Part shown: positions 1 to 64,000 of the stretch, in pieces | Numbering within the stretch: the stretch's first letter is position 1 | How the letters are laid out: every line of letters begins with the position of its first letter | Assembly (NCBI GenBank): GCA_900318065.1 | Contig: ONIY01000023.1 | Span: 1-64,000 of the forward strand | From: an uncultured Prevotellaceae bacterium | GTDB taxonomy: Bacteria > Bacteroidota > Bacteroidia > Bacteroidales > Muribaculaceae | DNA length: 64,000 nt | Direction: 5' to 3' | The notes under the pieces: model-generated | The model's database searches: none | What the model was told of the DNA's origin: nothing | The model's input: only the letters and a program-made list of their open reading frames with translations | Translations under genes and position numbers: made by a program

Positions 1-78
1 CAAATCATCGACTCGGTCAACCACTACGTCGAGGACGTGAAAAAAGGCCTCTTCCCCAACGACGCCGAGAGCTACTAA
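1..78 (+). CDS. panB: 3-methyl-2-oxobutanoate hydroxymethyltransferase (PanB), C-terminal end only
   Basis: Frame 1 is open from the window edge to TAA at 76-78 and gives 25 residues ending in GLFPNDAESY. PanB proteins typically end with a helix followed by a ...G-x-FPxxxExY tail, which this matches. PanB makes ketopantoate from 2-oxoisovalerate and methylene-tetrahydrofolate in pantothenate synthesis. Only the last residues are visible, so the call rests on one short C-terminal signature, and the start lies upstream of the window. Confidence 0.55.
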   Translation, partial: QIIDSVNHYVEDVKKGLFPNDAESY

Positions 79-223
79 GACAAAGTGCCGAGGCTGTTGC
101 AAAAACACTCAATTTAAAATATAGTTTATAAAAAACTGCTATTTTTGAAATTATATTTTATGTTATGAGTTTGTTGGGAATTGGGAATTAGCGGGCAAAA
201 TTTCAAGAAAAACTGCTTGTTTT

Positions 224-254
224 TTTGCTATTTGAGAAATTTGATATATCTTTG
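224..254 (+). promoter_or_regulatory. Bacteroidetes-type promoter of tRNA-Asp
   Basis: TTTG at 224-227 (-33) and TATCTTTG at 247-254 (-7) are separated by 19 nt, matching the Bacteroidetes primary sigma consensus. The tRNA starts 34 nt after the -7 box. Confidence 0.7.
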
Positions 255-287
255 CAGCGCAAAAGTCGACAATGACTGCTGCTCAAC

Positions 288-361
288 GGTGCGTTAGTTC
301 AGTTGGTTAGAATGCCTGCCTGTCACGCAGGAGGTCGCTGGTTCGAGTCCTGTACGCACCG
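288..361 (+). tRNA. tRNA-Asp (GTC)
   Basis: Acceptor strand GGTGCGT (288-294) pairs with ACGCACC (354-360), with G361 as discriminator. The anticodon arm CCTGC-CTGTCAC-GCAGG has anticodon GTC, and the T loop is TTCGAGT. CCA is not encoded. The gene is identical to the minus-strand copy at 30798-30871. Confidence 0.96.
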
Positions 362-368
362 CAACACG

Positions 369-412
369 AAATCCCTCAAGAGTTTAGATGCTCTTAAGGG
401 ATTTTCTTTTTT
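369..412 (+). terminator. Rho-independent terminator after tRNA-Asp
   Basis: AAATCCCT (369-376) pairs with AGGGATTT (397-404), extended by an AAGAG/CTCTT inner stem, and is followed by TCTTTTTT. It lies 8 nt after the tRNA. Confidence 0.8.
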
Positions 413-444
413 AGGTAGGTTCTTTAAATGCTCCAGTGTGGCGA

Positions 445-945
445 TTATTGATTCTCGCCCATCACGCCCTGGATGTCGTCGAGGGTCATGGTGCCATAGA
501 TGATGATTACCGAGGTCTGCTCGTCTTGAGCGAGCAGCAGGAACATGTTCTTGCCGTCGCCTAAGGGGAATTCGGCCGATTCGCCAGTCTTGGCGTAGAT
601 TGATGCCTGCTGGCCGTTCTCGTTCACATCGATAACGCTCTCGAAGTCTTCGCTGTCAATCCATTTGTGACACGCTGTCAATAGTTCGTGCGAGGCCTTG
701 GGTGTGCTTGCCGCAACAATCTCGAGGCGGTCTATCTTGTCGGCAAAATTGCCCATTTTGAGTTTGCCGCTGAACCCTTGTCGGCCCAGAGAGCCTTTCT
801 TCGACATCATCTTCATGGCTGCCTTGCCAATGGTGACGCAGGCAAATCCGTCCTTGCCCTTGAATTGCTTGGCAAACGACTCCTGCGCGCTTGCCGCCAT
901 GCTCACCATAAGCATGAGAATAAGTATAGAAATGGTCTTTTTCAT
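445..945 (-). CDS. Secreted DUF4252-type protein (downstream member of sigma operon)
   Basis: 166 aa. It starts with a signal peptide (MKKTISILILMLMVSMAASA, cleavage after SA) and continues as a small periplasmic or secreted domain whose pattern (short alpha/beta repeats, a conserved stress-type ending with LDDIQGVMG) resembles DUF4252. That family in Bacteroidales is usually encoded beside an ECF sigma factor. It is the last gene of a four-gene minus-strand operon (2651 to 445) and starts 9 nt after the anti-sigma gene. The biochemical function of DUF4252 proteins is unknown; the context suggests a role in or under the sigma/anti-sigma circuit. A paralogue lies at 2202-2651. Confidence 0.75.
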   Translation of the reverse strand: MKKTISILILMLMVSMAASAQESFAKQFKGKDGFACVTIGKAAMKMMSKKGSLGRQGFSGKLKMGNFADKIDRLEIVAASTPKASHELLTACHKWIDSEDFESVIDVNENGQQASIYAKTGESAEFPLGDGKNMFLLLAQDEQTSVIIIYGTMTLDDIQGVMGENQ

Positions 946-954
946 AATCGGTTG

Positions 955-1692
955 TTATAATAATTGCTTAATAGTGTTGTTGATATTTTCAATTTTCTCG
1001 CCAGCGTCGTTGAGCTGGTCCATGCCTTTGTTGAGGGTAGATGAGAACTTCTCGAGCGCAGCCATCGCCAGCAGTTCTTCTTCGGGCGAGAGCAGTGTTT
1101 CCTCGCTTGCCTGATTATTGCCCTTGGCGTTGGCGGGTGAGGCGGCTTTTGCCAGCATAGCATCGCTGTTGTTGTGGGAGCTCACGCTCTTAGCTCTGTC
1201 GACGGGCTCGGGTTGTGGAACTGGCTTCGGAACGGGCTGTGGTTGTCCAGCATGGGTATTGGCTTTTTCAACGGGAAGAGGTTGAGTGGCAGCTGGCTGG
1301 CTGGGGACTGGCTCCTTCTTCACCTGGGCAATCACTGGATGCTCTTGCTCGGCAACAGGCTGCGATGTGTTGCGCATGAACCAAAAGCCCACCGCGGCAA
1401 TTACTGCCACACTTGCCGCTGCAGCCCACCAGGTGTTGCGTCGCCACATCGAGGGAGCCACTGCTGCCTCATGTTGCTCGGCGCTGTCCCACTGGTCAAT
1501 CATGTCGCTGAGGCTGCTCTCCAGGTCGCCAGGCACTTCAATCTCGCTATCCACCTTGTCTAGCGCCTGCTGGAGCAGGGCATCGGCATCGTCGCCCTCG
1601 AGCATTGCCTGGCGCAGCTGTTGCTCCTCGTCGAGAGATGTCTCGCCGCGGTAGTACTTGCTCAGCAATAGGTCTAATTCTTTCTTGTTCAT
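955..1692 (-). CDS. Anti-sigma-factor-like single-pass membrane protein
   Basis: 245 aa. Residues 1-75 are an acidic cytoplasmic domain beginning MNKKELDLLLSKYYRGETSL, the usual start of Bacteroidetes anti-sigma N-termini. One membrane segment follows at about 88-106, then a Pro/Gln/Val-rich periplasmic linker (about 115-175) and an amphipathic C-terminus. Its ATG (1690-1692) overlaps the TGA of the sigma gene (1689-1691), so the two are translationally coupled, as expected for a sigma/anti-sigma pair. No zinc HxxxCxxC motif is visible, so it is not a ZAS-type anti-sigma. The role is inferred from architecture and position. Confidence 0.7.
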   Translation of the reverse strand: MNKKELDLLLSKYYRGETSLDEEQQLRQAMLEGDDADALLQQALDKVDSEIEVPGDLESSLSDMIDQWDSAEQHEAAVAPSMWRRNTWWAAAASVAVIAAVGFWFMRNTSQPVAEQEHPVIAQVKKEPVPSQPAATQPLPVEKANTHAGQPQPVPKPVPQPEPVDRAKSVSSHNNSDAMLAKAASPANAKGNNQASEETLLSPEEELLAMAALEKFSSTLNKGMDQLNDAGEKIENINNTIKQLL

Positions 1693-2192
1693 GACGATAG
1701 GGTTGATTGAAATAGTTCTCTTAATGATTTACGTGCCCGGCTCAGCACCACTCTTGCGTTGACTGTCGTGAGACCGGTTGCTTTCTCTATCTCCTGCATT
1801 GAGCAGCCTGCCAGGTCTCGCATTCGCACCACTTGCTGCTGCTGTGCCGGCAGGCGAGCCAGGCAATGGTTGAGCAGTTGGGCGGTCTGCTGTTGCTCAA
1901 TGTGCCGTGAGGCGTTGTCGTCGCCCGCTATGGGCAATTCCTCGGGAGGCTTGTCGACCACTGCCAGAGATGCCGCCCGGTGGCGGTCGATGCACATGTT
2001 GCGCACCAGTGTTGTGCAGAATGCCTGCGGATTGTCGAGGTTATTGAGCTTTTCGCGCTGATTCCAGAGTTTAAGGTAAGCGTCCTGCACCACGTCCTTG
2101 GCGTCGTCCTCGTTGCCAAGCAAGAGGAAGGCCACCTTATATAGCCTGGCGTTGAGTGGCAGCAGTAGCTGTTTAAACTCGGTAGCGTTCAT
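1689..2192 (-). CDS. ECF-family RNA polymerase sigma factor
   Basis: 167 aa, the normal ECF length. Region 2 (about 10-80) contains LLGNEDDAKDVVQDAYLKLW and an RNMCIDRHR stretch. Region 4 (about 115-162) has the helix-turn-helix LAGCSMQEIEKATGLTTVNA followed by RARKSLRE. It redirects RNA polymerase to a stress or envelope regulon. It is encoded 9 nt after a DUF4252 gene and overlaps the anti-sigma start by 4 nt. The stimulus and targets cannot be read from the sequence. Confidence 0.92.
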   Translation of the reverse strand: MNATEFKQLLLPLNARLYKVAFLLLGNEDDAKDVVQDAYLKLWNQREKLNNLDNPQAFCTTLVRNMCIDRHRAASLAVVDKPPEELPIAGDDNASRHIEQQQTAQLLNHCLARLPAQQQQVVRMRDLAGCSMQEIEKATGLTTVNARVVLSRARKSLRELFQSTLSS

Positions 2193-2201
2193 CGGTGCTT
2201 C

Positions 2202-2651
2202 TTACTTCGACATTTTAGAAATTTGGGCAGCATCATCGGGATTGATTTTTCCCTCAATGAGCACGACAGCCACTTCACCTTTAGCATGAGCAATGATGAG
2301 CATTTTGGTGATCACCTTGTCGTCGCCTTGAGTGAGGATTAGGGCATCCTCGCCTTTCTCGCTTGCGTCGACCATCACGTCAAAGCCATCAACACCCTCT
2401 TTCATGATTTCCTGGGCGATAGCCACTTGATCGCTTGTGGGGTTCTCGATAGCGATAACTCTCATGGCGTCGACATCTTTCATGGCGGCGGCCTTGTCGC
2501 CCACGCCAGCCATGGCAAGCATTGCCTTGTCGATTGTCATCTCCTGCACATTGTCGGCCTTGGGAAATGCGTTGAACACCTCGTCGATTGTCTTGCTGAA
2601 GCCTGTGGCGCTAATCATTGCCACCAGGGCTAATAATAAAAATTTCTTCAT
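2202..2651 (-). CDS. Secreted DUF4252-type protein (first gene of sigma operon)
   Basis: 149 aa with a clear signal peptide (MKKFLLLALVAMISATGFS). The mature part, about 130 aa, contains a VIAIENPTSDQVAIAQEI segment and ends ...INPDDAAQISKMSK, a DUF4252-like pattern. It is first in the operon DUF4252 - sigma - anti-sigma - DUF4252. Having the two paralogues at both ends of the operon suggests a duplicated sensor or effector, but no function is established for the family. Confidence 0.7.
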   Translation of the reverse strand: MKKFLLLALVAMISATGFSKTIDEVFNAFPKADNVQEMTIDKAMLAMAGVGDKAAAMKDVDAMRVIAIENPTSDQVAIAQEIMKEGVDGFDVMVDASEKGEDALILTQGDDKVITKMLIIAHAKGEVAVVLIEGKINPDDAAQISKMSK

Positions 2652-2704
2652 GATGTTGATGTATTATTAAGTTGTGTAAAAATGTCGTCTCAAAAATCAA
2701 GACG

Positions 2705-2712
2705 TAAAGGTA
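2705..2712 (-). promoter_or_regulatory. Possible -7 box of the sigma-factor operon
   Basis: On the minus strand this reads TACCTTTA, one mismatch from TAnnTTTG, 54 nt before the first start codon. No convincing -33 box at 19-20 nt was found. It could be a weak or alternative-sigma promoter. Confidence 0.35.
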
Positions 2713-2787
2713 GCACAAAATGTTACAGCAAAAACAAACTTTTTTCAAAAAAAATGTAGAAGGGATAAAAATTTGAACTAAAAATAT

Positions 2788-2795
2788 TATCTTTG
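2788..2795 (+). promoter_or_regulatory. -7 box upstream of dnaX
   Basis: TATCTTTG, a perfect TAnnTTTG match, 26 nt before the dnaX ATG. The -33 element is poorly conserved. Confidence 0.6.
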
Positions 2796-2821
2796 TAGAC
2801 TGTAAATAAATATTGCACAAC

Positions 2822-4630
2822 ATGAGCGAGAATTACATTGTATCGGCGCGAAAATACCGTCCCTCGAGCTTCTCTACCGTGGTGGGACAGAAGGCATTGA
2901 CCCACACACTCAAGACTGCCATCAAGAACGAACAGCTGGCGCATGCCTATTTGTTCTGCGGACCGCGTGGTGTGGGAAAGACCACCTGCGCGCGCATCTT
3001 TGCCAAGGCTATCAACTGCGAACACCTCACTCCCGATGGTGAGCCGTGCAACGAGTGCGAGTCGTGCCAGGCTTTCAACGAGCAGCGCTCCTACAACATC
3101 CTGGAGCTCGACGCTGCGAGCAACAACTCGGTCGACGACATCCGCAACATCACCGACCAGGTGCTGGTGCCACCACAAGTGGGACGATATCGCGTGTTCA
3201 TCATCGATGAGGTGCACATGCTCTCACAGGCCGCTTTCAATGCCTTCCTCAAGACTCTGGAGGAACCACCCGAGTATGCCATCTTCATCCTCGCCACCAC
3301 CGAGAAGCAGAAGATTATCCCCACCATCCTGTCGCGATGCCAAATCTATGACTTTGCGCGCATCACGGTGCCCGACATCGTGGAGCAGCTGCAGTACATC
3401 TGCCAGGACAAGGGCGTTACTGCCGACCCCGCGGCACTCAATGTGATAGCGCAGAAGGCCGATGGCGCAATGCGCGACGCGTTGTCGATCTTTGACCAGG
3501 TGCTCGCCTCGAGCGATGGCAACATAACCTATCAGAATGCCATCGACAACCTCAATGTGCTTGACTATGATTACTACTTCCGTCTTGACGAGGCGTTCCT
3601 CACTGGCGACGTGCCACAGGCGTTGCTCATCTACAAGGAGATACGCGACAAGGGCTTCAACTCGCTGTTCTTTGTCAACGGTCTGGCGCAGCACCTGCGC
3701 GACCTCATGGTGGCTAGCACACCATCGACGCTCTCGCTGCTCGAGACCAATCACGAGATAGCGCAGCGACATGTTCAGCAGGCGGCAAAGTTCAACTCGC
3801 ACTTCTTCTATATGGCGATGGACTTGTGCAACACTTGCGACCTGCAATACCGCGAGACGAGCAACAAGCAGTTTGTGGTCGAACTCACGCTCATCAAGCT
3901 GTGTCAGCTCATGGGAGGCACACCAGTGCAGCAAGCGCCACCACCTCAAGTGAAGAAGGTTACCGCTCAGCCTCAGCCTGCACAGCCACAACCAGTTCAG
4001 CAGCAACCTGCACAACCTCAGCCCGCGCAGCAACAAGCCACACAGCCTCAGCCTGCTCCACAGGCACCAGTGCAAGCAGCCCCTCAAGCGCCACAACAAG
4101 TTGCGCCACAACAAGTTGCGCCGCAGCGGCCTGCGCCTCAGCCAGTTGCCCAGCCAGCCGCTCCACGCAGAACCTCGGCGCCTGTCACTCCACGCATACT
4201 CATCAACAAGAGTCAGCCCTCAGGCGACAGCGCTGCTGGTGCCACAGCAGTTGCCCGCAGTGTGCGCAACGAGGCATTCACGCCCGAGCAACTCTCGGTT
4301 GCTTGGAACAACTACATCTCCCAGAATCCCGGCGAGATAATCTTGCTGAGCGCTATGCGCAACTCGTTGCCACAGAAGGTGAACGATACCACCTATCAGA
4401 TTGAGGTTGAGAACAATGCGCAAGTCGAAGCCATTAGCAGCAACATGACCAAACTCATGCAATATCTGCGCGACGAGGTGAAGAACGACATGCTCGCTAT
4501 CGACATCAAGCTTGCCGAGAAGGACGTGTCGGTGATGGCAAAGACCGACCGCGAGATTGTCGACGACATGCGCAAGCGCAATCCGCAGTTTGAGCAACTA
4601 ATTCAAGACTTCAAGCTCTCAATGGCGTGA
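2822..4630 (+). CDS. dnaX: DNA polymerase III subunit gamma/tau
   Basis: 602 aa from ATG 2822; an upstream TTG at 2813 is a less likely start. The clamp-loader AAA+ domain covers about 1-365: Walker A GPRGVGKT (47-54), a four-Cys zinc module (C66, C76, C79, C82), Walker B FIIDE (126-130) and the sensor-1 region with an SRC motif. Residues about 365-450 are a Pro/Gln/Ala-rich linker of QPQPAQ-type repeats, followed by a C-terminal domain of about 130 aa as in tau. DnaX loads the beta clamp and couples the polymerases at the fork. dapF follows 49 nt downstream. Confidence 0.97.
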   Translation: MSENYIVSARKYRPSSFSTVVGQKALTHTLKTAIKNEQLAHAYLFCGPRGVGKTTCARIFAKAINCEHLTPDGEPCNECESCQAFNEQRSYNILELDAASNNSVDDIRNITDQVLVPPQVGRYRVFIIDEVHMLSQAAFNAFLKTLEEPPEYAIFILATTEKQKIIPTILSRCQIYDFARITVPDIVEQLQYICQDKGVTADPAALNVIAQKADGAMRDALSIFDQVLASSDGNITYQNAIDNLNVLDYDYYFRLDEAFLTGDVPQALLIYKEIRDKGFNSLFFVNGLAQHLRDLMVASTPSTLSLLETNHEIAQRHVQQAAKFNSHFFYMAMDLCNTCDLQYRETSNKQFVVELTLIKLCQLMGGTPVQQAPPPQVKKVTAQPQPAQPQPVQQQPAQPQPAQQQATQPQPAPQAPVQAAPQAPQQVAPQQVAPQRPAPQPVAQPAAPRRTSAPVTPRILINKSQPSGDSAAGATAVARSVRNEAFTPEQLSVAWNNYISQNPGEIILLSAMRNSLPQKVNDTTYQIEVENNAQVEAISSNMTKLMQYLRDEVKNDMLAIDIKLAEKDVSVMAKTDREIVDDMRKRNPQFEQLIQDFKLSMA

Positions 4631-4679
4631 GCGGGGAGAGATAGCACACCGCAATATAACTATTGTAAACTCTATTATT

Positions 4680-5495
4680 ATGGCTGGCAAGAAGATACAT
4701 TTTGTGAAAATGCATGGGCTGGGCAACGACTACATCTATGTCGACTCGGCTCTTTACCACATCGACAATCCCAGCGAGGCTGCTATTGCATGGAGCAAGC
4801 CGCACTTTGGCATTGGCAGCGACGGACTGATACTGGTAGGGCGTTCGCCCGAAGCCGACTTCACGATGCGCCTGTTTAATGCCGACGGCAGCGAGGGCGA
4901 AATGTGCGGTAACGGCAGCCGATGCGTCGCAAAATTTGTCTATGACCGTGGTCTCACCACCAAGACCAGCGTGAGCCTGCTCACGGGAGCGGGCATCAAG
5001 CAGCTCAATCTCACCATTGGCGACGATGGCAAGGTGGCATCGGTGACCGTCGACATGATGGAGCCCATCTTCGACGTGAAATCCCAGTACCTCACCAGTG
5101 GCGAACCGTTGCCCGAGGGGGTGTTTGTGTCGATGGGGTGTCCTCACTATGTGATCTTTGTCGACGATATCAATGCTGTCGACCTCGAGAAGGTGGGGCC
5201 CAAGCTGGAGCACCATTCCCGGTTTCCCGAGCGCTGCAACATCGACTTCGTGCAGGTGCGCGACGACGGCTTGCGCATGCGGGTGTGGGAACGCGGCAGC
5301 GGCATCACCATGGCATGTGGAACAGGTGCCAGCGCAACGGTGGTAGCGGCAGCACTCACTGGCCGCAGCCAGCGCAGCGCGCGAGTGATTATGGATGGAG
5401 GCTCGGCCCATGTGGAATGGCGTGAGAGCAACAACCACATCTACCTCACAGGACCAGCAACAACAGTCTTTGAAGGAGACATCGAGCTCCCCTGA
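4680..5495 (+). CDS. dapF: Diaminopimelate epimerase
   Basis: 271 aa, full family length. It begins with the family signature FVKMHGLGNDYIYVD. The two active-site cysteines are in MCGNGSRC (C76) and ACGTGASA (C213). The enzyme converts LL- to meso-diaminopimelate for peptidoglycan and lysine. It is co-directional with dnaX (49-nt gap). The 33-bp repeat array starts just after the stop codon. Confidence 0.97.
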   Translation: MAGKKIHFVKMHGLGNDYIYVDSALYHIDNPSEAAIAWSKPHFGIGSDGLILVGRSPEADFTMRLFNADGSEGEMCGNGSRCVAKFVYDRGLTTKTSVSLLTGAGIKQLNLTIGDDGKVASVTVDMMEPIFDVKSQYLTSGEPLPEGVFVSMGCPHYVIFVDDINAVDLEKVGPKLEHHSRFPERCNIDFVQVRDDGLRMRVWERGSGITMACGTGASATVVAAALTGRSQRSARVIMDGGSAHVEWRESNNHIYLTGPATTVFEGDIELP

Positions 5496-5517
5496 ACCAA
5501 AATCCCGAAAAATCGGA

Positions 5518-5712
5518 CAAAAAGAACCGTCCTCTTTTTCCGAAAACGGAAAAAAGGAACCGTCCCCTTTTTTCGAAAACGGAAAAAAGGAACCGTCCCC
5601 TTTTTCCGAAAACGGAAAAAAGGAACCGACCCCTTTTTCCGAAAACGGAAAAAAGGAACCGACCCCTTTTTCTGAAAACGGAAAAAAGGAACCGTCCCCT
5701 TTTTTCGTTTTT
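5518..5712 (+). repeat. 33-bp tandem repeat array (about 6 units)
   Basis: About six near-identical 33-bp units each contain GGAACCGtCCCCTTTTT and CGAAAACGG. Each unit has an AAAAAGG/CCTTTTT inverted repeat that can form a hairpin. Because 33 is a multiple of 3, both strands stay open (KKEPSPF-type on plus, GTVPFF-type on minus), but the reading looks incidental. Variation is limited to T/A at one position and C/T before CGAAAA. It fills the start of the gap between dapF and the portal gene. Confidence 0.9.
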
Positions 5713-5739
5713 TGAGAAAGTGTATCAAGAGGTTGAGAG

Positions 5740-5868
5740 GCTACCTCGTACTTCGAAGAGGTTAAATGCTTCGAAGAAGCTGTTCATTAGTAACACCATG
5801 CAAGAACCTCGAAGAGGTTCGCAGCTTGGTGATATACATAGACTTATTGCTGTGCCTCGAAGAGGAAC
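5740..5868. repeat. Cluster of CTCGAAGAGG palindromes
   Basis: A perfect inverted repeat GAACCTC-gaa-GAGGTTC lies at 5804-5820. Related copies occur near 5750-5780 (ACTTCGAAGAGGT, GCTTCGAAGAAGC) and at 5854-5868. With the preceding 33-bp array this explains the 414-nt gene-free stretch 5496-5909. Confidence 0.7.
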
Positions 5869-5909
5869 TTCTCTAGCGACAATTACCCAAAAGGATTGGT
5901 ATTTCTCTT

Positions 5910-7304
5910 CTACAGGTTGGCGATTTTGTTGTCGCGGTTGTTGCGGAAGTTGGTGAATGTTCCAAAGATGTCGCTCAGGGCAATGACGGCGTTGGTGGTT
6001 TCGTTCTGGTAAAGAGTGGCGCTGTTGCCGCTCACTGTTGCCTTGCCTTGTAGCGCTCCCGTCACTCCCGATATCTCCTCGAGCAGCTGCATCTGCAGTT
6101 TTACCATCTCGTAGGCTCCAATGTTGGTGTTGTTGACCGAGATTTGTTCGGGTTTGCTGGTGCTCAGGTTGGGGTTATAGGGCAGAATGCCGTTGCAGTC
6201 GCGCCACACCCGCTTGATGTCTTCCCAGGTGAAGCCGTCGGGCAGTGCTGTCTCGGGAAAGACGAGCACGCCCTTAGCGCTCGCCATCATGATGTTGTTG
6301 ATGAGCGTGATGATTTGGTTCACAGCCTTTTGCTGGTCGATGATGTCCTCGACAAACGAGTGCACCTCGCCATCGGTGAGGGGGTAGAACTTGATGGTAA
6401 ACGGATGTGAGCCATGAGCCCAGGGAGAGTCCCACTCGGCGAGCAGGTCGCCCATGGGCGAGAACCACCGGCAGTGCCAGGTGGTGACGATGTCGTAGCG
6501 GGTGGTGACGCTGGGCGAGTCCTTCACTCTTGCCGTGGCTGGGAGCATCACCACTTGTGCCGTGGTGCGGTCGTGGCACAGGGTTACCTCGCGGTTCTCA
6601 AGGGTCCACACCTCGATGGCGCGGCACTTGGCGGGGTTGGCGGCTCGCCAGAAACTCATTCCCTGGTGCGAGTCGGCGCCAATGGCGTGCGAGAAGTCGA
6701 GCATTCGCTCGTTGCTGCTGTTGCTCGAGTAGATGCGTCTAATCCATCGTGCCTTGTCGCGCGACCCTTGAGCCAGCAATCTTGTGAGTTGCGCCAGGCT
6801 CATGTCGTGCAGTTGTCCCACGAGTTCGCAGTCGCGTGCTAGAGGGTCTTCGATGGCATTGATAAAGAAGGTGTTAAGGTTCACATTGGTCACTCTTGCC
6901 TGGCGTTGCCACATGTCGAGGCATGGGTCGATGCGCTGCACTGCCGAGCCCGAGATGAGAAACTCCTCAAGGGCGCGGCTGTCGAGTTCGTCGAGCTGGT
7001 TAAAGCGGTGCACCCGGGCAACATTTTCGTTGGCTGGAGTGTTGCCGTTGATAAACTCGGTGCGATATCGCCCCACGATGGTCTTGACCATCTGGCGGAT
7101 GAGGTTGTTGGTTTGCGGTGGAGTGCCCCCTCGCGCATAGAGTTCATATTCACTTATTGTGCCCCCGCTGGCGGTGGGCATCGTGTCGTTCCACTGGTCG
7201 CCATAGGTGAACCGCTTGTTGCGCAGCCGCTTGCTGCGCAGCTGGCTCGCCTGGCACCAAGCCTTATAGGCATTGTGAAGAATAAGTTGATTAGAGTTTA
7301 GCAT
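5910..7304 (-). CDS. Phage portal-like protein (prophage remnant)
   Basis: 464 aa from ATG at 7304 (start MLNSNQLILHNAYKAW; an upstream ATG at 7331 is possible). Long stretches resemble tailed-phage portal proteins: an N-terminal segment with NNLIRQMVKTIVGRYR, a central VEDIIDQQKAVNQIITLINN helix and a C-terminal QLLEEISGVTGALQGK followed by a SGNSATLYQNETTNA segment. Portal proteins form the DNA-entry vertex of phage heads. No terminase, capsid or tail gene is adjacent, so this is probably a decayed or domesticated piece. It overlaps the end of the M15 peptidase gene by 14 nt, which suggests co-transcription. The length is shorter than P22-type portals. Confidence 0.62.
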   Translation of the reverse strand: MLNSNQLILHNAYKAWCQASQLRSKRLRNKRFTYGDQWNDTMPTASGGTISEYELYARGGTPPQTNNLIRQMVKTIVGRYRTEFINGNTPANENVARVHRFNQLDELDSRALEEFLISGSAVQRIDPCLDMWQRQARVTNVNLNTFFINAIEDPLARDCELVGQLHDMSLAQLTRLLAQGSRDKARWIRRIYSSNSSNERMLDFSHAIGADSHQGMSFWRAANPAKCRAIEVWTLENREVTLCHDRTTAQVVMLPATARVKDSPSVTTRYDIVTTWHCRWFSPMGDLLAEWDSPWAHGSHPFTIKFYPLTDGEVHSFVEDIIDQQKAVNQIITLINNIMMASAKGVLVFPETALPDGFTWEDIKRVWRDCNGILPYNPNLSTSKPEQISVNNTNIGAYEMVKLQMQLLEEISGVTGALQGKATVSGNSATLYQNETTNAVIALSDIFGTFTNFRNNRDNKIANL

Positions 7305-7716
7305 GGTTTGAAATAATAAAAGAAATGGCAAAATAGTGGCGGCGGTGGCGGGGACCGTGGGAGACGTGGATCCACTGGAAGTTGTGTTCGTTGATTGCCT
7401 GGTCTACGGGCAGGTCAAGACGTCGCATCAGTGAATAAAGCTGGCGGTTGGCGTCACGGCTGCCGGCGGTGATGTCGGCTGCTTCGCCCAGCATGTGCTG
7501 GCTGTGTGGCACGCCACCCACTGCCTTGTTGAGGGCTGGGCATCGGTAGCCGCTGTTCACGTGAATGGGCTTGCCCCATGCCTGTCGCAGCGGGTCGAGC
7601 ACGTTGTTGACCAGAGCGGTGAGGTTGTCGATTACTTGCTGCGAGGGAGTGTTGTCGATGCCTCGCTGCCGTGCTGTGGTGGAGCGCGTTAGCTCCTCGA
7701 TGGTGAAATACTTCAT
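7291..7716 (-). CDS. M15-family D-Ala-D-Ala carboxypeptidase / endolysin-like peptidase
   Basis: 141 aa. The zinc-peptidase core is visible as GYRCPALNKAVGG, then the HSQHMLGEAADI segment (H-x6-D type metal site) and a C-terminal WIHVSHG metal-binding His. No signal peptide is present, as in phage lysins. The family cleaves D-Ala-containing peptidoglycan crosslinks. It lies upstream of, and overlaps, the portal-like gene, so the pair looks like a prophage remnant. The extreme C-terminus (after RRHYF) reads through the portal start region and may be a non-native tail. Confidence 0.8.
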   Translation of the reverse strand: MKYFTIEELTRSTTARQRGIDNTPSQQVIDNLTALVNNVLDPLRQAWGKPIHVNSGYRCPALNKAVGGVPHSQHMLGEAADITAGSRDANRQLYSLMRRLDLPVDQAINEHNFQWIHVSHGPRHRRHYFAISFIISNHAKL

Positions 7717-7785
7717 AACGTTTAAGGATTAAATAACTCGCTGCAAAGTAAAATCCACCATCATCGACAAACCAACACTAAAAAA

Positions 7786-7827
7786 ACACTCTCACAAGTC
7801 GAAAATCCATGTGAGAGTGTCATTTTT
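7786..7827. terminator. Bidirectional hairpin terminator-like element
   Basis: ACACTCTCACA (7786-7796) pairs perfectly with TGTGAGAGTGT (7810-7820), with A6 before and TTTTTA just after. It sits between two divergent genes, where a terminator is not obviously needed, so it may mark the end of a lost gene or insulate the promoters. Confidence 0.7.
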
Positions 7828-7869
7828 ATTCAAAATCGAAAGAAATGCGCAAAAAACATCAACAATTTT

Positions 7870-7900
7870 TTTGTTTTTTTAAATTTAATGTTTACTTTTG
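7870..7900 (+). promoter_or_regulatory. Promoter of the GYF_2 membrane protein operon
   Basis: -33 TTTG at 7870-7873 and -7 TACTTTTG at 7893-7900 with 19-nt spacing. The ATG at 7942 is 42 nt downstream. Confidence 0.75.
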
Positions 7901-7941
7901 TGCATAGAATTTATGTCAAACTTTTTAATTATCTAACTATT

Positions 7942-8757
7942 ATGGCACAATACTATTTAGTAAAAGACGGTCAGAGGGTGGGCCCACTCTCGATCGAGCA
8001 ATTAGTACAAGAAGGGCTAACTCCTGAGTCACTCGTTTGGACCGATGGCATGACCGACTGGGTACCCGCCGGCCAAGTGGCTGAGCTCGCTCCAGTGTTT
8101 GCACCTGCGCCAGCACCTGCTCCCGCACCTGCACCTGCTCCCGCTCCCGCACCACAACCAGTGCAACAGCAGTATCAGGCTCCACAGCCTCAATACCAGC
8201 AGCCACAGTATCAGCAACCTTATCAGCAGGCTTACCAGCAGCAGCCCATGGGCAACTATGTTGCTACTCCACAACTGGGCTTCATGGACGCTGTGAAGAT
8301 TTGCTTGAAGAAGTTCTTCGACTTCAAGGGCCGCGCCCGCCGCAGTGAGTACTGGTGGTTCATGCTTGCAACCTATATCGTTAACTGCGTTGTAAATGGT
8401 GGTCTCTACTCAGTTATGGGTGGCCTTCTGGCAAAGAAGCAGGCTCTTCAGCAAGCAGCTATTAACGACATTTTCAGTGGAAACGGTGTAGATACTGCTG
8501 CAATTGATGCTCAAGACCCCACAACTACGATTATTATCCTTGGTATCTTAATGTTTATTATTTCTTTGGCTATTTTCATTCCACAACTCTCGGCAACAGC
8601 CCGTCGCTTGCACGATGTGGGCAAGAGTGGTCACCTGCAGTGGCTCTATCTCCTGTGCGGTATTGGTGGCCCCATCTGCATGCTCCTGTGCATCCCCGAA
8701 GGCAAGCCCGAACCCAACAAGTGGGGTGAGTCGCCAAAGTTTGTACTGCAACAATAG
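7942..8757 (+). CDS. GYF_2 (DUF4339) plus DUF805 membrane protein
   Basis: 271 aa. Residues 1-52 form a GYF_2 domain (MAQYYLVKDGQRVGPLSIEQL ... LVWTDGMTDWVPAG), a predicted peptide-binding module. Residues about 55-115 are low complexity: an AP-dipeptide run and QYQQPQYQQP repeats. Residues about 125-265 are a DUF805-type domain with the FDFKGRARRSEYWW signature, several membrane segments and an ARRLHDVGKSG motif. ATG 7942 was chosen because the GYF_2 domain starts there and the promoter spacing fits. The following gene has the same N-terminal domain, so the two probably act on a shared membrane partner; the function is unknown. Confidence 0.9.
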   Translation: MAQYYLVKDGQRVGPLSIEQLVQEGLTPESLVWTDGMTDWVPAGQVAELAPVFAPAPAPAPAPAPAPAPAPQPVQQQYQAPQPQYQQPQYQQPYQQAYQQQPMGNYVATPQLGFMDAVKICLKKFFDFKGRARRSEYWWFMLATYIVNCVVNGGLYSVMGGLLAKKQALQQAAINDIFSGNGVDTAAIDAQDPTTTIIILGILMFIISLAIFIPQLSATARRLHDVGKSGHLQWLYLLCGIGGPICMLLCIPEGKPEPNKWGESPKFVLQQ

Positions 8758-8790
8758 TAACACATTAATTTTCAATCAACCTAATACAGT

Positions 8791-8839
8791 ATCAAGCAAG
8801 CAAGCAAGTAGTATTAAACCAAGCACTTGCTTGCTTGAT
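8791..8839. terminator. Long perfect hairpin between the GYF_2 genes
   Basis: ATCAAGCAAGCAAG (8791-8804) is a perfect inverted repeat of CTTGCTTGCTTGAT (8826-8839), built on the tetramer CAAG. No T-run follows, so it may attenuate, stabilise mRNA or be a repeat rather than a classical terminator. Confidence 0.6.
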
Positions 8840-8860
8840 TAACTAAATAAGTAATACATT

Positions 8861-9451
8861 ATGGCTCAGTATTATATTGGAAAAAATAATGAGAGATTAG
8901 GACCGTTTCCTGTGGAACAACTAATTGCCAACGGTATCACCCCCGACACCCTGGTGTGGTGTACCGGTATGCCAGGATGGGCAAAGGCAAAAGACGTGCC
9001 CGAGGTGGCCGAGCTTTTCGCTCCGCAGCAGCCACCGCAACCGCAATATGCTCCACCGGCTCAAGACTATGGGCAGCCACAGTATCAGGCTCCCCAGCCC
9101 CAATATCAACAACCACAGTACCAGCAGCCACAGTATGGCTACCAGCAGCCACAGTATGGCTATCAGCAGCCGCAGTATGGCAATATGCCTCCTCGCCCCG
9201 ACAACAACCTCGTGTGGGCTATCTTGTGCACTGTGCTGTGCTGCTTGCCACTGGGCATCGTGGCAATAGTAAAGGCCTCCAGTGTAAATAACCTCTACGA
9301 CCGTGGCGACTATGCCGGAGCCGAGGCAGCAGCCAAGAGCGCCAAGTCATGGTCAATATGGGGTGCTGTCTCATCGATAATATTGATTGTTCTATACATT
9401 ATCTTTGTTATTGTTTTGGGAATAGGAGCTGCTGGGCTTTCAAACTATTAA
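8861..9451 (+). CDS. GYF_2 (DUF4339) plus CD225/dispanin-like membrane protein
   Basis: 196 aa. A GYF_2 domain (1-50, MAQYYIGKNNERLGPFPVEQL) is followed by a Pro/Gln/Tyr-rich linker with QPQYGYQ repeats (about 55-110). A dispanin/CD225-like part comes next: NNLVWAILCTVLCCLPLGIV, then an ASSVNNLYDRGDYAGAE loop and a second membrane helix (WGAVSSIILIVLYIIFVIV). Dispanin-type proteins are two-helix membrane proteins; their bacterial role is unclear. The gene is 103 nt after its GYF_2 paralogue and 9 nt before the DUF2752 gene. Confidence 0.88.
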   Translation: MAQYYIGKNNERLGPFPVEQLIANGITPDTLVWCTGMPGWAKAKDVPEVAELFAPQQPPQPQYAPPAQDYGQPQYQAPQPQYQQPQYQQPQYGYQQPQYGYQQPQYGNMPPRPDNNLVWAILCTVLCCLPLGIVAIVKASSVNNLYDRGDYAGAEAAAKSAKSWSIWGAVSSIILIVLYIIFVIVLGIGAAGLSNY

Positions 9452-9460
9452 ATTCCCATT

Positions 9461-9844
9461 TTGAAAAAAACAGTGTTGTGGTGGGCACTAGTGGCAATGG
9501 CAATCGCTGCCATTGCTGCTGTGTTGTACTATAGGTTTAGCCCCACGGCATGGTGGTTCCCGCAGTGCCCAGTGAAGCTGCTCACGGGGCTGAGCTGCCC
9601 CTCGTGTGGTGCCCAGCGCGCGTTTCATGCTCTGTTGCATGGCGAGGTGGGCAAGGCTTTGTCGTTCAACTACTTCTTCATCCTGAGCATACCTTACCTG
9701 CTGCTGGCGTGCGTAGCGCTAGTGCTCAAGAAGCACGATAAATGGCGCACTGTAACAGGCTTCATCGAGGGCAAAGTGCTTGCCTGGATCTATGTGGCAT
9801 GCTTTTTAGTGTGGTTTGTAATGCGCAATGTGTTAGGGATTTAG
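9461..9844 (+). CDS. DUF2752 membrane protein
   Basis: 127 aa read from TTG 9461 (MKKTVLWWALVAMAIAAIAA); an ATG at 9497 is an alternative but would cut into the first helix. The DUF2752 signature CPVKLLTGLSCPSCGAQRAF is clear, with three cysteines, and two further membrane segments follow. It lies 9 nt after the CD225-like gene and is probably the last gene of this operon. DUF2752 is of unknown function. Confidence 0.82.
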   Translation: MKKTVLWWALVAMAIAAIAAVLYYRFSPTAWWFPQCPVKLLTGLSCPSCGAQRAFHALLHGEVGKALSFNYFFILSIPYLLLACVALVLKKHDKWRTVTGFIEGKVLAWIYVACFLVWFVMRNVLGI

Positions 9845-9852
9845 TGGGGCAG

Positions 9853-10013
9853 TGGAGCAGTGGAATAGCGGTCGAGCATTCGAGCGATCGAACATTCGAG
9901 CAATCGAACAATCGAGCAGTCGAATGCTCGACCACTTTCTAACGAAAAGACTTTGTCCTTCGTCCTTTGTCCTTCGTCCTTCGTCCTTCGTCCTTCGTCC
10001 TTTGTCCTTCGTT
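9853..10013. repeat. TCGA-rich hairpin followed by GTCCTTC tandem repeat
   Basis: A perfect 14-bp inverted repeat GGTCGAGCATTCGA (9870-9883) / TCGAATGCTCGACC (9920-9933) encloses further TCGA-containing near-repeats. From 9954 to 10013 follow about eight copies of a 7-nt unit GTCCTTC/T. The same 7-nt unit recurs at 18198-18240 and 50575-50600. Confidence 0.85.
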
Positions 10014-10349
10014 CTATTCGTCTTTGACGTAGGATGCCATGTTGTCGCGTGACTCCCACACGTCGGCGCGGTAGCAGTTGGGCACTGTCTCTACCACCCA
10101 GTGTGCGATGTTCTCGGCGGTGGGGTTGAACTTGAGCACTTCGTTCAGGTTCTTGTGGTCGATGCGGTTGTGGATGAGCTTCTTGATGAGCGTGAAGTCA
10201 CACACCAGTCCATTGCTGTCCAGCTCTTTGGCTTTGCAGTAGACCTTGATAATCCAGTTGTGGCCGTGCAGGTTCTCGCACTTGCTCTCATAGTCCAGGT
10301 AGAGCTGGTGGCACGACGATATTTCTAAAGTTTTTTCTACGTAATACAT
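10014..10349 (-). CDS. queD: 6-carboxytetrahydropterin synthase (QueD)
   Basis: 111 aa. The zinc site H14, H28, H30 (CHQLYLDYESKCENLHGHNW) and the catalytic Cys24 are present, as is the PTAEN segment near residue 77. QueD converts dihydroneopterin triphosphate to 6-carboxytetrahydropterin, the first dedicated step of queuosine precursor synthesis. queC and queF follow upstream on the same strand; no queE is found between or beside them. The stop codon abuts the GTCCTTC repeat. Confidence 0.94.
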   Translation of the reverse strand: MYYVEKTLEISSCHQLYLDYESKCENLHGHNWIIKVYCKAKELDSNGLVCDFTLIKKLIHNRIDHKNLNEVLKFNPTAENIAHWVVETVPNCYRADVWESRDNMASYVKDE

Positions 10350-10390
10350 GAGCGTTAAGTGTTAAGGGTGAAGTTTTAAGTGTCAAGTGG
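10350..10390. repeat. AAGTGTTAAG-type leader repeat at the queD start
   Basis: GTTAAGTGTTAAGGGTGAAG followed by TTTTAAGTGTCAAG begins 4 nt from the queD start codon. The same module directly precedes the start codons of the gene at 22663-23076 and of polA (48803). Confidence 0.75.
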
Positions 10391-10465
10391 CTGCGACAGA
10401 GTCGCAGCACGGCTGACCATAGGGAACCTCGGGAACCATTGTGAACCCGTGGCCTTGTGGCCTGG

Positions 10466-11119
10466 CTACTCGTAGGGGGTGGGGTCGGGGATGCCGGCGT
10501 CGCGCAGCGCTTCGATGCGCTCACGGCAGGTGCCGCACTTGCCGCAGTGCTTCTCGCCGCCCTTGTAGCATGAGTAGGTCATCGCATAGTCCACGCCCAG
10601 CGCTTTGCCACGGCGGGCGATGTCGGTCTTGGTGATGCCGGTGTAGGGCGCAAAGACGGTGATGCCGTCGTAGGTGCCTTGCTGCGTAGCCATCGACATG
10701 GCGTCGATAAACGACTGGCGGCAGTCGGGGTAGATGGTGTGGTCGCCGGCATGGTTGGCAATCATCACGCGCTTGAGGCCGTTGCTCTCGGCAATGCCGC
10801 AGGCAATCGCGAGCATGATGCCGTTGCGAAAGGGCACCACCGTAGCCTTCATGTTCTCGTCGTCGTAGTTGCCCTCGGGGATGGCGTCGGGGCTCTCGAG
10901 CAGTGCGCTCTTGAAGTAGCGGTGCATGAAGTCGAGCGGAATGATGATGTGCTTGATGCCCAGCGACTGGCATTGTGCCACGGCATATTGCTGCTCGCGG
11001 TGGTTTTGCGTGGAGCCATAGTCGAAGGTTATCGCCAGGGCTATCTCGTCGCGGAACTCATGCAGCATGGTGCAGGAGTCCATGCCACCCGAGAGGATTA
11101 TTACTGCGTCTTTTGCCAT
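10466..11119 (-). CDS. queC: 7-cyano-7-deazaguanine synthase (QueC)
   Basis: 217 aa. The ATP-pyrophosphatase P-loop SGGMDS is at 10-15. A zinc cluster near the C-terminus has C184, C192, C195 and C198. The NHAGDHTIYPDCR block is the usual substrate region. QueC forms preQ0 from 7-carboxy-7-deazaguanine. It is co-directional with queF (upstream) and queD (downstream). Its start codon is followed within 6 nt, on the upstream side, by the CAGTTATCAG repeat cassette, so the native 5' leader consists of that repeat. Confidence 0.97.
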   Translation of the reverse strand: MAKDAVIILSGGMDSCTMLHEFRDEIALAITFDYGSTQNHREQQYAVAQCQSLGIKHIIIPLDFMHRYFKSALLESPDAIPEGNYDDENMKATVVPFRNGIMLAIACGIAESNGLKRVMIANHAGDHTIYPDCRQSFIDAMSMATQQGTYDGITVFAPYTGITKTDIARRGKALGVDYAMTYSCYKGGEKHCGKCGTCRERIEALRDAGIPDPTPYE

Positions 11120-11350
11120 TTCAGTAGTCAGTTATCAGTAGTCAGTTATCAGTAGTCAGTTGTCAGTTATCAGTTGTCAGTTTTTAGTTTTCAGTTGGTT
11201 TCGCAAGGCGTGCCTTGCGACCTGCCGACCGATTGTGAGATTGCATTGCCTATAGTCTCGCCACTGTCTTCCATAAACCATAAACAATAAACTATAAACA
11301 AAATTTGTCTTCCATAAACCATAAACTATCAACCATAAACCAAAACCAAG
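11120..11350 (+). repeat. Composite intergenic repeat cassette, copy 1
   Basis: It fills the whole queC-queF gap. Module order: CAGTTATCAG/CAGTAGTCAG 10-nt units (11124-11192), a CGCAAGGCgTGCCTTGCG palindrome with CGACCTGCCGACCGATTGTG (11204-11240), then CTCGCCACTGTCTTCCATAA and repeated CATAAACCATAAAC (11256-11340). The order is shared with the cassettes at 33030, 44263, 45755 and 49873. Confidence 0.85.
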
Positions 11351-11351
11351 T

Positions 11352-11831
11352 TTATCGGTTACTGCAGTTGTTGAAGTTTGCCAGTTGGCGTGCTTTCACC
11401 AGGTCTTGGTGCTCGGCGTCGCCATAGTTGGCAAAGGGCACGATGGAGATGCCTCCGCGGGCGTTGAAGTAGCCGGTGACTTCGAGGTACTTGGGGTCCA
11501 TCAACTTCACCAGGTCTTTCATGATGATGTTCACGCAGTCCTCGTGGAAGTCGCCCTGGTTGCGGAAGCTGAAGAGGTAGAGCTTCAGGCTCTTGCTCTC
11601 TACCATGCGCACGCGAGGGATGTAGCGGATGACGATGCGGCCAAAGTCGGGCTGCCCGGTGATGGGGCACAGCGCGGTGAACTCGGGGCAGTCGAAGCTT
11701 ACTACATACTCGTTGCCCGGGTGCATGTTGTCGAAGGTCTCCAGCACCGCGGGGTTGTACTTGTCGTCATACTTGGTGCCCTTGTTGCCTAGCAACGTGA
11801 GGTCGCCTGTTGTTGTCTTGTCTCGTGACAT
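11352..11831 (-). CDS. queF: NADPH-dependent 7-cyano-7-deazaguanine reductase (QueF)
   Basis: 159 aa, the short unimodular form. The catalytic Cys55 and Asp62 sit in [13 protein letters not shown]. The QueF NADPH motif [21 protein letters not shown] is at 78-98. It reduces preQ0 to preQ1, the substrate for tRNA-guanine transglycosylase. It is the first gene of the queF-queC-queD series on the minus strand. The start codon is directly preceded by CAGTTATCAG repeats. Confidence 0.97.
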
Positions 11832-11953
11832 AAGAGTTATCAGTTATCAGTAGTCAGTTATCAGTTTTCAGTTATCAGTAGAGCAGTAGAGTAGTAGAGT
11901 AGTAGAGTAGTTTCGTACTCTTCCCTCTCACCTCTCACCTCTTCCCTCTCACC
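11832..11953 (+). repeat. Composite intergenic repeat cassette, partial copy
   Basis: CAGTTATCAG units (11837-11878) are followed by AGTAGAGTAGTAGAGTAG (11879-11911) and CCTCTCACCTCTTCCCTCTC (11923-11953). The CATAAACCATAAAC end is missing. It abuts the queF start codon. Confidence 0.8.
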
Positions 11954-11984
11954 TAATAAGTATTCAGTGCCCTTATATTACCAA

Positions 11985-12013
11985 AGAGAGCCAACCTAAC
12001 TGGCTGGCTCTCT
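11985..12013 (-). terminator. Hairpin downstream of the truncated tRNA-Gln
   Basis: AGAGAGCCA (11985-11993) and TGGCTCTCT (12005-12013) are perfectly inverted. On the minus strand the hairpin starts 6 nt after the tRNA 3' end and is followed by only a weak T-tract. It is probably the original tRNA terminator. Confidence 0.6.
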
Positions 12014-12018
12014 GGAGG

Positions 12019-12073
12019 TTGTCCTACCCGGACTCGAACCAGGAAATGCGGCACCAAAAACCGTTGTGTTACC
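12019..12073 (-). pseudogene. 3' fragment of a tRNA-Gln (TTG)
   Basis: The minus strand carries a T arm CCTGG-TTCGAGT-CCGGG, a 3' acceptor strand TAGGACA with discriminator A, and an anticodon region CGGTTTTTGGTGCCG compatible with anticodon TTG. The D-arm 3' side GGTAACACA is also present. The matching 5' acceptor TGTCCTA is absent from the 60 nt upstream, which are A/T-rich and unrelated. The gene is therefore truncated at its 5' side and cannot fold as a full tRNA. Such 3' fragments typically arise by element integration at a tRNA or by deletion. Confidence 0.75.
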
Positions 12074-12207
12074 TTGCAAGTTTTTTGCGATTTTTTTTGG
12101 TTTCGCCAATCAAATACAGGCATTTAGGCTGCCTTTTCGGCTGGTTGCGCCGGCCGCGTTGTGGCTTGCATAACGTGCTGGCAGGCGTTGAAACCGTGGC
12201 AATAGTC

Positions 12208-13500
12208 CTACTTGGCAATGAGGAGGAAGTAGTTTTTCTTGCCTCGCTGTGCCAGGATGTACTTGTCGTTGAGCAGGAACGATGCGTCGATGGTCATGTT
12301 GGGGTCGGCAATCTTTTCCTTGTTGATGCTCACGCCACCGCCCTGGGTCATCTTGCGCATCTCGCCCTTGCTGGGGAAGACGGCAGCATCGTCGGTGAGC
12401 AGGTTGATGGCTGGCACGCCGCCACCGAGGGCGTCGCGGCTAACCTCAAACTGTGGCACACCCTCAAACACCGAGAGCAGGGTGTCCTCGTCAATCTTGT
12501 GGAGGATGTCCTTGGCCTTGTTGCTGAAGAGAATTTGCGAAGCCTCGACGGCCATCTCGTAGTCTTGTGCCGAGTGCACCATGGTGGTGATTTCCTTAGC
12601 CAAGCGCTTTTGCAATGGGCGCAGACCTGGGTCACGCTCTTGCTCCTGCTCGAGCGCCTGGATCTCCTCCTGTGGCAGGTCGGTGAAAATCTTGATGTAC
12701 TTGGCAGCGTCGGCATCGCTCACGTTGAGCCAGAACTGGTAGAACTTGTAGGGCGAGGTGCGCTTGGGGTCGAGCCACACGTTGCCACTCTCGGTCTTAC
12801 CAAACTTGCCACCGTCGGCCTTGGTGATCAATGGGCAAGTGATGGCATAGGCCTCGCCACCGTTGATGCGGCGAATGAGCTCGGTGCCGGTGGTGATGTT
12901 TCCCCACTGGTCGCTGCCACCCATCTGCAGGCGGCATCCCTCGTGCTCATAGAGGTAGAGGAAGTCGTAGCCTTGCAGGAGCTGGTAGCTGAACTCGGTG
13001 AACGACATGCCGTGGTCGGCGTTGGCAGCCAGGCGTTTCTTCACGCTGTCCTTTGCCATCATGTAGTTGACGGTGATGTGCTTGCCAATGTCACGAATGA
13101 AGTTCAGGAACGAGAATTCCTTCATCCAGTCGTAGTTGTTGACGAGGATGGCGTGGTTAGGCGCGTCGCTGTCGAAGTCGAGGAAGTGCGACAGTTGCTT
13201 GCGAATGGCCTCCTGGTTGTGACGCAGGGTGTCCTCGTCGATGAGTTTGCGCTCTTGCGACTTCATCGATGGGTCGCCAATCATGCCCGTGGCGCCGCCA
13301 ATGAGTGCTATGGGCCTGTGGCCTGCGCGCTGGAAGTGCTTGAGCATCATGATGCTCACCAGGTGCCCAATGTGCAGCGAGTCGGCAGTGGGGTCGATGC
13401 CCACATAGGCGCTCGTCATTTCTTTGTTCAGCTGTTCTTCAGTACCTGGCATGATGTTGTTGATCATGCCTCTCCAAGTAAGTTCTTCTACAAAATTCAT
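12208..13500 (-). CDS. tyrS: Tyrosyl-tRNA synthetase
   Basis: 430 aa. It has the class I HIGH motif (43-46, LHIGHL), the tyrosine-specific GGSDQWGN block (194-201), a KFGKT (232-236) in place of KMSKS, and a C-terminal S4-like RNA-binding domain ending [14 protein letters not shown]. It charges tRNA-Tyr. It is transcribed alone from a promoter with a TACCTTTG -7 box. The tRNA-Gln fragment lies downstream. Confidence 0.98.
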
Positions 13501-13533
13501 CGATTTATAGCGTGTTTAGTGAATATTCAGGTG

Positions 13534-13541
13534 CAAAGGTA
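13534..13541 (-). promoter_or_regulatory. -7 box of tyrS
   Basis: On the minus strand TACCTTTG, 34 nt before the tyrS start. A TTTG lies 16 nt further upstream (13558-13561), shorter than the usual spacing. Confidence 0.55.
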
Positions 13542-13719
13542 ATAATTTTTTTGCTAGCAAAAAAATCGCACCTATCTTCCATCAATGGGCATTGGCTCTC
13601 GAAGCACTATATCCCCTTCTCGCATGGCGAAGAAGCGGCATAGGCACTACCCCTTTGAGCCAATTCACAAAGTTTAACAGTACAGAGCCCATTTTGATGC
13701 GATTTTTTCGGCTTTATCG

Positions 13720-13750
13720 CTTGCAGAAAAGAAATATAGTAGTACTTTTG
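13720..13750 (+). promoter_or_regulatory. Promoter of the DUF2795 gene
   Basis: -33 CTTG (13720-13723) and -7 TACTTTTG (13743-13750), spacing 19 nt, 46 nt before the ATG. The rest of 13542-13700 shows no gene. Confidence 0.65.
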
Positions 13751-13795
13751 CGAACTTTTTCAAAACGATAAATATTAACTCTAAAAGATAAGACT

Positions 13796-14020
13796 ATGTA
13801 TTGGACACTTGAATTAGCAACAAAACTAGAAGACGCACCCTGGCCCGCCACTAAGGAGGAGCTCATCGATTATGCAATGCGTAGCGGTGCGCCCATGGAA
13901 GTGATTGAAAATCTGGAAGAAATAGAAGACGAAGGCGACATCTACATGTCGATAGAAGACATCTGGCCCGACTATCCCACCAACGATGACGACTTCTTCT
14001 TCAACGAAGAGGAGTATTAA
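13796..14020 (+). CDS. DUF2795 small acidic protein
   Basis: 74 aa: MYWTLELATKLEDAPWPATK followed by EELIDYAMRSGAP and an IEDEGDIYMSIEDIWPDYPT block. The small single-domain architecture matches the DUF2795 proteins common in Bacteroidales. It ends in an acidic, aromatic tail (NDDDFFFNEEEY). The tail-coding 43 bp, including the stop codon, is duplicated exactly in tandem directly downstream. The function is unknown. Confidence 0.85.
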   Translation: MYWTLELATKLEDAPWPATKEELIDYAMRSGAPMEVIENLEEIEDEGDIYMSIEDIWPDYPTNDDDFFFNEEEY

Positions 14021-14063
14021 CACCAACGATGACGACTTCTTCTTCAACGAAGAGGAGTATTAA
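13978..14063 (+). repeat. Exact 43-bp tandem duplication of the DUF2795 3' end
   Basis: 13978-14020 and 14021-14063 are identical, starting CACCAACGATGACGAC and ending GAGGAGTATTAA. The first copy encodes the C-terminal 13 residues and stop; the second is out of use behind that stop. Confidence 0.95.
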
Positions 14064-14112
14064 TCGCTGAGCGATAGTATTCTAAGCTGAATAATCAGCT
14101 TGATAGATAAAA

Positions 14113-14152
14113 GTGAATGGGTGAGCCTCATGGTTCACCCATTCACTGTTTT
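14113..14152 (+). terminator. Terminator after the DUF2795 gene
   Basis: GTGAATGGGTGA (14113-14124) pairs with TCACCCATTCAC (14135-14146), followed by TGTTTT. Confidence 0.85.
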
Positions 14153-14242
14153 ACACATGAAACCTGCTGAAACGCTTAGAAATCCACCTATTTTATCGTT
14201 GGCGCAATTGGGATATAATCAATCCCAGTGGCGGCAAGGGGG

Positions 14243-17200
14243 CTAGTTCTTGTTGCCCTTGGCGGCTTCTTTGCGTTCTCGCTCGCGTTGCTTGCGCTCT
14301 TCTTCACGCTGCTTCTGTCGCTGCTTGGCAGCCTCCTTGCGAGCCTTGGCCTCTTCTTTCTTGCGCTTCTGCTCTTCTTTCTTCTTTTGCTCGCGCTCCT
14401 TGGCTCGCTGCTTGCGCTCTTGCTCACGCTGCTTGCGTGCCTCTTCCTTGGCCTTGATCTTGTCCTTGCGTTCCTGCTCGGCGCGCTTGGCGGCTTCTTC
14501 CTTCTCGCGTTCCTTAGCCTTCTCGAGCTCTTCGCGTGCCTTCTCGGCGGCCTTGATAGAGTCGCGCTCGGCCTTCTCCTGAGCCTTGAGCAGTTTCTCG
14601 CGCTCCTTCTCGGCCTTCTTTATCGAGTCTTGACGAGCCTTCTCTTCCTTCTTGAGCTGCTTCTCGCGCTCCTTCTCGGCTTTCTTGGCCTCTTTCTCCT
14701 GACGCTCGCGAGCCTTGGTCTCTTCGTCCTTCTGCTTCTTGAGATGCTGGATGTTGTCGCCGTCTTTCTTGTTATCCTTGTTGACGGTGGCGCTGCTGCT
14801 GTCGGACTTGTCGGACACGTCGGCTTTCTCGCCCTTGTCGGCTTTCTCTTGCTCTTGCTGCTGCTTGAGGGCTTCTTCTTGCTTGCGCATAGCCTCTTCC
14901 TCGCGGCGGCGTTGCTCCTCACGCTTGAGGGCCTCCTCGCGACGGCGCGCTTCTTCCTTCTTGCGAGCCTCCTCTTCCTTGCGCTGCTGCTCTTGCTGGC
15001 GCATCTCGGCGCGGCGGCGTGCCTCCTCGAGCAGAGCCGGGTTGCCTTGCTGCTCGGGAGTGTCGATCTTGGGCTTCTCAACAGGCTTCTCCTCCTGGGT
15101 AGCCTCCTCTTCCTGCTTATCGGAGGTCTTGCCCTGAGCCTTCTTCACCGACTTGATGGGCTTCTTGCCCTCTTCCTCTTCGCCTTGCTGCTCGTCGCTG
15201 CCAGGCGTCTCGGTGGTGTCGAGTTTCTCGTCGTCGACGGCGTCCTCCGGAATCTGTCCCTCTACCTGCTCCTCGTTGAGCTCGTCGAGGTAGCGGAAGT
15301 ATTCCTCAAATGTGCGACCCTCCTGCAGCAGCAGGTTGAAGTTCTCCTCGCTGATGATGACATAGTGAGCCTGCTGCGGGATGTTCATCTCGGCATCCTT
15401 CTCCCACACACCGCGGTAGTGGTCTACCTCATAGAAATTGGCAAAGCCCTTGACCACAATCAGTCCTAGATCGCCAAATGACATGGGCTCCAGCTCAAAG
15501 TCCTTGATGACAAACGAGTTGAAGTTGTGCTTAGCCACCTCAAAGAGCAGTTGGTTAGACGAAACCGAGTCGGTCGAGAACACGAGCACAAAGTACTGTG
15601 GCTTGTTGCGGCCCTCCTTGAATGGCGTGAACTCCTTGTTCTCGGCGCCGGCGGTAGTGTCGTTGGTCAGGCGCATGGTCCAGAGCATGCCGCGGGTGTT
15701 GACCAGTCCAGCATGTGGCTTGCGGCCCTTGTTGAGCTCCTTGACAATCGACGAGGCGGTGGGTGTGATATTGGTCTCGGGGTAGCGCTCGAGCATCTCC
15801 TTGAGGGTGCTCTTGAACTTGTCGTAGTTCTTCTCGGTGACATAGGCCAGCGCGTCGATAAACATGAACTTAGGCATGATCTTCGACAGCGGATAGGTCT
15901 TCATCATCTCAAAGTAGGCGGCATGCACGGTGGCGTTGTCGTTGCGCAGATAGGCGTTGTAGGCCTGGTCGTAGAGTTCTTCCTGGACGAGGTCCATGCG
16001 CATGAGGTTCTCGATGTAGTTGGGATCCTTCATCGCCTTGCCATACTTAGAGTCGGCAAACTCGTCGAGGATGAGTTGCCGGTAGTGTTCCGACTCGCTG
16101 TACTGCTTGTTGCGGTAGTATAGCAGATACATATTATAATATGTGTCGAGGCGGTAGGTGTTGTCGGGGTAGCGCTCGAGCAGTTGCTCAAACTCATAGG
16201 CGGCAGCGGGCAGGTCTTCGAGTTTGTCCTTGAGAATCACGCCCATGTTGTAGAGGCCTTCCTGGATCACGTCGTTAGAGGTCTGGATTTCCTCTTCGGT
16301 CTTGGGAATCTGCTTGAGGTAGTATTCCTCGTAGTGTGGATCCTCGGCGCGCTTGGCGGCTTCCTTGTCGACCTGGGCGGTAGAGTCGTTGCCAGCCACC
16401 ATGGTCGAGTCGCTGGCGTTTTCTTCCTCCTCGTTGCCGGTGTTCTCCTCGAGCGAGAAGGTGTTCTTGTTGCGTCGTCGCCAGTTATCCTCGAGCTTGC
16501 GGTTTCCCCACAGTTGCTGGAAGGCGGTCTTACCGGCATTCTTGGTAGTGGTGTTGTAGAAGTACCACGAGTTGTCGGCGTTGATATTGTAGGAGGCGGG
16601 TTGCTGCGCGTTGTTCTTCAGGCCATTGTCCTTGCCTTGCTGCTGAGCCATGTAGGCCTCACGCTCGGCAGCCTCTTTCTCTTCTTTCTCTCGCTTCTTG
16701 AGGTCCTCGATAATCTTGGCAATCACCTTCTTTTGCTCCTCGAGCGGCATCTGCGCCAGTCGCAGCAGCGAGTCCTGCAGCGTCACGTTGCCCGAGTACA
16801 CCGCCAGCTCGTCGAGCACGTCGCTGCGGTGCTTGAGCTCCTTGTAGTTGGGGTAGTTCTCGCTAAGCTGTGGAATAGCCTCGCTGTAGCATGGCTGAGC
16901 CTTGTCATACTTGTGCTGTGCAAAGTAGATGCCTCCCAGCGTAAGCTGGCTGATGGCCTTGTCGATGCCGTTGCGGGTGCTCTTCTTGGCGGCGAGCTCA
17001 TAGTTCTCGATGGCGTGCACGGTGTCGCCTCGGGTGAGATACAGGTTGCCAATGGCGTAGTAAATCTGGTCGAGGTATTCCTTGTTGCGGTCGTAGTGAG
17101 TCATGCGCTTGAGGGCTTTCACCTCGCTGTCGATGTTCTTGCCCTGGAACACGGCGCTCTGCTTGATGCGCGCGTTGAACTTGGTGCGGTAGGTCGAGCT

Positions 17201-18034
17201 GCTGCTACTGCCGGCGCGCTTGTAGGCCTGGTAGGCTTTCTCCTTCTGCCCGTTCTCGTCATAGAGCTGTCCCAGCAGGAAGTTCAGTCGCACCTTCTGT
17301 CCGCCGCCGGCGCCATCAACGGCTTTCTCAAGATAGGGCAGCGCCTTGTCGTTCATCTTGCTCTTGATGTAGTAGTCGGCAAAGGCAAGATTGGCGAGCT
17401 GGTAGAGCCGCTTGTCGTCGATCTTCTCGGGGTGGATGTGCACGAGCACGTTGTCGGCCTCGGTGGTCCAGTTCATGGCGCAGTAGCTCAGTGCCTCCCA
17501 TATCTTTGCCTCAAGCACGAGCTTGGGTTTCCATGAGAAGTGTCGCGAGATGTAGTGGAACGTGGCTGCCGAGCTCAGGAAGTCGCCCTTCATGTACTGA
17601 GCCTTGGCCATCATGTACCAGGCGTTGTGGATAAACGGGTTGTATTCCTCGCGCTTGAGCCATTCCTTGTATTTTGGGTCGTTGCCCTTGCCAGCCTTGC
17701 GCTTGGGCTTCTTCTTGATGGAGTGCAGCGAGATGGCCTTTTGCATCTTCTCGATGGTGCGGTCAAAGTTGGTGCTGGGCTGGGTGGCCTTGGGGTCGTT
17801 GTAGGCCTCGGCGGGGTGAATGAAGAGTTGGGTGGAGTAGTCGTCCTGATAGTCGTTCTCGAGCACCTTGATTTGTTCCTTGTAGTGCTTCTCGCCGTTG
17901 TAATACACGTTGTAGCGCGTGTTCATCGCATGCCAAAAGCGGCTGCCGGCAGTGTTCTTCTTGGTGCTGCAAGCCCAGAAGAACGCTGTCGCAATTACTA
18001 AGATGACGGGTATGTATCGATACAATTTCTTCAT
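14243..18034 (-). CDS. porW: PorW/SprE-type type IX secretion lipoprotein with long charged C-terminal tail
   Basis: 1263 aa. It has a lipoprotein signal with C22 (ATAFFWAC). Residues about 30-110 contain the PorW/SprE family start (FWHAMNTRYNVYYNGEKHY). Residues about 130-950 are TPR-like repeats (for example YMMAKAQYMKGDF, YAIGNLYLTRGDT, ALAYVTEKNYDKF). From about residue 930 (below 15250 on the map) the protein is an almost uninterrupted Glu/Lys/Arg/Gln/Ala helix of about 330 aa with repeats such as KAEKEREKLLKAQEKAERDS. PorW/SprE is a periplasmic outer-membrane lipoprotein that links the T9SS rotor (PorK/N/L/M) to the translocon. The tail is longer than in the SprE proteins I know and may reach into the envelope. 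Confidence 0.8.
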   Translation of the reverse strand: MKKLYRYIPVILVIATAFFWACSTKKNTAGSRFWHAMNTRYNVYYNGEKHYKEQIKVLENDYQDDYSTQLFIHPAEAYNDPKATQPSTNFDRTIEKMQKAISLHSIKKKPKRKAGKGNDPKYKEWLKREEYNPFIHNAWYMMAKAQYMKGDFLSSAATFHYISRHFSWKPKLVLEAKIWEALSYCAMNWTTEADNVLVHIHPEKIDDKRLYQLANLAFADYYIKSKMNDKALPYLEKAVDGAGGGQKVRLNFLLGQLYDENGQKEKAYQAYKRAGSSSSSTYRTKFNARIKQSAVFQGKNIDSEVKALKRMTHYDRNKEYLDQIYYAIGNLYLTRGDTVHAIENYELAAKKSTRNGIDKAISQLTLGGIYFAQHKYDKAQPCYSEAIPQLSENYPNYKELKHRSDVLDELAVYSGNVTLQDSLLRLAQMPLEEQKKVIAKIIEDLKKREKEEKEAAEREAYMAQQQGKDNGLKNNAQQPASYNINADNSWYFYNTTTKNAGKTAFQQLWGNRKLEDNWRRRNKNTFSLEENTGNEEEENASDSTMVAGNDSTAQVDKEAAKRAEDPHYEEYYLKQIPKTEEEIQTSNDVIQEGLYNMGVILKDKLEDLPAAAYEFEQLLERYPDNTYRLDTYYNMYLLYYRNKQYSESEHYRQLILDEFADSKYGKAMKDPNYIENLMRMDLVQEELYDQAYNAYLRNDNATVHAAYFEMMKTYPLSKIMPKFMFIDALAYVTEKNYDKFKSTLKEMLERYPETNITPTASSIVKELNKGRKPHAGLVNTRGMLWTMRLTNDTTAGAENKEFTPFKEGRNKPQYFVLVFSTDSVSSNQLLFEVAKHNFNSFVIKDFELEPMSFGDLGLIVVKGFANFYEVDHYRGVWEKDAEMNIPQQAHYVIISEENFNLLLQEGRTFEEYFRYLDELNEEQVEGQIPEDAVDDEKLDTTETPGSDEQQGEEEEGKKPIKSVKKAQGKTSDKQEEEATQEEKPVEKPKIDTPEQQGNPALLEEARRRAEMRQQEQQRKEEEARKKEEARRREEALKREEQRRREEEAMRKQEEALKQQQEQEKADKGEKADVSDKSDSSSATVNKDNKKDGDNIQHLKKQKDEETKARERQEKEAKKAEKEREKQLKKEEKARQDSIKKAEKEREKLLKAQEKAERDSIKAAEKAREELEKAKEREKEEAAKRAEQERKDKIKAKEEARKQREQERKQRAKEREQKKKEEQKRKKEEAKARKEAAKQRQKQREEERKQRERERKEAAKGNKN

Positions 18035-18104
18035 TACCCACTAGGTATATCAATCCCGATATATCTTTTTAAACGCAAGAACTCGTGTTTTATTGCATTA
18101 TTCT

Positions 18105-18297
18105 TGGTTTATGGTTGTTTGGTTTATGGTTTATGGAAGTTGGGGGAGAGGAGAAAAGTACAAGGTACAATGTACAATGTACAATGTTGAAGGCCCTTCG
18201 TCCTTCGTCCTTTGTCCTTCGTCCTTTGTCCTTTGTCCTTCGACCCCCGATCCCCGATCCCCGATCCCCGATCCCCGATCCCCCATCCTCGATCCCC
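18105..18297. repeat. Mixed simple-repeat cluster (GTTTATGG, ACAATGT, GTCCTTC, CGATCCC)
   Basis: The 324-nt gap 18035-18358 holds TTTATGG units (18107-18138), ACAATGTACAATGT (18168-18188), GTCCTTC/T 7-nt repeats (18198-18240) and about seven CGATCCC(C)/(T) units (18240-18297). All create open frames on both strands that I regard as spurious. Confidence 0.85.
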
Positions 18298-18298
18298 G

Positions 18299-18338
18299 AA
18301 AAAAAATGCACCCGCACGGGGTGCGGATGCATTTTTTA
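18299..18338 (-). terminator. Terminator of the frameshifted adhesin gene
   Basis: AAAAAATGCA...TGCATTTTTT with an inner CCGCAC/GTGCGG stem forms a strong hairpin with A/T flanks on both sides, 21 nt beyond the minus-strand stop codon at 18359. Confidence 0.85.
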
Positions 18339-18358
18339 AAGTCAAGCATCAATGCCGA

Positions 18359-21300
18359 TTATCTAACGATAACCTTCTTGTTGCCGTTGATGTAGATACC
18401 AGGAGTAACTGGCTTGCCATTGAGCTTCTGACCGTTGAGGTTGTACCACTCGTTGCTCTGGTTGTCAACAGTGATGTTGTCGATACCAGTAATCTTGTCA
18501 ACAACCATTACGAGAGGCTCGTTGAGGCCGCGGCCAAGTTCCTTAACGGTGATGGAGTAAGTGCCTGCTTCCTCAATTCTGAAGTTAGAACCGTCAATGA
18601 GCTGGATATCAACGTCGAGGAGCTCAGGAGTGATCAGGAAGAAGCCAGCTTGGGTCTCATCGATACCACCGAACCAGATGGTGCTGCCATCCTCGGCAAA
18701 TGTGATAACCTTGAACTGGGCACCAGCCTCAAGCTCTACAGTACCCACATAGTTGCCCTCCTCGTTCTCGGCGAGCTCGATGCGTCCACCAGTCTCGGTC
18801 TGGTTCCAGTCGTTGAATGTACCCACTACATAGAACTCATCATATCCACCCTGATCGGCGAGAGTAGTGAAGAATACGCTTGGAGTCCACTCGGTAGTAG
18901 ACTTATCCTCAACGATACCCTGTACCTGTACCTCATACTTAGTCTCTGGATCAAGACCAGTGATGGTGTAAGGAGATTCTACGTTCTCAACAGTAATCCA
19001 CTCGCCTGGCTCAACGCCACCACCGTAGGTGATAGTCACGTTGTCGATGTTCAGGCGGAACATGTCGGTGCAGTTGAAGTGACGGAATGCGATGTAACCC
19101 ATCTGGCCCTCATAAGCGCTCAGGTCGGCAGTAATCTCTTGGTAAGTGCCGGTAGAAACAGCCTCGGGAAGAAGCTCTACGAAAGAGGTGAGGTCAGTGG
19201 GGTCGCCTACCGATACATATACTGCATAGTGCTCAGCTGCATAGCTAGGATCCTGAGCACGAACCTGGAACGACAGAGTGCCATCGAGCTTAACTTGTGG
19301 GCTGATCAACCAGTCATCGGGAGTGAGTGCATTCTGCATGTAGCTTGCCGAAGTCATGCAAGAAGCGTCAAATACATACTGGTTAGTGTTGTCGTCGGGA
19401 GTGAAGGTGTACCAAGTGTAACCGTCGCCATCGGCGTCAACAGCGGTCCAGCCGCTCTCTACTGGGAACTCGCCACTAGCGAGGCCATACTCGAAGCCCT
19501 CGAAGTAGCTGCTGGTCTCGCCAGCAGTGCGGTAGCGGATGTTGTAGAGGTCTTGCGAGCCTACTACATTAACATCGGCAGTAGTAGCGGTGATGTTGTC
19601 AACAGTAACCTCTGTTGGCATTGCATCGGCGGCAAGGGTGGTGAAGTTCACGAGGTCGGTCCACAGTGAGTTGCCATCCTCATAAGCACCCTGTACTTGG
19701 CACTCATAGGTAGTGTTAGCAGCCAGGCCTTCCATAGTAACAGGAGCGGTAGTGTTGTTCACGTACGAAGAGATAGTAACCTTGAGCATCGTGGTGACGG
19801 ATGGCAACATAGCCCTTCTGTCCCTCAAATGCGCTCAGGTCAAACTCCTTCTTCTGCCAGTTACCAACAGCCGATGGCATCAAGCCTTGAGTAGCAATGT
19901 TGTCCTCAAGAGCGGTGAAGTCGGCAGGAGCGGTACCGGTAGTAGAAACGTAAACACCGTAGTTCTCAATATAGTTTGCGCCCAGGTCGGCAACGTAGAA
20001 CTCGAGAGTTCCAGCCAGGTCAACCATTGGCGAGATCAGCCAGTTGTCAACACCAAGTGCTTCACCAGTCGACTCGTTTACGCTAATAGAAGCCATGCAA
20101 GAGGTACCATCGGCAGCAAACAGTGGAGTGCCACCCATGTTGTAGTTGTTGATAGGCATTACTACCCAGCTGTTGATGTTCCAGCCAGCAGGAGCTGTTT
20201 CGGCCTCGAAGCTCTCGTCAAGACCAGTCTTCTCGCGATAGCGGAAGTTGTAGGCTGGAGCATCGCCGGTCCAGCTAGCAACAGCGCTGTTGCTAGTGAT
20301 GTCGGTAACAACGAGATTCTCGGGCAGAGCGAAGCGCAATGGAGTGGTGAAGGTCACTGCCTTAGTCCAGGTGCTCATGTCTTCCTCGGTGCAGATGCTG
20401 CGAACGAATACGTTGTAAGTAGTGTTCTCCTCGAGGTTGGTGAAGGTGTAGAATGGATCGTTAACCTGTACTGGAGTAGCATTGTCGGGAGTAGCCTCGG
20501 TAGTGCAAACTACCTCGAAGAGGTCTTGCTCCTCGGTGCCAGGTACCCAACCTACTGTTGCGCCGTTGTAAACGATGTTGTCAACAGCTACAGCAGTTGG
20601 ACGTGGGCAAGTAACAGGATTGATGGTGAAGGTAGTGAGAAGGCCAGGAGTCAGGGTTGGACCACTGCTTGAGCCAGTGCCCTGGAATACATAAATCTCA
20701 CTTCCGTCGGGAGCGGTGAGAGTGAAGCCGTTCTCATAGGTGTAGGTACCACCCACCCAAACGAGGTCATACTCTACGCCGTAGCACAGCATGAAGCTGC
20801 CCTCAAGGGAGTTGTTGCCAGAGCCCGATGGCAGAGTGATCTCTTGAACCACCTGGTTAGTTCCAGCATAGAGAACCTGGAGCTTGCCACCGCCGTTCCA
20901 GCCGTCGCCATAGGTGTCGGTGAGCACATACTCAACCTCGCCCATGTCGCTCTCATCGCAACCAGGAGTTACGAAGGTTGCTGTTGCCCAGTTGCTCTCG
21001 CCTTCGGGAACGATAGCCTTAACGCGAACCTCATACTGAGTAGCGTTCTGAAGTGCGTCGAGGGTGACAGTCTTCTCGGTAACAGTGCCAAGTGATGTCC
21101 ACTCCTCGTCGGCTGCCTTCTTGTACTCTACGCCCCAAGATGTCTCGGCGGCACCAGCATCCCAAGTGATAACTGCACTGTTGGGAGTGAGCTCGGTAGC
21201 CTGGATGTTCTTAGGCTTGTAGATAACGCCCGATGCTGGCAGGTACTCAAACTCTGTCTTGGGCAAGAAGTCGCGAACGGTACCAGCAGTAACGCCTTCG

Positions 21301-21815
21301 AGCGAGCTGTAGTTGTAGTTGCTCACGGCGCCGCCAGTAACTGCGGTTCCAGCAAAGGAAGCACTCTTGTAGGTGCCAGTAGCTGTTTGGTAAACAGCAA
21401 ACATGAGGTTGCCGCCTTCGTAGGTGTAGTCGTTGGCAAACTCAATAGTCAGCGTTCCGCTAGTGCCATCCAGTGGTCCCTCATAAACGAGGGTAGCACC
21501 TTCGGTACCCAGGAATGCTGTTGTGCAAGCTGTCTCGGCTACTTCCTTAACATAAACTTGGAAGTTACCGCCCCAAACTGCCTCGGGAACCGTAGCCAAG
21601 AACCATGTCAACTTGGTGATTGTTCCACCTTGCATGTCGCTCAAGTCGGCGGCAGGCATGATGAACTCACACTTGTTGTAAGCATCGGCATAGAAGCCGT
21701 AGACGGGAACGTAAGCATTTGTTGCGTCGCCGTCATACACCGTCAAGGTCTCCTGTGCGAATGCAGGGATTGCTGCGATAGCACACAAAACCAAAGAGTA
21801 AATGAATTTTTTCAT
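18359..21815 (-). pseudogene. Large secreted FN3 / anchor-J / SusF-like protein, disrupted by a frameshift
   Basis: Two overlapping frames make one protein. The first (21815 to 19716) has a signal peptide (MKKFIYSLVLCAIAAIPAFA), fibronectin-III-like repeats with TxYEVRVKAI motifs, and a choice-of-anchor-J (cleaved adhesin-like) domain running to GYVAIRHHDAQGYYLFV. The second (readable from about 19790 to 18359) resumes at VNNTTAPVTMEGLAANTTYE and has a second anchor-J domain, an FN3 domain, a SusE/F-like domain (TFNDWN...) and a C-terminal sorting-like tail ending GIYINGNKKVIVR. By comparison with the second anchor-J copy about 20 residues are missing at the junction near 19755-19775, so this is probably a small deletion plus frameshift. 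Sequencing error at a repeat cannot be excluded. The 24815-26680 gene shares its C-terminal half. Confidence 0.8.
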
Positions 21816-21921
21816 AAATAAACGGTTTTGGTTAATAATTTAGAAAATAAACACTATATTGTTATTGTATTGAAAAGGCAATTACACAGATTATAATTAG
21901 TTTCGCTTTTAATTAGTGCCA

Positions 21922-21953
21922 CAAAAATAGTAAGAAGAAGTTGAATAAACAAA
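21922..21953 (-). promoter_or_regulatory. Promoter of the frameshifted adhesin gene
   Basis: Minus-strand -7 TATTTTTG (21929-21922) and -33 TTTG (21953-21950) are 20 nt apart. The leader to the start codon is about 100 nt. Confidence 0.6.
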
Positions 21954-22029
21954 TATTTGTCGCAAAAAAATCATTTTTTTTGTCAAATTGTAGTTCCGCA
22001 TGGCAGGTTTCCTTAGAAATTTCTGGTGG

Positions 22030-22235
22030 CACTGCGCGCGATTATTTGCACTGCGCGCGATTATTTGCACTTCGTGCGATTATTTGCGCTTCGCGCGATT
22101 ATTTGCACTTCGTGCGATTATTTTGCGCTTCGTGCGATTATTTTGCGCTTCGTGCGATTATTTTGCGCTGCGTGCGATTATTTTGCACTTCCTGCGATTA
22201 TTTGCGCTTCGTGCGATTATTTGCGCTTCGCGCGG
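22030..22235 (+). repeat. 19-20-bp tandem repeat array (GCGATTATTTGCGCTTC)
   Basis: About ten units of GTGCGATTATTTGCRCTTC, with an extra T in some, run head to tail. The units drift between TTCGTGCG, TTCGCGCG and CTGCGTGCG. The unequal unit length would frameshift any ORF, so the open frames here are incidental. Confidence 0.9.
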
Positions 22236-22521
22236 TGTGGCCGTGTCATAGTCGCTGTTGGTGTGTGATTTCGTGGACGACGTGGCGAGCACGCTCGCAG
22301 CCCTCGCCCTTCGCTGATGGTGTGGCGGCTGGCCGTGTCATAGTCGCTGATGGTGTGGCAGCTGGCCGTGTCATAGTCGCTGTTGGTGTGTGATTTCGTG
22401 GACGACGTGGCGAGCACGCTCGCAGCCCTCGCCCTTCGCTGGCGGTGTGGCGGCTGGCCGTGTCATAGTCGCTGGCGGTGTGGCAGCTGGCCGTGTCTTA
22501 GTCGCTGGCGGTGTGGCAGCT
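22236..22521 (+). repeat. Nested 30-bp and 133-bp repeats
   Basis: A unit of about 30 bp, GGTGTGGC(G/A)GCTGGCCGTG followed by TCATAGTCGCT, recurs six times. A longer block beginning GTCGCTGTTGGTGTGTGATT and running through GGACGACGTGGCGAGCACGC and CAGCCCTCGCCCTTCGCTG appears twice (about 22251 and 22379). Confidence 0.8.
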
Positions 22522-22650
22522 GGCCGTAGGCCAGGGCGTCCCCGAAGGGGGCGAAATGAGCAACCCCACGGCGCGTACCCCGCAGGGGTGCGTGGCGTGG
22601 GGTACCCGTGCCCCTTCCCTTTTCCCGAGCCCCGAAGGGGGTCAACAACA
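22522..22650 (-). repeat. REP-containing dispersed repeat, copy A
   Basis: A block of about 129 bp is nearly identical to 27241-27369. It contains a 39-bp palindrome at 22564-22602 (CCCCACGgCGCGTACCCC-gca-GGGGTGCG...CGTGGGG) plus CCCCGAAGGGG motifs. The palindrome is the inverted-orientation relative of those at 26895-26933 and 27955-27993. Confidence 0.9.
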
Positions 22651-22662
22651 CTCACCTTGCCG

Positions 22663-23076
22663 TTATCCCAGGGCGAGGGCTACTAATTCCTCTTTAATGA
22701 TGCCGGGCATGGTGATGCCGCGTTTCTTGATGGAGCGTTCCCAGGGCAGGAGTTCGTCGTGCTTGAGTGTGTAGAGCACGTCGCGCCATTGCTCGAGCTC
22801 GTCGTCGCTGTAGTCACTGGCGCCGCGACCCTTGAAGGCGTCGAGCTCCTCGTCGTCGTAGTATTGTGCCGGGTCGTTGAAGTGGCGGAGCATCATCTCG
22901 CTTGGGCACACGTCGTGGGTGCCGCAGCACTCGTCGCTGCAGTCGTCTTGCTGCTGCTCGGCCACCGGCTCAACCTCCTGCTGTGGAGTGCCCGGTTTAT
23001 TGGTGAGCCTGTCGTGGATGTAGAGAATCACCCCTATCACCACCATGGCAATGAATATGTAGAATGCGGGAATCAA
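22663..23076 (-). CDS. Conserved small membrane-anchored protein with Cys cluster
   Basis: 137 aa. One N-terminal membrane segment (about 4-20) is followed by a Pro/Gln-rich linker, a cluster DDCSDECCGTHDVC (four cysteines), then an acidic helical part with YYDDEELDAFKGR and DYSDDELEQWRDVLYTL and a C-terminal GITMPGIIKEELVAL. This arrangement recurs in Bacteroidales proteins of unknown function. The Cys cluster could bind a metal. The start codon is directly preceded by AAGTGTTAAG repeats. A role cannot be assigned. Confidence 0.72.
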   Translation of the reverse strand: MIPAFYIFIAMVVIGVILYIHDRLTNKPGTPQQEVEPVAEQQQDDCSDECCGTHDVCPSEMMLRHFNDPAQYYDDEELDAFKGRGASDYSDDELEQWRDVLYTLKHDELLPWERSIKKRGITMPGIIKEELVALALG

Positions 23077-23205
23077 AATTAAGTGTAAAGTGTTAAGAGT
23101 TAAGTGTTAAGTTGCGCCTGCGGCGCGTGGATCGTGGAACGGCGCTTCGCGCGTGAAACGTGGAAGGTGGAAAGTGGAACGAGCAAGATTGTGCATTATG
23201 AATTA
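23077..23205. repeat. AAGTGTTAAG leader module, GCGCCTGCGGCGCG palindrome and AACGTGGAA repeats
   Basis: TTAAGTGTAAAGTGTTAAG and further units abut the start codon of the 22663-23076 gene. TTGCGCCTGCGGCGCG (23113-23128), GTGGAACG-type units and a GTGCATTATGAATTATGCAT tail fill the rest of the gap to aroA. The first two modules recur in the same order upstream of polA. Confidence 0.75.
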
Positions 23206-23209
23206 TGCA

Positions 23210-24550
23210 TTACTGAAGTAGTTGTTGCCACCAGGTGGGGTAGGACTTGGTGACTACTTGGGCGTTGTTGATGACGATGCCGTGGTAGCGGGTGGCGGCG
23301 AGGCTCAGCGCCATGGCGAGGCGGTGGTCGCCGTGCGGGTCGAGCACGGGCGGCAATGCCGGTGGCGTGTGGTTGCCGTCGTAGCGCAAGGCGTTGTCGC
23401 CCGCCTCAACGCAGTAGCCCAGCTGGCCCAGCTCCTGGCGCAGTGCCTCGAGGCGGTCGCTCTCCTTGAGGCGCAGCGTGGCAACGCCGGTGAGCGCAAA
23501 CGGCACCCGCAGCAGGCACAGCGTGACGGCGAGGGTGGGCACGAGGTCGGGCGTGGCAGCCATGTCGCGGCAGTAGCGTGACGGCAGATGCACGTCGTCA
23601 TGCTCCAGCGTGACACATTTATTATTATAATACCTCACTCTCACCCCCAGGGGCTCCATCATCGTGGCTATCGCGTGGTCGCCCTGCAGGCTGTGCTCGC
23701 TCAGGGGGGAGAGCGTGATGCACAACTGCGGGGCAAGGGCCTTGAGCCCGAGCCAGTAGCTTGCCGCGCTCCAGTCGCCCTCGATGACGGGCGCTGCAGC
23801 GGTGTAGCAGCCCGCAGGCACCACGATGGCGCCGTCGTGCCAGCGCGCCTCGATGCCGTGGTGGCGCATCAGGGCAAGGGTCATGTCGATGTAGGGCCGC
23901 GACACGATGTCGCCCTCCAGCGTGAGGGTGATGCCGCCAGCCACCGGTGCCACCATGAGCAGTGCCGACGTGAACTGGCTGCTCACGTCGCCGCGCAGCG
24001 CAAGAGCGCCGCCATGCAGCTTGCGACCCTCGATCTTGAGCGGCGGGAAGCCCTCGCGGTCGATATAGTCGATTGTGGCGCCCATGTGGCGCAGGGCGTC
24101 GACCAGCGGCGCGATGGGCCTGTGGCGCATGCGCTGATTGCCGTCGAGGGTTACGCAGCGGCCCCTCTGGCATGCCATGAAGGCGGTGAGAAAACGCATC
24201 GCCGTGCCTGCCCCCTCCACATTAATATAATTATTACTATTATAACAATGGTTTAATTGCTGTGTGTCGGCTCCCCCTCTAAGATAGAGGGGGATAGAGG
24301 GGGAGCTTATCGCCTGATATTTATGATTTTGGGTACACTCAATTACATGAGTATAATCATTGTGGCTCGTGAGCGCTCGTGCCATGGCGGCGGTGTCGTC
24401 GCAGCACGTGCCCAGGGCAGTCACCGCCTGAGACAGCGACTCCCGCGACGTGAGAGCCGCGATAATGAGCTCCCGCGCGGCAAGGCTCTTCGATGCCGGC
24501 AGCAGCACCTCACGACGGCCACTAAGGGGTATTTCTACTGATAGGTCCAT
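23210..24550 (-). CDS. aroA: 3-phosphoshikimate 1-carboxyvinyltransferase (EPSP synthase) with in-frame palindrome insertion
   Basis: 446 aa, longer than the Bacteroidales norm of about 410. EPSP-synthase landmarks are present: LPASKSLAARELII (17-30), GAGTAMRF (113-120), the DVSSQFTSALLMV block, RLKESDRLEA and DPHGDHRLAMAL. The enzyme joins PEP to shikimate-3-phosphate. Residues about 62-109, between the first domain's ALTS and INVEGAG, are an unusually long insertion, and residues 79-95 (ISSPSIPLYLRGGAD-type) are encoded by a palindromic repeat that also occurs intergenically at 43612-43741. The insertion keeps frame and lies in a loop just before the substrate-binding GAGTAMRF, so activity is probably retained. 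Confidence 0.95.
   Translation of the reverse strand: MDLSVEIPLSGRREVLLPASKSLAARELIIAALTSRESLSQAVTALGTCCDDTAAMARALTSHNDYTHVIECTQNHKYQAISSPSIPLYLRGGADTQQLNHCYNSNNYINVEGAGTAMRFLTAFMACQRGRCVTLDGNQRMRHRPIAPLVDALRHMGATIDYIDREGFPPLKIEGRKLHGGALALRGDVSSQFTSALLMVAPVAGGITLTLEGDIVSRPYIDMTLALMRHHGIEARWHDGAIVVPAGCYTAAAPVIEGDWSAASYWLGLKALAPQLCITLSPLSEHSLQGDHAIATMMEPLGVRVRYYNNKCVTLEHDDVHLPSRYCRDMAATPDLVPTLAVTLCLLRVPFALTGVATLRLKESDRLEALRQELGQLGYCVEAGDNALRYDGNHTPPALPPVLDPHGDHRLAMALSLAATRYHGIVINNAQVVTKSYPTWWQQLLQ
24266..24317 (-). repeat. CTCCCCCTCTA palindromic element inside aroA
   Basis: CTCCCCCTCTA (24271-24281) and TAGAGGGGGAG (24294-24304) are inverted, with TTATCGCCT beside them. GGCGATAAGCTCCCCCTCTA is shared exactly (as reverse complement) with 43611-43630. 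It is translated in frame as part of AroA. Confidence 0.88.
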
Positions 24551-24718
24551 AATTTGACAGATGCAAAGTTATGCAATAGTTTTCAATTAAATGAATAATG
24601 CGTGAATATTTTTTGGGACTGTGCCCTATGTTTTGCGGTAGAACTCGCCACGATTTTCAGCAAATAGGCGAAATTTTACCATAAAATGACGATTTTTTTA
24701 AAAAAAATCTAAGTTTTT

Positions 24719-24750
24719 CTTGTGTAATTGTTGAAAAAATACTACCTTTG
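24719..24750 (+). promoter_or_regulatory. Promoter of the secreted anchor-J protein gene
   Basis: -33 CTTG (24719-24722) and -7 TACCTTTG (24743-24750) with a spacing of 20 nt; the ATG is 64 nt downstream. Confidence 0.6.
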
Positions 24751-24814
24751 TGAATTCAAAAGATTATAAAAATCCTATAATTAACCATTTTTATTAACTA
24801 AAAACCTAAGGTTT

Positions 24815-26680
24815 ATGAAGAAAATTACCTTATTGTTAATGGCTGCATTGCTCATTCCCATGGCAATGAATGCTGAGACCAAAGTTTATGGTCAGATGTA
24901 CAAGAAGGCGGATAAGGTTGTTGTTAGCACAACTCCCACCGCAGTGAAAGCAACCAAGAGCGTTAAGTTTAACGCTGTTCCCAAGGCCGACGTTCCCGAG
25001 GGCTATGCAAGCGTAACTCTTACTGCTGGCGACGTTTGGCAAGATGGTTCTGGCTACCAGATGCTTCTTGACGAGGACGCTATCGCTTATGGCACCATCA
25101 TCCCCGAGCAAGGTGGTCTGACCACTAGCGGAAATGCCAGTGCTGAAACTTACGCTGAGTTTGAGTACAAGATTCCAGAGAATGCCGATGGTAATCTTTC
25201 AACTGCAAACATCGTTATCAACAACAGCGTAACAATCTTGATCCCCGCTGGTACTTATGACTGGTGTATCACCAACCCAACTCCAGGCGACCGTGTTTGG
25301 ATTGCTTCTAGCAATGGTTCGATTGGTGGTCGTGCCGACGACTTTGAGTTCGCTTCGGGTGCCGCTTATGAGTTCGTAGTATCTCTTGGTGGCTCTAACG
25401 ACCAGGTTGACCTGATTGTTGACGACCCAACAGCTCCTGCTATTCCTACCGACGTAACAGTTGAGCCCACCGCTACTACTGGTGTAGTTTCTTGGGTACC
25501 TGGTGTTAACAACGACACTTGGAACCTGCGCTGGCGTCCTTGGGTAGATCCCGCTTTGATGAACAAGCTTTGGGACTTCCCATTGGATGGCTATGAGGCA
25601 CAGCTCGATGAGGGTTGGATGGTTTATGACGCCGATGGCGACGGCAACGGCTGGGGTCTCGCTTATAGCAGCGACGCTCAGGATGACGTTTGCTTCTACT
25701 CTTCAAGCTACATTAGTGGTGTTGGCGCTGCTAGTCCCGACAACTGGCTGTTCACTCCAGCAGTAGGTCTGGGTGGCACTCTCAAGTTTGATGCTTGGCA
25801 GCAAAGCGCTACTTATCCCGACAAGATCATGGTTTACGTTTGCACCAATCCTGACTGGGAAACTGTTGATGAGTTCGTAGCTGTCTCTGAGTTCATCCAG
25901 CCTGCAGGAACTACCGCTACTAGCTATGAGATTGACCTGAGCGAGTATGAGGGCATGGGCGTTATCGCCTTCCGTCACTATGACTGCACCGACCAGTGGT
26001 CAATCTATCTCGACAACATCGCAGTTGAGATTCCTGGCGCTGTTGAGCCATTTGAGTGGACTCTGTGCGAGAACGTAGCTAATCCTTACACTATCGAGGG
26101 TCTTGTTCCCGAGACTAAGTATGAGGTACAGGTACAGGGTGTTAAGAATGAGGAAAAACGCGTTACCGACTGGACCGAGGCTGTTGAGTTCACTACTCTG
26201 CCCGACGGTGGCATTGTTGAGGAGCCCACTTACTACCTGGTAGGTTCGTTCCAGGGCTGGGACACCGCTAATGGCGTTGAGTTCGTTAACGATCTCGCTA
26301 CTGTAGACCTCGAGGAGAATGCTGAGTTCAAGGTTATCACATTTGCCGAGGACGGCAGCACTATCTGGTACGGTGGTATCGATGAGACTGGTGCAGGCTT
26401 CTTCCTGATCACTCCTGAGCTCCTCGACGTTGCTATCCAGCTCGTTGACGGTTCTAACTTCAAGATTGAGGAAGCTGGTAAGTATGACGTACAGCTCGTT
26501 TACAACCGCGCCGATGTTCCTAGCATCATGGTAAGCAAGAACCAGAGTGCTATCAACACCGTTGGTGTAGACGCTAAGGCCGACAACGCTTACTACAACC
26601 TCCTTGGTGTTAAGTTCAACAACATGCCAACTACTCCTGGCATCTACATCCACAATGGCAAGAAGGTTATCATCAAATAA
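24815..26680 (+). CDS. Secreted anchor-J / FN3 / SusF-like protein with C-terminal sorting-type tail
   Basis: 621 aa. A signal peptide (MKKITLLLMAALLIPMAMNA) is followed by an N-terminal domain to about residue 200, an FN3-like segment and a choice-of-anchor-J domain (about 245-405; DNWLFTPAVGLGGTLKFDAW, MGVIAFRHYDCTD). Another FN3 segment with TKYEVQVQGVK follows, then a SusE/F-like domain (about 470-570; YYLVGSFQGWD, GGIDETGAGFFLITPELLDV). The tail YYNLLGVKFNNMPTTPGIYI...KKVIIK resembles T9SS or related C-terminal sorting modules. It is probably cell-surface exposed and glycan- or protein-binding. The codon choice is rich in GCT/GTT, as in well-expressed genes. Its C-terminal half is paralogous to the frameshifted 18359-21815 gene. 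Confidence 0.8.
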   Translation: MKKITLLLMAALLIPMAMNAETKVYGQMYKKADKVVVSTTPTAVKATKSVKFNAVPKADVPEGYASVTLTAGDVWQDGSGYQMLLDEDAIAYGTIIPEQGGLTTSGNASAETYAEFEYKIPENADGNLSTANIVINNSVTILIPAGTYDWCITNPTPGDRVWIASSNGSIGGRADDFEFASGAAYEFVVSLGGSNDQVDLIVDDPTAPAIPTDVTVEPTATTGVVSWVPGVNNDTWNLRWRPWVDPALMNKLWDFPLDGYEAQLDEGWMVYDADGDGNGWGLAYSSDAQDDVCFYSSSYISGVGAASPDNWLFTPAVGLGGTLKFDAWQQSATYPDKIMVYVCTNPDWETVDEFVAVSEFIQPAGTTATSYEIDLSEYEGMGVIAFRHYDCTDQWSIYLDNIAVEIPGAVEPFEWTLCENVANPYTIEGLVPETKYEVQVQGVKNEEKRVTDWTEAVEFTTLPDGGIVEEPTYYLVGSFQGWDTANGVEFVNDLATVDLEENAEFKVITFAEDGSTIWYGGIDETGAGFFLITPELLDVAIQLVDGSNFKIEEAGKYDVQLVYNRADVPSIMVSKNQSAINTVGVDAKADNAYYNLLGVKFNNMPTTPGIYIHNGKKVIIK

Positions 26681-26706
26681 TCATTCTTGACGTTAAACTT
26701 AAAAAG

Positions 26707-26734
26707 AGCACCCGCCCCGCGGGTGCTTTTTTTT
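26707..26734 (+). terminator. Strong terminator after the anchor-J gene
   Basis: AGCACCCGC (26707-26715) pairs with GCGGGTGCT (26719-26727), followed by eight T residues. Confidence 0.93.
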
Positions 26735-26849
26735 GCTACCAGAGAAGTTTAGTTGCACCCGCGGCGCGTGTTCGCTAGCTTCGTGACATCTGGTCGTCAT
26801 GTGATTGCGGTTTATTGTTTCATGTTCGCTGGCGGAGTGGCATCTGACC

Positions 26850-26949
26850 GTTGACCCCCTTCGGGGCTCAATAATAGTGGGGGATGGACACTTACCTCAC
26901 GCCACGCACCCCTTCGGGGTACGCGCCGTGAGGTTAACTCACTTCGTCA
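26850..26949 (+). repeat. 100-bp direct repeat with REP hairpin, left copy
   Basis: It is identical over 100 bp to 27910-28009. It starts GTTGACCCCCTTCGGGG and ends GGTTAACTCACTTCGTCA, and contains the 39-bp palindrome 26895-26933 (CCTCACGcCaCGCACCCC-ttc-GGGGTACG...CGTGAGG). The two copies bracket the RAYT-like transposase. Confidence 0.95.
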
Positions 26950-26954
26950 GCCGG

Positions 26955-27240
26955 CCTCGCTACGGTCTCTGGGGACGTCCTGGCAAGCACCCTCGCAGCT
27001 ATCTTCGGGAACGCTCCGGCCAGCACCCTCGCAGTCCCCGGATGCTCTGGACTCGGCCAGCACATTTCAACTATCTTCGGGCTCGCTTTGGGCAGCACCC
27101 TTGCAGCGTCCTTCTCTTACGGAGTGGCATCTGGCCATTTCGTGATTGCGTATTTTTGTTTCGTGGTCTCTTACGGAGTGGCGTCTGGCCGTCACGTGAT
27201 TGCGTATTTTTGTTTCGTGGTCGCTGGCGGAGTGGCGTCT
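26955..27240. repeat. GC-rich degenerate repeats between REP copies
   Basis: Repeated CAAGCACCCTCGCAGC / CAGCACCCTCGCAG phrases (26984-27110) and two copies of GGAGTGGC(A/G)TCTGGCC with a GTGATTGCGTATTTTTGTTT block (27120-27225). The open frames across it are not gene-like. Confidence 0.7.
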
Positions 27241-27369
27241 GGCCGTAGGCCAGGGCGTCCCCGAAAGGGGCGAAGTGGGCAACCCCACGGCGCGTACCCC
27301 GCAGGGGTGCGTGGCGTGGGGTACCCGTGCCCCTTCCCTTTTCCCGAGCCCCTAAGGGGGTCAACAACA
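27241..27369 (-). repeat. REP-containing dispersed repeat, copy C
   Basis: Near-identical to 22522-22650, with the 39-bp palindrome at 27283-27321. It lies immediately upstream of the RAYT-like gene promoter. Confidence 0.92.
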
Positions 27370-27412
27370 TCCACCCAGACCATCTTTTCACTACTGATGT
27401 TTCATGCCAACA

Positions 27413-27444
27413 TTTGCATCTTCCTCCACATTTTACTATCTTTG
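27413..27444 (+). promoter_or_regulatory. Promoter of the RAYT-like gene
   Basis: -33 TTTG (27413-27416) and -7 TATCTTTG (27437-27444), spacing 20 nt, 17 nt before the ATG. Confidence 0.65.
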
Positions 27445-27461
27445 CAATAAAAACTAAAAAT

Positions 27462-27908
27462 ATGAGTGCAGTCACAGCCATCTACCATCTCGTCATCAAC
27501 ACCTATTGCCGCGAGATGACTCTGCCAGAGCAGTCCTCCGAAATTCTGTACAACTATATTGCTGCCACCATCCGTAACAAGAACTGCCATGTCTATGAAA
27601 TCAATGGCATAGAGAACCACATCCACATTCTGCTGAGTCTTCGCGCCGATGTGCGTCTCTCTGACCTAGTGCGAGACATCAAACTCAGCTCCAGCAATTG
27701 GATAAAGATCCATCAGGCATCATTCCCCATGTTCTCGGGGTGGGGCAAAGAATATGGCGCGTTCACTTATGCCCTACGCGACAAGGACATGGTAGCCAAC
27801 TACATAAAACGACAGCGAGAGCATCATCGTAGGCAGACTTTTGAGGATGAGTATAAACATCTGCTCAGCAATGCCGGTATAGAGTGGAATGAATACCGTC
27901 TAACATAG
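27462..27908 (+). CDS. IS200-like Y1 transposase, probably REP-associated (RAYT)
   Basis: 148 aa from ATG 27462, chosen because the promoter -7 box lies just upstream and the family fold begins at TAIYHLVINT. The HUH metal motif is HIH (53-55, in GIENHIHILLSL) and the likely nucleophile is Y114 (MVANYIKRQREHH). The LSDLVRDIKLSSSNWI segment is typical of single-domain Y1 transposases. The family acts on single-stranded DNA hairpins. Here it is enclosed by identical 100-bp direct repeats, each with a REP-like hairpin, and a further REP copy lies at its 5' end, the arrangement expected for a RAYT that spreads REP sequences. Confidence 0.85.
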   Translation: MSAVTAIYHLVINTYCREMTLPEQSSEILYNYIAATIRNKNCHVYEINGIENHIHILLSLRADVRLSDLVRDIKLSSSNWIKIHQASFPMFSGWGKEYGAFTYALRDKDMVANYIKRQREHHRRQTFEDEYKHLLSNAGIEWNEYRLT

Positions 27909-27909
27909 T

Positions 27910-28009
27910 GTTGACCCCCTTCGGGGCTCAATAATAGTGGGGGATGGACACTTACCTCACGCCACGCACCCCTTCGGGGTACGCGCCGTGAGGTTAACTC
28001 ACTTCGTCA
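27910..28009 (+). repeat. 100-bp direct repeat with REP hairpin, right copy
   Basis: Identical to 26850-26949, beginning 2 nt after the RAYT stop codon; palindrome at 27955-27993. It continues with AGCACCCTCGCAGCTATCT, which matches 26985-27003. Confidence 0.95.
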
Positions 28010-28150
28010 AGCACCCTCGCAGCTATCTGGTTTTTCCGGACTATCTGAACTGTCCGGTTTTTTCCAGGTTTTCCGAAGTTCCTGGGCTGTCGTGGTTTTC
28101 TGGGTTTGCTTTAATCGTGTCAACTGTTTTACAAAACAAAAAAAATATTG

Positions 28151-28158
28151 TATCTTTG
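28151..28158 (+). promoter_or_regulatory. -7 box of the toxin-antitoxin operon
   Basis: TATCTTTG, 20 nt before the antitoxin ATG (28178); a TTTT lies 20 nt upstream of it as a weak -33. In TA operons this region is normally bound by the antitoxin-toxin complex, but no clear operator palindrome was seen. Confidence 0.55.
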
Positions 28159-28177
28159 CACTCTAAAACGTTTTGTT

Positions 28178-28381
28178 ATGGAACAGATAATAATTAATGT
28201 GGAAGATAGGTCTATCTTGAATAGTCTTCGCAAGATTCTTAATTCGCTTAATGGCGTGACAATTGTTAAGCCCCAAAAGAAGCGTAAAACAGGTTTAGAT
28301 GAAGCTATTGAAGACGTAAAAGCCGGTCGCGTTTATACTGCTAAAAACAGTGAGGAAATGTTCAAACATATTTTAGGGTAA
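28178..28381 (+). CDS. Type II antitoxin paired with YafQ-like toxin
   Basis: 67 aa from ATG 28178 (MEQIIINVEDRSILNSLRKI). A beta-strand and helix N-terminus of the ribbon-helix-helix/RelB-like sort is followed by a basic stretch and a C-terminal toxin-binding-like helix (LDEAIEDVKAGRVYTAKNSEEM). It ends 5 nt before the toxin gene. Antitoxin identity is inferred from size and gene order. Confidence 0.8.
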   Translation: MEQIIINVEDRSILNSLRKILNSLNGVTIVKPQKKRKTGLDEAIEDVKAGRVYTAKNSEEMFKHILG

Positions 28382-28386
28382 AAAAT

Positions 28387-28659
28387 ATGTACACAATCAA
28401 GTATTCTCATAGGTTTGTAAAGGCAGTAAAGAAATGTGTCAAGCGAGGTCTTGACATTAAAAAACTTGAGCAAGCAGTTGCTATTCTTGAGGAAAATGGT
28501 GTGTTGCCACAGCAATACCGTCCTCATAAGCTTGTGGGAAAGTATGCAGGCAAATGGGAGTGTCATATACAGCCCGATTGGCTGCTCATCTGGGAGCAGA
28601 ATGACACAGAGTTGATATTATTATTTTTAGATACTGGATCACATTCCGATATATTTTGA
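28387..28659 (+). CDS. YafQ-family mRNA interferase toxin
   Basis: 90 aa. The YafQ catalytic set is complete: H47, H60, D64, W65, H86 and F90, within [19 protein letters not shown] and [10 protein letters not shown]. YafQ cleaves mRNA on the ribosome at in-frame AAA-containing codons. It sits 5 nt after its antitoxin and 19 nt before lysS, and no terminator separates it from lysS, so read-through into lysS is possible. Confidence 0.94.
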
Positions 28660-28678
28660 TATTACAAAAATCTACAAT

Positions 28679-30412
28679 ATGAACATCTTAGAACTTAGCG
28701 AACAGGAGATAGTTAGGCGCAATAGTTTGAACCAGTTGCGTGAGTTGGGAATCGACCCTTATCCAGCAGCCGAATATGTGGTCAACGCTTGGAGCGACGA
28801 GATAAAGAGCACCTTCAGCGACGAGGCCGAGCCTCGCCAGGTGAGCATTGCTGGTCGCATCATGAGCCGCCGCATCATGGGCAAGGCATCGTTTATGGAG
28901 CTCAAGGACTCTAAGGGCCGCATCCAGGTGTACATCAGCCGCGACGACCTGTGCCCCGAGGAGAACAAGGACCTCTACAACGTGGTGTTCAAGAAGCTGC
29001 TCGACATAGGCGACTTCGTGGGCATCGAGGGCTATGTGTTCCGCACCCAGACGGGCGAGATTAGCGTTCACGCCCAGCAGCTCAAGGTGCTGAGCAAGAG
29101 CCTCAAGCCCTTGCCAATTGTTAAGGTGAAGGACGGCGTGGTCTACGACTCCTTCGACGACCCCGAGCTGCGCTATCGCCAGCGCTATGTTGACCTGGTG
29201 GTTAACGAGGGCGTGAAGGACACCTTCCTCAAGCGTGCCGTGGTGCTGCGCACCATGCGCCAGGTGCTCGACGATGCCGGCTACACCGAGGTGGAGACTC
29301 CCACCCTGCAGGCTATCGCCGGCGGCGCCAGCGCAAGGCCATTCATCACCCACTTCAATGCGCTAAACATCGACATGTATATGCGCATCGCCACCGAGCT
29401 CTACCTCAAGCGCCTGATCGTGGGCGGCTTTGAGGGCGTGTATGAGATAGGCAAGAACTTCCGCAACGAGGGCATGGACCGCAACCACAACCCCGAGTTC
29501 ACCTGCATGGAGCTCTATGTGCAATATAAGGACTATAACTGGATGATGTCGTTCACCGAGCAACTGCTCGAGAAGATTTGCGTGGCAGTGAACGGCACTA
29601 CCGAGAGCGTGATCGACGGCAAGACCATCAGCTTCAAGGCTCCCTACCGCCGCCTGCCCATCCTCGACGCTATCAAGGAGAAGACGGGCTACGACCTCGA
29701 CGGCATGGACGAGGCACAGATTCGTGAGGTGGCGCAGAAGCTCGGCATCGAGGTTGACGAGACCATGGGCAAGGGCAAGCTCATCGACGAGATCTTTGGC
29801 GAGACTTGCGAGGGCACTTTCATCCAGCCCACCTTTATCATCGACTATCCCGTGGAGATGTCGCCACTCACCAAGATGCACCGCAGCAAGCCAGGCCTCA
29901 CCGAGCGCTTTGAACTCATGGTCAACGGCAAGGAGGTGGCCAACGCCTACAGCGAGCTCAACGACCCCATCGACCAGGAGGAGCGCTTCAAGGAGCAGAT
30001 GCGACTCGCCGACAAGGGCGACGACGAGGCAATGGTAATTGACCAAGACTTCCTGCGCGCACTGCAGTATGGCATGCCTCCCACAAGCGGTATAGGCATT
30101 GGCATCGACCGCCTCACCATGCTCATGACGGGCAACAGCTACATCCAGGATGTGATGCTCTTCCCGCAGATGCGACCCGAGAAGGTGGCCCGCCGCGACA
30201 AGGAAGAGGCGTTTACCGCACTGGGCATCCCCGCCGAGTGGGTGGCTCCCATCCAGAAGGCCGGTGTGCTCACCGTCGAGGCGCTCGCCGCTATTGAGAA
30301 GCCCGGCAAGCTGTTCCAAGACCTGCTCGAGATAAACAAGAAATACAAGCTTGGCTACAAGAACCCCATGCCCGACGACGTGAAGCAGTGGGTAGAGGCT
30401 GCTAAGCAGTAA
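28679..30412 (+). CDS. lysS: Lysyl-tRNA synthetase (class II)
   Basis: 577 aa. It has an N-terminal OB-fold anticodon-binding domain (about 55-160). The catalytic domain has motif 1 ([20 protein letters not shown] region), motif 2 ([20 protein letters not shown]) and motif 3 ([14 protein letters not shown]). The C-terminal extension of about 65 aa after [12 protein letters not shown] is the Bacteroidetes form. It charges tRNA-Lys. It is immediately downstream of the TA operon. Confidence 0.98.
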
Positions 30413-30500
30413 CGTGAAACGTGGAACGTGGAAGGTGGAACGGAGAAGGTGGAAGGTGGAACGCGGAACGTGGAACGTAGAACGTGGAACGCGGAACGCG
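30413..30500 (+). repeat. GTGGAACGTGGAA 10-nt tandem repeats
   Basis: About nine imperfect 10-nt units (GTGGAACG/GAAGGTGGAA/CGCGGAACG) begin directly after the lysS stop. Related units occur at 23150-23180. Confidence 0.85.
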
Positions 30501-30617
30501 GGCTTTATATTTTTTGGGGTGTGATACACTACACAGGGGTTCCGTGCTTCGCACTCCACCCCTGCCTAAGCCCCTTCCAGTCCCCACGGACTTTTATAGG
30601 ACACAAATAATTTTGTA

Positions 30618-30639
30618 GGGACAAGGCGTGCCTTGTCCG
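30618..30639. repeat. GGACAAGGC-GCCTTGTCC palindrome
   Basis: Inverted repeat GGACAAGGCgtGCCTTGTCC. It is a relative of the GCAAGGCgtGCCTTGC palindromes at 11204-11222 and 45908-45930, so it is a dispersed short palindrome family. Confidence 0.75.
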
Positions 30640-30647
30640 CCAGGAGA

Positions 30648-30714
30648 TAGAAGTTCTAGAATGTCTAGGTGGTCTAGTAAAAAACTAGATTGCCTAGAAA
30701 GTCTAGAACTTCTA
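30648..30714. repeat. 67-nt imperfect palindrome built on CTAGA
   Basis: TAGAAGTTCTAGA (30648-30660) and TCTAGAACTTCTA (30702-30714) form a perfect 13-bp outer stem. Inner TCTAGG/CCTAGA and CTAGT/ACTAG pairs continue to a short A-rich loop. With the GTGGAACG units it makes up most of the 385-nt gap between lysS and tRNA-Asp. Confidence 0.85.
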
Positions 30715-30797
30715 AGTGTTTATATAGAATAAAAAAGAAAAAAAGAAAGAGCGAATAGTGCCGAAGCACATCTTCGCTCTTCTCCTCTCTCCACATG

Positions 30798-30871
30798 CGG
30801 TGCGTACAGGACTCGAACCAGCGACCTCCTGCGTGACAGGCAGGCATTCTAACCAACTGAACTAACGCACC
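30798..30871 (-). tRNA. tRNA-Asp (GTC), second copy
   Basis: On the minus strand, identical over 74 nt to the gene at 288-361 (acceptor GGTGCGT/ACGCACC, anticodon GTC). Its promoter lies at 30889-30919. Confidence 0.96.
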
Positions 30872-30888
30872 AGCTGAAAATTGCGGTG

Positions 30889-30919
30889 CAAAGTTACGCA
30901 CATTTTTTGAACTGGCAAA
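30889..30919 (-). promoter_or_regulatory. Promoter of tRNA-Asp copy 2
   Basis: Minus-strand -7 TAACTTTG (30896-30889) and -33 TTTG (30919-30916), spacing 19 nt. Confidence 0.7.
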
Positions 30920-31175
30920 TTTTTTTGCCATTTTTTTTCAAAAAAAATCATTTTTCACCTAAAAATATAGTGACTATTACAATTTGTAGGCAGTTTTTGG
31001 TAGTGCTTTTGCATGTGTTTTGGAAAATTATAGAAAAACTATTAGTTTTTTGCTACTAAAAGCGGTAGTTTTGTTGTTTTTGCATCAAAAAGATTGGTAA
31101 TTATTTGGAAATTATACAATTGTGTTATTAATTTGCGTTTGCATAATTGAAATTCTTAAAGATTTAAAACATAAT
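30920..31175. other. AT-rich non-coding stretch
   Basis: Between tRNA-Asp and the HTH gene I see only A/T-rich sequence with poly-T/poly-A tracts and no convincing ORF or hairpin. It probably holds the HTH gene promoter, but no good TAnnTTTG box could be fixed. Confidence 0.4.
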
Positions 31176-31388
31176 ATGACAAACACCACTAAAGATTTGA
31201 CGGTGCGAGAACGTGAAGTTCTAAAATTTCTTGTAGAAGGGTTAAGCAGTCGTGAAATAGCAGAGAAACTATATATCTCGATTAATACCGTTCAATACCA
31301 TCGCAAGCAGTTATTACACAAAACCGACTCGCGTAATGTCGCTGAGCTTATAGGTAAGGCCTATAGACTCAGGTTAATTGATTTTTGA
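31176..31388 (+). CDS. Stand-alone LuxR/GerE helix-turn-helix regulator
   Basis: 70 aa from ATG 31176; a longer reading from 31122 adds an unlikely N-terminus. Nearly the whole protein is a LuxR C-terminal DNA-binding domain: LTVREREVLKFLVEGLSSRE followed by IAEKLYISINTVQYHRKQL. No receiver or sensor domain is present. Small orphan GerE-type proteins can act as transcription regulators or as dominant partners of response regulators; the target is unknown. A terminator follows. Confidence 0.88.
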   Translation: MTNTTKDLTVREREVLKFLVEGLSSREIAEKLYISINTVQYHRKQLLHKTDSRNVAELIGKAYRLRLIDF

Positions 31389-31428
31389 TTGGCGATATTA
31401 AACGTCATCGAGTACATTACAACTTACA

Positions 31429-31459
31429 ACCATCTCACTAATGTGGGATGGTTTTTTTT
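31429..31459 (+). terminator. Terminator after the HTH gene
   Basis: ACCATCtCAC (31429-31438) pairs with GTGgGATGGT (31443-31452), followed by a run of eight T residues. Confidence 0.88.
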
Positions 31460-31492
31460 GTGCAATATTTTTTCTAGTTCAAGAAAAAGCAT

Positions 31493-31500
31493 TACCTTTG
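31493..31500 (+). promoter_or_regulatory. -7 box of the metK leader transcript
   Basis: TACCTTTG, with a T-rich -33-like region 19 nt upstream (31470-31473). It places the transcription start near 31507, 150 nt before metK. Confidence 0.65.
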
Positions 31501-31550
31501 CACCCGCAATGAGCCCAGGAGGCTCAGCAAGGAAAAGAATTTATTATTAA

Positions 31551-31606
31551 CCACAGTGGAAAAATTTGGCTGCTTGCAACCACTTAAAAAAATGCTAAAA
31601 CTGCGA
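31551..31606 (+). ncRNA. SAM-II-type riboswitch aptamer
   Basis: AGTGG (31555-31559) and CCACT (31580-31584) form P1. The loop contains AATTTGG...TTGCAA and the 3' part has AAAAAAATGCTAAAACTG. This is the SAM-II layout: a short stem, a U-rich loop ending UUGCAA, and a trailing GCUAAAA strand that pairs into a pseudoknot. Downstream, GCTAAAA can alternatively pair with TTTTAGC (31625-31631) in front of metK, a plausible expression platform. The call is by eye against the known SAM-II consensus; SAM-V is an alternative. It precedes the gene for SAM synthesis, which supports feedback control. Confidence 0.75.
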
Positions 31607-31660
31607 ATCCCTCATAACAGCATCTTTTAGCGTTTTTCCACATTAAAACAATTTGGAAAG

Positions 31661-32953
31661 ATGAACTATTTATTTACCAGTGAGTCGGTGTCGGAAGGTC
31701 ATCCCGACAAAGTTGCCGACCAGATTAGCGATGCGCTGCTCGACCATTTCCTGGCTTTTGACCCCAGCAGCCGTGTGGCATGCGAGACTCTCGTGACCAC
31801 TGGCCAGGTGGTGATTGCCGGCGAGGTGAAGAGCAAGACCTACATCGACCTGATGGAGGTTACGCGCGAGGTGATCAACAAGATTGGTTACACCAAGAGT
31901 GAGTACAAGTTTGACGGCGACTCGTGCGGCGTGTTCTCGGCGCTGCATGAGCAGAGCGACGACATTAACCGCGGTGTGGACCGCGACAGCGAGGAGGCTC
32001 AGGGCGCTGGCGACCAGGGAATGATGTTTGGCTACGCGTGCAACGAGACGCCTAATTACATGCCTCTCACGCTCGACCTTGCCCACGCCTTGCTGCGCGA
32101 GCTGGCAGCGCTGCGCAAGAGCAACGAGATTCCTTATCTGCGCCCCGACGCCAAGAGCCAGGTGACAGTAGAGTATGACGAGGCCACCCATCGCCCCGTG
32201 CGTGTCGACACCATCGTCATCAGCACTCAGCACGACGAGTTTGTGAAGCCCGACGGCATCGGCCAGGAAGAGGCCGACGCTAAGATGGTGGAGCGCATCA
32301 AGCAAGACATGGCCAACATCTTGCTGCCACGCGTGATAGGCCGTCTGCCCGAGGACATAAAGCGCCTCTTCGACGGGTTTGACTATGAGAACAAGCTGCA
32401 CGTGAACCCCACCGGCAAGTTTGTGATTGGCGGTCCTCATGGCGACACTGGCTTGACCGGCCGCAAGATTATCGTCGACACCTATGGCGGCCGTGGAGCA
32501 CACGGCGGTGGCGCCTTCAGCGGCAAGGATCCCAGCAAGGTGGACCGCAGCGCTGCCTATGCCGCACGCCACATGGCAAAGAATGCGGTGGCTGCCGGCG
32601 TAGCCGACGAGATGCTCGTGCAGGTGTCCTATGCCATTGGCATTGCCGAGCCCGTGAGCATCTATGTGAACACCTACGGCACCAGCCATGTGCCCATGAG
32701 CGACGCCCAGATAGGCGAGGCGCTCAAAGAGCTGTTCCCCATGACACCCTATGCCATCGAGAAGCGCCTGAAGCTGCGCAACCCCATCTATCAGGAGACG
32801 GCAGCCTATGGCCACATGGGCCGCGAGCCACAGGTGGTGACCAAGCATTTCAAGTCGCTCTACGAGGGCGACCGCGACATCGAGGTGGAACTATTCACCT
32901 GGGAGAAACTCGACTATGTGGACGAGATACGCAAGAAGTTCGACCTGCGATAG
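31661..32953 (+). CDS. metK: S-adenosylmethionine synthetase
   Basis: 430 aa. The N-terminal [21 protein letters not shown], the central [12 protein letters not shown] hexapeptide region, the [12 protein letters not shown] block and the [19 protein letters not shown] loop are all MetK signatures. It makes SAM from methionine and ATP. It stands alone behind a leader of about 150 nt with a SAM-II-like aptamer, so expression is likely reduced when SAM is high. A strong terminator follows. Confidence 0.98.
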
Positions 32954-32980
32954 TCGCCCCCAGCGGGAAATAAGACAAGA

Positions 32981-33018
32981 AAAAAGTCCTCATGGCATCG
33001 ATGCCTTGAGGACTTTTT
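32981..33018 (+). terminator. Terminator after metK
   Basis: AAAAAGTCCTCAtGGCAT ... ATGCCtTGAGGACTTTTT forms a long nearly perfect stem with flanking A and T tracts. Confidence 0.93.
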
Positions 33019-33029
33019 ATTGGTTTATT

Positions 33030-33187
33030 TTTTAGTTTATAGTTGATAGTTTATGGTTTATGGAAGGCAGTGGCGAGATTAGGTGAGAGGTGAGAGGTGG
33101 GAGTTCTCAACTACTCTACTACTTTACTATTCTACTACTCAACTAAAAACTGAAAACAGACAACTGAAAACTGAGAACTGAAAACTC
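33030..33187 (-). repeat. Composite intergenic repeat cassette, copy 2 (inverted)
   Basis: Read on the minus strand from the stop codon at 33188: CAGTTTTCAG-type 10-nt units, TTGAGTAGTAGAATAGTAAA and GTAGTAGAGTAG, CACCTCTCACCT, CTCGCCACTGCCTTCCATAA, ACCATAAACTATCAACTATA. The module order is the same as at 44263 and 49873. Confidence 0.88.
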
Positions 33188-34384
33188 TTACAGTTCCAGG
33201 TCGATGTTGAATTGCTCGTGCCAGGGGAGGCCTTGCTCGTTGAGCACCTCGAGGAATGGGTCGGGGTCAAACTCCTCCACGTTGTGCACGCCGGGCTTGC
33301 ACCACAGGCCCTTGAGGAACATCATGGCGCCTGTCATGGCGGGCACTCCGGTGGTGTAGCTCACCGCCTGCATGCCAGTCTCCTCGAATGCTGCATGGTG
33401 GTCGCAGTTGTTGTAGATGTAATAGGTCAACGGCTTGCCGTCCTTGCCTATGCCGCTAATGCGGCAGCCAATGCTGGTCTGCCCGGTGTAGTTCTCACCC
33501 AGGTCTTGTGGGTTGGGCAGCACTGCCTTGAGGAACTGCAGTGGCACGATTTCCATGCCTTGGTACATCACTGGGTCGATGCGCGCCATGCCTATGTCTT
33601 GAATCACACGCAGGTGGGTGAGGTATTCCTCGCCAAAGGTCATCCAGAACCTGGCGCGCTTGATGGTGGGGTAGTTGAGCACCAGCGACTCGAGCTCCTC
33701 GTGATACATGAGGTAGCTCTCGCGGGGACCAATCTCGGGGTAGGTGAGGGGCTTGTGAATCTCGAGGGCACCCGTTTGCACCCACTTGCCGTCCTCGTAG
33801 TAGCGGCCCTTCTGGGTTATCTCGCGTATGTTGATTTCGGGGTTGAAATTAGTTGCAAAAGCCTTGCCGTGGTTGCCGGCGTTGCAGTCCACGATGTCGA
33901 GGTAGTGAATCTCCTTGAAGTGGTGCTTGGCAGCGCGGGCGGTGTACACGCCACTCACGCCCGGGTCGAAGCCGCAGCCCAGGATGGCCGTCAGGCCCGC
34001 CTTCTCAAATCGCTCGCGGTAGGCCCACTGCCAGCTGTACTCGAAGTGAGCCTCGTCGCGTGGCTCATAGTTGGCAGTGTCGAGGTAGTTCACTCCACAT
34101 TTCAGGCATGCGTCCATGATGGTGAGGTCCTGGTAGGGCAGTGCCACATTGATCACCAGCTTGGGCTGGTGGCGCTTGAACAAAGCCACCAGTTGCTCCA
34201 CGCTGTCGGCGTCCACCTCATCGGTGGTGATGTTAGGGGCACCAATCGCCCTTGCCACGGCGTCACATTTCTCTTTGTGTCGCGAAGCAATGACAATCTC
34301 GTTAAACACGTCGGGATTTTTGGCGCACTTGTGTGCCACTACGGTTCCCACACCGCCACAGCCAATGATGATTACTTTGTTCAT
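33188..34384 (-). CDS. Carboxynorspermidine dehydrogenase (saccharopine dehydrogenase family)
   Basis: 398 aa from ATG 34384 (MNKVIIIGCGGVGTVVAHKC); a longer reading to 34624 would add an unrelated 80-aa tail. A Rossmann NAD(P) site GCGGVGTVVA (9-18) is followed by ASRHKEKCDA and VNVALPYQDLTIMDACL; a GFDPGVSGVY block lies mid-protein. This pattern is typical of the Bacteroidetes enzyme that condenses aspartate semialdehyde with diaminopropane or putrescine in the (nor)spermidine route. The partner decarboxylase (nspC) is not in the window. Confidence 0.82.
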   Translation of the reverse strand: MNKVIIIGCGGVGTVVAHKCAKNPDVFNEIVIASRHKEKCDAVARAIGAPNITTDEVDADSVEQLVALFKRHQPKLVINVALPYQDLTIMDACLKCGVNYLDTANYEPRDEAHFEYSWQWAYRERFEKAGLTAILGCGFDPGVSGVYTARAAKHHFKEIHYLDIVDCNAGNHGKAFATNFNPEINIREITQKGRYYEDGKWVQTGALEIHKPLTYPEIGPRESYLMYHEELESLVLNYPTIKRARFWMTFGEEYLTHLRVIQDIGMARIDPVMYQGMEIVPLQFLKAVLPNPQDLGENYTGQTSIGCRISGIGKDGKPLTYYIYNNCDHHAAFEETGMQAVSYTTGVPAMTGAMMFLKGLWCKPGVHNVEEFDPDPFLEVLNEQGLPWHEQFNIDLEL

Positions 34385-34470
34385 AATTAGGGTTTTATTG
34401 TTTTTTTGTTGATTATAGGATTTGCAATAGGGAGTGAGCGACAGCAGGCTTGTGCTCGGGACTGTCGTTC

Positions 34471-35454
34471 TCACTTGTTTCGCTCGATGATATAGCGGAA
34501 AATTGACTTGAGGGCACGAGTGCACTCGTTGTCGCCATAGTCGTCGAGCAGCGACTCGGCGGTGTTGCACAGCTCCCGCATCTTGAGGTAGGCGTAGTCG
34601 ATGCCGCCGCAATCCTTTGCCCACTCCACCAGGCGCTCTATCTCACTGGCGCTGTAGGTGCCCTTTTTCACAATCTCCATCATCTCGTTGCGCTTGGAGT
34701 TCTTGTGCTGCGACAGGGCGTAGATGAGTGGCAGAGTGACCTTGCCCTCACGCAAGTCGTTGCCCGTGGGTTTTCCCACCACGGGGTCGTGGAAGTAGTC
34801 GAAGGTGTCGTCCTTGATTTGGAAACACAGTCCCAGCAGCCGCGCATATTCCTTGATGGCAGCCAGTTGCTCATAGCTGGCACCTGCGGCAAGGCCTCCC
34901 ACCTCCACACAACTGGTGAAGAGCGATGCGGTCTTCTTGCCAATGATGTTGAAGTAGGCCTCCTCGCTGATGTTGTGGTGGCGGGCGGTGTCATACTGGT
35001 CAATCTCTCCCAGCGAGAGGTCGGAACCCAGGGTGGCGAGCACGCGCAGTATCTCGCTGTTGCGGGTGTCGACGGCACACACCAGCGCCCTGCTCACGAA
35101 GAAGTCGCCCACGAGCACTGCCACATGGTTTTCCCACACCCCATTGATGGTGTCGACGCCACGTCGCTGCTTGCTCTCGTCGATGACATCGTCGTGGATG
35201 AGCGATGCGTTGTGCAGCATCTCGATGGCTGCTCCGGCAGTAATCACTTCCTGGTTGATGCCACCAAATAGCTTGCCGCTGAGCAGCACCAGAATGGGCC
35301 TCAACTGCTTGCCTTTGGTCTTCAGGTAATTAGACACGATGGTGTTCATCAGCGGGTTGTCGCTGCGCAACGTGTCGTTGATAATCTGGTTGAGTTGCTT
35401 GAGCTCAACTTCTATGGATTGTTTTATGTCGGCTAACTTAATCATTCGTTTCAA
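34471..35454 (-). CDS. ispB: Polyprenyl (octaprenyl-type) diphosphate synthase
   Basis: 327 aa (MKRMIKLADIK; a start at the third Met codon, 35445, is equally possible). The first Asp-rich motif is LIHDDVIDES and the second is QIKDDTFDYF; GKQLRPILVLLSGKLFGG and the KPTGNDLREGKVTLPLIYAL block are also typical. It elongates isoprenyl diphosphates for the menaquinone side chain. Chain length cannot be fixed by eye. A TTTTTTGTTG-rich spacer separates it from the dehydrogenase. Confidence 0.88.
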   Translation of the reverse strand: MKRMIKLADIKQSIEVELKQLNQIINDTLRSDNPLMNTIVSNYLKTKGKQLRPILVLLSGKLFGGINQEVITAGAAIEMLHNASLIHDDVIDESKQRRGVDTINGVWENHVAVLVGDFFVSRALVCAVDTRNSEILRVLATLGSDLSLGEIDQYDTARHHNISEEAYFNIIGKKTASLFTSCVEVGGLAAGASYEQLAAIKEYARLLGLCFQIKDDTFDYFHDPVVGKPTGNDLREGKVTLPLIYALSQHKNSKRNEMMEIVKKGTYSASEIERLVEWAKDCGGIDYAYLKMRELCNTAESLLDDYGDNECTRALKSIFRYIIERNK

Positions 35455-35624
35455 TTTGCAAAAATAGCAATAATAATTTGCCTTTGCTCAATTTTGTGAG
35501 TTTTTTTTCTAAAGACAGTGAAAAATGGATGAAAAAAAGGTGGGCAAAGTACCTGTAGCACCTGGCAAATGCCGTTTTTGTCACATTTTTTTGTTAAAAC
35601 GGGCGCTATGTCAAAGATTTTTTC

Positions 35625-35632
35625 TACCTTTG
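35625..35632 (+). promoter_or_regulatory. -7 box of the 35642 gene
   Basis: TACCTTTG only 10 nt before the ATG, implying a very short leader or leaderless mRNA; no clear -33. Confidence 0.45.
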
Positions 35633-35641
35633 ACCGATATA

Positions 35642-36121
35642 ATGGACTTTACTTCGATAGAATTCTATACAATAGCGTTTTGCGTTGCTATGGCAATAGT
35701 GGGTTTTTTCCTGCGGCAGAAGCGGATAAAGCCTGCCACATCGCGCATCAACTCGATGGAGCTTGCCAAGCAAGAGAGCGCTGGCGGCAATGAGGCTACA
35801 AGCCAGTGCCTCTTGAAGCTGGTGGCTAACGACGACGGCACGGTGACCATTGAACGCACTGGATTGCAACTGGTTGACGGTGAGACGGTAAACCTCATCG
35901 CCACAATCATCGACGACAAGCTCACCATCGAGGAGAAGAAGGGCAAGGTGTCGGGGCTTGGAGGCCGTGAAGAGGCCTACACCGGGCGTGTGACCCTCGA
36001 CTTTATTCCCAGCGGCAGCAAGATGTATGTCAGGTATGACAGCAGTGTCACCGGGCAGTGGTGCAAGTTTGCGTTCAAGAACGTGGCTCGCAACCACGTG
36101 GAGCATGAGCTCAGGTACTGA
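35642..36121 (+). CDS. Single-pass membrane protein of unknown function
   Basis: 159 aa from ATG 35642 (MDFTSIEFYTIAF); the frame is open upstream to 35525 but that part overlaps the promoter. A membrane helix (about 9-26, FYTIAFCVAMAIVGFFL) is followed by a beta-rich domain with TVTIERTGLQLVDGETVNL and TGRVTLDFIPSGSKMYVRYDS. I do not recognise the family. It lies between the divergent polyprenyl synthase gene and the PorZ-like cluster; no operon is evident. Confidence 0.7.
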   Translation: MDFTSIEFYTIAFCVAMAIVGFFLRQKRIKPATSRINSMELAKQESAGGNEATSQCLLKLVANDDGTVTIERTGLQLVDGETVNLIATIIDDKLTIEEKKGKVSGLGGREEAYTGRVTLDFIPSGSKMYVRYDSSVTGQWCKFAFKNVARNHVEHELRY

Positions 36122-36248
36122 CGGCAACATTATTTGCGTTGATACACAATTTAATAGTAGTTTTCACGTTTTAGTAATTAGGTAAAGAAGGGGGTTGTGA
36201 AAACGGTCTAATCCGCTTCTTGGACAATGATAATAAAAACTATTCATT

Positions 36249-38573
36249 ATGATAAGAAAATTTCTCGTTGCAGTGGTTATGATGCTACCACTCATGGCAG
36301 TGGCTCAACTGGGGGCTGGCCAATGGAAAATCCACCCTTATTATGTGGGTGGAAGTGCCAAGAATTGCATCGATACTGGTGACAAAGTGTTTTATCTGGC
36401 AGGTGGCTCGCTCTACTACTTCGACAAGGCAAGCGAGACCAACCATGAGATTGACGCCATCTCGAGCATCAACGATATCAACATCAGCCAGATTTACTAT
36501 AACTACAGCAAGGGCTATCTCGTGATTGCCTACAAAGATGCCAACATCGATGTGTACATGCCCAGTGGAGAGGTCATTAATGTGCCTGCCATCAAGGATG
36601 TGGTGCTTCACAAGGTTAAGACCATCAACGACATCACTTTTGCTCCAGGAAAGGTTTATGTAGCCACCTCCTTTGGCTATCTGGTGCTCGACGACACCAC
36701 CTTCGACGTCAAGGAGGTGAGAAACTATGACGTGAGTGTCGCCTCGGTTGCCCAGGTGGGCAACATCAAGGTGATGAGCCTTGCCAGCAAGTTCTACTAC
36801 TGCGGTGCCGACGAGCAGCTTGAGCTCGCACGACATCACAAGCAGGCAGCCAACGCCAAGGGCGACGGTCTCATCTATCCCATCAACGACAGCAAGTTCT
36901 TCCTCTCGTGCAGTGCCACTTTCCAGATTGTCACAATAGGTCATGGTACCGATAGCCTGGGCGTCGACACCTGCAACTTCACCCTCAAGCAGGTGGTGGG
37001 TGCAAAGCCAGTGACTGTGCAGCCCTATCCCGCAGGATTTGTGGCAAGCTTTGGTGCCAAGAACTACTACTATACCATTGCTCCCACCGGCCTCACCTAT
37101 ACCAAGGTGAATGCCGCTAACAGCGAGCTCTACACCAGCCAGGAAGAAGGCAACTGGTGGGTGCTGGGTGCTAAAGGTCTGGCACATGTGGTGAGTGGCG
37201 TTCCTGGTAATTACCTCATGCCTAATGGCATCAGCATCAGCGCCAACGCCTATTGGCCCACCTACGACCCCACTCAGCAGCGAGTGCTCCTGTGCCGCAC
37301 CAGCGACAACCGCATCCTCTCGGGTGCCAACAGCGGTGCTAAAACCGAGATCAACTCCTATGATGGAGTCAACTGGAGAAATATCACCCCAGTGGGATAC
37401 CCCAACAACTCGGCCAACATGGGCATCGTCATTTCGCCCAACGAGCCTAACACCTACTTCTACTGCTGCCGCACTACTTCGGGAGTGTGCAAGGTGCAGA
37501 ACGACACCGTGGTGGCTCAATACAACACCACCAACAGCCCGCTGGCGAGCCGCGTGGGACTGAGGTTTGACTCCAAGGGCAACTTGTGGATGCCTCAAAC
37601 CCGCAGCACCAACAACATTGACGCGTTTGTCATCACCCCCGAGAACCAGCTCAAGCATCAAGTGGACTCGTCAATGTTCATCATCAACGACATGGGCGGC
37701 ATTTGCTACAACCGAGGTTTCAAGTGGATGGTGTTTGAGATTGGCGCTGGCGACACTAAGGTGTTCACCGCTGGCGATTACCAGTCGCCCATAATTGTGT
37801 GGACCAGCAACGACGACCTGAGCGTGAAGCAGGTAAAGTCGAGAGGTTGGTTCAACGACCAGGATGGCAAGGACGTGGCTCCATGGGGATGGCTCTGCTT
37901 CAAGGCCGACCAGGACAGCATAATCTGGGCAGGCTCGGTAGATGGCATCATCTCGTTCGACCCACGTGAGTTCTTCAATGAGGACTTCCGCGTGAGAAGC
38001 ATCAAGTACACCAAGAACGAGGGCTTCGACGATGAGGGCGTTCTGCTCGAGGGAATATGGGTGACCAGCATCGACGTCGACAACCAGAACCGCAAGTGGA
38101 TAGGCACCAACACGTCGGGCGTCTACTTCGTGAGCGCCGACGGCTCGGAGATTATCAAGCACTTTGACAACAGCAACAGCCCTCTTCCCTCCGACCAGGT
38201 TTACAACGTGTGCTACATCCCGTCGACCAACTCGGTGATGATGGTAACTCCCAGCGGAGTGGTTGAGTACTACATGGACGTGACACCATCGGAGGGCGAC
38301 TACAGCAATGTATATGCCTATCCTAACCCCGTGGAGCCCGACTTCACTGGCATGATCACCATCAATGGCCTAATGAGCAACTCTAACGTGGTTATCACCA
38401 ATGGCGAGGGCACCGTGGTCAAGACCATGACCTCTAATGGCGGCATCGCCCTGTGGGATGGCTGCGACGACAATGGCAACCGCGTCAAGACTGGCTACTA
38501 CAATGTATATGCTTCGCAAGGCGAGACCACTACCACTGGCGACCCCTTGCTCAAGATTGCTATCATCAAGTAA
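36249..38573 (+). CDS. PorZ-like secreted double beta-propeller protein, copy 1
   Basis: 774 aa, close to the length of PorZ (about 776). A signal peptide (MIRKFLVAVVMMLPLMAVAQ) is followed by a first propeller with GQWKIHPYYVGGSAKNCIDT, YLAGGSLYYFDK and ISQIYYNYSKGYLVIAYKDA, and a second with DSKGNLWMPQ, GSVDGIISFDPREFF and NRKWIGTNTSGVYFVSADG. The C-terminal domain is FlgD-like (VYAYPNPVEPDFTG...NSNVVITNGEG...KTGYYNVYAS), a T9SS sorting module. PorZ is part of the T9SS attachment complex and binds anionic LPS. It is the first of three tandem paralogues. Confidence 0.7.
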   Translation: MIRKFLVAVVMMLPLMAVAQLGAGQWKIHPYYVGGSAKNCIDTGDKVFYLAGGSLYYFDKASETNHEIDAISSINDINISQIYYNYSKGYLVIAYKDANIDVYMPSGEVINVPAIKDVVLHKVKTINDITFAPGKVYVATSFGYLVLDDTTFDVKEVRNYDVSVASVAQVGNIKVMSLASKFYYCGADEQLELARHHKQAANAKGDGLIYPINDSKFFLSCSATFQIVTIGHGTDSLGVDTCNFTLKQVVGAKPVTVQPYPAGFVASFGAKNYYYTIAPTGLTYTKVNAANSELYTSQEEGNWWVLGAKGLAHVVSGVPGNYLMPNGISISANAYWPTYDPTQQRVLLCRTSDNRILSGANSGAKTEINSYDGVNWRNITPVGYPNNSANMGIVISPNEPNTYFYCCRTTSGVCKVQNDTVVAQYNTTNSPLASRVGLRFDSKGNLWMPQTRSTNNIDAFVITPENQLKHQVDSSMFIINDMGGICYNRGFKWMVFEIGAGDTKVFTAGDYQSPIIVWTSNDDLSVKQVKSRGWFNDQDGKDVAPWGWLCFKADQDSIIWAGSVDGIISFDPREFFNEDFRVRSIKYTKNEGFDDEGVLLEGIWVTSIDVDNQNRKWIGTNTSGVYFVSADGSEIIKHFDNSNSPLPSDQVYNVCYIPSTNSVMMVTPSGVVEYYMDVTPSEGDYSNVYAYPNPVEPDFTGMITINGLMSNSNVVITNGEGTVVKTMTSNGGIALWDGCDDNGNRVKTGYYNVYASQGETTTTGDPLLKIAIIK

Positions 38574-38611
38574 TTAGGCGAGAAAAATTTACATCCCTCT
38601 ATACCTCAAAT

Positions 38612-38654
38612 CAGGGTTTCGGCAACTCAAAGAGCGCCGGGACCCTGGTTTTTT
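38612..38654 (+). terminator. Terminator after PorZ-like copy 1
   Basis: CAGGGT (38612-38617) and ACCCTG (38642-38647) with inner CGGC/GCGCCG pairing, then GGTTTTTT. Confidence 0.7.
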
Positions 38655-38760
38655 GTGCCGCAGGAGTGGATTATGGTTGCTGGCACACAATTTTATGCCC
38701 ACTTATATCGTTATATAAATAATATTATAATATTACTAACAGGAACAAATTTAAACGTCT

Positions 38761-41106
38761 ATGATACGAAAGAACATTTTAGCGCTAGCCTTTTCTCTTA
38801 TAGCCTTAATCGCCGGAGCGCAGACCGATTCCGGCCAATGGAGAATACACCCCAACTTCGTGGGCGACTTGTCCAACAATTGCTATGACACAGGAAGCAA
38901 GGTTTACTTCCTGTCTAACGGCAGCCTGTATTACTACGACAAAGAGTCGCAAGCGGTGCAGGCTATGGACATGAACGGCTCTATCAATGGCACAAAAGTG
39001 AGTCAAATCTACTATAACTTTGCCAAGAATTACCTCGTTGTGGTGTATAATGACTGCAACATCGATTTCATCGAGGACAATGGCAACGTGACCAATATCT
39101 CGGCAATAAAAGAAGTGGTCTTGCCCAAGACTAAGGTGATCAATGACGTGACCTTTGGCAACAACAAGACCTACATTAGTGCCTCTTTTGGATACATAGT
39201 GGTAGAGGACGGCTCGTTTGATGTCGTTGAGGTGAGAAACTATGAAATAGCTGTACAGTCGGTGGCTGCCGTGGGCGACATCAAGGTGATGTCGGTGCTC
39301 AGCCAGTTCTACTATTGCCCGGTTGATGAGCAAATCGACCTCATCCGCTGGCATCAAAAGGAGGAAAACAGCGCTGGCCCTGGTAAAATCTATCCCATCA
39401 ACGAAAACAAGTTCTTCTTCTCAACACTCTCGTCTTTCTATGTGGTGACTGTTGCCAAACGAAGCGACGGAACCCGCTCTTTTACAAGACAGAAGATTGC
39501 TACGTCACAGCCCAAGTCGATTCAGCCCACCCCCACGGGCTTTGTGGCAAGCCGCTTCTACAATACCTCGGGCGATGTGGAGTCGTTCAATGACTTCTAC
39601 TACACCTTCGACCAGCAAGGTGGCAATGCTACGCAACACGAGGGCAGCGAGCTTTACTCCATTCGCGATGACAACAACTGGTGGATGCTTGGCGCTAACG
39701 GACTTGTCAATGTGGTCAACGGCGTGCAGGGCAATTACATCACCCCCAATGCCATCAGCATTACAAGGCGCCCCTTCTGGGCCACCTTCGACCCCTATCA
39801 GAACCGCATGCTGCTCTATCGCTCTAACGAGACCCGCATCACCTCATGGGAAACTTGCAACACCGAGATAAACTCGTGGGATGGCAACGTCTGGAGAAAT
39901 ATCACCCCTCCCAACGTGGGCGCTACCGAGCTGGATTATGGCAGCAACTATGAGATAAAACTCTCGCCCAACGAGCCCAACACCTACTTCTACTTCTCTC
40001 GTAAGTTTGCTGGTGTGGCCAAGGTGAAGGACGACAGCATCGTCACAAGATATCACAAAGACAATGCGCCCATCAGCGAGAGGGCTGGACGACTGGCATT
40101 TGACTCCAAGGGCAACTTGTGGATGGTAATGCCTTACCCCGACTCCTCGCCCGATGCCGTGGTGCTCACCCCCGAGAAGCAGATGCAAGACAGTGCACAG
40201 GCCTCCGACTTTATTGTCAACAACCTGGGCCGTGTGTGCAAGAACAACAACAAGGGCTTCAAGCGCGCTTCGTTCGACATTGGTGCCGGCGACGTCAAGG
40301 TGTATGCCGGCGGTGAGTATAACACTCCTCTCATCGTGTGGGAAAACAACGACGACCTCAGCCTTAAGCGATACAAGACGCTCACCGACTTCATCGACCA
40401 AGACCGTGCCGCCTTCTCCACCTGGGGATGGGTATATATCAAGGCCGACAACAAGGGCAAGATATGGATAGGTACCGTCGTGGGACTAATATCGTTTGAC
40501 CCTCAAAAAATCTTTGATGAGGACGTGGTGAGAATCAACCGCATCAAGGCTACCGACGAGCAAGGATTCAAGGTCTTTGAAGGTATACAGGTCAACTGCA
40601 TTGAATGCGATGCCCAGAACCGCAAGTGGGTGGCTACCAACTCGGCGGGCGTCTATCTGCTCAATGCCGATGGCACCGAGATCCTCAAGCACTTTGACAC
40701 CAGCAACAGCCTGCTGCCTGCCAATCAGGTCTACTCCATAGGCTGCAACCGCGCTACAGGCTCGGTTATGATGGTGACCCCCAATGGTGTGGCTGAATAT
40801 CTGCCCGAGGCGAGCTCTTCGATGACCGACTACAGCAAGGCCTATGCCTATCCTAACCCCGTGCAGGAGTCGTTCACTGGCTATGTCACCATCGCTAACC
40901 TGATGGACAACTCCAGCGTGGTTATCGTTGACGCAACAGGTACCAAGGTGGCATCGTTGACCTCGACCGGCAGCATTGCCAAGTGGGACGGATGCAACTA
41001 TGCAGGCACACCAGTGCCCACCGGCATGTATCGCGTGTATGCTGCTCAAGGCAGCACTCCAGCCACCACCGGCAAGCCCGTGACAAAGATTGCTGTGATA
41101 AGGTAG
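38761..41106 (+). CDS. PorZ-like secreted double beta-propeller protein, copy 2
   Basis: 781 aa. The plan is the same as copy 1: signal peptide (MIRKNILALAFSLIALIAGA), GQWRIHPNFVGDLSNNCYDT, YFLSNGSLYYYDKES, SQIYYNFAKNYLVVVYNDCN, SPNEPNTYFYFSRKFAGVAK, AFDSKGNLWMVM, NRKWVATNSAGVYLLNADGT and C-terminal YAYPNPVQESFTGYVTI...PTGMYRVYAAQG. Residues are well diverged from copy 1, so the duplication is not recent. A 187-nt gap with a terminator precedes it; a further 36 nt leads to copy 3, so copies 2 and 3 could be co-transcribed. Confidence 0.7.
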   Translation: MIRKNILALAFSLIALIAGAQTDSGQWRIHPNFVGDLSNNCYDTGSKVYFLSNGSLYYYDKESQAVQAMDMNGSINGTKVSQIYYNFAKNYLVVVYNDCNIDFIEDNGNVTNISAIKEVVLPKTKVINDVTFGNNKTYISASFGYIVVEDGSFDVVEVRNYEIAVQSVAAVGDIKVMSVLSQFYYCPVDEQIDLIRWHQKEENSAGPGKIYPINENKFFFSTLSSFYVVTVAKRSDGTRSFTRQKIATSQPKSIQPTPTGFVASRFYNTSGDVESFNDFYYTFDQQGGNATQHEGSELYSIRDDNNWWMLGANGLVNVVNGVQGNYITPNAISITRRPFWATFDPYQNRMLLYRSNETRITSWETCNTEINSWDGNVWRNITPPNVGATELDYGSNYEIKLSPNEPNTYFYFSRKFAGVAKVKDDSIVTRYHKDNAPISERAGRLAFDSKGNLWMVMPYPDSSPDAVVLTPEKQMQDSAQASDFIVNNLGRVCKNNNKGFKRASFDIGAGDVKVYAGGEYNTPLIVWENNDDLSLKRYKTLTDFIDQDRAAFSTWGWVYIKADNKGKIWIGTVVGLISFDPQKIFDEDVVRINRIKATDEQGFKVFEGIQVNCIECDAQNRKWVATNSAGVYLLNADGTEILKHFDTSNSLLPANQVYSIGCNRATGSVMMVTPNGVAEYLPEASSSMTDYSKAYAYPNPVQESFTGYVTIANLMDNSSVVIVDATGTKVASLTSTGSIAKWDGCNYAGTPVPTGMYRVYAAQGSTPATTGKPVTKIAVIR

Positions 41107-41142
41107 TTGCTTAACTCACAATTTATTAATCCCCGCTAATCA

Positions 41143-43497
41143 ATGAAACATATCCTCACAATAATGCTGGCACTTGTGGCCCTTGCGTCACAGGCACAGA
41201 ACGATTATGGCTTGTGGACCATCCATGCCATGTTTGCTGGCGAGAATGTCGCTAACTGTATCGACACAGGCGACGATGTGTATTACCTCTCAAGCGACAA
41301 CTTGTTCCGTTACGACAAGGACACGCAGGAGAATGAGCATCTCAATCGTGCCAACTACCTTAGCGACTCGGGAGTGAAGAACATCTACTACAACCACGAT
41401 AAGCAATATATCATGGTGGTGTATCAAAACTCTAACATCGACGTGATAGACACCAGCGATGGCAGCGTGAGCAACATCAGCGACATCAAGAATGCCGACA
41501 TCATGACCTCAAAGGCGATCAACGACATCACCTTTGCCAGCGGCAATCGCGCCGTGGTAGCCACCGACTTTGGTTTTGTGATTCTCAATGACGAGAAACT
41601 CGAGGTGATAACTTCCTATATTTCCGACATGCCTATGCTGAGTGCCGCAATTATGGGCGACTACCTGATATTGAACCAAAACGGCAATTTCTACTATGCG
41701 CCAACAACGAAGCACATCCAGCAGCTGAGCGACTTCGCAGTGCAGGCAGTGGGGCTCAAGGGCGCTTTTGTGCCACTGTCAAGCGACCGCTTCTTTGTGC
41801 TCGCCGAGAGCCAGCTCGCGCTGGTGACCATAGCCCACAATGGCGACAATCTCTCGTTCACCACATCCAGGGTGGCGAGTGGCAAACCGGTTGCGGTTAG
41901 CAAGACGGGCGATGGCGGCTATGTGGTGAGCTTTGACAAGGCCGATTACTATTACACCACCAGTGCCACCGGCGACAACGCCGTGCAGCACGAGGGCGCG
42001 GGCATCTACTCCTCGCTCGACTCGGGCGATGGCATGTGGGTGCTGGGCGACGACGGCCTCAAGCACATATCGGGCGGAACAGTTACCCACCATGTGATTC
42101 CTAATGCCATCACCATCTGCAAGGTGCCCTTCTGGATGGTATACGACACCAGCAAGGACCATCTTGTGCTCACCAGCACCAGCGACAACGCCATCCTCGA
42201 CAACCTGCTCGACCGCGACATCAATTTCACGCTTGCCAACAAGACGCAGTTCAACACCTACGACGGCATGACGTGGAACGATATCACCCCCGAGAATATG
42301 CCAGAGCCCGATGGCGAGGGTAGCTATTGTTGCGCATGGTTTGTAATCTCGCCCAATGAGCCCAACACCTATTTCTTCAGCACCCGCAAGAAGGGTATCA
42401 TGAAGGTCACCGACGACAAGATTGTGGCAAATTATAATGGCGAGGAGTGCGGATTTATCAAGAAGACACGCATGCCAGCGCTCAACTTTGACTCGAAGGG
42501 AAACCTGTGGATATTGCAAACTCAGGACAACGACCACCCGGTGCGAGCTCTCACCCCAGCAAAGCAGGCCAAGGCGCAGCTCACGCCACAGGACTTTGTC
42601 TACAACACCAGCCCTCACCTGAGCAACATCAACCACAGCAGTTTCAAGCGCACGCAGTTTGCCATTGGCGCAGGCGACACTAAGGTTGCCGCTTGTGGTC
42701 ATTATCAAAAGCCCATCGTGATTTGGGACAACAACAGCGACCTCTCGCTCAACCGCAGCATCTCGTTTGCCTCGGGCAACCTGCCCGACCAGGACGGCAA
42801 GAACCTGGGCTGGTATGACATCAGGGCTATCACTGCCGACAATGCCGGCATGATTTGGATGGGGACTACTTCGGGAATTATTGCCTTTGACCCACGACAG
42901 GCCTTTAATGCCGACTTCCATGTCACTCACATCAAGGTGCCACGCAACGATGGCACTAATCTTGCCGACTACCTGCTTGACGGACAGACTATCAACTGCA
43001 TCGCAGTGGATGGCGCCAACCGCAAGTGGATAGGTACCAACGCCTCGGGACTCTTCCTCGTGAGTGCCGACGGCCAGCAAGTGCTCAAGAACTTCAACGC
43101 CACTAATAGTGTGCTGGGAACCAATCAAATCTATCAGGTGTGCTGTGATCCTAACAGCAACTCGGTGTTTGTCACCACTCCTTTGGGCGTGGCAGAGTAC
43201 AAGAGCGACGCCACTCCAGGGCAGGAGAACTTCAGCAATATCTATGCCTATCCTAACCCCGTGCGACCCGACTATGGCGGTCCCATCAACATCACCGGGC
43301 TTATGGAGAATTCGCTCGTGAAGATTGCCGACCCATCGGGCAACGTGATTCGTTCGCTCAAGTCTACGGGCGGCATGGTAACCTGGGACGGATGCAACTA
43401 CAACGGCGACCTGGTGCCAACAGGCGTCTATACGATTATAGCCTCCTCGGCAAGTGGCTCAGGAGGTGGCACTGCCAAGGTGCTGATTGTGAGGTAA
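41143..43497 (+). CDS. PorZ-like secreted double beta-propeller protein, copy 3
   Basis: 784 aa. It has a signal peptide (MKHILTIMLALVALASQAQ), YGLWTIHAMFAGENVANCID, YYLSSDNLFRYDKDTQE, NIYYNHDKQYIMVVYQNSNI, FDSKGNLWILQ, GTTSGIIAFDPRQAF, NRKWIGTNASGLFLVSADGQ and C-terminal IYAYPNPVRPDYGGPINI...VPTGVYTIIASS. It is only 36 nt after copy 2. An identical YAYPNPV segment in all three marks the sorting domain. Functionally it could be another T9SS accessory protein or a secreted propeller of unknown ligand. Confidence 0.7.
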   Translation: MKHILTIMLALVALASQAQNDYGLWTIHAMFAGENVANCIDTGDDVYYLSSDNLFRYDKDTQENEHLNRANYLSDSGVKNIYYNHDKQYIMVVYQNSNIDVIDTSDGSVSNISDIKNADIMTSKAINDITFASGNRAVVATDFGFVILNDEKLEVITSYISDMPMLSAAIMGDYLILNQNGNFYYAPTTKHIQQLSDFAVQAVGLKGAFVPLSSDRFFVLAESQLALVTIAHNGDNLSFTTSRVASGKPVAVSKTGDGGYVVSFDKADYYYTTSATGDNAVQHEGAGIYSSLDSGDGMWVLGDDGLKHISGGTVTHHVIPNAITICKVPFWMVYDTSKDHLVLTSTSDNAILDNLLDRDINFTLANKTQFNTYDGMTWNDITPENMPEPDGEGSYCCAWFVISPNEPNTYFFSTRKKGIMKVTDDKIVANYNGEECGFIKKTRMPALNFDSKGNLWILQTQDNDHPVRALTPAKQAKAQLTPQDFVYNTSPHLSNINHSSFKRTQFAIGAGDTKVAACGHYQKPIVIWDNNSDLSLNRSISFASGNLPDQDGKNLGWYDIRAITADNAGMIWMGTTSGIIAFDPRQAFNADFHVTHIKVPRNDGTNLADYLLDGQTINCIAVDGANRKWIGTNASGLFLVSADGQQVLKNFNATNSVLGTNQIYQVCCDPNSNSVFVTTPLGVAEYKSDATPGQENFSNIYAYPNPVRPDYGGPINITGLMENSLVKIADPSGNVIRSLKSTGGMVTWDGCNYNGDLVPTGVYTIIASSASGSGGGTAKVLIVR

Positions 43498-43530
43498 AAC
43501 CAGGGTTTGTAAAACAATTACCAATAATAT

Positions 43531-43565
43531 AATAAGGTGGACTCAATTGTTGAGTTCACCTTATT
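43531..43565 (+). terminator. Hairpin after PorZ-like copy 3
   Basis: AATAAGGTGgACTCAA (43531-43546) and TTGAGTtCACCTTATT (43550-43565) form a 16-bp stem with one mismatch and a 3-nt loop. No strong T-run follows. Confidence 0.7.
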
Positions 43566-43610
43566 CAAGTTTCTAAGGTGATTGTGTGCATAGAGACCGC
43601 TAAATATTAG

Positions 43611-43741
43611 GCGATAAGCTCCCCCTCTAAGATAGAGGGGGCGGGGGGGAGTATGATGATTTCGTTGAATTTCCCCTCATCGTTCGCTGTGTTGCTAGTG
43701 TTCATACTCCCCCTAACCCCCTCTAACTTAGAGGGGGAACT
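43611..43741. repeat. MITE-like inverted element with CTCCCCCTCTA arms
   Basis: The left arm AGCTCCCCCTCTAAGATAG... to GGGGGGGAGTATGA (43617-43655) and the right arm TCATACTCCCCCTAACCCC... to TTAGAGGGGGAA (43700-43739) are imperfect inverses of each other around an AT-rich core of about 45 bp. The left end GGCGATAAGCTCCCCCTCTA matches the palindrome inside aroA. Confidence 0.85.
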
Positions 43742-43758
43742 AACTTGCGAAATTTGGG

Positions 43759-44262
43759 TCACCTTACTGTTTTCTTGCGCTTCAATGTCATGAAGGTGTA
43801 AGGGTAGGGGTTGCGGTCGTCGGCGGGGTGCTCTTCCTGCGAGGTGATGGTCCAGGAACGCATGTCGATGCGGGGGAAGTGAGCGTCGGTGTCCTTGAAC
43901 TTGTGGTCAATTACCGTGAGATAGATGGTGTTGACCAGCGGGAAGGTGGCGCGATAAACTTCGGCGCCGCCAATGATGAACACCTCGCCAGGCATGGTGG
44001 CTGCCGCCAGAGCCTCGTCGATGCCGTGTGCCACGGTGACGCCCTGGGGAGCATAGTCGCTGTTGCGAGTGATGACGATGTTCTGCCGCCCTGGCAATGC
44101 ACCCTTGGGGAACGACTCAAAGGTCTTGCGTCCCATCACGATGGAGTGCCCCATGGTGATGTCCTTGAAATGCCGCATGTCGGCAGGCAGGTGGCACAGC
44201 AGCTGTCCCTGCTTGCCAATGGCACCATTGCGGTCGATGGCTACGATAATTGTATAGATCAT
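43759..44262 (-). CDS. folA: Dihydrofolate reductase
   Basis: 167 aa. It starts MIYTIIVAIDRNGAIGKQGQ and has LCHLPADMRHFKDITMG, MGRKTFESFPKGALPGRQNI and FIIGGAEVYRATFP, all classic DHFR features. It reduces dihydrofolate with NADPH and regenerates the folate used by ThyA, encoded just upstream on the same strand. The gap to thyA is filled by the composite repeat cassette, and CAGTTATCAG units begin 3 nt from the start codon. Confidence 0.97.
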   Translation of the reverse strand: MIYTIIVAIDRNGAIGKQGQLLCHLPADMRHFKDITMGHSIVMGRKTFESFPKGALPGRQNIVITRNSDYAPQGVTVAHGIDEALAAATMPGEVFIIGGAEVYRATFPLVNTIYLTVIDHKFKDTDAHFPRIDMRSWTITSQEEHPADDRNPYPYTFMTLKRKKTVR

Positions 44263-44432
44263 TGTCAGTTATCAGTTTTCAGTTATCAGTTTTCAGTTAT
44301 CAGTTTTCAGTTTTTAGTTGAGTAGTAGAATAGTAAAGTAGTAGAGTAGTACTCTCTCCACTCTCCTCTTCCCTCTCTCCTCTCTCCTAATCTCATCACT
44401 GCCTTCCATAAACCATAAACTATAAACCAGTT
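44263..44432 (+). repeat. Composite intergenic repeat cassette, copy 3
   Basis: Module order: CAGTTATCAGTTTTCAG 10-nt units (44266-44318), TTGAGTAGTAGAATAGTAAA and GTAGTAGAGTAG (44318-44350), CTCTCC/CTCTTCC (44351-44386), CTGCCTTCCATAAACCATAA (44400-44425). It fills the whole folA-thyA gap. Confidence 0.88.
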
Positions 44433-44441
44433 CCACCACCT

Positions 44442-45236
44442 TTACACCGATACTACGCCCTTGATGAGTGGCCAGGGGTCGTAGCCTTCGAGCTGGAAGT
44501 CGTCGTACTGGTAGTCGAAGATGCTCTTCACGTCGGGGTTGAGCACCATGCGTGGCAGGGGACGGGGCTCGCGGCTCAGCTGCTCATGCACCTGGTCCAT
44601 GTGGTTGAGGTAGATGTGGGCATCGCCAAAGGTGTGGACAAACTCGCCCGGCTCAAGACCCGTGACATGGGCCACCATCATGCACAGCAGGGCATAGCTG
44701 GCGATGTTGAACGGTACACCCAGGAAGAGGTCGGCACTGCGCTGATAGAGCTGCAGACTCAACTTGCCGTTGGCTACATAGAACTGGAACAGCGAGTGGC
44801 AGGGTGGCAACTTCATCGTGGGCACGTCGGCAACGTTCCAGGCGCTCACCATGATGCGGCGAGAGTCGGGAGTGTTCTTGATTTGGTCGATGACCTGCGA
44901 TATCTGGTCTATCGAGCCGCCGTGGTAGTCGGGCCACGAGCGCCACTGGTGACCATAGACGGGTCCCAGGTCGCCATTCTCGTCGGCCCACTCGTTCCAT
45001 ATCCTCACGCCGTGCTCCTGCAGGTAATGCACGTTGGTGTCGCCCTTGAGGAACCACAGGAGTTCGTAGATGATTGACTTAAGATGCACTTTCTTGGTGG
45101 TGAGCAGGGGAAATCCCTTGCTCAGGTCGCAGCGCAACTGGTAGCCAAAGATGCTCTTGGTGCCAGTGCCAGTGCGGTCGTGCTTGATGGTGCCGTTGTC
45201 GAGCACATGCTGTAGCAAGTCGAGATATTGTTTCAT
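44442..45236 (-). CDS. thyA: Thymidylate synthase
   Basis: 264 aa, standard length. It starts [20 protein letters not shown] and has [19 protein letters not shown], the active-site Cys in [31 protein letters not shown] and the C-terminal [11 protein letters not shown]. It methylates dUMP using methylene-tetrahydrofolate. Gene order on the minus strand is SH3 protein - thyA - folA, so dTMP synthesis and folate recycling are adjacent. Confidence 0.98.
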
Positions 45237-45308
45237 TGTTTTTTAGTGCAGAGTATAGAGTGGAGAGTACAGAGTACAGAGGGGAGAGGGGAGAGGGTGA
45301 TTTTTGCC

Positions 45309-45749
45309 CTAGAAGGTGCACATGCCGTCCCAGTCTAGCAGGTCGCTGCGCACGTAGCCTACCTTTCCGTCGACTTTCACTTTGAACCAGCCTTTCACGA
45401 AGCCCAGGCATTTGTAGCAATCGGGCACATAACCTGCTGGGTCGGGAATTTTGGCAACCACAGGCGAATTGGTGGTTGGGCTCTTGCGCACGTTGAGGTT
45501 GCCGGTGTGAGTCTGCTCATAGTAGACAACGCCTTGGCCTTTGGCGGCACTATAAGTTACGACACGGTGTCCGCGCTTGGGCACGGTTGTCACATCTTGA
45601 ACACTGATGTAGTAGGTCGATGTGCCGCTTTCAACATATCGCCCAACGGCATTGCCGCGGCTGTCGACCACCATTTTCATGCTCCGCTGCTGAGCGTTCA
45701 TAATCCCAAAGCAAGCGAGCAATAATGATAAAACTAAAAATTTCTTCAT
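45309..45749 (-). CDS. Secreted bacterial SH3-domain protein
   Basis: 146 aa with a signal peptide (MKKFLVLSLLLACFGIMNAQ). The C-terminal half is an SH3b-like domain: GNLNVRKSPTTNSPVVAKIP ... GWFKVKVDGKVGYVRSDLL. SH3b domains usually bind peptidoglycan or mediate cell-wall contacts. It ends 72 nt before thyA. The upstream gap to polA holds a composite repeat. Confidence 0.82.
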   Translation of the reverse strand: MKKFLVLSLLLACFGIMNAQQRSMKMVVDSRGNAVGRYVESGTSTYYISVQDVTTVPKRGHRVVTYSAAKGQGVVYYEQTHTGNLNVRKSPTTNSPVVAKIPDPAGYVPDCYKCLGFVKGWFKVKVDGKVGYVRSDLLDWDGMCTF

Positions 45750-45754
45750 CGTTT

Positions 45755-45965
45755 AATTCTGTTTATTGTTTATTGTTTTATTGTTTATTGTTTTTTCGTT
45801 TATTGTTTATTGTTTATAGTTTATGGAAGGCAGTGGCGAGACTTTGGGCACTGCAATCTCTAAAAACTGCAAATCAAAAAGTGTTGTCTCACAATCGGTT
45901 GGCAGGTCGCAAGGCACCGCCTTGCGAGAAAAACTGATTACTGATAACTGACTACTGAAAACTGC
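45755..45965 (-). repeat. Composite intergenic repeat cassette, copy 4 (inverted)
   Basis: Read on the minus strand from the polA stop: CAGTTTTCAGTAGTCAG units, a CGCAAGGCggtGCCTTGCG palindrome, CGACCTGCCAACCGATTGTG, then GTCTCGCCACTGCCTTCCAT and repeated AATAAAC units reaching the SH3 gene start. It matches the variant with the palindrome module at 11120-11350. Confidence 0.85.
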
Positions 45966-48803
45966 CTAATGTGCATCGAGCCAGTTGCTGGCAGTGCCGT
46001 GGCTGGCGGTGAGGCGCACGCGGCCATGATAGGCGTTCTCCATCTCGGTGACAACAATTTGCGTCACTTTCTCGAGTTCGCTGGGGATGACGTCGAAGTT
46101 CAACTCGTCGTGCACCTGTAGTATCATCTTTGACTTGATGCCTTCCTCTTCAAAGCGGCGGTAGATGGCTATCATGGCAATCTTGATGACGTCGGCAGCG
46201 GTGCCCTGGATGGGGGCGTTGACGGCGTTGCGCTCGCTGAAACTGCGCACCACGGCGTTGCGGGAGTTGATATCGGGCAACATGCGGCGGCGGCCAAAGA
46301 GGGTGGTCACATAGCCCTGCTCGCGTGCCTGCGCCACACTGCGCTCAATGTACTGCTTCACTTGTGGGAAGGTATCGAAATAGCCATCTATCAGCATTTT
46401 TGCCTCGCTGCGAGGGATGTTCAATCGCTGGCTCAGCCCAAATGCCGAGATGCCGTAGAGGATGCCAAAGTTGGCGGTCTTCGCCTTCCGTCGCTGGTCG
46501 GCAGTGACCTTGTCGAGGTCCTCGTGGTAAATCTTTGCTGCCGTGATGGCATGGATGTCCTCGTTGGCGGCAAAGGCGTTAAGCATCGTGGTGTCGTTGC
46601 TCAGGTCGGCGACGAGGCGCAGTTCTATCTGCGAGTAGTCGGCGCTGAAGAACACGTTTCCGTCGGCAGGGATGAAAGCACGGCGAATCTCCTTGCCGTC
46701 GTCGCTGCGCACGGGAATGTTCTGCAGGTTGGGGTTGGTCGACGACAAGCGCCCGGTGGCGGTCACCGTTTGGTTATAGGTGGTGTGGATGCGCCCTGTG
46801 CGGGGATTCACGAGTGCTGGCAGCGCGTTGACGTAGGTGGAGAGCAACTTGCGCAGGCCTCTCAGCTCCAGAATCTTGTCAACCAGTGGATGGCGGTCGC
46901 GCACCTTCATGAGCACTTCCTCGGTGGTGGAGTACTGGCCAGTCTTGGTCTTCTTGGCCTTGGCGTCAATCTTCAAGTGTCCAAAGAGCACCTCGCCCAC
47001 CTGAGCAGGTGAGGCGGTGTTGAAGTCCATGCCTGCAAGCTCGTGGCACTCATGGTCGAGGGCGTCGACCTGCTCGGTGAGTTTCACCGAATAGTCGGCA
47101 AGCGCCTTCTTGTCGATGCGTGCTCCGGCAATCTCCATGCTTGCGAGCACCTTCACCAGTGGCATCTCGATGGTGGTGAGCAAGTGGGTCATGCCGTTTT
47201 CCTCAAGGCGTTTCTCGAGCTCGGGCTTGAGTGCGAGAGCCAGGTCGGCCATCTCGCATGCCCAGTTGCTGAGTTTGTCGGGCTTGACATCGGCCATCTT
47301 CTTCTGCTTCTTGCTCTTGCTGCTGGTAAGGCTCTCGGGGTTGATGGCCTGGTATTCAAGTAGTTCTTCGGCAATATTCTTGGTGCTGTGGCTGCGCTCG
47401 GGCTGCAGCAGGTAGTGGGCAACGCCAGTGTCGAAGTAGTCGCCACGGTAGTTGATGCCCAGGTTGCTCAGCACTACGATGTCACGCTTGATGTCGTTGC
47501 TCACCAGCGGCACCTTGCCGTCGAATAGCGGCGTGATAGCGCCCATCATCCATCCCATGTCGTCGAGCGGCATGAACGTGGCGTTGTAACGCTCGTTGCT
47601 CACTGCCACTCCCACAAGCCGTGCCCGCATGGCCTCTTCGCCGTCGGCAACAAGACACACGCCCACTGGTTTGCCATCGGCAACCAGCGCCTCTACGATT
47701 TGTGCCGCCTCGGCATCGTCGGCGACGAGGCGGAAGTTGTGGGGATGTGAGTCGATGTTGTCAAGGTCGACGGTTACAGGCTTCAACTGTTCCATTTCTC
47801 TTGAGTCTAGGTCGTCAAAGAGCGATGGCTGACCAGGATTCTTCTTGGGATGGTTCACGATTTCCAGTTCGGCACGCGATACGTTCTTCAGCGCCTCGGC
47901 GGCAGTGGGGGCGTTCTTGATGCCCACATTGGCCTCGCCATGCTCAATGATGCGCACTGCCAGCGTGCGGAACTCAAGTTCCCTGAACACCTTGGCAAGG
48001 GCATGCATGTTGGCTGGCTTGCGTCGCAGCTTCTCCTCGTCCCACTCCACAGGCACATCGGTCTTGATGGTGGCAAGGAACTTGGAGAACTTGATCTTGT
48101 CGACGTTCTCGGTCACTTTGCGCTGCACTGAGCCTGTGAGCTGGTCGGTGCTGGCAAGCAGATTCTCAACCGAGCCAAACTGGTGAATCAGCTTCTTGGC
48201 AGTCACCTCTCCCACTCCTGGGCAGCCAGGGATGTTGTCGGCAGCATCGCCCTGCAACGCCAGCAAGTCGATGACCTGCAGCGGACTGGTGAAGCCATAT
48301 TTTGCTTTTATCTCCTCAACACCTTGAATCTCCACTTCGCTGCCCTTGCGGCCTGGGTGATAAATCTTCACCTTGTCGGTCACGAGTTGCCCAAAGTCTT
48401 TGTCGGGCGTCATCATGTAAGTCTCAAAGCCATGTTCCTGAGCCATGTGGGCAAGGGTGCCTATCACGTCGTCGGCCTCATAACCGGGCACCTCAATCAC
48501 GGGGATGTTGTAGGACTCGATGATGCGCTTGATGTAAGGCACTGCACGTTTGATGTCCTCGGGGGTCTCGTCGCGGTTGGCTTTATAGTCTTCGTAGGCC
48601 TCATGCCTGAAGGTCCCGCCTGGGGGGTCGAAGCACACAGCAATGTGGGTGGGTTGCTCTTTCTTGAGAACATCCTGAAGGGTGTTGACAAACCCAAAGA
48701 TTGCCGACGTGTTGAGTCCGCTCGACGTGAACCGCGGGTTGCGCATCAGCGCATAGTAAGCCCTGAATATGAGCGCATAAGCGTCAAGAAGAAAAAGCTT
48801 CAT
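45966..48803 (-). CDS. polA: DNA polymerase I
   Basis: 945 aa. The 5'-3' exonuclease domain (about 1-290) has FLLDAYALIFRAYYAL, VPGYEADDVIGTLA and the helix-hairpin-helix GCPGVGEVTAKKLI. The polymerase domain (about 560-945) has motif A DYSQIELRLVADLSND, motif B RRKAKTANFGILYGISAFGL and motif C LQVHDELNFD. The 3'-5' exonuclease-like domain keeps the ExoII and ExoIII aspartates (NDIKRDIVVL, FDTGVAHYLLQP), but at ExoI the sequence is GVCLVADGEEAM, without the usual D-x-E. Proofreading may therefore be lost. The start codon is preceded by AAGTGTTAAG repeats. Confidence 0.97.
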   Translation of the reverse strand: MKLFLLDAYALIFRAYYALMRNPRFTSSGLNTSAIFGFVNTLQDVLKKEQPTHIAVCFDPPGGTFRHEAYEDYKANRDETPEDIKRAVPYIKRIIESYNIPVIEVPGYEADDVIGTLAHMAQEHGFETYMMTPDKDFGQLVTDKVKIYHPGRKGSEVEIQGVEEIKAKYGFTSPLQVIDLLALQGDAADNIPGCPGVGEVTAKKLIHQFGSVENLLASTDQLTGSVQRKVTENVDKIKFSKFLATIKTDVPVEWDEEKLRRKPANMHALAKVFRELEFRTLAVRIIEHGEANVGIKNAPTAAEALKNVSRAELEIVNHPKKNPGQPSLFDDLDSREMEQLKPVTVDLDNIDSHPHNFRLVADDAEAAQIVEALVADGKPVGVCLVADGEEAMRARLVGVAVSNERYNATFMPLDDMGWMMGAITPLFDGKVPLVSNDIKRDIVVLSNLGINYRGDYFDTGVAHYLLQPERSHSTKNIAEELLEYQAINPESLTSSKSKKQKKMADVKPDKLSNWACEMADLALALKPELEKRLEENGMTHLLTTIEMPLVKVLASMEIAGARIDKKALADYSVKLTEQVDALDHECHELAGMDFNTASPAQVGEVLFGHLKIDAKAKKTKTGQYSTTEEVLMKVRDRHPLVDKILELRGLRKLLSTYVNALPALVNPRTGRIHTTYNQTVTATGRLSSTNPNLQNIPVRSDDGKEIRRAFIPADGNVFFSADYSQIELRLVADLSNDTTMLNAFAANEDIHAITAAKIYHEDLDKVTADQRRKAKTANFGILYGISAFGLSQRLNIPRSEAKMLIDGYFDTFPQVKQYIERSVAQAREQGYVTTLFGRRRMLPDINSRNAVVRSFSERNAVNAPIQGTAADVIKIAMIAIYRRFEEEGIKSKMILQVHDELNFDVIPSELEKVTQIVVTEMENAYHGRVRLTASHGTASNWLDAH

Positions 48804-48975
48804 AACTTTTAAGTGTTAAGGGTAAAGTTTTAAGTGTTAAGTTGCGCCTGCGGCGCGGGAATCGAGGGAGAGGGAAGAGGGGAGAGGGGAGAGGGCTCTC
48901 GACTGCTCGACCGCTCGATTCCCATCCTCGATCCTCGATCCTCGACCTCCGATCCTCGATCCCCCATCCCCGAAA
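48804..48975. repeat. AAGTGTTAAG module, GCGCCTGCGGCGCG palindrome, GGGAGAGG and TCGATCC units
   Basis: AAGTGTTAAGGGTAAAG and TTTTAAGTGTTAAG (48811-48840) abut the polA start, followed by TTGCGCCTGCGGCGCGGGA (48841-48859), GGGAGAGG-type units and repeated CCTCGATCCTCGATC (48922-48965). The first two modules match 23077-23128. Confidence 0.8.
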
Positions 48976-49872
48976 TCAGAAGACTTTCTTGTCCTCGCCG
49001 GTGAATGACTGGAAGAGGGCGTTGGCAAGGCTTGACGCTCCAATGCGGAAGTAGCGGTTGTCGAGCCACTTCTCGCCCAGCACTTCCTTGACGATGGTGT
49101 AGTACTTGACGGCGTCGTCGGTGGTGCGAATGCCACCAGCGGCCTTGAAGCCAACCATCACGCCATGCTTCTCGTAGTATTCCTTGATGCACTGGCACAT
49201 CACATAGGCAGCCTCGAGCGAAGCGCCAGGATAGATTTTGCCAGTAGAGGTCTTGATGAAGTCGGCACCCGAGTACATCGCCAGTATCGACGCCTTCTTA
49301 ATGCGGGCTGCTGTCTCCAGGCATCCAGTCTCGAGGATTACCTTGAGCATGCGGCCGTGGCAAGCGTGCTTGATCTCAGAGATCTCGTCGCACAGTTCCT
49401 CATAGGCCTCGTCAAGGAAATAACCCATGTTGATCACGATGTCTACCTCGTCGGCGCCGTCGGCTACTGCCAGTGCAGTCTCGGCAATCTTGGTCTCGAG
49501 ATGTGCTTGCGAGGCGGGGAAGCTGGCGCTGCACACCACCACGTCTACGTCGCTCACCTCAAGGTTGGCGCGTACCACCTGGGCAAAGTTGCTGTAGACG
49601 CACACTCCTGCCACGTTCTTGTACTGGGGGTAGTTGCGCCAGTATTCGTTCACCTTTTGTGTGAATGCTGCCACGCTGCGCTCGCTGTCGGTAGTGCTCA
49701 GTGTGGTGAGGTCCACGGTGTTAAGGAGGAACTCCTGCACTTCGCGAGTGTTGTTCTCGGCGGCATGTTCCTCAATGATTTTTGCCACTTCGGCTTTCAC
49801 CTTAGCATCGTCTTCGGTCACGTTGCTGCCATTGATAGCAGCCAGATACTTGTTTTCAATTTTTTCTGCCAT
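48976..49872 (-). CDS. deoC: Deoxyribose-phosphate aldolase
   Basis: 298 aa. The catalytic Schiff-base lysine lies in ADFIKTSTGK; the second active-site Lys is in GFKAAGGIRT. GADEVDIVINMGYFLD and RMLKVILETGCL are further DeoC motifs. It splits deoxyribose-5-phosphate into glyceraldehyde-3-phosphate and acetaldehyde in deoxynucleoside catabolism. The N-terminal extension of about 45 aa is normal for the Bacteroidetes form. It lies downstream of the MazG-like gene, across the cassette 49873-50113. Confidence 0.96.
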   Translation of the reverse strand: MAEKIENKYLAAINGSNVTEDDAKVKAEVAKIIEEHAAENNTREVQEFLLNTVDLTTLSTTDSERSVAAFTQKVNEYWRNYPQYKNVAGVCVYSNFAQVVRANLEVSDVDVVVCSASFPASQAHLETKIAETALAVADGADEVDIVINMGYFLDEAYEELCDEISEIKHACHGRMLKVILETGCLETAARIKKASILAMYSGADFIKTSTGKIYPGASLEAAYVMCQCIKEYYEKHGVMVGFKAAGGIRTTDDAVKYYTIVKEVLGEKWLDNRYFRIGASSLANALFQSFTGEDKKVF

Positions 49873-50113
49873 AATTTAGAGTTGTCAGTTATCAGTAGTC
49901 AGTTATCAGTTATCAGTTTTCAGTTGAGTAGTAGAATAGTAAAGTAGTAGAGTAGTTGAGAACTCTCACCTCTCACCTCTCACCTCTCACCTCTTCCCAC
50001 TCACCTCTTCCCACTCACCTCTTCCCACTCTCCTCTTCCCTCTCTCCTCTCTCCTCTTCCCTCTCCCCTAATCTCTTCACTGCCTTCCATAAACCATAAA
50101 CTATAAACAAGAA
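49873..50113 (+). repeat. Composite intergenic repeat cassette, copy 5
   Basis: CAGTTATCAGTAGTCAG units (49888-49924), TTGAGTAGTAGAATAGTAAA and GTAGTAGAGTAGTTGAGAAC (49924-49962), many CTCACCTCT/CTCTTCCCA units (49963-50066), then CTTCACTGCCTTCCATAAAC and CATAAACTATAAAC (50078-50109). It fills the deoC-MazG gap. Confidence 0.9.
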
Positions 50114-50449
50114 TCAGTATTTCTTGCTTAGTTTCTCATTGTCGAGGTGGCGGTGGCTGTCGCGCTGGGTTTTCTTGGCGATGTTGCGCTCGAGTGCCGC
50201 GTCCAGGTCCACCCCGGTTTGGTTAGCAAGGCACATGACCACCCATAGCACGTCGGCGAGTTCGTCGCCCAAATCCTTGCCCTCGTCGCTGGGCTTGCAC
50301 GACTGTTCGCCATATCGCCGTGCTATGATACGCGCTACCTCGCCCACTTCCTCGGTGAGGATTGCCATGTTGGTCAACTCGTTGAAGTAGCGCACTCCAT
50401 AGGTCTTGATCCAGTTGTCAACGCGCTGCTGCGCCTCGTTTATAGTCAT
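50114..50449 (-). CDS. MazG-type nucleotide pyrophosphohydrolase
   Basis: 111 aa, a single MazG fold: metal-binding EEVGEVARIIARRYG and DLGDELADVLWVVMCLA supply the E-x2-E and E-x2-D pairs. Such enzymes hydrolyse (d)NTPs, often non-canonical ones. It is grouped with deoC and dtd on the minus strand, a combination frequent in Bacteroidales, consistent with a housekeeping and quality-control role. Confidence 0.9.
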   Translation of the reverse strand: MTINEAQQRVDNWIKTYGVRYFNELTNMAILTEEVGEVARIIARRYGEQSCKPSDEGKDLGDELADVLWVVMCLANQTGVDLDAALERNIAKKTQRDSHRHLDNEKLSKKY

Positions 50450-50606
50450 TGGTTTTCTGTTTTATTATTGTGGTTTTTAGGGGAGAGGGGAGAGGTGAGT
50501 GGGAAGAGGGGAGAGGAAATCGAGCAGTCGAGCATTCGAACTCTCGAGCAGTCGAGGTTGAGATGAGCAACTTTGTCCTTCGTCCTTTGTCCTTCTCCTT
50601 TCTCCT
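50450..50606. repeat. GGGAGAGG, TCGAGCA and GTCCTTC repeats
   Basis: GGGGAGAGGGGAGAGG-type units (50479-50515), ATCGAGCAGTCGAGCATTCG (50519-50560) and GTCCTTCGTCCTTTGTCC (50575-50600) fill the gap between the MazG-like gene and the secreted protein. The same modules occur at 9853-10013 and 48860-48965. Confidence 0.8.
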
Positions 50607-50608
50607 TC

Positions 50609-51802
50609 TTACTTCACAACCTTTGCGGTCGAGGTTGTACCGTCGCTGTAGGTGGTCACCTTGATGGCGATGCCAGCAGGACGGGTAATTTCTTGTCCAG
50701 CGAGGTTGTAATAACGCTCGCCCACAACGCTCTTGCCAGGCTGCACGGTCTCAATGCCCGATTGTGGGAACACCTCGAGATAAACAATGTTTGACGAGTT
50801 GCGCACTCCGTCCACTGTGTAGTGCGTCTGAATTCCTATGCGCCAAGTGAGCAGTGGGTTGTCGCCGCTGTTGGTGCGGTAGAAGTAGACGCGGCGCAGG
50901 TAGAAGTCTTCGCCACTGAAGCCGTAAGGAATCTCGGTCATGTCCTCGTCAAAGCCATTGCCAGCGCCATAGGTTGCGGCATCAAATGTGAACAGCTGGT
51001 CCTGGTCGATGTAGATGCTGTAAGTCACAAGGTCGGCATGCAGCTCATTGCCGTCAACATCCTTCAGGTTGATGTTGAAGTCGAAGCGGGTGTAGCCGCT
51101 CTCATCGCCGCAGTCGAAGAAGTCGAGGGCCTCGGGGTCGGCAGGAACGGCGGCAGTGGCTTGGGCAAGTGGAGTGAAAGTTGTTCCCCACTCAATGGTG
51201 GCTATCGACTGGTCGTCGCTCCACACGCCTGCCAGGCCGTGAGCCAGGAGGTTGTTGGGGTAGTCGGCCGAGACATCACCTTCTGAGTTCAGCATGGTGA
51301 TAATGCCCTGCTCGGCATCGACGGCATAGGTCACAGTCTCAACACCTTCTTCGGGAGTGAACTCAACATAGTAGAAGTCATCGCCCAGGTCAATCATCGA
51401 GGTCTCGCCCCAGGCAAGAATCAGGCCATAGCCATATTCTTCGTTATAGGCGACATACTGCCCCAGGGGCACGGTGATGGTGGTGCCATCGGTCGACAAC
51501 TCGCCCTGAACCCACACTCCGGTTCCCTCGCCATAGGCGAGTGGGTCGAGCAGATACACGGTCTTGTTGTCGCTGGCATAGGTGATTTTTATCTGGCCCG
51601 TTTGCTCCTGGGCGTTATATCCATAGAGGCTTGCTGTCATGTAGCCACCCGAGCGGGTGTAGGACACAACGTTGCCCTCGGGTTGCTCGGTGATGATTTC
51701 CACACCGTCTTTGCTGGCTGGCTTGCCCAGCTTGTGAATGGTTTGGGCACTGGCACAGGTAGCCATGAGTGCCACAATAGTAAGGACTAATGTTTTCTTC
51801 AT
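50609..51802 (-). CDS. Secreted protein with C-terminal sorting-type tail, function unknown
   Basis: 397 aa. It has a signal peptide (MKKTLVLTIVALMATCASA) and a beta-rich body with repeated YGYGLILAWGETSMIDLGDD-type and DFNINLKDVDGNEL segments. A tail GIETVQPGKSVVGERYYNLA precedes a Lys-ending strand (TSTAKVVK), as in T9SS or related sorting domains. I do not recognise the body. It interrupts the MazG/deoC and dtd/rnhB set. A long leader of about 160 nt with a long-range stem precedes it. Confidence 0.72.
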   Translation of the reverse strand: MKKTLVLTIVALMATCASAQTIHKLGKPASKDGVEIITEQPEGNVVSYTRSGGYMTASLYGYNAQEQTGQIKITYASDNKTVYLLDPLAYGEGTGVWVQGELSTDGTTITVPLGQYVAYNEEYGYGLILAWGETSMIDLGDDFYYVEFTPEEGVETVTYAVDAEQGIITMLNSEGDVSADYPNNLLAHGLAGVWSDDQSIATIEWGTTFTPLAQATAAVPADPEALDFFDCGDESGYTRFDFNINLKDVDGNELHADLVTYSIYIDQDQLFTFDAATYGAGNGFDEDMTEIPYGFSGEDFYLRRVYFYRTNSGDNPLLTWRIGIQTHYTVDGVRNSSNIVYLEVFPQSGIETVQPGKSVVGERYYNLAGQEITRPAGIAIKVTTYSDGTTSTAKVVK

Positions 51803-51975
51803 AATAAACTAATGGTTGCAGCACTTAGGTTAAACACTAAAAGATAGTTTTCTATGGGTGCAAGTGTGGTGTTATTCAACACGTTGCCTGCGGTGTTGTC
51901 ATCTTTGATTCTCGATTATCTTAGTGCTGCAATTCAAGAAAAGAAAACCATCAATGACATTACATTGCAAAAATA
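51803..51975 (-). promoter_or_regulatory. Promoter and long structured leader of the 50609-51802 gene
   Basis: Minus-strand -7 TATTTTTG (51975-51968) places the start near 51960. TTGCAGCACT (51932-51923) and AGTGCTGCAA (51825-51816) can pair perfectly over 10 bp and enclose about 97 nt, inside which CAACAC and GTGTTG form another stem (51909-51877 region). This looks like a structured 5' leader closed by a P1 helix; I do not recognise a known riboswitch in it. Confidence 0.5.
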
Positions 51976-52078
51976 AGAATAAAAAATGAGAAAATCACCT
52001 CATTTGGAGGATTTCTTTAACTTAATTGCTTTGAAAAGATGAAATGTGTGATAGAAGAGCCGCATGTGTCTTGATTCA

Positions 52079-52206
52079 CAAGGTGCAGCCCATTGTGCAT
52101 TATGAATTGTGCATTAATTCAAGGCGCAGCCCAATTGTGCATTATGCATTATGAATTGTGCATTAATTCAAGGCGCAGCCCAATTGTGCATTATGCATTG
52201 TGCATT
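52079..52206 (+). repeat. TTGTGCATTA / AAGGCGCAGCCC tandem repeats
   Basis: About two and a half units of GCATTAATTCAAGGCGCAGC followed by CCAATTGTGCATTATG lie head to tail. Related GTGCATTATGAATTATGC occurs at 23190-23213. The rest of 51976-52230 is AT-rich without a gene. Confidence 0.85.
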
Positions 52207-52230
52207 AAAAAAGATTGTGCATTTAAAAGA

Positions 52231-52683
52231 TTATTCTCTCAGTCGGGAGTCGATGATGATGGTTACGGGGCCGTCGTTGATGAGCGCGACCTGCATCTCG
52301 GCGCCAAAGACACCGCGCTTCACTTCCTTGCTCATGAGCTGCTCCACCTCCTTGCAGTAGAGCTCATAGAGAGGCACTGCCAGTTCATGGCCAGCGGCAT
52401 GGATATAGCTGGGCCTGTTGCCCTTCTTGGTGCTCGCGTTAAGGGTGAACTGGCTCACTGCCAGCACCTGGCCGCCAGCGTCGAGGATGTTGCGGTTCAT
52501 CACCCCGTTCTCGTCGTCAAAGACTCGCAGGTTCACCGTCTTCATCGCCAGCCAGCGCGCATCGTCCTCGCTGTCGCCTTCACGCACGCCCACCAGCACC
52601 ATGTAGCCATTCTTCACCGCGCTGTGCAACTTGCCGTCGATGGTGACCGACGCCTCTTTCACTCGTTGTATAACTATTCGCAT
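52231..52683 (-). CDS. dtd: D-aminoacyl-tRNA deacylase
   Basis: 150 aa from ATG 52683 (MRIVIQRVKEASVTIDGKLH). It has the Dtd signatures VSQFTLNAST and NDGPVTIIID (Gly-Pro cis motif). It hydrolyses D-amino acids from mischarged tRNA. It lies 109 nt from rnhB on the same strand. The -7/-33 region could not be fixed. Confidence 0.96.
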   Translation of the reverse strand: MRIVIQRVKEASVTIDGKLHSAVKNGYMVLVGVREGDSEDDARWLAMKTVNLRVFDDENGVMNRNILDAGGQVLAVSQFTLNASTKKGNRPSYIHAAGHELAVPLYELYCKEVEQLMSKEVKRGVFGAEMQVALINDGPVTIIIDSRLRE

Positions 52684-52791
52684 AAGTCTGTCTTTTAGAA
52701 TTGAAACTTTGTGTTGCAAATATACGCATTTTTGCTGTCAAGAGCAAGCGGCATGGGCAGCAAACTTGGTAATATGCTTTGAAAAAGATTC

Positions 52792-53388
52792 TTAGTCAAA
52801 AAGCGACAACTGGCCCACCAGGTTGAACGACTTGCGGTGGTAGGGGCTGATGCCGTGAGCCACGATGGCGGCGCGGTGGTCGCGCGTGGGATAGCCTTTG
52901 TTCTTCGCCCAGTTGTAGCAGGGAAACTCTTGTGCGATGTGGCGCATGTACTCGTCACGGTGGGTCTTGGCGAGAACCGAGGCGGCGGCAATGCTCATCA
53001 TCTTGGCATCGCCCTTGACCACGGTGGTGAAAGGGATGTCGCCGTAGGGGTAGAAGCGATTGCCGTCGACGAGGATGTGCTCGGGGCGCACCTTGAGCTG
53101 GTCGAGGGCACGATGCATGGCGGTGATTGACGCGCGCAAGATGTTGATGCGGTCAATCTCCTGGGGCGAGACCATTGCCACTGCCCACGCTAGCGCCTCG
53201 CGCTCGATGACGGGCCGCAGCAAGTCGCGCTGGTGCTCGGTGAGTTGCTTGCTATCGTTGAGCAGTTCGTTCTCAAAGTCGGGTGGCAGTATCACCGCGG
53301 CGGCCGTTACCGGTCCTGCCAGGCATCCACGCCCAGCCTCGTCACACCCTGCCTCAATGCGGCCTTCCTGCATGTATCGTTGTAACAT
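52792..53388 (-). CDS. rnhB: Ribonuclease HII
   Basis: 198 aa from ATG 53388 ([20 protein letters not shown]), chosen from the family length. An in-frame ATG at 53460 would add 24 aa and lies 22 nt from the -7 box, so it remains possible. Catalytic residues are visible in [13 protein letters not shown] (D-E), in HILVDGN (D) and in the [19 protein letters not shown] block. It removes RNA from RNA-DNA hybrids and single ribonucleotides. Confidence 0.95.
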
Positions 53389-53481
53389 AATCGTTTGCTC
53401 CTTCAACCATTTTGTAAACAATTGGCTCCAGCTCAGTGCATGACTGTCGCTGTGCCACATTGTCTTGTTATAATTCACATG

Positions 53482-53489
53482 CAAAGGTA
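53482..53489 (-). promoter_or_regulatory. -7 box of rnhB
   Basis: Minus strand TACCTTTG. It is 22 nt before the alternative ATG at 53460 and about 94 nt before the preferred start at 53388. Confidence 0.55.
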
Positions 53490-53588
53490 ATGATTTTTGC
53501 GTTAACCACCCTTGCCAAGCGGCAATAAATCCTAAAGACCACTTTGGATTAAACATCATTATGATGCGAAACGGCAACAACCACTCAC

Positions 53589-53691
53589 GCTATAAAAGTG
53601 CTAAAACCGTCAATTTTTTTACCGATTTAGCACTCGAATCGCTATAAAAGTGCTAAAACCGTCAATTTTTTTACCGATTTAGCACTCGAAT
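53589..53691. repeat. Two tandem 52-bp palindromic repeats
   Basis: 53589-53640 and 53641-53691 are identical apart from the last base. Each contains AGTGCTAAA...TTTAGCACT, a hairpin with the loop ACCGTCAATTTTTTTACCGA. Confidence 0.92.
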
Positions 53692-53730
53692 ACTGGTTTT
53701 GCGGTAGTAATAATGATTCATGGCGCCAGT

Positions 53731-53875
53731 GAAAAGTTGGCGCAATCGCATAGAAATGTTGAGATTTAGCCAGAAATCTCACGAAAAGTTGGCGCAATCG
53801 CATAAAAAAGTTGAGATTTAGCCGAAAATCTCACAAAAAGTTGGCGCAATCGCATTTTTTTATTAACTTTGCGCC
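53731..53875. repeat. Second 52-bp repeat array (2.8 units), overlapping the ATPase promoter
   Basis: 53731-53782 and 53783-53834 share AAAAGTTGGCGCAATCGCAT and GAGATTTAGCC(a)gAAATCTC (hairpin). A partial third unit (53835-53855) supplies TTGGCGCAA, inverse to TTGCGCCAA at 53869-53877. Confidence 0.9.
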
Positions 53876-53877
53876 AA
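53841..53877 (+). promoter_or_regulatory. Promoter with inverted-repeat operator of the AAA/DUF234 gene
   Basis: -7 TAACTTTG (53864-53871) with TTG 20 nt upstream (53841-53843). TTGGCGCAA (53841-53849) and TTGCGCCAA (53869-53877) flank the spacer and may be a binding site. Confidence 0.55.
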
Positions 53878-53891
53878 TAAAAACCTAAGTC

Positions 53892-55349
53892 ATGAAAGAA
53901 AACATCATTGGTCGCCAATTAGAGATAGACCGCCTGGAGCGATACATCGCGAGCAAGAAGTCGGAGTTTGTTGCCATCTATGGTCGCCGGCGAGTGGGCA
54001 AGACTTTTCTTGTGAAGGAATTGCTAGAAGAGCGCATGACCTTTAGAATTACAGGCAAAGAGAATGCCAGCACAAAAGACCAGTTGGAGAATTTTTTCTT
54101 CGCCTTTAATAAATATTCCCATAGCCAGCAAGTGCCCAAGACCTGGACACAAGCTTTTGAGATGCTTTCTTTGCTGCTGGAGCAAGCCCAGGATGTTGAC
54201 ACAAAAATAATCTTTATTGATGAGCTTCCCTGGTTTGACACCTACGGGTCAAAATTCATCAGCGCCCTTGAGCATTTTTGGAATGACTGGGCAGCTTATC
54301 GCAACGACATTAAACTGATAGTGTGCGGTAGTGCAACCACATGGATGCTGAACAATATTATCAACTCCCGTGGTGGTCTGCACAATCGTGCCACACACAC
54401 CATGCTGCTTGAACCATTTTCCCTCAATGAGACCGAGCAGTTTTTCAAGGCATTTGATTTCCCCTACGAGCGCCAGGAAATATTAGAATGCTACATGGCT
54501 GTGGGGGGAGTGGCCTATTATCTCTCTCTTTTTGAGCGCGAGAAAAGTGTGGCGCAAAATTTAGAGTCGTTGTGCTTCACTCGTGGAGGCGAACTGGTTG
54601 ATGAGTTTCAAAAGATTTTCAGGTCGTTATTTAAAAAGGCCGATAATCACATAGCCGTCATTAGTGCTTTGCAGAACAAAGGTATGGGACTCACACGCCA
54701 AGAGATAATCAAGGCTACAAACTTGACAAACAACGGCAACATGACGTCGCTGCTGCGCGAACTTGAGGAATGTTCATTCTTGCGCAGTTACACACCTTTT
54801 CAAAAGAGCAAAAAGGATAAGATGTACCAACTGATAGATCCTTTTACCTTATTCTATTTTCACTTTATGCACAACAATAACACCTTTCTCAAGGGTTATT
54901 GGACAAACATGGTTGCGACGAGCAAATATGCCTCATGGTGCGGATATGCCTTTGAGATTGTGTGCCTGAACCACCTGGAGCAGATAGTGAAAGCCCTGGG
55001 CATTGACGGCACCATAAGCACCATTTGTTCGTGGAGCTACACTCCACCCAAGCAGCTCAGAGACACTAATGATGACGACTTGCTGCAAGGAGCACAAATC
55101 GACCTCTTGATTGACCGCTCCGACAAGACCATAACAGTGTGTGAGATAAAATACTCTCAAAATGAGTATGAAATCACCAAGGGTTACAACGCCCATATGA
55201 CACAACGCCTGCGCACATTCAAGAAAGTCACAAAAACACGCAAGTCGGTTGTCCCCACATTCATCACACCTAATGGACTTCTAAATAACATCTACTCCCG
55301 CCAAATTGCAAGAACCGTAACGGGTGATGACCTATTTGTGTCGTTATAA
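53892..55349 (+). CDS. AAA ATPase with C-terminal DUF234 (PD-(D/E)xK-like) domain
   Basis: 485 aa. Walker A GRRRVGKT (31-38), Walker B KIIFIDELPW, sensor VCGSATTWM; a winged-helix-like middle with LTRQEIIKATNLTNNGN; a C-terminal DUF234 part with GAQIDLLIDRSDKTITVCEI followed by KYS, the PD-(D/E)xK nuclease-like pattern (D...E-x-K). This archaeal-type ATPase family is very numerous in Bacteroidales and is suspected to act in mobile-element or defence contexts, but no function is proven. It is a single gene directly behind the 52-bp repeats. Confidence 0.88.
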   Translation: MKENIIGRQLEIDRLERYIASKKSEFVAIYGRRRVGKTFLVKELLEERMTFRITGKENASTKDQLENFFFAFNKYSHSQQVPKTWTQAFEMLSLLLEQAQDVDTKIIFIDELPWFDTYGSKFISALEHFWNDWAAYRNDIKLIVCGSATTWMLNNIINSRGGLHNRATHTMLLEPFSLNETEQFFKAFDFPYERQEILECYMAVGGVAYYLSLFEREKSVAQNLESLCFTRGGELVDEFQKIFRSLFKKADNHIAVISALQNKGMGLTRQEIIKATNLTNNGNMTSLLRELEECSFLRSYTPFQKSKKDKMYQLIDPFTLFYFHFMHNNNTFLKGYWTNMVATSKYASWCGYAFEIVCLNHLEQIVKALGIDGTISTICSWSYTPPKQLRDTNDDDLLQGAQIDLLIDRSDKTITVCEIKYSQNEYEITKGYNAHMTQRLRTFKKVTKTRKSVVPTFITPNGLLNNIYSRQIARTVTGDDLFVSL

Positions 55350-55420
55350 TGCGGCTAATTTGTTGGTGGTTAAGTTAATAGTTTGTGCCTAAGCGACAAT
55401 GCTGTTGGGGAGATACTCTT

Positions 55421-55455
55421 ATTACGAAAATTCTCGTTACGAAATTTTTCGTAAT
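55421..55455. terminator. Hairpin after the AAA/DUF234 gene
   Basis: ATTACGAAAA (55421-55430) and TTTTCGTAAT (55446-55455) are perfectly inverted; the internal loop contains a second TTACGAAATT copy. No long T-run. Confidence 0.6.
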
Positions 55456-55523
55456 AGCGCAAAGTCCTACCAAGTTTGATAGGAATTTCTTATCTATTCC
55501 TATCCATTCCTACCCCTTGCAGG

Positions 55524-56375
55524 CTATGGATTGGTAAGCAGTGTGCCAGTGGCTACTATTGCGCACTCGCCTCCCACCCAAATGGTGCCGTTGCTGTCGA
55601 TGGTCGACTCCACCACCGATGGGCGTGCCATGGTCTCGCCTTGCAGGAAGCGGTTGCTGTCGCCGCTGGCAATGATGCCATGCTGGTGCAGGTAATGTGT
55701 CAGGGCAGCATTGGCAGTGCCGGTAGCCGACTCCTCGGGTACGCCATAGAGCGGACCGAAATTGCGCACGTGGGCGGTGTAGCCGTCTTCACCAAAGGCA
55801 AATGCGTGAACACCTGTCACACCGAGTTCCTTGCTCAGCTGCGCGAGGGCGTCCATGTTGGGTGCCAGTGAGTACAGCTGCTCCACATTGTCGAGTGGCA
55901 TGATGATGTCGGGCAGGCCAGTGCTCACTATCTCCACGGGGAATGAGGTGTTAACGCTTGTTGCCCCCATGATGCTGTGCAGGCGTTCCACGTCGACGGT
56001 GGCGGGTATCACCTGCGGCTTAGCCATCATCATCATCACCCGCTTGCCGGCAATCACGTTGAGGTCGCCAGCGAGGGTGTGGATGAGGCATTGTTCGCCT
56101 TGCGCGAGAAATCCCATGCGGTACATCATTCCAAAGGTGGCGATAGTGGCGTGCCCGCACAGGTCTACCTCGCCGCATGGTGTGAAGTATCGCACCTTGA
56201 ACTCGGCCGCGCCAAGCTGTTGCACAAAGGCTGTCTCGGAGTAGCGCAGTTCGGCTGCAATCTGCTGCATGAGATTGTCGCTTGGAAAGGATTGTGTCTC
56301 TTCTATGAGTGCCACGCCGGCAGTGTTGCCTCCAAATGGAGTGGCGGTAAATGCATCGACGATAAAGAGTTTCAT
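55524..56375 (-). CDS. PhzF-family isomerase/epimerase-like protein
   Basis: 283 aa. It starts MKLFIVDAFTATPFGGNTAG and has the PhzF catalytic Glu in LRYSETAFV, DLCGHATIATFG, and GVPEESATGTANAALTHYL. The family fold resembles DapF. Substrates of the generic bacterial members are mostly unknown, and no phenazine genes are nearby. It is followed (upstream on the map) by the wbqC-like gene 6 nt away, so the two are co-transcribed. Confidence 0.92.
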   Translation of the reverse strand: MKLFIVDAFTATPFGGNTAGVALIEETQSFPSDNLMQQIAAELRYSETAFVQQLGAAEFKVRYFTPCGEVDLCGHATIATFGMMYRMGFLAQGEQCLIHTLAGDLNVIAGKRVMMMMAKPQVIPATVDVERLHSIMGATSVNTSFPVEIVSTGLPDIIMPLDNVEQLYSLAPNMDALAQLSKELGVTGVHAFAFGEDGYTAHVRNFGPLYGVPEESATGTANAALTHYLHQHGIIASGDSNRFLQGETMARPSVVESTIDSNGTIWVGGECAIVATGTLLTNP

Positions 56376-56381
56376 TTTTAT

Positions 56382-57032
56382 TTAAAGTTTAAGATTTTGA
56401 GCCATTTTCATGAGGGTGAAGATTCCTTCCCTGCCCTCGTTCATGAGGAGGTCGAGAATGCTTAGAGCGGGCGCAAACTCGTTGCGTCGCTGCGCCCACA
56501 TCTGGTAGTAGGGCACATCGTCTATCGCCAGCTTGTCGCCGCGCTTGCCGCCAATCTTGCCGCGCAGGTCGGGCTCACCGCTGCTGAGCGCCTCGTCAAC
56601 TTGCTGGCAGGTAGTGGCTACGGTGGTGGTGATGGGCAGGTCCATGAAGTCGACAATGAGGTTGTGGAGCTGCATGTTGAGGTCGAGCAGCCGCGACTGC
56701 TTGCCCTCGACGATGATGCTGCGCAGGTCCTGGGCGATGAAGTCGAAAAACGGGCTCTTGCCATAGGACGAGAACAGCGCGCCCCAGTGCAGATGTCGCC
56801 AGTTGCCGTGCTCGCTCAGGTTCACATCCTTCATCATCACCGGCATGGCATTGGAGCTGCCCTCGAGCGGCACAGTGAGTTTCACCGTTCCGTTGGGCGC
56901 GTCAATGATGTAGCGGTGGTGGCTGTGCCGCAGGGGCAGGCGTTGCTCGGTGGCGTCAATCACCACCTTCCCTGCCTTGAGCATTGCGGCATAGCACCGC
57001 ACGCTGCCTGCACACATCGAACCTATTATCAT
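56382..57032 (-). CDS. WbqC-family protein
   Basis: 216 aa. It has NLSEHGNWRHLHWGALFSSY, KSPFFDFIAQDLRSIIVEGK and DLNMQLHNLIVDFMDLPITT, the usual WbqC-like blocks, and PYYQMWAQRRNEFAPALSIL near the C-terminus. WbqC proteins are often encoded near polysaccharide or signal-peptidase genes and their activity is unclear. It overlaps no neighbour; phzF starts 6 nt downstream and the lipoprotein gene ends 16 nt upstream. Confidence 0.85.
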   Translation of the reverse strand: MIIGSMCAGSVRCYAAMLKAGKVVIDATEQRLPLRHSHHRYIIDAPNGTVKLTVPLEGSSNAMPVMMKDVNLSEHGNWRHLHWGALFSSYGKSPFFDFIAQDLRSIIVEGKQSRLLDLNMQLHNLIVDFMDLPITTTVATTCQQVDEALSSGEPDLRGKIGGKRGDKLAIDDVPYYQMWAQRRNEFAPALSILDLLMNEGREGIFTLMKMAQNLKL

Positions 57033-57048
57033 ATTCCCCTCCTCGGTG

Positions 57049-58044
57049 TTATTTGTTTTCTACAGTTTGGCGTGCTTTTATGGCGTCGTTGCCACGGTAG
57101 ATGGCTTTTCCCAGCGAGTCGGTGACGATGATGGTGGGCAGGGTCATGATTTGGAGCTTGGTGAGCTGGCTGTTCATCATCGAGCCTGGCACCCAGTAAT
57201 GCTTCCACTGTGTGGAGTCGCGCCTGACGATGTTTCTCCATCCCGCCGAGTCGCTGTCGATGTTGATGTCGACGATGTTCACCCTTGTGGTGTCGAGCAT
57301 TTTGAGTTCGGCAATCACGCTCTCATGCTCGCGGTTGTCAAGATCCTTGTCCCAGAAGAACACCACGCTGGGCTTGCTGCCAGTGAACCGTGCCACCTTG
57401 AAGTCGTCGCTGGTCATCTCAATCATGTTGATGTCGCTCAGCTGGTCCACGCCTTTCTTGTAGCGGGCATTGACCAGGTCGTAGCTCGCCATGAGCGATT
57501 CGGGCTTGGCTCCGTCGTCAATGGCATCGAGCAGGGCATCCACCTTGTCGCTGCTGGATGGGGCATAGTCGGTGAGCACGAGCAGAGTGGAGACAATGCT
57601 CTTGGGGTTTTGCTTGACATAGGCCTCGATGGCAGTGTTGAGCGCCTGACTGTTTGCCATGCCATATTCGTTCTTGTGCTTGGCCTCAAAGGCATTCCAT
57701 TCCTCCATGATTTTAGAGCCCGTGATCTTGAGTTGGGAGTCGGTAATGCTGCCTTTCACCTCGATGTTGTCGCCACCGTCCACCACAAGTCGCACGATGG
57801 GGACATTCATGCTGTTGAAAATGAGCATCAACGATGGTCCGTTGCACGATCCCTCAATTGTCACAACGTCTTTCTGGGCCTTCACCCAGTTGTCGGTCAA
57901 GCCCTGGTCGCCGCAGAAGACAGCCCTCACATTTTGCTCGCCCAGCCCCTTGAGCTCCAGCGTCACTTTGAAGCCGCTGTTGCTGCAACCGCTCAGTAGC
58001 AATGCCACAGCGAGCATCGTCAATATGTAGATTTTTACTTTCAT
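57049..58044 (-). CDS. Lipoprotein with DUF4369-like and thioredoxin-like domains
   Basis: 331 aa. Lipoprotein signal MKVKIYILTMLAVALLLSGC (C20). Residues about 25-130 resemble the DUF4369 N-terminal domain (VTLELKGLGEQNVRAVFCGD, ITGSKIMEEWNAFEAKH). The C-terminal part (about 220-325) is thioredoxin-like (SKPSVVFFWDKDLDNREHES ... LPTIIVTD), but the CxxC is replaced by DKDL, so a redox role is unlikely. It probably sits in the outer or inner membrane facing the periplasm. It belongs to the minus-strand group with wbqC-like and phzF. Confidence 0.75.
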   Translation of the reverse strand: MKVKIYILTMLAVALLLSGCSNSGFKVTLELKGLGEQNVRAVFCGDQGLTDNWVKAQKDVVTIEGSCNGPSLMLIFNSMNVPIVRLVVDGGDNIEVKGSITDSQLKITGSKIMEEWNAFEAKHKNEYGMANSQALNTAIEAYVKQNPKSIVSTLLVLTDYAPSSSDKVDALLDAIDDGAKPESLMASYDLVNARYKKGVDQLSDINMIEMTSDDFKVARFTGSKPSVVFFWDKDLDNREHESVIAELKMLDTTRVNIVDINIDSDSAGWRNIVRRDSTQWKHYWVPGSMMNSQLTKLQIMTLPTIIVTDSLGKAIYRGNDAIKARQTVENK

Positions 58045-58142
58045 AAGTCGTGAGAATATATGTAAAAAGGTAATAGGTGATGATTATGGAAAGTAGTATT
58101 AAAAATGGCGTCACTGGTGGAGTGCCCAGCATTATGAATTGT

Positions 58143-58727
58143 TCATAATTTATTGATCTCAATTCCACCTTGCTTGCCGCATATGTAGTTGATGGGGTGG
58201 TCGATGCCCTGGTGCATCAGGCCGTTGATGATAAGGGGCTGCCCTGGAATGAAACCTTGACACTTGAAGGTGTCGCCCACGGCGAGTTTGGAGTTTTGTG
58301 ATTCCACCACCACATATTCGTTGTCACCATGATACTCAAGCGTCACCACTCGCCCCGGACGCCACCGCAGCGTGAGGCGTGCCCCAGGCTGCAGGGTGTC
58401 GCTGTCGATGTAGTGTGAGTCGAAGATTTGCGACGCGGCGGTATTGCTCAGGTTGTGGTAGAAGTCGTCCCAGTCGCGATACCCGGCATAGCGTGCGAGC
58501 ACGTTGAGAGTGAAGCGGCGGCTGGTGCGGTAGCCTTTAGCATATCCCCACAGGCGCTTGAGAGTGTTGGTGGAGATATATTCGCTGGTGGCAGTAGTGA
58601 TGGCAGCTGCAAGCATGTCGAAATCGCTGGGCAACTCCACCGTGCGACCAACCTTCTCCTCAACCTCTTTCTTAAGAGCATCAAGCGCATCTTGAACATT
58701 GGCTATTATGATAGTTTCTTTTACCAT
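58143..58727 (-). CDS. Regulator-like protein of unknown function (STNTLKRLWGY motif)
   Basis: 194 aa from ATG 58727 (MVKETIIIANVQDALDALKK). It has an N-terminal helix region, then LAAAITTATSEYISTNTLKR with LWGYAKGYRTSRRFTLNVLA RYAGYRDWDDFYHNL (HTH-like, a motif recurring in many Bacteroidetes proteins), and a C-terminal beta-rich part (LTLRWRPGRVVTLEYHGDNE...). I infer a sensory or DNA-binding role only from the HTH-like segment. A long intergenic region lies upstream. Confidence 0.65.
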   Translation of the reverse strand: MVKETIIIANVQDALDALKKEVEEKVGRTVELPSDFDMLAAAITTATSEYISTNTLKRLWGYAKGYRTSRRFTLNVLARYAGYRDWDDFYHNLSNTAASQIFDSHYIDSDTLQPGARLTLRWRPGRVVTLEYHGDNEYVVVESQNSKLAVGDTFKCQGFIPGQPLIINGLMHQGIDHPINYICGKQGGIEINKL

Positions 58728-59288
58728 TTTCAAAAAACATTTATCAGAAATCAAATCTTTACCTTCTCCTCTGCAAAGTTACAACTTTTATTTCACTATG
58801 CAACACATTTAAGGTGGGTTCTATAAATTAATTGAGTTGTATTTTGAATTTACGATGAGCAGATTTGAATTTAAATTTGAAGAATAGTAGCGGGCTACAT
58901 TTCAAGAATTCTTTTGCAATGCATAGCGTTTAACGAGGTTGAAATAGCATTTTCTCTTGTGAGAAATAAGGCCGCAACTGGGCTAAAGTGGCAAAAAAAA
59001 TCGCAGTTTAGCCCACTTGCGGGACCTGAAATTTAAGATAAACAGCTGCCAAACAGAGAGATGCAAATTTTGCTTATACATTATTTTTGTGATTAATGAT
59101 GAGTATGTGTTGACACGAGTTGACATCAGCAGCAATGGGTAATTTTTTACTGAGAAAAATCACATTTTCAGTAGGAAAATACCATTTTCTCATGTGATTG
59201 TTGTCTCCTTTTCCTCTAAAAAAACAAATAAGAACTCGAAAGGATAAGGTTTTTCCCAAGAAAAAGCATTATTTTGCGATATAAAAAC
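58728..59288. other. AT-rich intergenic region with hairpins
   Basis: No gene is seen. It includes the 51-bp palindrome at 58972-59022 and an inverted pair AATCACA (59158-59164) / TGTGATT (59193-59199) enclosing TTTTCAGTAGGAAAATACC. GC content drops sharply here, marking the left edge of the accessory island. Confidence 0.5.
58972..59022. repeat. 51-bp palindrome CCGCAA(c)TGGGCTAAA
   Basis: CCGCAACTGGGCTAAA (58972-58987) and TTTAGCCCACTTGCGG (59007-59022) are inverted with one mismatch each side; the loop is GTGGCAAAAAAAATCGCAG. It resembles in size and plan the 52-bp palindromes at 53589-53691. Confidence 0.8.
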
Positions 59289-59322
59289 AGAGACCGCCGA
59301 AACGCTTGAAAGAGAAGTAGGC
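59289..59322 (+). repeat. Conserved island element, copy 1
   Basis: AGAGACCGCCGAAACGCTTG then AAAGAGAAGTAGGC; 34 nt, one nt longer than the other copies. A -7-like TTATTTTG (59269-59276) lies 12 nt upstream. The reading frame ETAETLERE runs on to KMKKDDRIY. Confidence 0.85.
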
Positions 59323-59372
59323 TATGGATGCCAAAAAATGAAAAAAGATGATAGAATTTATTAAACAAGAAG

Positions 59373-60230
59373 ATGTTGTTAAACGATTTAAAGAAGATGC
59401 ATAATAAAAACAGACTACAAAGAAAATATAAGGCATTTTCTACACCTAAAGATCCATACAATGATCCAAGTGTCCCCCTCTATGACAGTAATAAAACCAT
59501 ACTTTATCGTTATGGAGGATACAAAACAAAGTATGTTGGCAATGACCCAATTCGTCCAAGATATGTTGCGCCATCAACATTAAAATATATCAAGCCTGGT
59601 GCTTTTAAGGACGTTGAGTCAAGACGGATTCCTGCAAAGATTGTCTTGCCTCCATGCATGGAGGAACTTGATGTTGATGCCTTGCCTTCGGTTTCTGAGA
59701 TTGATTTTCAGGGTCAACTCAAAGATGTGGTTGAGGGAGCTTTCTCTCATTTTGGAGATAATTTGACAATAAAAATAAGCGGTTTGTTTTCAGAAATCAA
59801 TCCAGAGGGACGAGAGGGTCTAAAAAAATGGTATAATGGAAATATTAGTAAGAGAGAGCTTGTTTTAAAAGCACCAGAGCCAATGGGTGGGAAATGTGAA
59901 GATGGTGTCATCACTTTGACCAAGGTGTTGCGGCTTGATGAGAAGTTGGCGATGGGCTGTGACTCTCGTCCAGCTCACTTTTGTGTTAATGCCACCAAGG
60001 AATTAAGCTTTGATACGGGACTAGGGGTTCCTATTCTTGTTGACACAGTGGTAATCGGTGGTGAGAATACCTATCTGCCTGGTGTATATTCTCCTCTTTA
60101 CTCCGAAGTGGAAGCGACAAGGATTCGTTTTGTGAGCAGAACCGAGAATCCCGAAAAGATTCTTGAATTGCTTGTGCATGAGCCTGAAGATGAGGTGGTA
60201 AAATTGCTCAAGAATGTTTACAAGAGTTGA
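59373..60230 (+). CDS. Island protein with BspA-like leucine-rich-repeat fragment
   Basis: 285 aa. No signal peptide. Residues about 65-130 resemble short BspA/LRR_5 repeats (STLKYIKPGAFKDV, ARIVLPPCMEELDVDA-like phrasing, DFQGQLKDVVEGAFSHFG). The remainder is unknown. AT-rich codons compared with the chromosome. First gene after element copy 1; ATG 59373 is used, ATG 59397 is an alternative. It may be an immunity- or surface-related protein, but no function is assigned. Confidence 0.7.
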   Translation: MLLNDLKKMHNKNRLQRKYKAFSTPKDPYNDPSVPLYDSNKTILYRYGGYKTKYVGNDPIRPRYVAPSTLKYIKPGAFKDVESRRIPAKIVLPPCMEELDVDALPSVSEIDFQGQLKDVVEGAFSHFGDNLTIKISGLFSEINPEGREGLKKWYNGNISKRELVLKAPEPMGGKCEDGVITLTKVLRLDEKLAMGCDSRPAHFCVNATKELSFDTGLGVPILVDTVVIGGENTYLPGVYSPLYSEVEATRIRFVSRTENPEKILELLVHEPEDEVVKLLKNVYKS

Positions 60231-60284
60231 AAAAAGAAGAAATAATCAACATATAAGTTGGCCAACTGTAACCTGAGAAACAGC

Positions 60285-60317
60285 AGAGACCGCCGAAACG
60301 CTTGAAAGGGAGTTGGC
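60285..60317 (+). repeat. Conserved island element, copy 2
   Basis: AGAGACCGCCGAAACGCTTG then AAAGGGAGTTGGC, differing from copies 3 and 4 at a single late position (GTTGG versus GTAGG). The weak -7-like TAACCTGA (60269-60276) lies 8 nt upstream. Confidence 0.85.
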
Positions 60318-60354
60318 TTTGGAATAATTCTTTAGATAATAAGAGTGATTGAAC

Positions 60355-60834
60355 ATGGACGCTAAATTTTTTATTTTCAACAAATTGATTAACATTATTG
60401 CTGATGGCTTAGAAACAGCTTTTAGTATGGGTTATTATCCAATAAAGTTTAAACCTAATCAAAAATTTGCTGTAGAAGGTAAATCCTTTTACATTGGTTA
60501 TGACGAAATGCTGAAATCTCACCGCTATTCGATTCATGCAATGATTGGTGAAAAATATGATGCAAATGATCCTGAGGTCGTTAGCTATCAGAATATGAAA
60601 GAGTTATTAATTGATGGCTGGGAGCCCCAACTGAATACTTTTCCCCAAAGAAGTGAGGCAAAAGCTGAATGGCTGAAATGGATGAAATCGGTTAATCCTT
60701 CAGATTTTGTTATTACATTCATAGAGAACTCACCGGACAATGTTTGGATTGACGATGAAAACTTTGCCCAGTTGCCACAATGGATGTTTATTGATGGTGG
60801 AAGCATTGCCGATGCTCTGAAAAATATGGTGTAA
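60355..60834 (+). CDS. Island hypothetical protein, 159 aa
   Basis: ATG 60355 (MDAKFFIFNKLINIIADGLE) was chosen over the TTG six nt earlier. It is acidic and Trp-rich (WLKWMKSVNPSDFVITFIEN, DEENFAQLPQWMFIDGGSIA), compact, and without signal peptide or membrane segment. Size and composition are like small immunity proteins, but no family is recognised. It is first after element copy 2; a small membrane-protein ORF follows 14 nt downstream. Confidence 0.65.
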   Translation: MDAKFFIFNKLINIIADGLETAFSMGYYPIKFKPNQKFAVEGKSFYIGYDEMLKSHRYSIHAMIGEKYDANDPEVVSYQNMKELLIDGWEPQLNTFPQRSEAKAEWLKWMKSVNPSDFVITFIENSPDNVWIDDENFAQLPQWMFIDGGSIADALKNMV

Positions 60835-60848
60835 GACCCCTAAAAGCT

Positions 60849-60992
60849 ATGTTCTCGGCAATTTTTTGGTTCATAGTAGGCTTTGTTGTCACCTTTGTAG
60901 TTGGTGGGATTGCTGTGCTTCTCATAGCGGGCATTGGCTACTTGTTGGTAAAGTTGCTAGAGTGGTTCTTCTTTGACTATCTTAATATCTGA
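60849..60992 (+). CDS. Small hydrophobic membrane protein (47 aa)
   Basis: ATG 60849 to TGA 60990-60992. Residues 4-36 are strongly hydrophobic (AIFWFIVGFVVTFVVGGIAV...), followed by WFFFDYLNI, so one or two transmembrane helices are likely. It sits between the 159-aa and 310-aa genes with gaps of 14 and 22 nt. Its position in a tight gene series supports it being real, but there is no homology evidence. Confidence 0.5.
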   Translation: MFSAIFWFIVGFVVTFVVGGIAVLLIAGIGYLLVKLLEWFFFDYLNI

Positions 60993-61014
60993 AAACAGTC
61001 ACATAGAGAGACGT

Positions 61015-61947
61015 ATGACACTAAAAGTATTAAAAGAGTTAATAAAAGGTAAGCGCATTGACCGCGTTGCTGGATTTTGTAATAGCTATGAGCAGATGAT
61101 TGACCGATGCCGCTTGGATGTTCACAATGGCTCAGTCGAAATCGACACCAGTGATGATGGTGACAATAGTGATCAGTTTGAGCCTGTGCCCAAAGTGATT
61201 GACCAACTGCTAGCAATGCCCAGCGAGTATGATGACTATCCTATCTTGAAATCTGGTTACGACAATAATAATGACAATGAACTACTTGTGCGTCAAGTAA
61301 TTTGCGTCAGGTTTGAGCACTCACAAAATGATAGTGTGGGAGTTTGCCTGCTCGGTCGTGAGCCAATTAGGTTTGTTGATGATGAAGATTTCCTTGACTT
61401 AGGTGATATGTATCATGTTGAGATTGTCATAGAAGACCCCAGAGCAAAGAATCTTAATGAGATATTCGATGATTTCATCCATGCCAGCTGCAATTGGTTC
61501 CGTCCTGATGAAAATTGCTACGACGAGGAAAATTGGAGTATCTACAGCAAGAAAAACTTCACGGTTATCACTTTCGTGACCGATGAGTCGTCAAGTTCGT
61601 CACTTATCGCTCTGATTGCAGGTGCTTTTGATGGCGTTTATTTTACCCGCACGCTATTAAACAAAGATGTTGATGAACGTCTAAGCAACGACAGTGAAGG
61701 CAAGTATTTCGGTCCTTTGCAAGCTGTTATTTTCCCTGCTTGTACTTATTTTTATGACAAAGACATCCCCCGTCTCAAGCCAGGATTGACAGCGATTGCC
61801 GGTTCTGGATGTTTTGTTAAAGAGTGCGCCAGCAAGGATGAGATGGAGCAGTTCATTGCCAGTCACAACCCCGACGAAGCTGTGGGCGACCTAGTGCGCC
61901 GCATCACCACACGCTACATCGACCCACTAACCCTTATCCTTGAATGA
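61015..61947 (+). CDS. Island hypothetical protein, 310 aa
   Basis: ATG 61015 (MTLKVLKELIKGKRIDRVAG) is preferred; the frame is open upstream to a TTG at 60973 overlapping the small ORF. It is acidic with aspartate-rich stretches (DTSDDGDNSDQFEPV, DEDFLDLGDMYHVEIVIEDP) and a C-terminal PACTYFYDKDIPRLKPGLTA. No signal, helix or motif of known catalysis is visible. The cytoplasmic, acidic character fits an immunity-like protein, but this is only a guess. Confidence 0.65.
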   Translation: MTLKVLKELIKGKRIDRVAGFCNSYEQMIDRCRLDVHNGSVEIDTSDDGDNSDQFEPVPKVIDQLLAMPSEYDDYPILKSGYDNNNDNELLVRQVICVRFEHSQNDSVGVCLLGREPIRFVDDEDFLDLGDMYHVEIVIEDPRAKNLNEIFDDFIHASCNWFRPDENCYDEENWSIYSKKNFTVITFVTDESSSSSLIALIAGAFDGVYFTRTLLNKDVDERLSNDSEGKYFGPLQAVIFPACTYFYDKDIPRLKPGLTAIAGSGCFVKECASKDEMEQFIASHNPDEAVGDLVRRITTRYIDPLTLILE

Positions 61948-62009
61948 CATTTATCATCAACCCCTTGGATTTATACTCAATTATAGCTATCTATGCAACA
62001 ATATACAAA

Positions 62010-62042
62010 AGAGACAGCCGAAACGCTTGAAAGGGAGTAGGC
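62010..62042 (+). repeat. Conserved island element, copy 3
   Basis: AGAGACAGCCGAAACGCTTG then AAAGGGAGTAGGC. An ATG 17 nt upstream (61993) opens a 15-residue frame MQQYTKETAETLERE that ends at the TAG inside the element. -7-like TATCTATG at 61988-61995. Confidence 0.85.
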
Positions 62043-62064
62043 AATATCTTAATAAAAATATTTT

Positions 62065-62286
62065 ATGAGCAAATTAATTGAATTCAACGGGAAGCCTCTT
62101 AGGATTGACCCCCAAGACAACACTCATCTTCAGATTTTTGCTGGAGGAGCTTGGTCTGTTTATTCTTTGTTAACCGAAGGTTTCGAAGACATTATGAACT
62201 ACGGCAATGAGATAATGGCTATAGGTAAAAATGGAAGGACATACATTTCTAGTTGTAGTGGACGAAGTTGGGTGCCCAGGTCATAG
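62065..62286 (+). CDS. Island hypothetical protein, 73 aa
   Basis: MSKLIEFNGKPLRIDPQDNT...FAGGAWSVYSLLTEGFEDIM...TYISSCSGRSWVPRS. It is small and soluble with several Gly/Trp/Ser-rich turns; no family is recognised. It is the only gene between element copy 3 and the hairpin at 62374-62416, 22 nt from the element. Confidence 0.6.
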   Translation: MSKLIEFNGKPLRIDPQDNTHLQIFAGGAWSVYSLLTEGFEDIMNYGNEIMAIGKNGRTYISSCSGRSWVPRS

Positions 62287-62373
62287 AAGCGACACAACCA
62301 TACACATCTGACTATCAAATCAATTTTGTACATTTCTGTGATCCATTGAATGTACGTAAAATTTTGGGCAAGT

Positions 62374-62416
62374 AATAAGCCCCCTTTAGAAAATGAAATT
62401 TTAGAGGGGACTTATT
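62374..62416 (+). terminator. Terminator-like hairpin before the LRR-DnaJ fusion gene
   Basis: AATAAG-c-CCCC (62374-62384) pairs with GGGG-a-CTTATT (62406-62416), with a TTTAGAAAA...TTTTAGA inner stem. It separates the 73-aa gene from the next one. Confidence 0.7.
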
Positions 62417-62449
62417 AGTAAAAAGCAAATCATCACAAATAACCCTATT

Positions 62450-63736
62450 ATGAACAATAATGTACATCCCTTGCAAGAAATATCATTAACCGCCGAAGAG
62501 ATTCCCTTCACAGTTACTGAATTACGTTATAAATACAATGAAAAAACTGACAAATTCGAGTCGTGGAATATTGACTCTGAAAAAACCACGACTTACTATG
62601 CTGTTCTATGGCATAACATCGTGTTTATTCGTGAAAAAGGCAAGTATAAATATTCAGCTTTTTGTGGTAGATCAATTAATGATCAATATAAATATGATGT
62701 TGATTTTGGAAAGAGCGTAATTCATAATTTCCCTTTTAGTAGAAACTTGCCTATTACTGACGATTATCTGGTTGTTCCTTCTCGTATAAATAATATGCCT
62801 ATCACGGATATTCAAGTAGACAATTGTAGATCTCGATATCTAATTATTGGTTCAAATATGGTCGAAACAGTTTGGTTTTGGAATTGTCAAAACTTGGAAT
62901 ACTTTATAGGTGAAGCCAGTGAAGTCTGGATTTGCAAAAACGGTAAAAACAAACTCAATTATTTAAAATTTTTAAAGAACAAAGCTAGCATTACTAGCAA
63001 TTCTTATCGAAACGGATTAAAAGAAATCGTATTATCATGTAAAGATGAATTTATAGGGATGAATATGTATCATAGAAGTGGTATCGATACTTTTCCTTTG
63101 TTGCTTGATGTATATTCTTTAGAGAAAGATCCACCAGAATGCTACAATCTTTTTCAATGTAGTCTGGATGATTATAATGTAAACACACTTAAATATGGTA
63201 CACTTCATGTACCTCAAGGGGCCAAGCGTTATTATCAAGTGGCATATAGTTGGAATCAGTTCCAAAACATTGTAGAATTCACGCAAGAAGAGATTAATGA
63301 GAAACTTGCAGAATATGAACGCAAAGAGAAGGAGATTCTAGACGAGGCATATAAAATATATAAGGAGAACGAGGAATTCTTGGGTCTTTTGGAAGTTATA
63401 AAAAAATCCAAAAAAGAGCCTGCAATACCAGAATATTTAGTACGTCTTGATGAAGAAGGGTTAGACTTAGCGTATTTGGTTGATGTTGCTCCCAAGATAT
63501 TGCATGAAGGTGGTAAAATCATTGTTCCGACTCTTGATGGAAAAATAAGAGTCACCATCCCTCCTGGAACTATTAACGGACATTTATTTCGTGTAAGAGG
63601 TAAAGGACTAAAAAATGATGAGACCAAGGAGGTTGGGGATTTTTTTCTACTTATTCATGATGAAAGTATTGCTATAGAATCAAGAGATGCATTGGAATTT
63701 TTCGATAAATATAACAAAAAAAGTAACAGTCAATAA
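62450..63736 (+). CDS. BspA-like leucine-rich N-terminus fused to a coiled coil and DnaJ C-terminal domain
   Basis: 428 aa. Residues about 100-270 have BspA/LRR_5-like features ending LKYGTLHVPQGAKRYYQVAY SWNQFQNIVEF, the usual close of such repeats. Residues about 275-320 are a Glu/Lys-rich coiled coil (EEINEKLAEYERKEKEILDE). Residues about 354-405 match a DnaJ C-terminal substrate-binding half (IIVPTLDGKIRVTIPPGTIN GHLFRVRGKGL, then GDFFLLIH). No J-domain or zinc-finger is present. No signal peptide is seen, so it may be cytoplasmic. The fusion is unusual. It is the second gene after element copy 3. Confidence 0.78.
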   Translation: MNNNVHPLQEISLTAEEIPFTVTELRYKYNEKTDKFESWNIDSEKTTTYYAVLWHNIVFIREKGKYKYSAFCGRSINDQYKYDVDFGKSVIHNFPFSRNLPITDDYLVVPSRINNMPITDIQVDNCRSRYLIIGSNMVETVWFWNCQNLEYFIGEASEVWICKNGKNKLNYLKFLKNKASITSNSYRNGLKEIVLSCKDEFIGMNMYHRSGIDTFPLLLDVYSLEKDPPECYNLFQCSLDDYNVNTLKYGTLHVPQGAKRYYQVAYSWNQFQNIVEFTQEEINEKLAEYERKEKEILDEAYKIYKENEEFLGLLEVIKKSKKEPAIPEYLVRLDEEGLDLAYLVDVAPKILHEGGKIIVPTLDGKIRVTIPPGTINGHLFRVRGKGLKNDETKEVGDFFLLIHDESIAIESRDALEFFDKYNKKSNSQ

Positions 63737-63803
63737 TAAGTAGTCAATATTTACAGACTTAGCTGCCACACATTTTTATACACCCTATATAATTATTAAC
63801 CAA

Positions 63804-63811
63804 TAACTTTG
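63804..63811 (+). promoter_or_regulatory. -7 box upstream of island element copy 4
   Basis: TAACTTTG, a full TAnnTTTG match, puts the transcription start just at or before the element, so the element would be at the mRNA 5' end. Confidence 0.5.
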
Positions 63812-63822
63812 TGAATAATAAA

Positions 63823-63855
63823 AGAGACCGCCGAAACGCTTGAAAGGGAGTAGGC
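63823..63855 (+). repeat. Conserved island element, copy 4
   Basis: AGAGACCGCCGAAACGCTTG then AAAGGGAGTAGGC, 11 nt after a TAACTTTG -7 box (63804-63811). Compared with copy 3 there is one base difference (CC versus CA). Confidence 0.88.
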
Positions 63856-63878
63856 ATAATTTCAAAAGCAATACTATT

Positions 63879-64000
63879 ATGACACATGAAATGGGTGAAT
63901 CTCTTATTTATTCCTGGCTACGCCATGTGAAAGGATGCCAAATCGTTCAAACTAATTGGACAGCCTCTCCCACATGGGACATGAGATACTTTATGGAAGC
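63879..64000 (+). CDS. Island protein, N-terminal 40 residues only
   Basis: ATG 63879 begins MTHEMGESLIYSWLRHVKGC and the frame is open to the window edge (QIVQTNWTASPTWDMRYFME). It is 24 nt after element copy 4. No family is recognised; the gene continues beyond the window. Confidence 0.6.
   Translation, partial: MTHEMGESLIYSWLRHVKGCQIVQTNWTASPTWDMRYFME

Follow-up and report, generated by a model that had tools for sequence, protein, structure and literature searches.

The repeated element in the AT-rich end of this stretch of DNA is best read as two things at once: the shared 5′ leader of separate mRNAs, an H-type pseudoknot related to the DUF805b RNA, and the left border of exchangeable AT-rich cargo genes. 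We place the probability of this reading at roughly 0.83. The element is conserved ahead of one orthologous gene, and the cargo of relatives switches at the element. The preliminary description had offered a regulatory leader or a recombination patch as an either/or; the evidence fits both at once. Our assignment relies on comparison of sequences, which covers the element's sequence and position, the covariation of its base pairs, its conservation outside arrays and the switching of cargo between genomes.

The window, meaning the whole stretch of 64,000 nucleotides that was analysed, contains four near-identical elements of about 35 nt, and a fifth lies 1 kb further along the contig (64861-64895), past the window end. 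A search with the pattern AGAGACCGCCGAAACGCTTG, allowing up to three mismatches, gave exactly four matches in the window (59289, 60285, 62010 with one mismatch, and 63823) and none in 100 shuffles of it, confirming the four copies first noticed by inspection. The description of an AT-rich island also holds, with GC at 37.4% across 58755-64000 against 52.9% across 1-58700. The source is a rumen-type gut bacterium. A 23-base subtype pattern with up to three mismatches found no match besides the five copies in its 2.99-Mb assembly (93.85% complete). Phage carriage was also looked for, and the subtype pattern had 0 matches in viral contigs. The features of the locus are listed below; the scores are those of our model R1, which was built with window copies 1 to 4.

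58143..58727, − strand: 194-aa HTH-like-looking protein (STNTLKRLWGY); no Pfam match over cut-off; divergent from the array
59287..59322, + strand: predicted leader element, copy 1; one inserted base before GTAGG; 51.0 bits
59373..60230, + strand: cargo ORF, 285 aa; no Pfam match; distant likeness (34.6% over 260 aa) to a cargo protein of locus L194
60283..60317, + strand: predicted leader element, copy 2; GTTGGC in place of GTAGGC; 55.1 bits
60355..60834, + strand: cargo ORF, 159 aa; no Pfam match; GC 35.6%
60849..60992, + strand: small ORF, 47 aa, membrane-like by eye; belongs to the fixed part; its ATG is where homology to relatives resumes
61015..61947, + strand: chassis protein of 310 aa (MTLKVLKELIKG...); no Pfam family over cut-off; seven related loci have it at 39-95% identity
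62008..62042, + strand: predicted leader element, copy 3; 62.8 bits; sub-threshold RF02914 match
62065..62286, + strand: cargo ORF, 73 aa; no Pfam match
62450..63736, + strand: cargo ORF, 428 aa; C-terminal DnaJ_C domain (PF01556); GC 33%
63821..63855, + strand: predicted leader element, copy 4; exact −7-like TAACTTTG upstream; 62.2 bits
63879..64000, + strand: start of a 318-aa cargo ORF that continues past the window; element and cargo 95% identical in genome G040

The end of the element is 51, 38, 23 and 24 nt from the start codon for copies 1 to 4, in agreement with the short distance claimed earlier. Among genus elements the median gap to the ATG is 25 nt, with a 10-90% range of 22-35 nt (71 of 74 elements, the three without an ORF being left out); for 94 non-CGCT elements the median gap to the first ATG is 21 nt. 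The −7-like sequence that had been reported before each copy is, by eye, exact upstream of copy 4 and approximate upstream of copies 1 to 3. Exact TANNTTTG occurs within 40 nt upstream of 39 of the 74 elements, against 3.0% of shuffled flanks, although the elements are not independent, 27 of them preceding one orthologous gene; 38 of these 39 motifs sit 2-17 nt before the element. The gap and motif statistics are thus not those of random placement relative to genes. Together they favour the earlier suggestion, a prediction, that the element is the conserved 5′ end of separate mRNAs.

At this predicted 5′ end each element is predicted to fold as an H-type pseudoknot. A covariation check, proposed in the preliminary description, revealed compensatory changes in the P1 stem and in the GCC/GGC pairing. 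Alignment A1 (86 distinct non-CGCT elements; the one GTT row and all duplicate sequences were removed) leans towards structure, as its gathering pattern required the two inner P2 pairs and many rows were found via the P1-bearing RF02914 model; in it 95.9% of cells are paired (74.3% when shuffled), 110 cells are changed on both sides (31.8 when shuffled) and covariation is 0.576 (0.169 when shuffled). None of 500 shuffles reached the paired fraction, the double-change count or the covariation, and slid controls were at most 54% paired. Alignment A6 (83 distinct genus elements), fitted to R1, which contains P1 and two canonical rows, is 95.7% paired against 93.2% when shuffled (0 of 500 shuffles; slid controls at most 73%) and has 14 cells changed on both sides against 1.7; two measures were not clear of the shuffles (17/500 and 166/500). 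Four of these 14 cells fall within the 73 CGC-type rows and ten in canonical-type rows. In the near-invariant set A2 the sole pair changed on both sides is due to the two canonical rows that R1 also contains. Among the 73 CGC-type rows, 57 form the outer P1 pair, and the outer P2 pair is broken in 10 of the 86 A1 rows, seven of which are all the copies of contig G413:C350. An internal hairpin (CUU/GGG) taken from single-strand folding was rejected; it showed no compensatory change and was paired less often than in shuffles.

These changes also bear on whether the element acts as RNA at all. If the element were instead a DNA site, an operator or extended promoter to which a common transcription factor binds, this would fit the adjoining −7 motifs and the divergent HTH-like gene that flanks several arrays, and the genus subtype is almost invariant ahead of unrelated genes, as expected for a protein site. 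We nevertheless consider such a DNA site highly improbable. The −7 motif precedes the element, both arms vary among canonical relatives without loss of pairing, and four CGC-type cells are compensatory; DNA binding does not predict such changes, which therefore count against it. The chance that the element encodes a conserved peptide, ETAETLERE, or is a gene tail reused as a junction is negligible. The frame reads alike in most listed copies, but upstream frames are short, unrelated and without a common start, the lengths of canonical relatives differ by non-multiples of three, and changes in the element follow base pairing. The peptide noted in the preliminary description is thus spurious.

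RF02914, the DUF805b RNA, is catalogued as cis-regulatory in clan CL00115 and is uncharacterised; no paper on DUF805b RNA or the DUF805 motif was found in the literature searched. We read the element as a divergent subtype related to this RNA, because intermediates, a shared pseudoknot and the same position link the array copies to RF02914. The RF02914 model aligns over its whole length at 62008-62043 in the window, with 17.9 bits against a gathering cut-off of 35.6; no match was reported for copies 1, 2 and 4 at E ≤ 5. The related array locus L010 has whole-length matches at 1498 (17.9 bits) and 1764 (25.3 bits), the latter being the best score for a copy in a related array locus. Two intermediates, G122:C3:10935 (23.3 bits) and G272:C256:4662 (18.8 bits), combine the CGCTT strand of the subtype with the canonical GGAA loop. 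The array copies fall below the cut-off and the element is therefore filed as DUF805b-related and not as a member; a separate canonical RF02914-type copy in the same genome, C72:6150, exceeds it with 53 bits. The element looks like DUF805b in its length, the order of its pairing strands, its GCCGAAA...GAGTAGGC core, its place just before start codons and its bacterial order. The P1 stem and the GCC/GGC pseudoknot pairing with compensatory change are present as in RF02914, in alignments that lean to structure, as is the cis-regulatory position before coding genes (median gaps 25 and 21 nt). It is unlike DUF805b in that reported array copies score only 17.9-25.3 bits against the 35.6 cut-off, that the P1 strands of array elements are almost fixed (AAGAG and CGCTT) and that the array element heads exchangeable cassettes. 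RF02913, considered as a possible sister family, is pemK, and no match to it was found. A DUF805b match at window position 53812 (17.9 bits) lies inside what by eye is an imperfect tandem repeat and was set aside. The upstream promoter motif, the steady start-codon gap, the compensatory pseudoknot changes and the cis-regulatory Rfam relation all support the shared regulatory leader proposed at the outset.

A search of related genomes and a listing of the genes 3′ of each copy had also been suggested. The element, in either subtype, occurs in 86 of 101 genus genomes and is thus not confined to this locus; 71 elements in the fetched loci head 24 BLAST groups of downstream genes. A profile of 16 orthologous leaders that lie outside arrays gives 97% conservation for the element and 52-67% for its flanks; it was drawn from those of the 27 members of the largest group that start M[DE]EEM with full flanks (11 were left out). 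In six genomes (G187, G222, G237, G242, G283 and G307) the sole element match found is the one before this non-array gene.

Judged from aligned sequences, gene content changes at the element between relatives. In some cases the DNA upstream of the switch is identical; in others the element and its genes follow different upstream DNA. Window copy 4 and its counterpart in G040 are 95% identical from the first base of the element onward, and no similarity was found upstream. Loci L251 and L259 are 97% identical over 0.9 kb to the end of the element and unrelated beyond, and G598 carries the same element and cargo (90%) within a different chassis. In several pairs of related arrays homology thus starts or stops at the element, in keeping with the exchangeable cassettes of the preliminary description, and it picks up again at the ATG of the next chassis ORF. 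Of 97 interior homology ends, which are not independent, 16 have an element no more than 25 nt away in both loci, compared with 0.4-5.6% of positions, depending on the locus; the other 81 lie away from elements. Alignments shorter than 200 bp or less than 78% identical were excluded from this count. Homology ends reach the element partly because every cassette carries one, so this count does not resolve crossovers. The array protein set omits proteins whose sequence has unread stretches, as well as a few ORFs truncated where a locus ends.

Such switching would also be seen if the element were a site-specific recombination site, integron- or rAID-like, its position before genes being a by-product of cassette insertion. 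Direct repeats do border unrelated, AT-rich, co-oriented genes, and in L260 two tyrosine recombinases lie 0.75 and 2.3 kb beyond the last mapped array gene. Conserved intergenic motifs are a described feature of rAIDs, the recombinase-associated acquired interbacterial defence arrays found in Bacteroidales (PMC12247911). We consider a recombination site unlikely. The element is also conserved ahead of a gene that belongs to no array, including six genomes in which that match alone was found, its distance to start codons is steady, and it carries compensatory changes across the bacterial order. The contig breaks off within the window's own array; recombinases and immunity genes were sought in four complete related arrays (loci L251, L259, L265 and L266, of G040, G156, G135 and G292); their 24 proteins (ORFs of at least 80 aa), matched by 10 Pfam families, include no recombinase family. 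The likeness to rAIDs, as described in PMC12247911, lies in co-oriented AT-rich gene arrays with a conserved intergenic motif. Unlike rAIDs, the four arrays have no tyrosine recombinase among the 24 proteins, and the chassis here is made up of kinases, WYL or AAA proteins. For rAIDs the co-oriented genes are below 41% GC; the window cargo is at 33.0-41.0%. No immunity family was found among the 10 Pfam families, or among the best 25 of 31 families in another listing, and the toxin/immunity likeness drawn earlier was not borne out; SUKH (PF09346) had no match in this genome at E ≤ 1e-6. With neither a recombinase nor an immunity family in four complete related arrays, this is therefore probably not a rAID as defined. 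A SUKH search for a rAID array to compare gave matches in 8 of 149 genomes, with no two on one contig among the 11 matches listed. In its general plan, with a short sequence repeated at the borders of genes that are unrelated and exchangeable, the locus resembles integron cassette arrays; unlike in an integron, there is no integrase family in the same 24 proteins, and the repeat, a predicted 5′ leader, is also retained ahead of a gene that lies in no array.

If the element is both leader and cassette border, transcription would probably start at the element or a few nucleotides before it, and its end, some 22-35 nt before the start codon, would lie near the upstream edge of the initiating ribosome. 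We infer that the pseudoknot may control translation initiation or mRNA decay in response to some trans factor or small molecule that its genes share. Element-headed cargo would be replaced while the chassis stays (the divergent HTH-like gene, the 310-aa protein, Ser/Thr kinases or, in other loci, a WYL regulator). The likeliest route would be homologous recombination, both among copies of the leader and among the chassis genes that flank them, and selection would keep cargo that arrives behind a working leader. More tentatively, and with the odds somewhat against it, the pseudoknot RNA could be a plug-in socket: accessory genes would recombine in behind the leader and join a common regulon, the one small RNA both controlling foreign AT-rich cargo and guiding where it is swapped, without a dedicated recombinase. 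So far known here only from its motif, the RNA family acquires an anatomy, a gene set that spans the genus and a connection with the turnover of genes. Were the leader such a socket, a whole set of accessory and possibly defensive genes of rumen bacteria would be under the control of its ligand or partner, and the common control signal would become a directly testable question.

Most cargo proteins have no family match at all. The PADLOC matches (the best 25 of 34 families for one kinase, and the best 25 of 79 in another listing) are kinase models judging by their names and are therefore no evidence of a defence system. Relatives of the 194-aa HTH-like protein flank the arrays of G040, G369, G156, G292 and G135. 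GC is 33.0-41.0% in the window cargo and 41.0-53.2% in the fixed genes; over 17 loci the first genes behind elements have a median GC of 36.9% (n = 28) against 48.2% (n = 201).

The preliminary description reported an element recurring four times in an AT-rich island, and both observations were borne out. The four copies (starting at 59287, 60283, 62008 and 63821) were recovered against none in 100 shuffles, beyond chance, and the GC content of the island is 37.4% vs 52.9%. The repeat unit of the array is about 35 nt. A fifth copy sits at contig position 64861, past the window; the contig ends at 65628 and the array is therefore incomplete.

An Rfam scan of 58700-64000 gave four matches at E ≤ 5. 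One of these, at 62008-62043, matches the third copy to RF02914 (DUF805b, cis-regulatory) with 17.9 bits over 35/35 model positions; copies 1, 2 and 4 gave no RF02914 match at this threshold. The other three matches, two to snoRNA families and one to sroH, look like chance. A related array locus (L010/L079) carries the element and, 266 nt further, a second copy that is nearer RF02914 (25.3 bits). Of 198 Bacteroidales genomes, 93 have an RF02914 match above cut-off, and of 14 control genomes none does; the window's own genome has one such copy, at C72:6150 (53 bits). The genus holds a CGCTT type, to which all five array copies belong, a GAATCGCTT type and the canonical AATCCT type, with intermediates present. 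In its working the array element resembles DUF805b-type cis-regulatory leaders; because its score misses the cut-off, we file it as a divergent, related subtype.

An H-type pseudoknot fits 86 distinct non-CGCT elements, which were collected by pattern in the fetched loci, many of these fetched as RF02914 matches. Stem P1 joins columns 3-5 with 18-20 and stem P2 joins 10-12 with 37-39. Over both stems 95.9% of cells are paired, cells changed on both sides number 110 vs 31.8 in shuffles, and pairing is lost when the partners are slid. The gathering pattern demanded the inner P2 pairs; the weight therefore falls on P1 and the outer P2 pair. Both sides are changed in 47, 4 and 37 rows for the three pairs of P1, and in 22 rows for the outer P2 pair, which forms in 76/86. 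In the genus set (83 distinct elements) 92.3% of P1 cells and 99.2% of P2 cells are paired. Of 73 CGC-type rows, 57 form the outer P1 pair, three of these through replacement of A-U by G-C; the outer P2 pair has changed once among the 73, U-A taking the place of G-C. The predicted structure of the subtype thus relies on homology first and on its own compensatory changes, few in number, second. P1 is near-invariant in the subtype, whereas it varies freely in canonical copies; this may hint at a sequence-specific partner for the subtype.

The DNA pattern of the subtype occurs in 62 stretches of an 84,980-species genome collection. Apart from one that reads only 'bacterium', their titles name Bacteroidales taxa, and ruminant gut samples appear in many; the same pattern had no match in viral contigs. 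Model R1, which was built including the window copies and comprises both subtypes, matches 86/101 genus genomes and 47/48 of those with at least 90% completeness and at most 5% contamination. Across 63 loci, 71 of 74 elements have a downstream ORF, and these ORFs fall into 24 groups by BLAST linkage, some depending on short ORFs. The gap from element to ORF is 22-35 nt in the central 80%. An exact TANNTTTG lies within 40 nt upstream of 39/74 elements, compared with 3% of shuffles, and in 38 of the 39 it is 2-17 nt before the element. The close TANNTTTG and the steady gap thus agree with the earlier proposal that the element is the 5′ end of an mRNA, and we retain this as a prediction.

Outside arrays, the leaders of one small acidic protein (16 profiled out of 27 in the group) are 97% conserved in the element, 67% in the promoter flank and 52-55% in the rest. 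In six genomes (G187, G222, G237, G242, G283 and G307) the sole R1 match precedes this gene. Gene conversion among array copies therefore cannot explain conservation of the element there. The element is under selection in its own right.

Related loci keep their fixed genes and differ in content behind the element. Loci L251 and L259 are 97% identical over 0.9 kb up to the element end, carry unrelated cargo beyond it, and regain identity (94%) where the next fixed ORF begins, at its ATG. Copy 4 of the window and its cargo are 95% alike to genome G040 starting at the element's first base; similarity upstream of it was looked for and none was found. In genome G598 this element and its cargo recur at 90% behind a different chassis, which includes a regulator called WYL-type from a Pfam match in the relative L264. 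Among 97 interior alignment ends, 16 fall no more than 25 nt from an element in each of the two loci and 81 do not; positions of this kind account for 0.4-5.6% of each locus; the alignments (at least 200 bp and 78%) join 15 loci picked for holding elements, and the ends are not independent. Every cassette has an element copy and alignments enter it by construction, thus the crossover is not placeable to the base. The first genes behind the element have a median GC of 36.9% (n = 28) vs 48.2% for other genes (n = 201) of the same 17 loci. In L261 (6977-8071) and L264 (10313-11398) a reverse-oriented gene ends against the element, as if a cassette had been inverted.

The cargo is mostly of no recognised kind. 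In the window it includes a DnaJ_C fusion; in relatives it includes a member of the PD-(D/E)XK nuclease family and a protein whose HNH match is weak and under the cut-off. BspA-type repeats occur in 3/82 array proteins, of which two belong to the four complete arrays. Among the fixed genes are Ser/Thr kinases, WYL regulators, AAA ATPases and the following HTH-like protein.
58143-58727 (window): HTH-like family with an STLKRLWGY-type motif, found also at L217, L218 and L220-L222; seven in the genome.
Ser/Thr kinase-like genes (by eye) lie within about 1.5 kb of the five HTH-like genes outside contigs C15 and C72. A defence role may be plausible; the listed PADLOC matches are kinase models, judging by their names, and so give no evidence for a defence system.

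Outside the genus, in other Bacteroidales families (L114, L115, L118 and L120), canonical DUF805b precedes series of short peptides that share an N-terminal MRKLKLSLKKEIISDLE...GG or have a comparable GG leader. Locus L066 of the window's own genome (G000:C72:6150-9215) starts with the canonical leader (53 bits); behind it come a cysteine-bearing GG peptide of 52 aa and then a radical-SAM-like protein of 885 aa, whose radical-SAM/SPASM matches are below curated cut-offs. Given the peptide rows of L114, L115 and L118 and the L066 peptide, the leader's gene set includes likely peptide products. The L066 leader likewise adjoins a divergent HTH-like gene.

Comparison of the loci shows what reads as an RNA-type leader of conserved position, with cargo differing from the element onward. 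The pseudoknot may control translation start or mRNA decay via a shared signal, and exchange of cargo would proceed through homologous recombination involving leader and chassis. The array layout is like that of rAID (recombinase-associated acquired interbacterial defence) arrays and of integrons; unlike in these, searching four complete related arrays turned up no recombinase family. A different array is followed by two recombinases.

L19-Flavobacteria ribosomal leader matches, at cut-off (31.5 bits) or just under (28.4 bits), lie near solitary element copies in L007, L011 and L028. The window has two further features.
31550-31608: SAM-II riboswitch with 63.9 bits, exceeding its Rfam cut-off.
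53700-53870: imperfect tandem repeats (AAAAGTTGGCGCAATCGCAT...), directly before the ORF at 53892.
By eye, this ORF is AAA ATPase-like.
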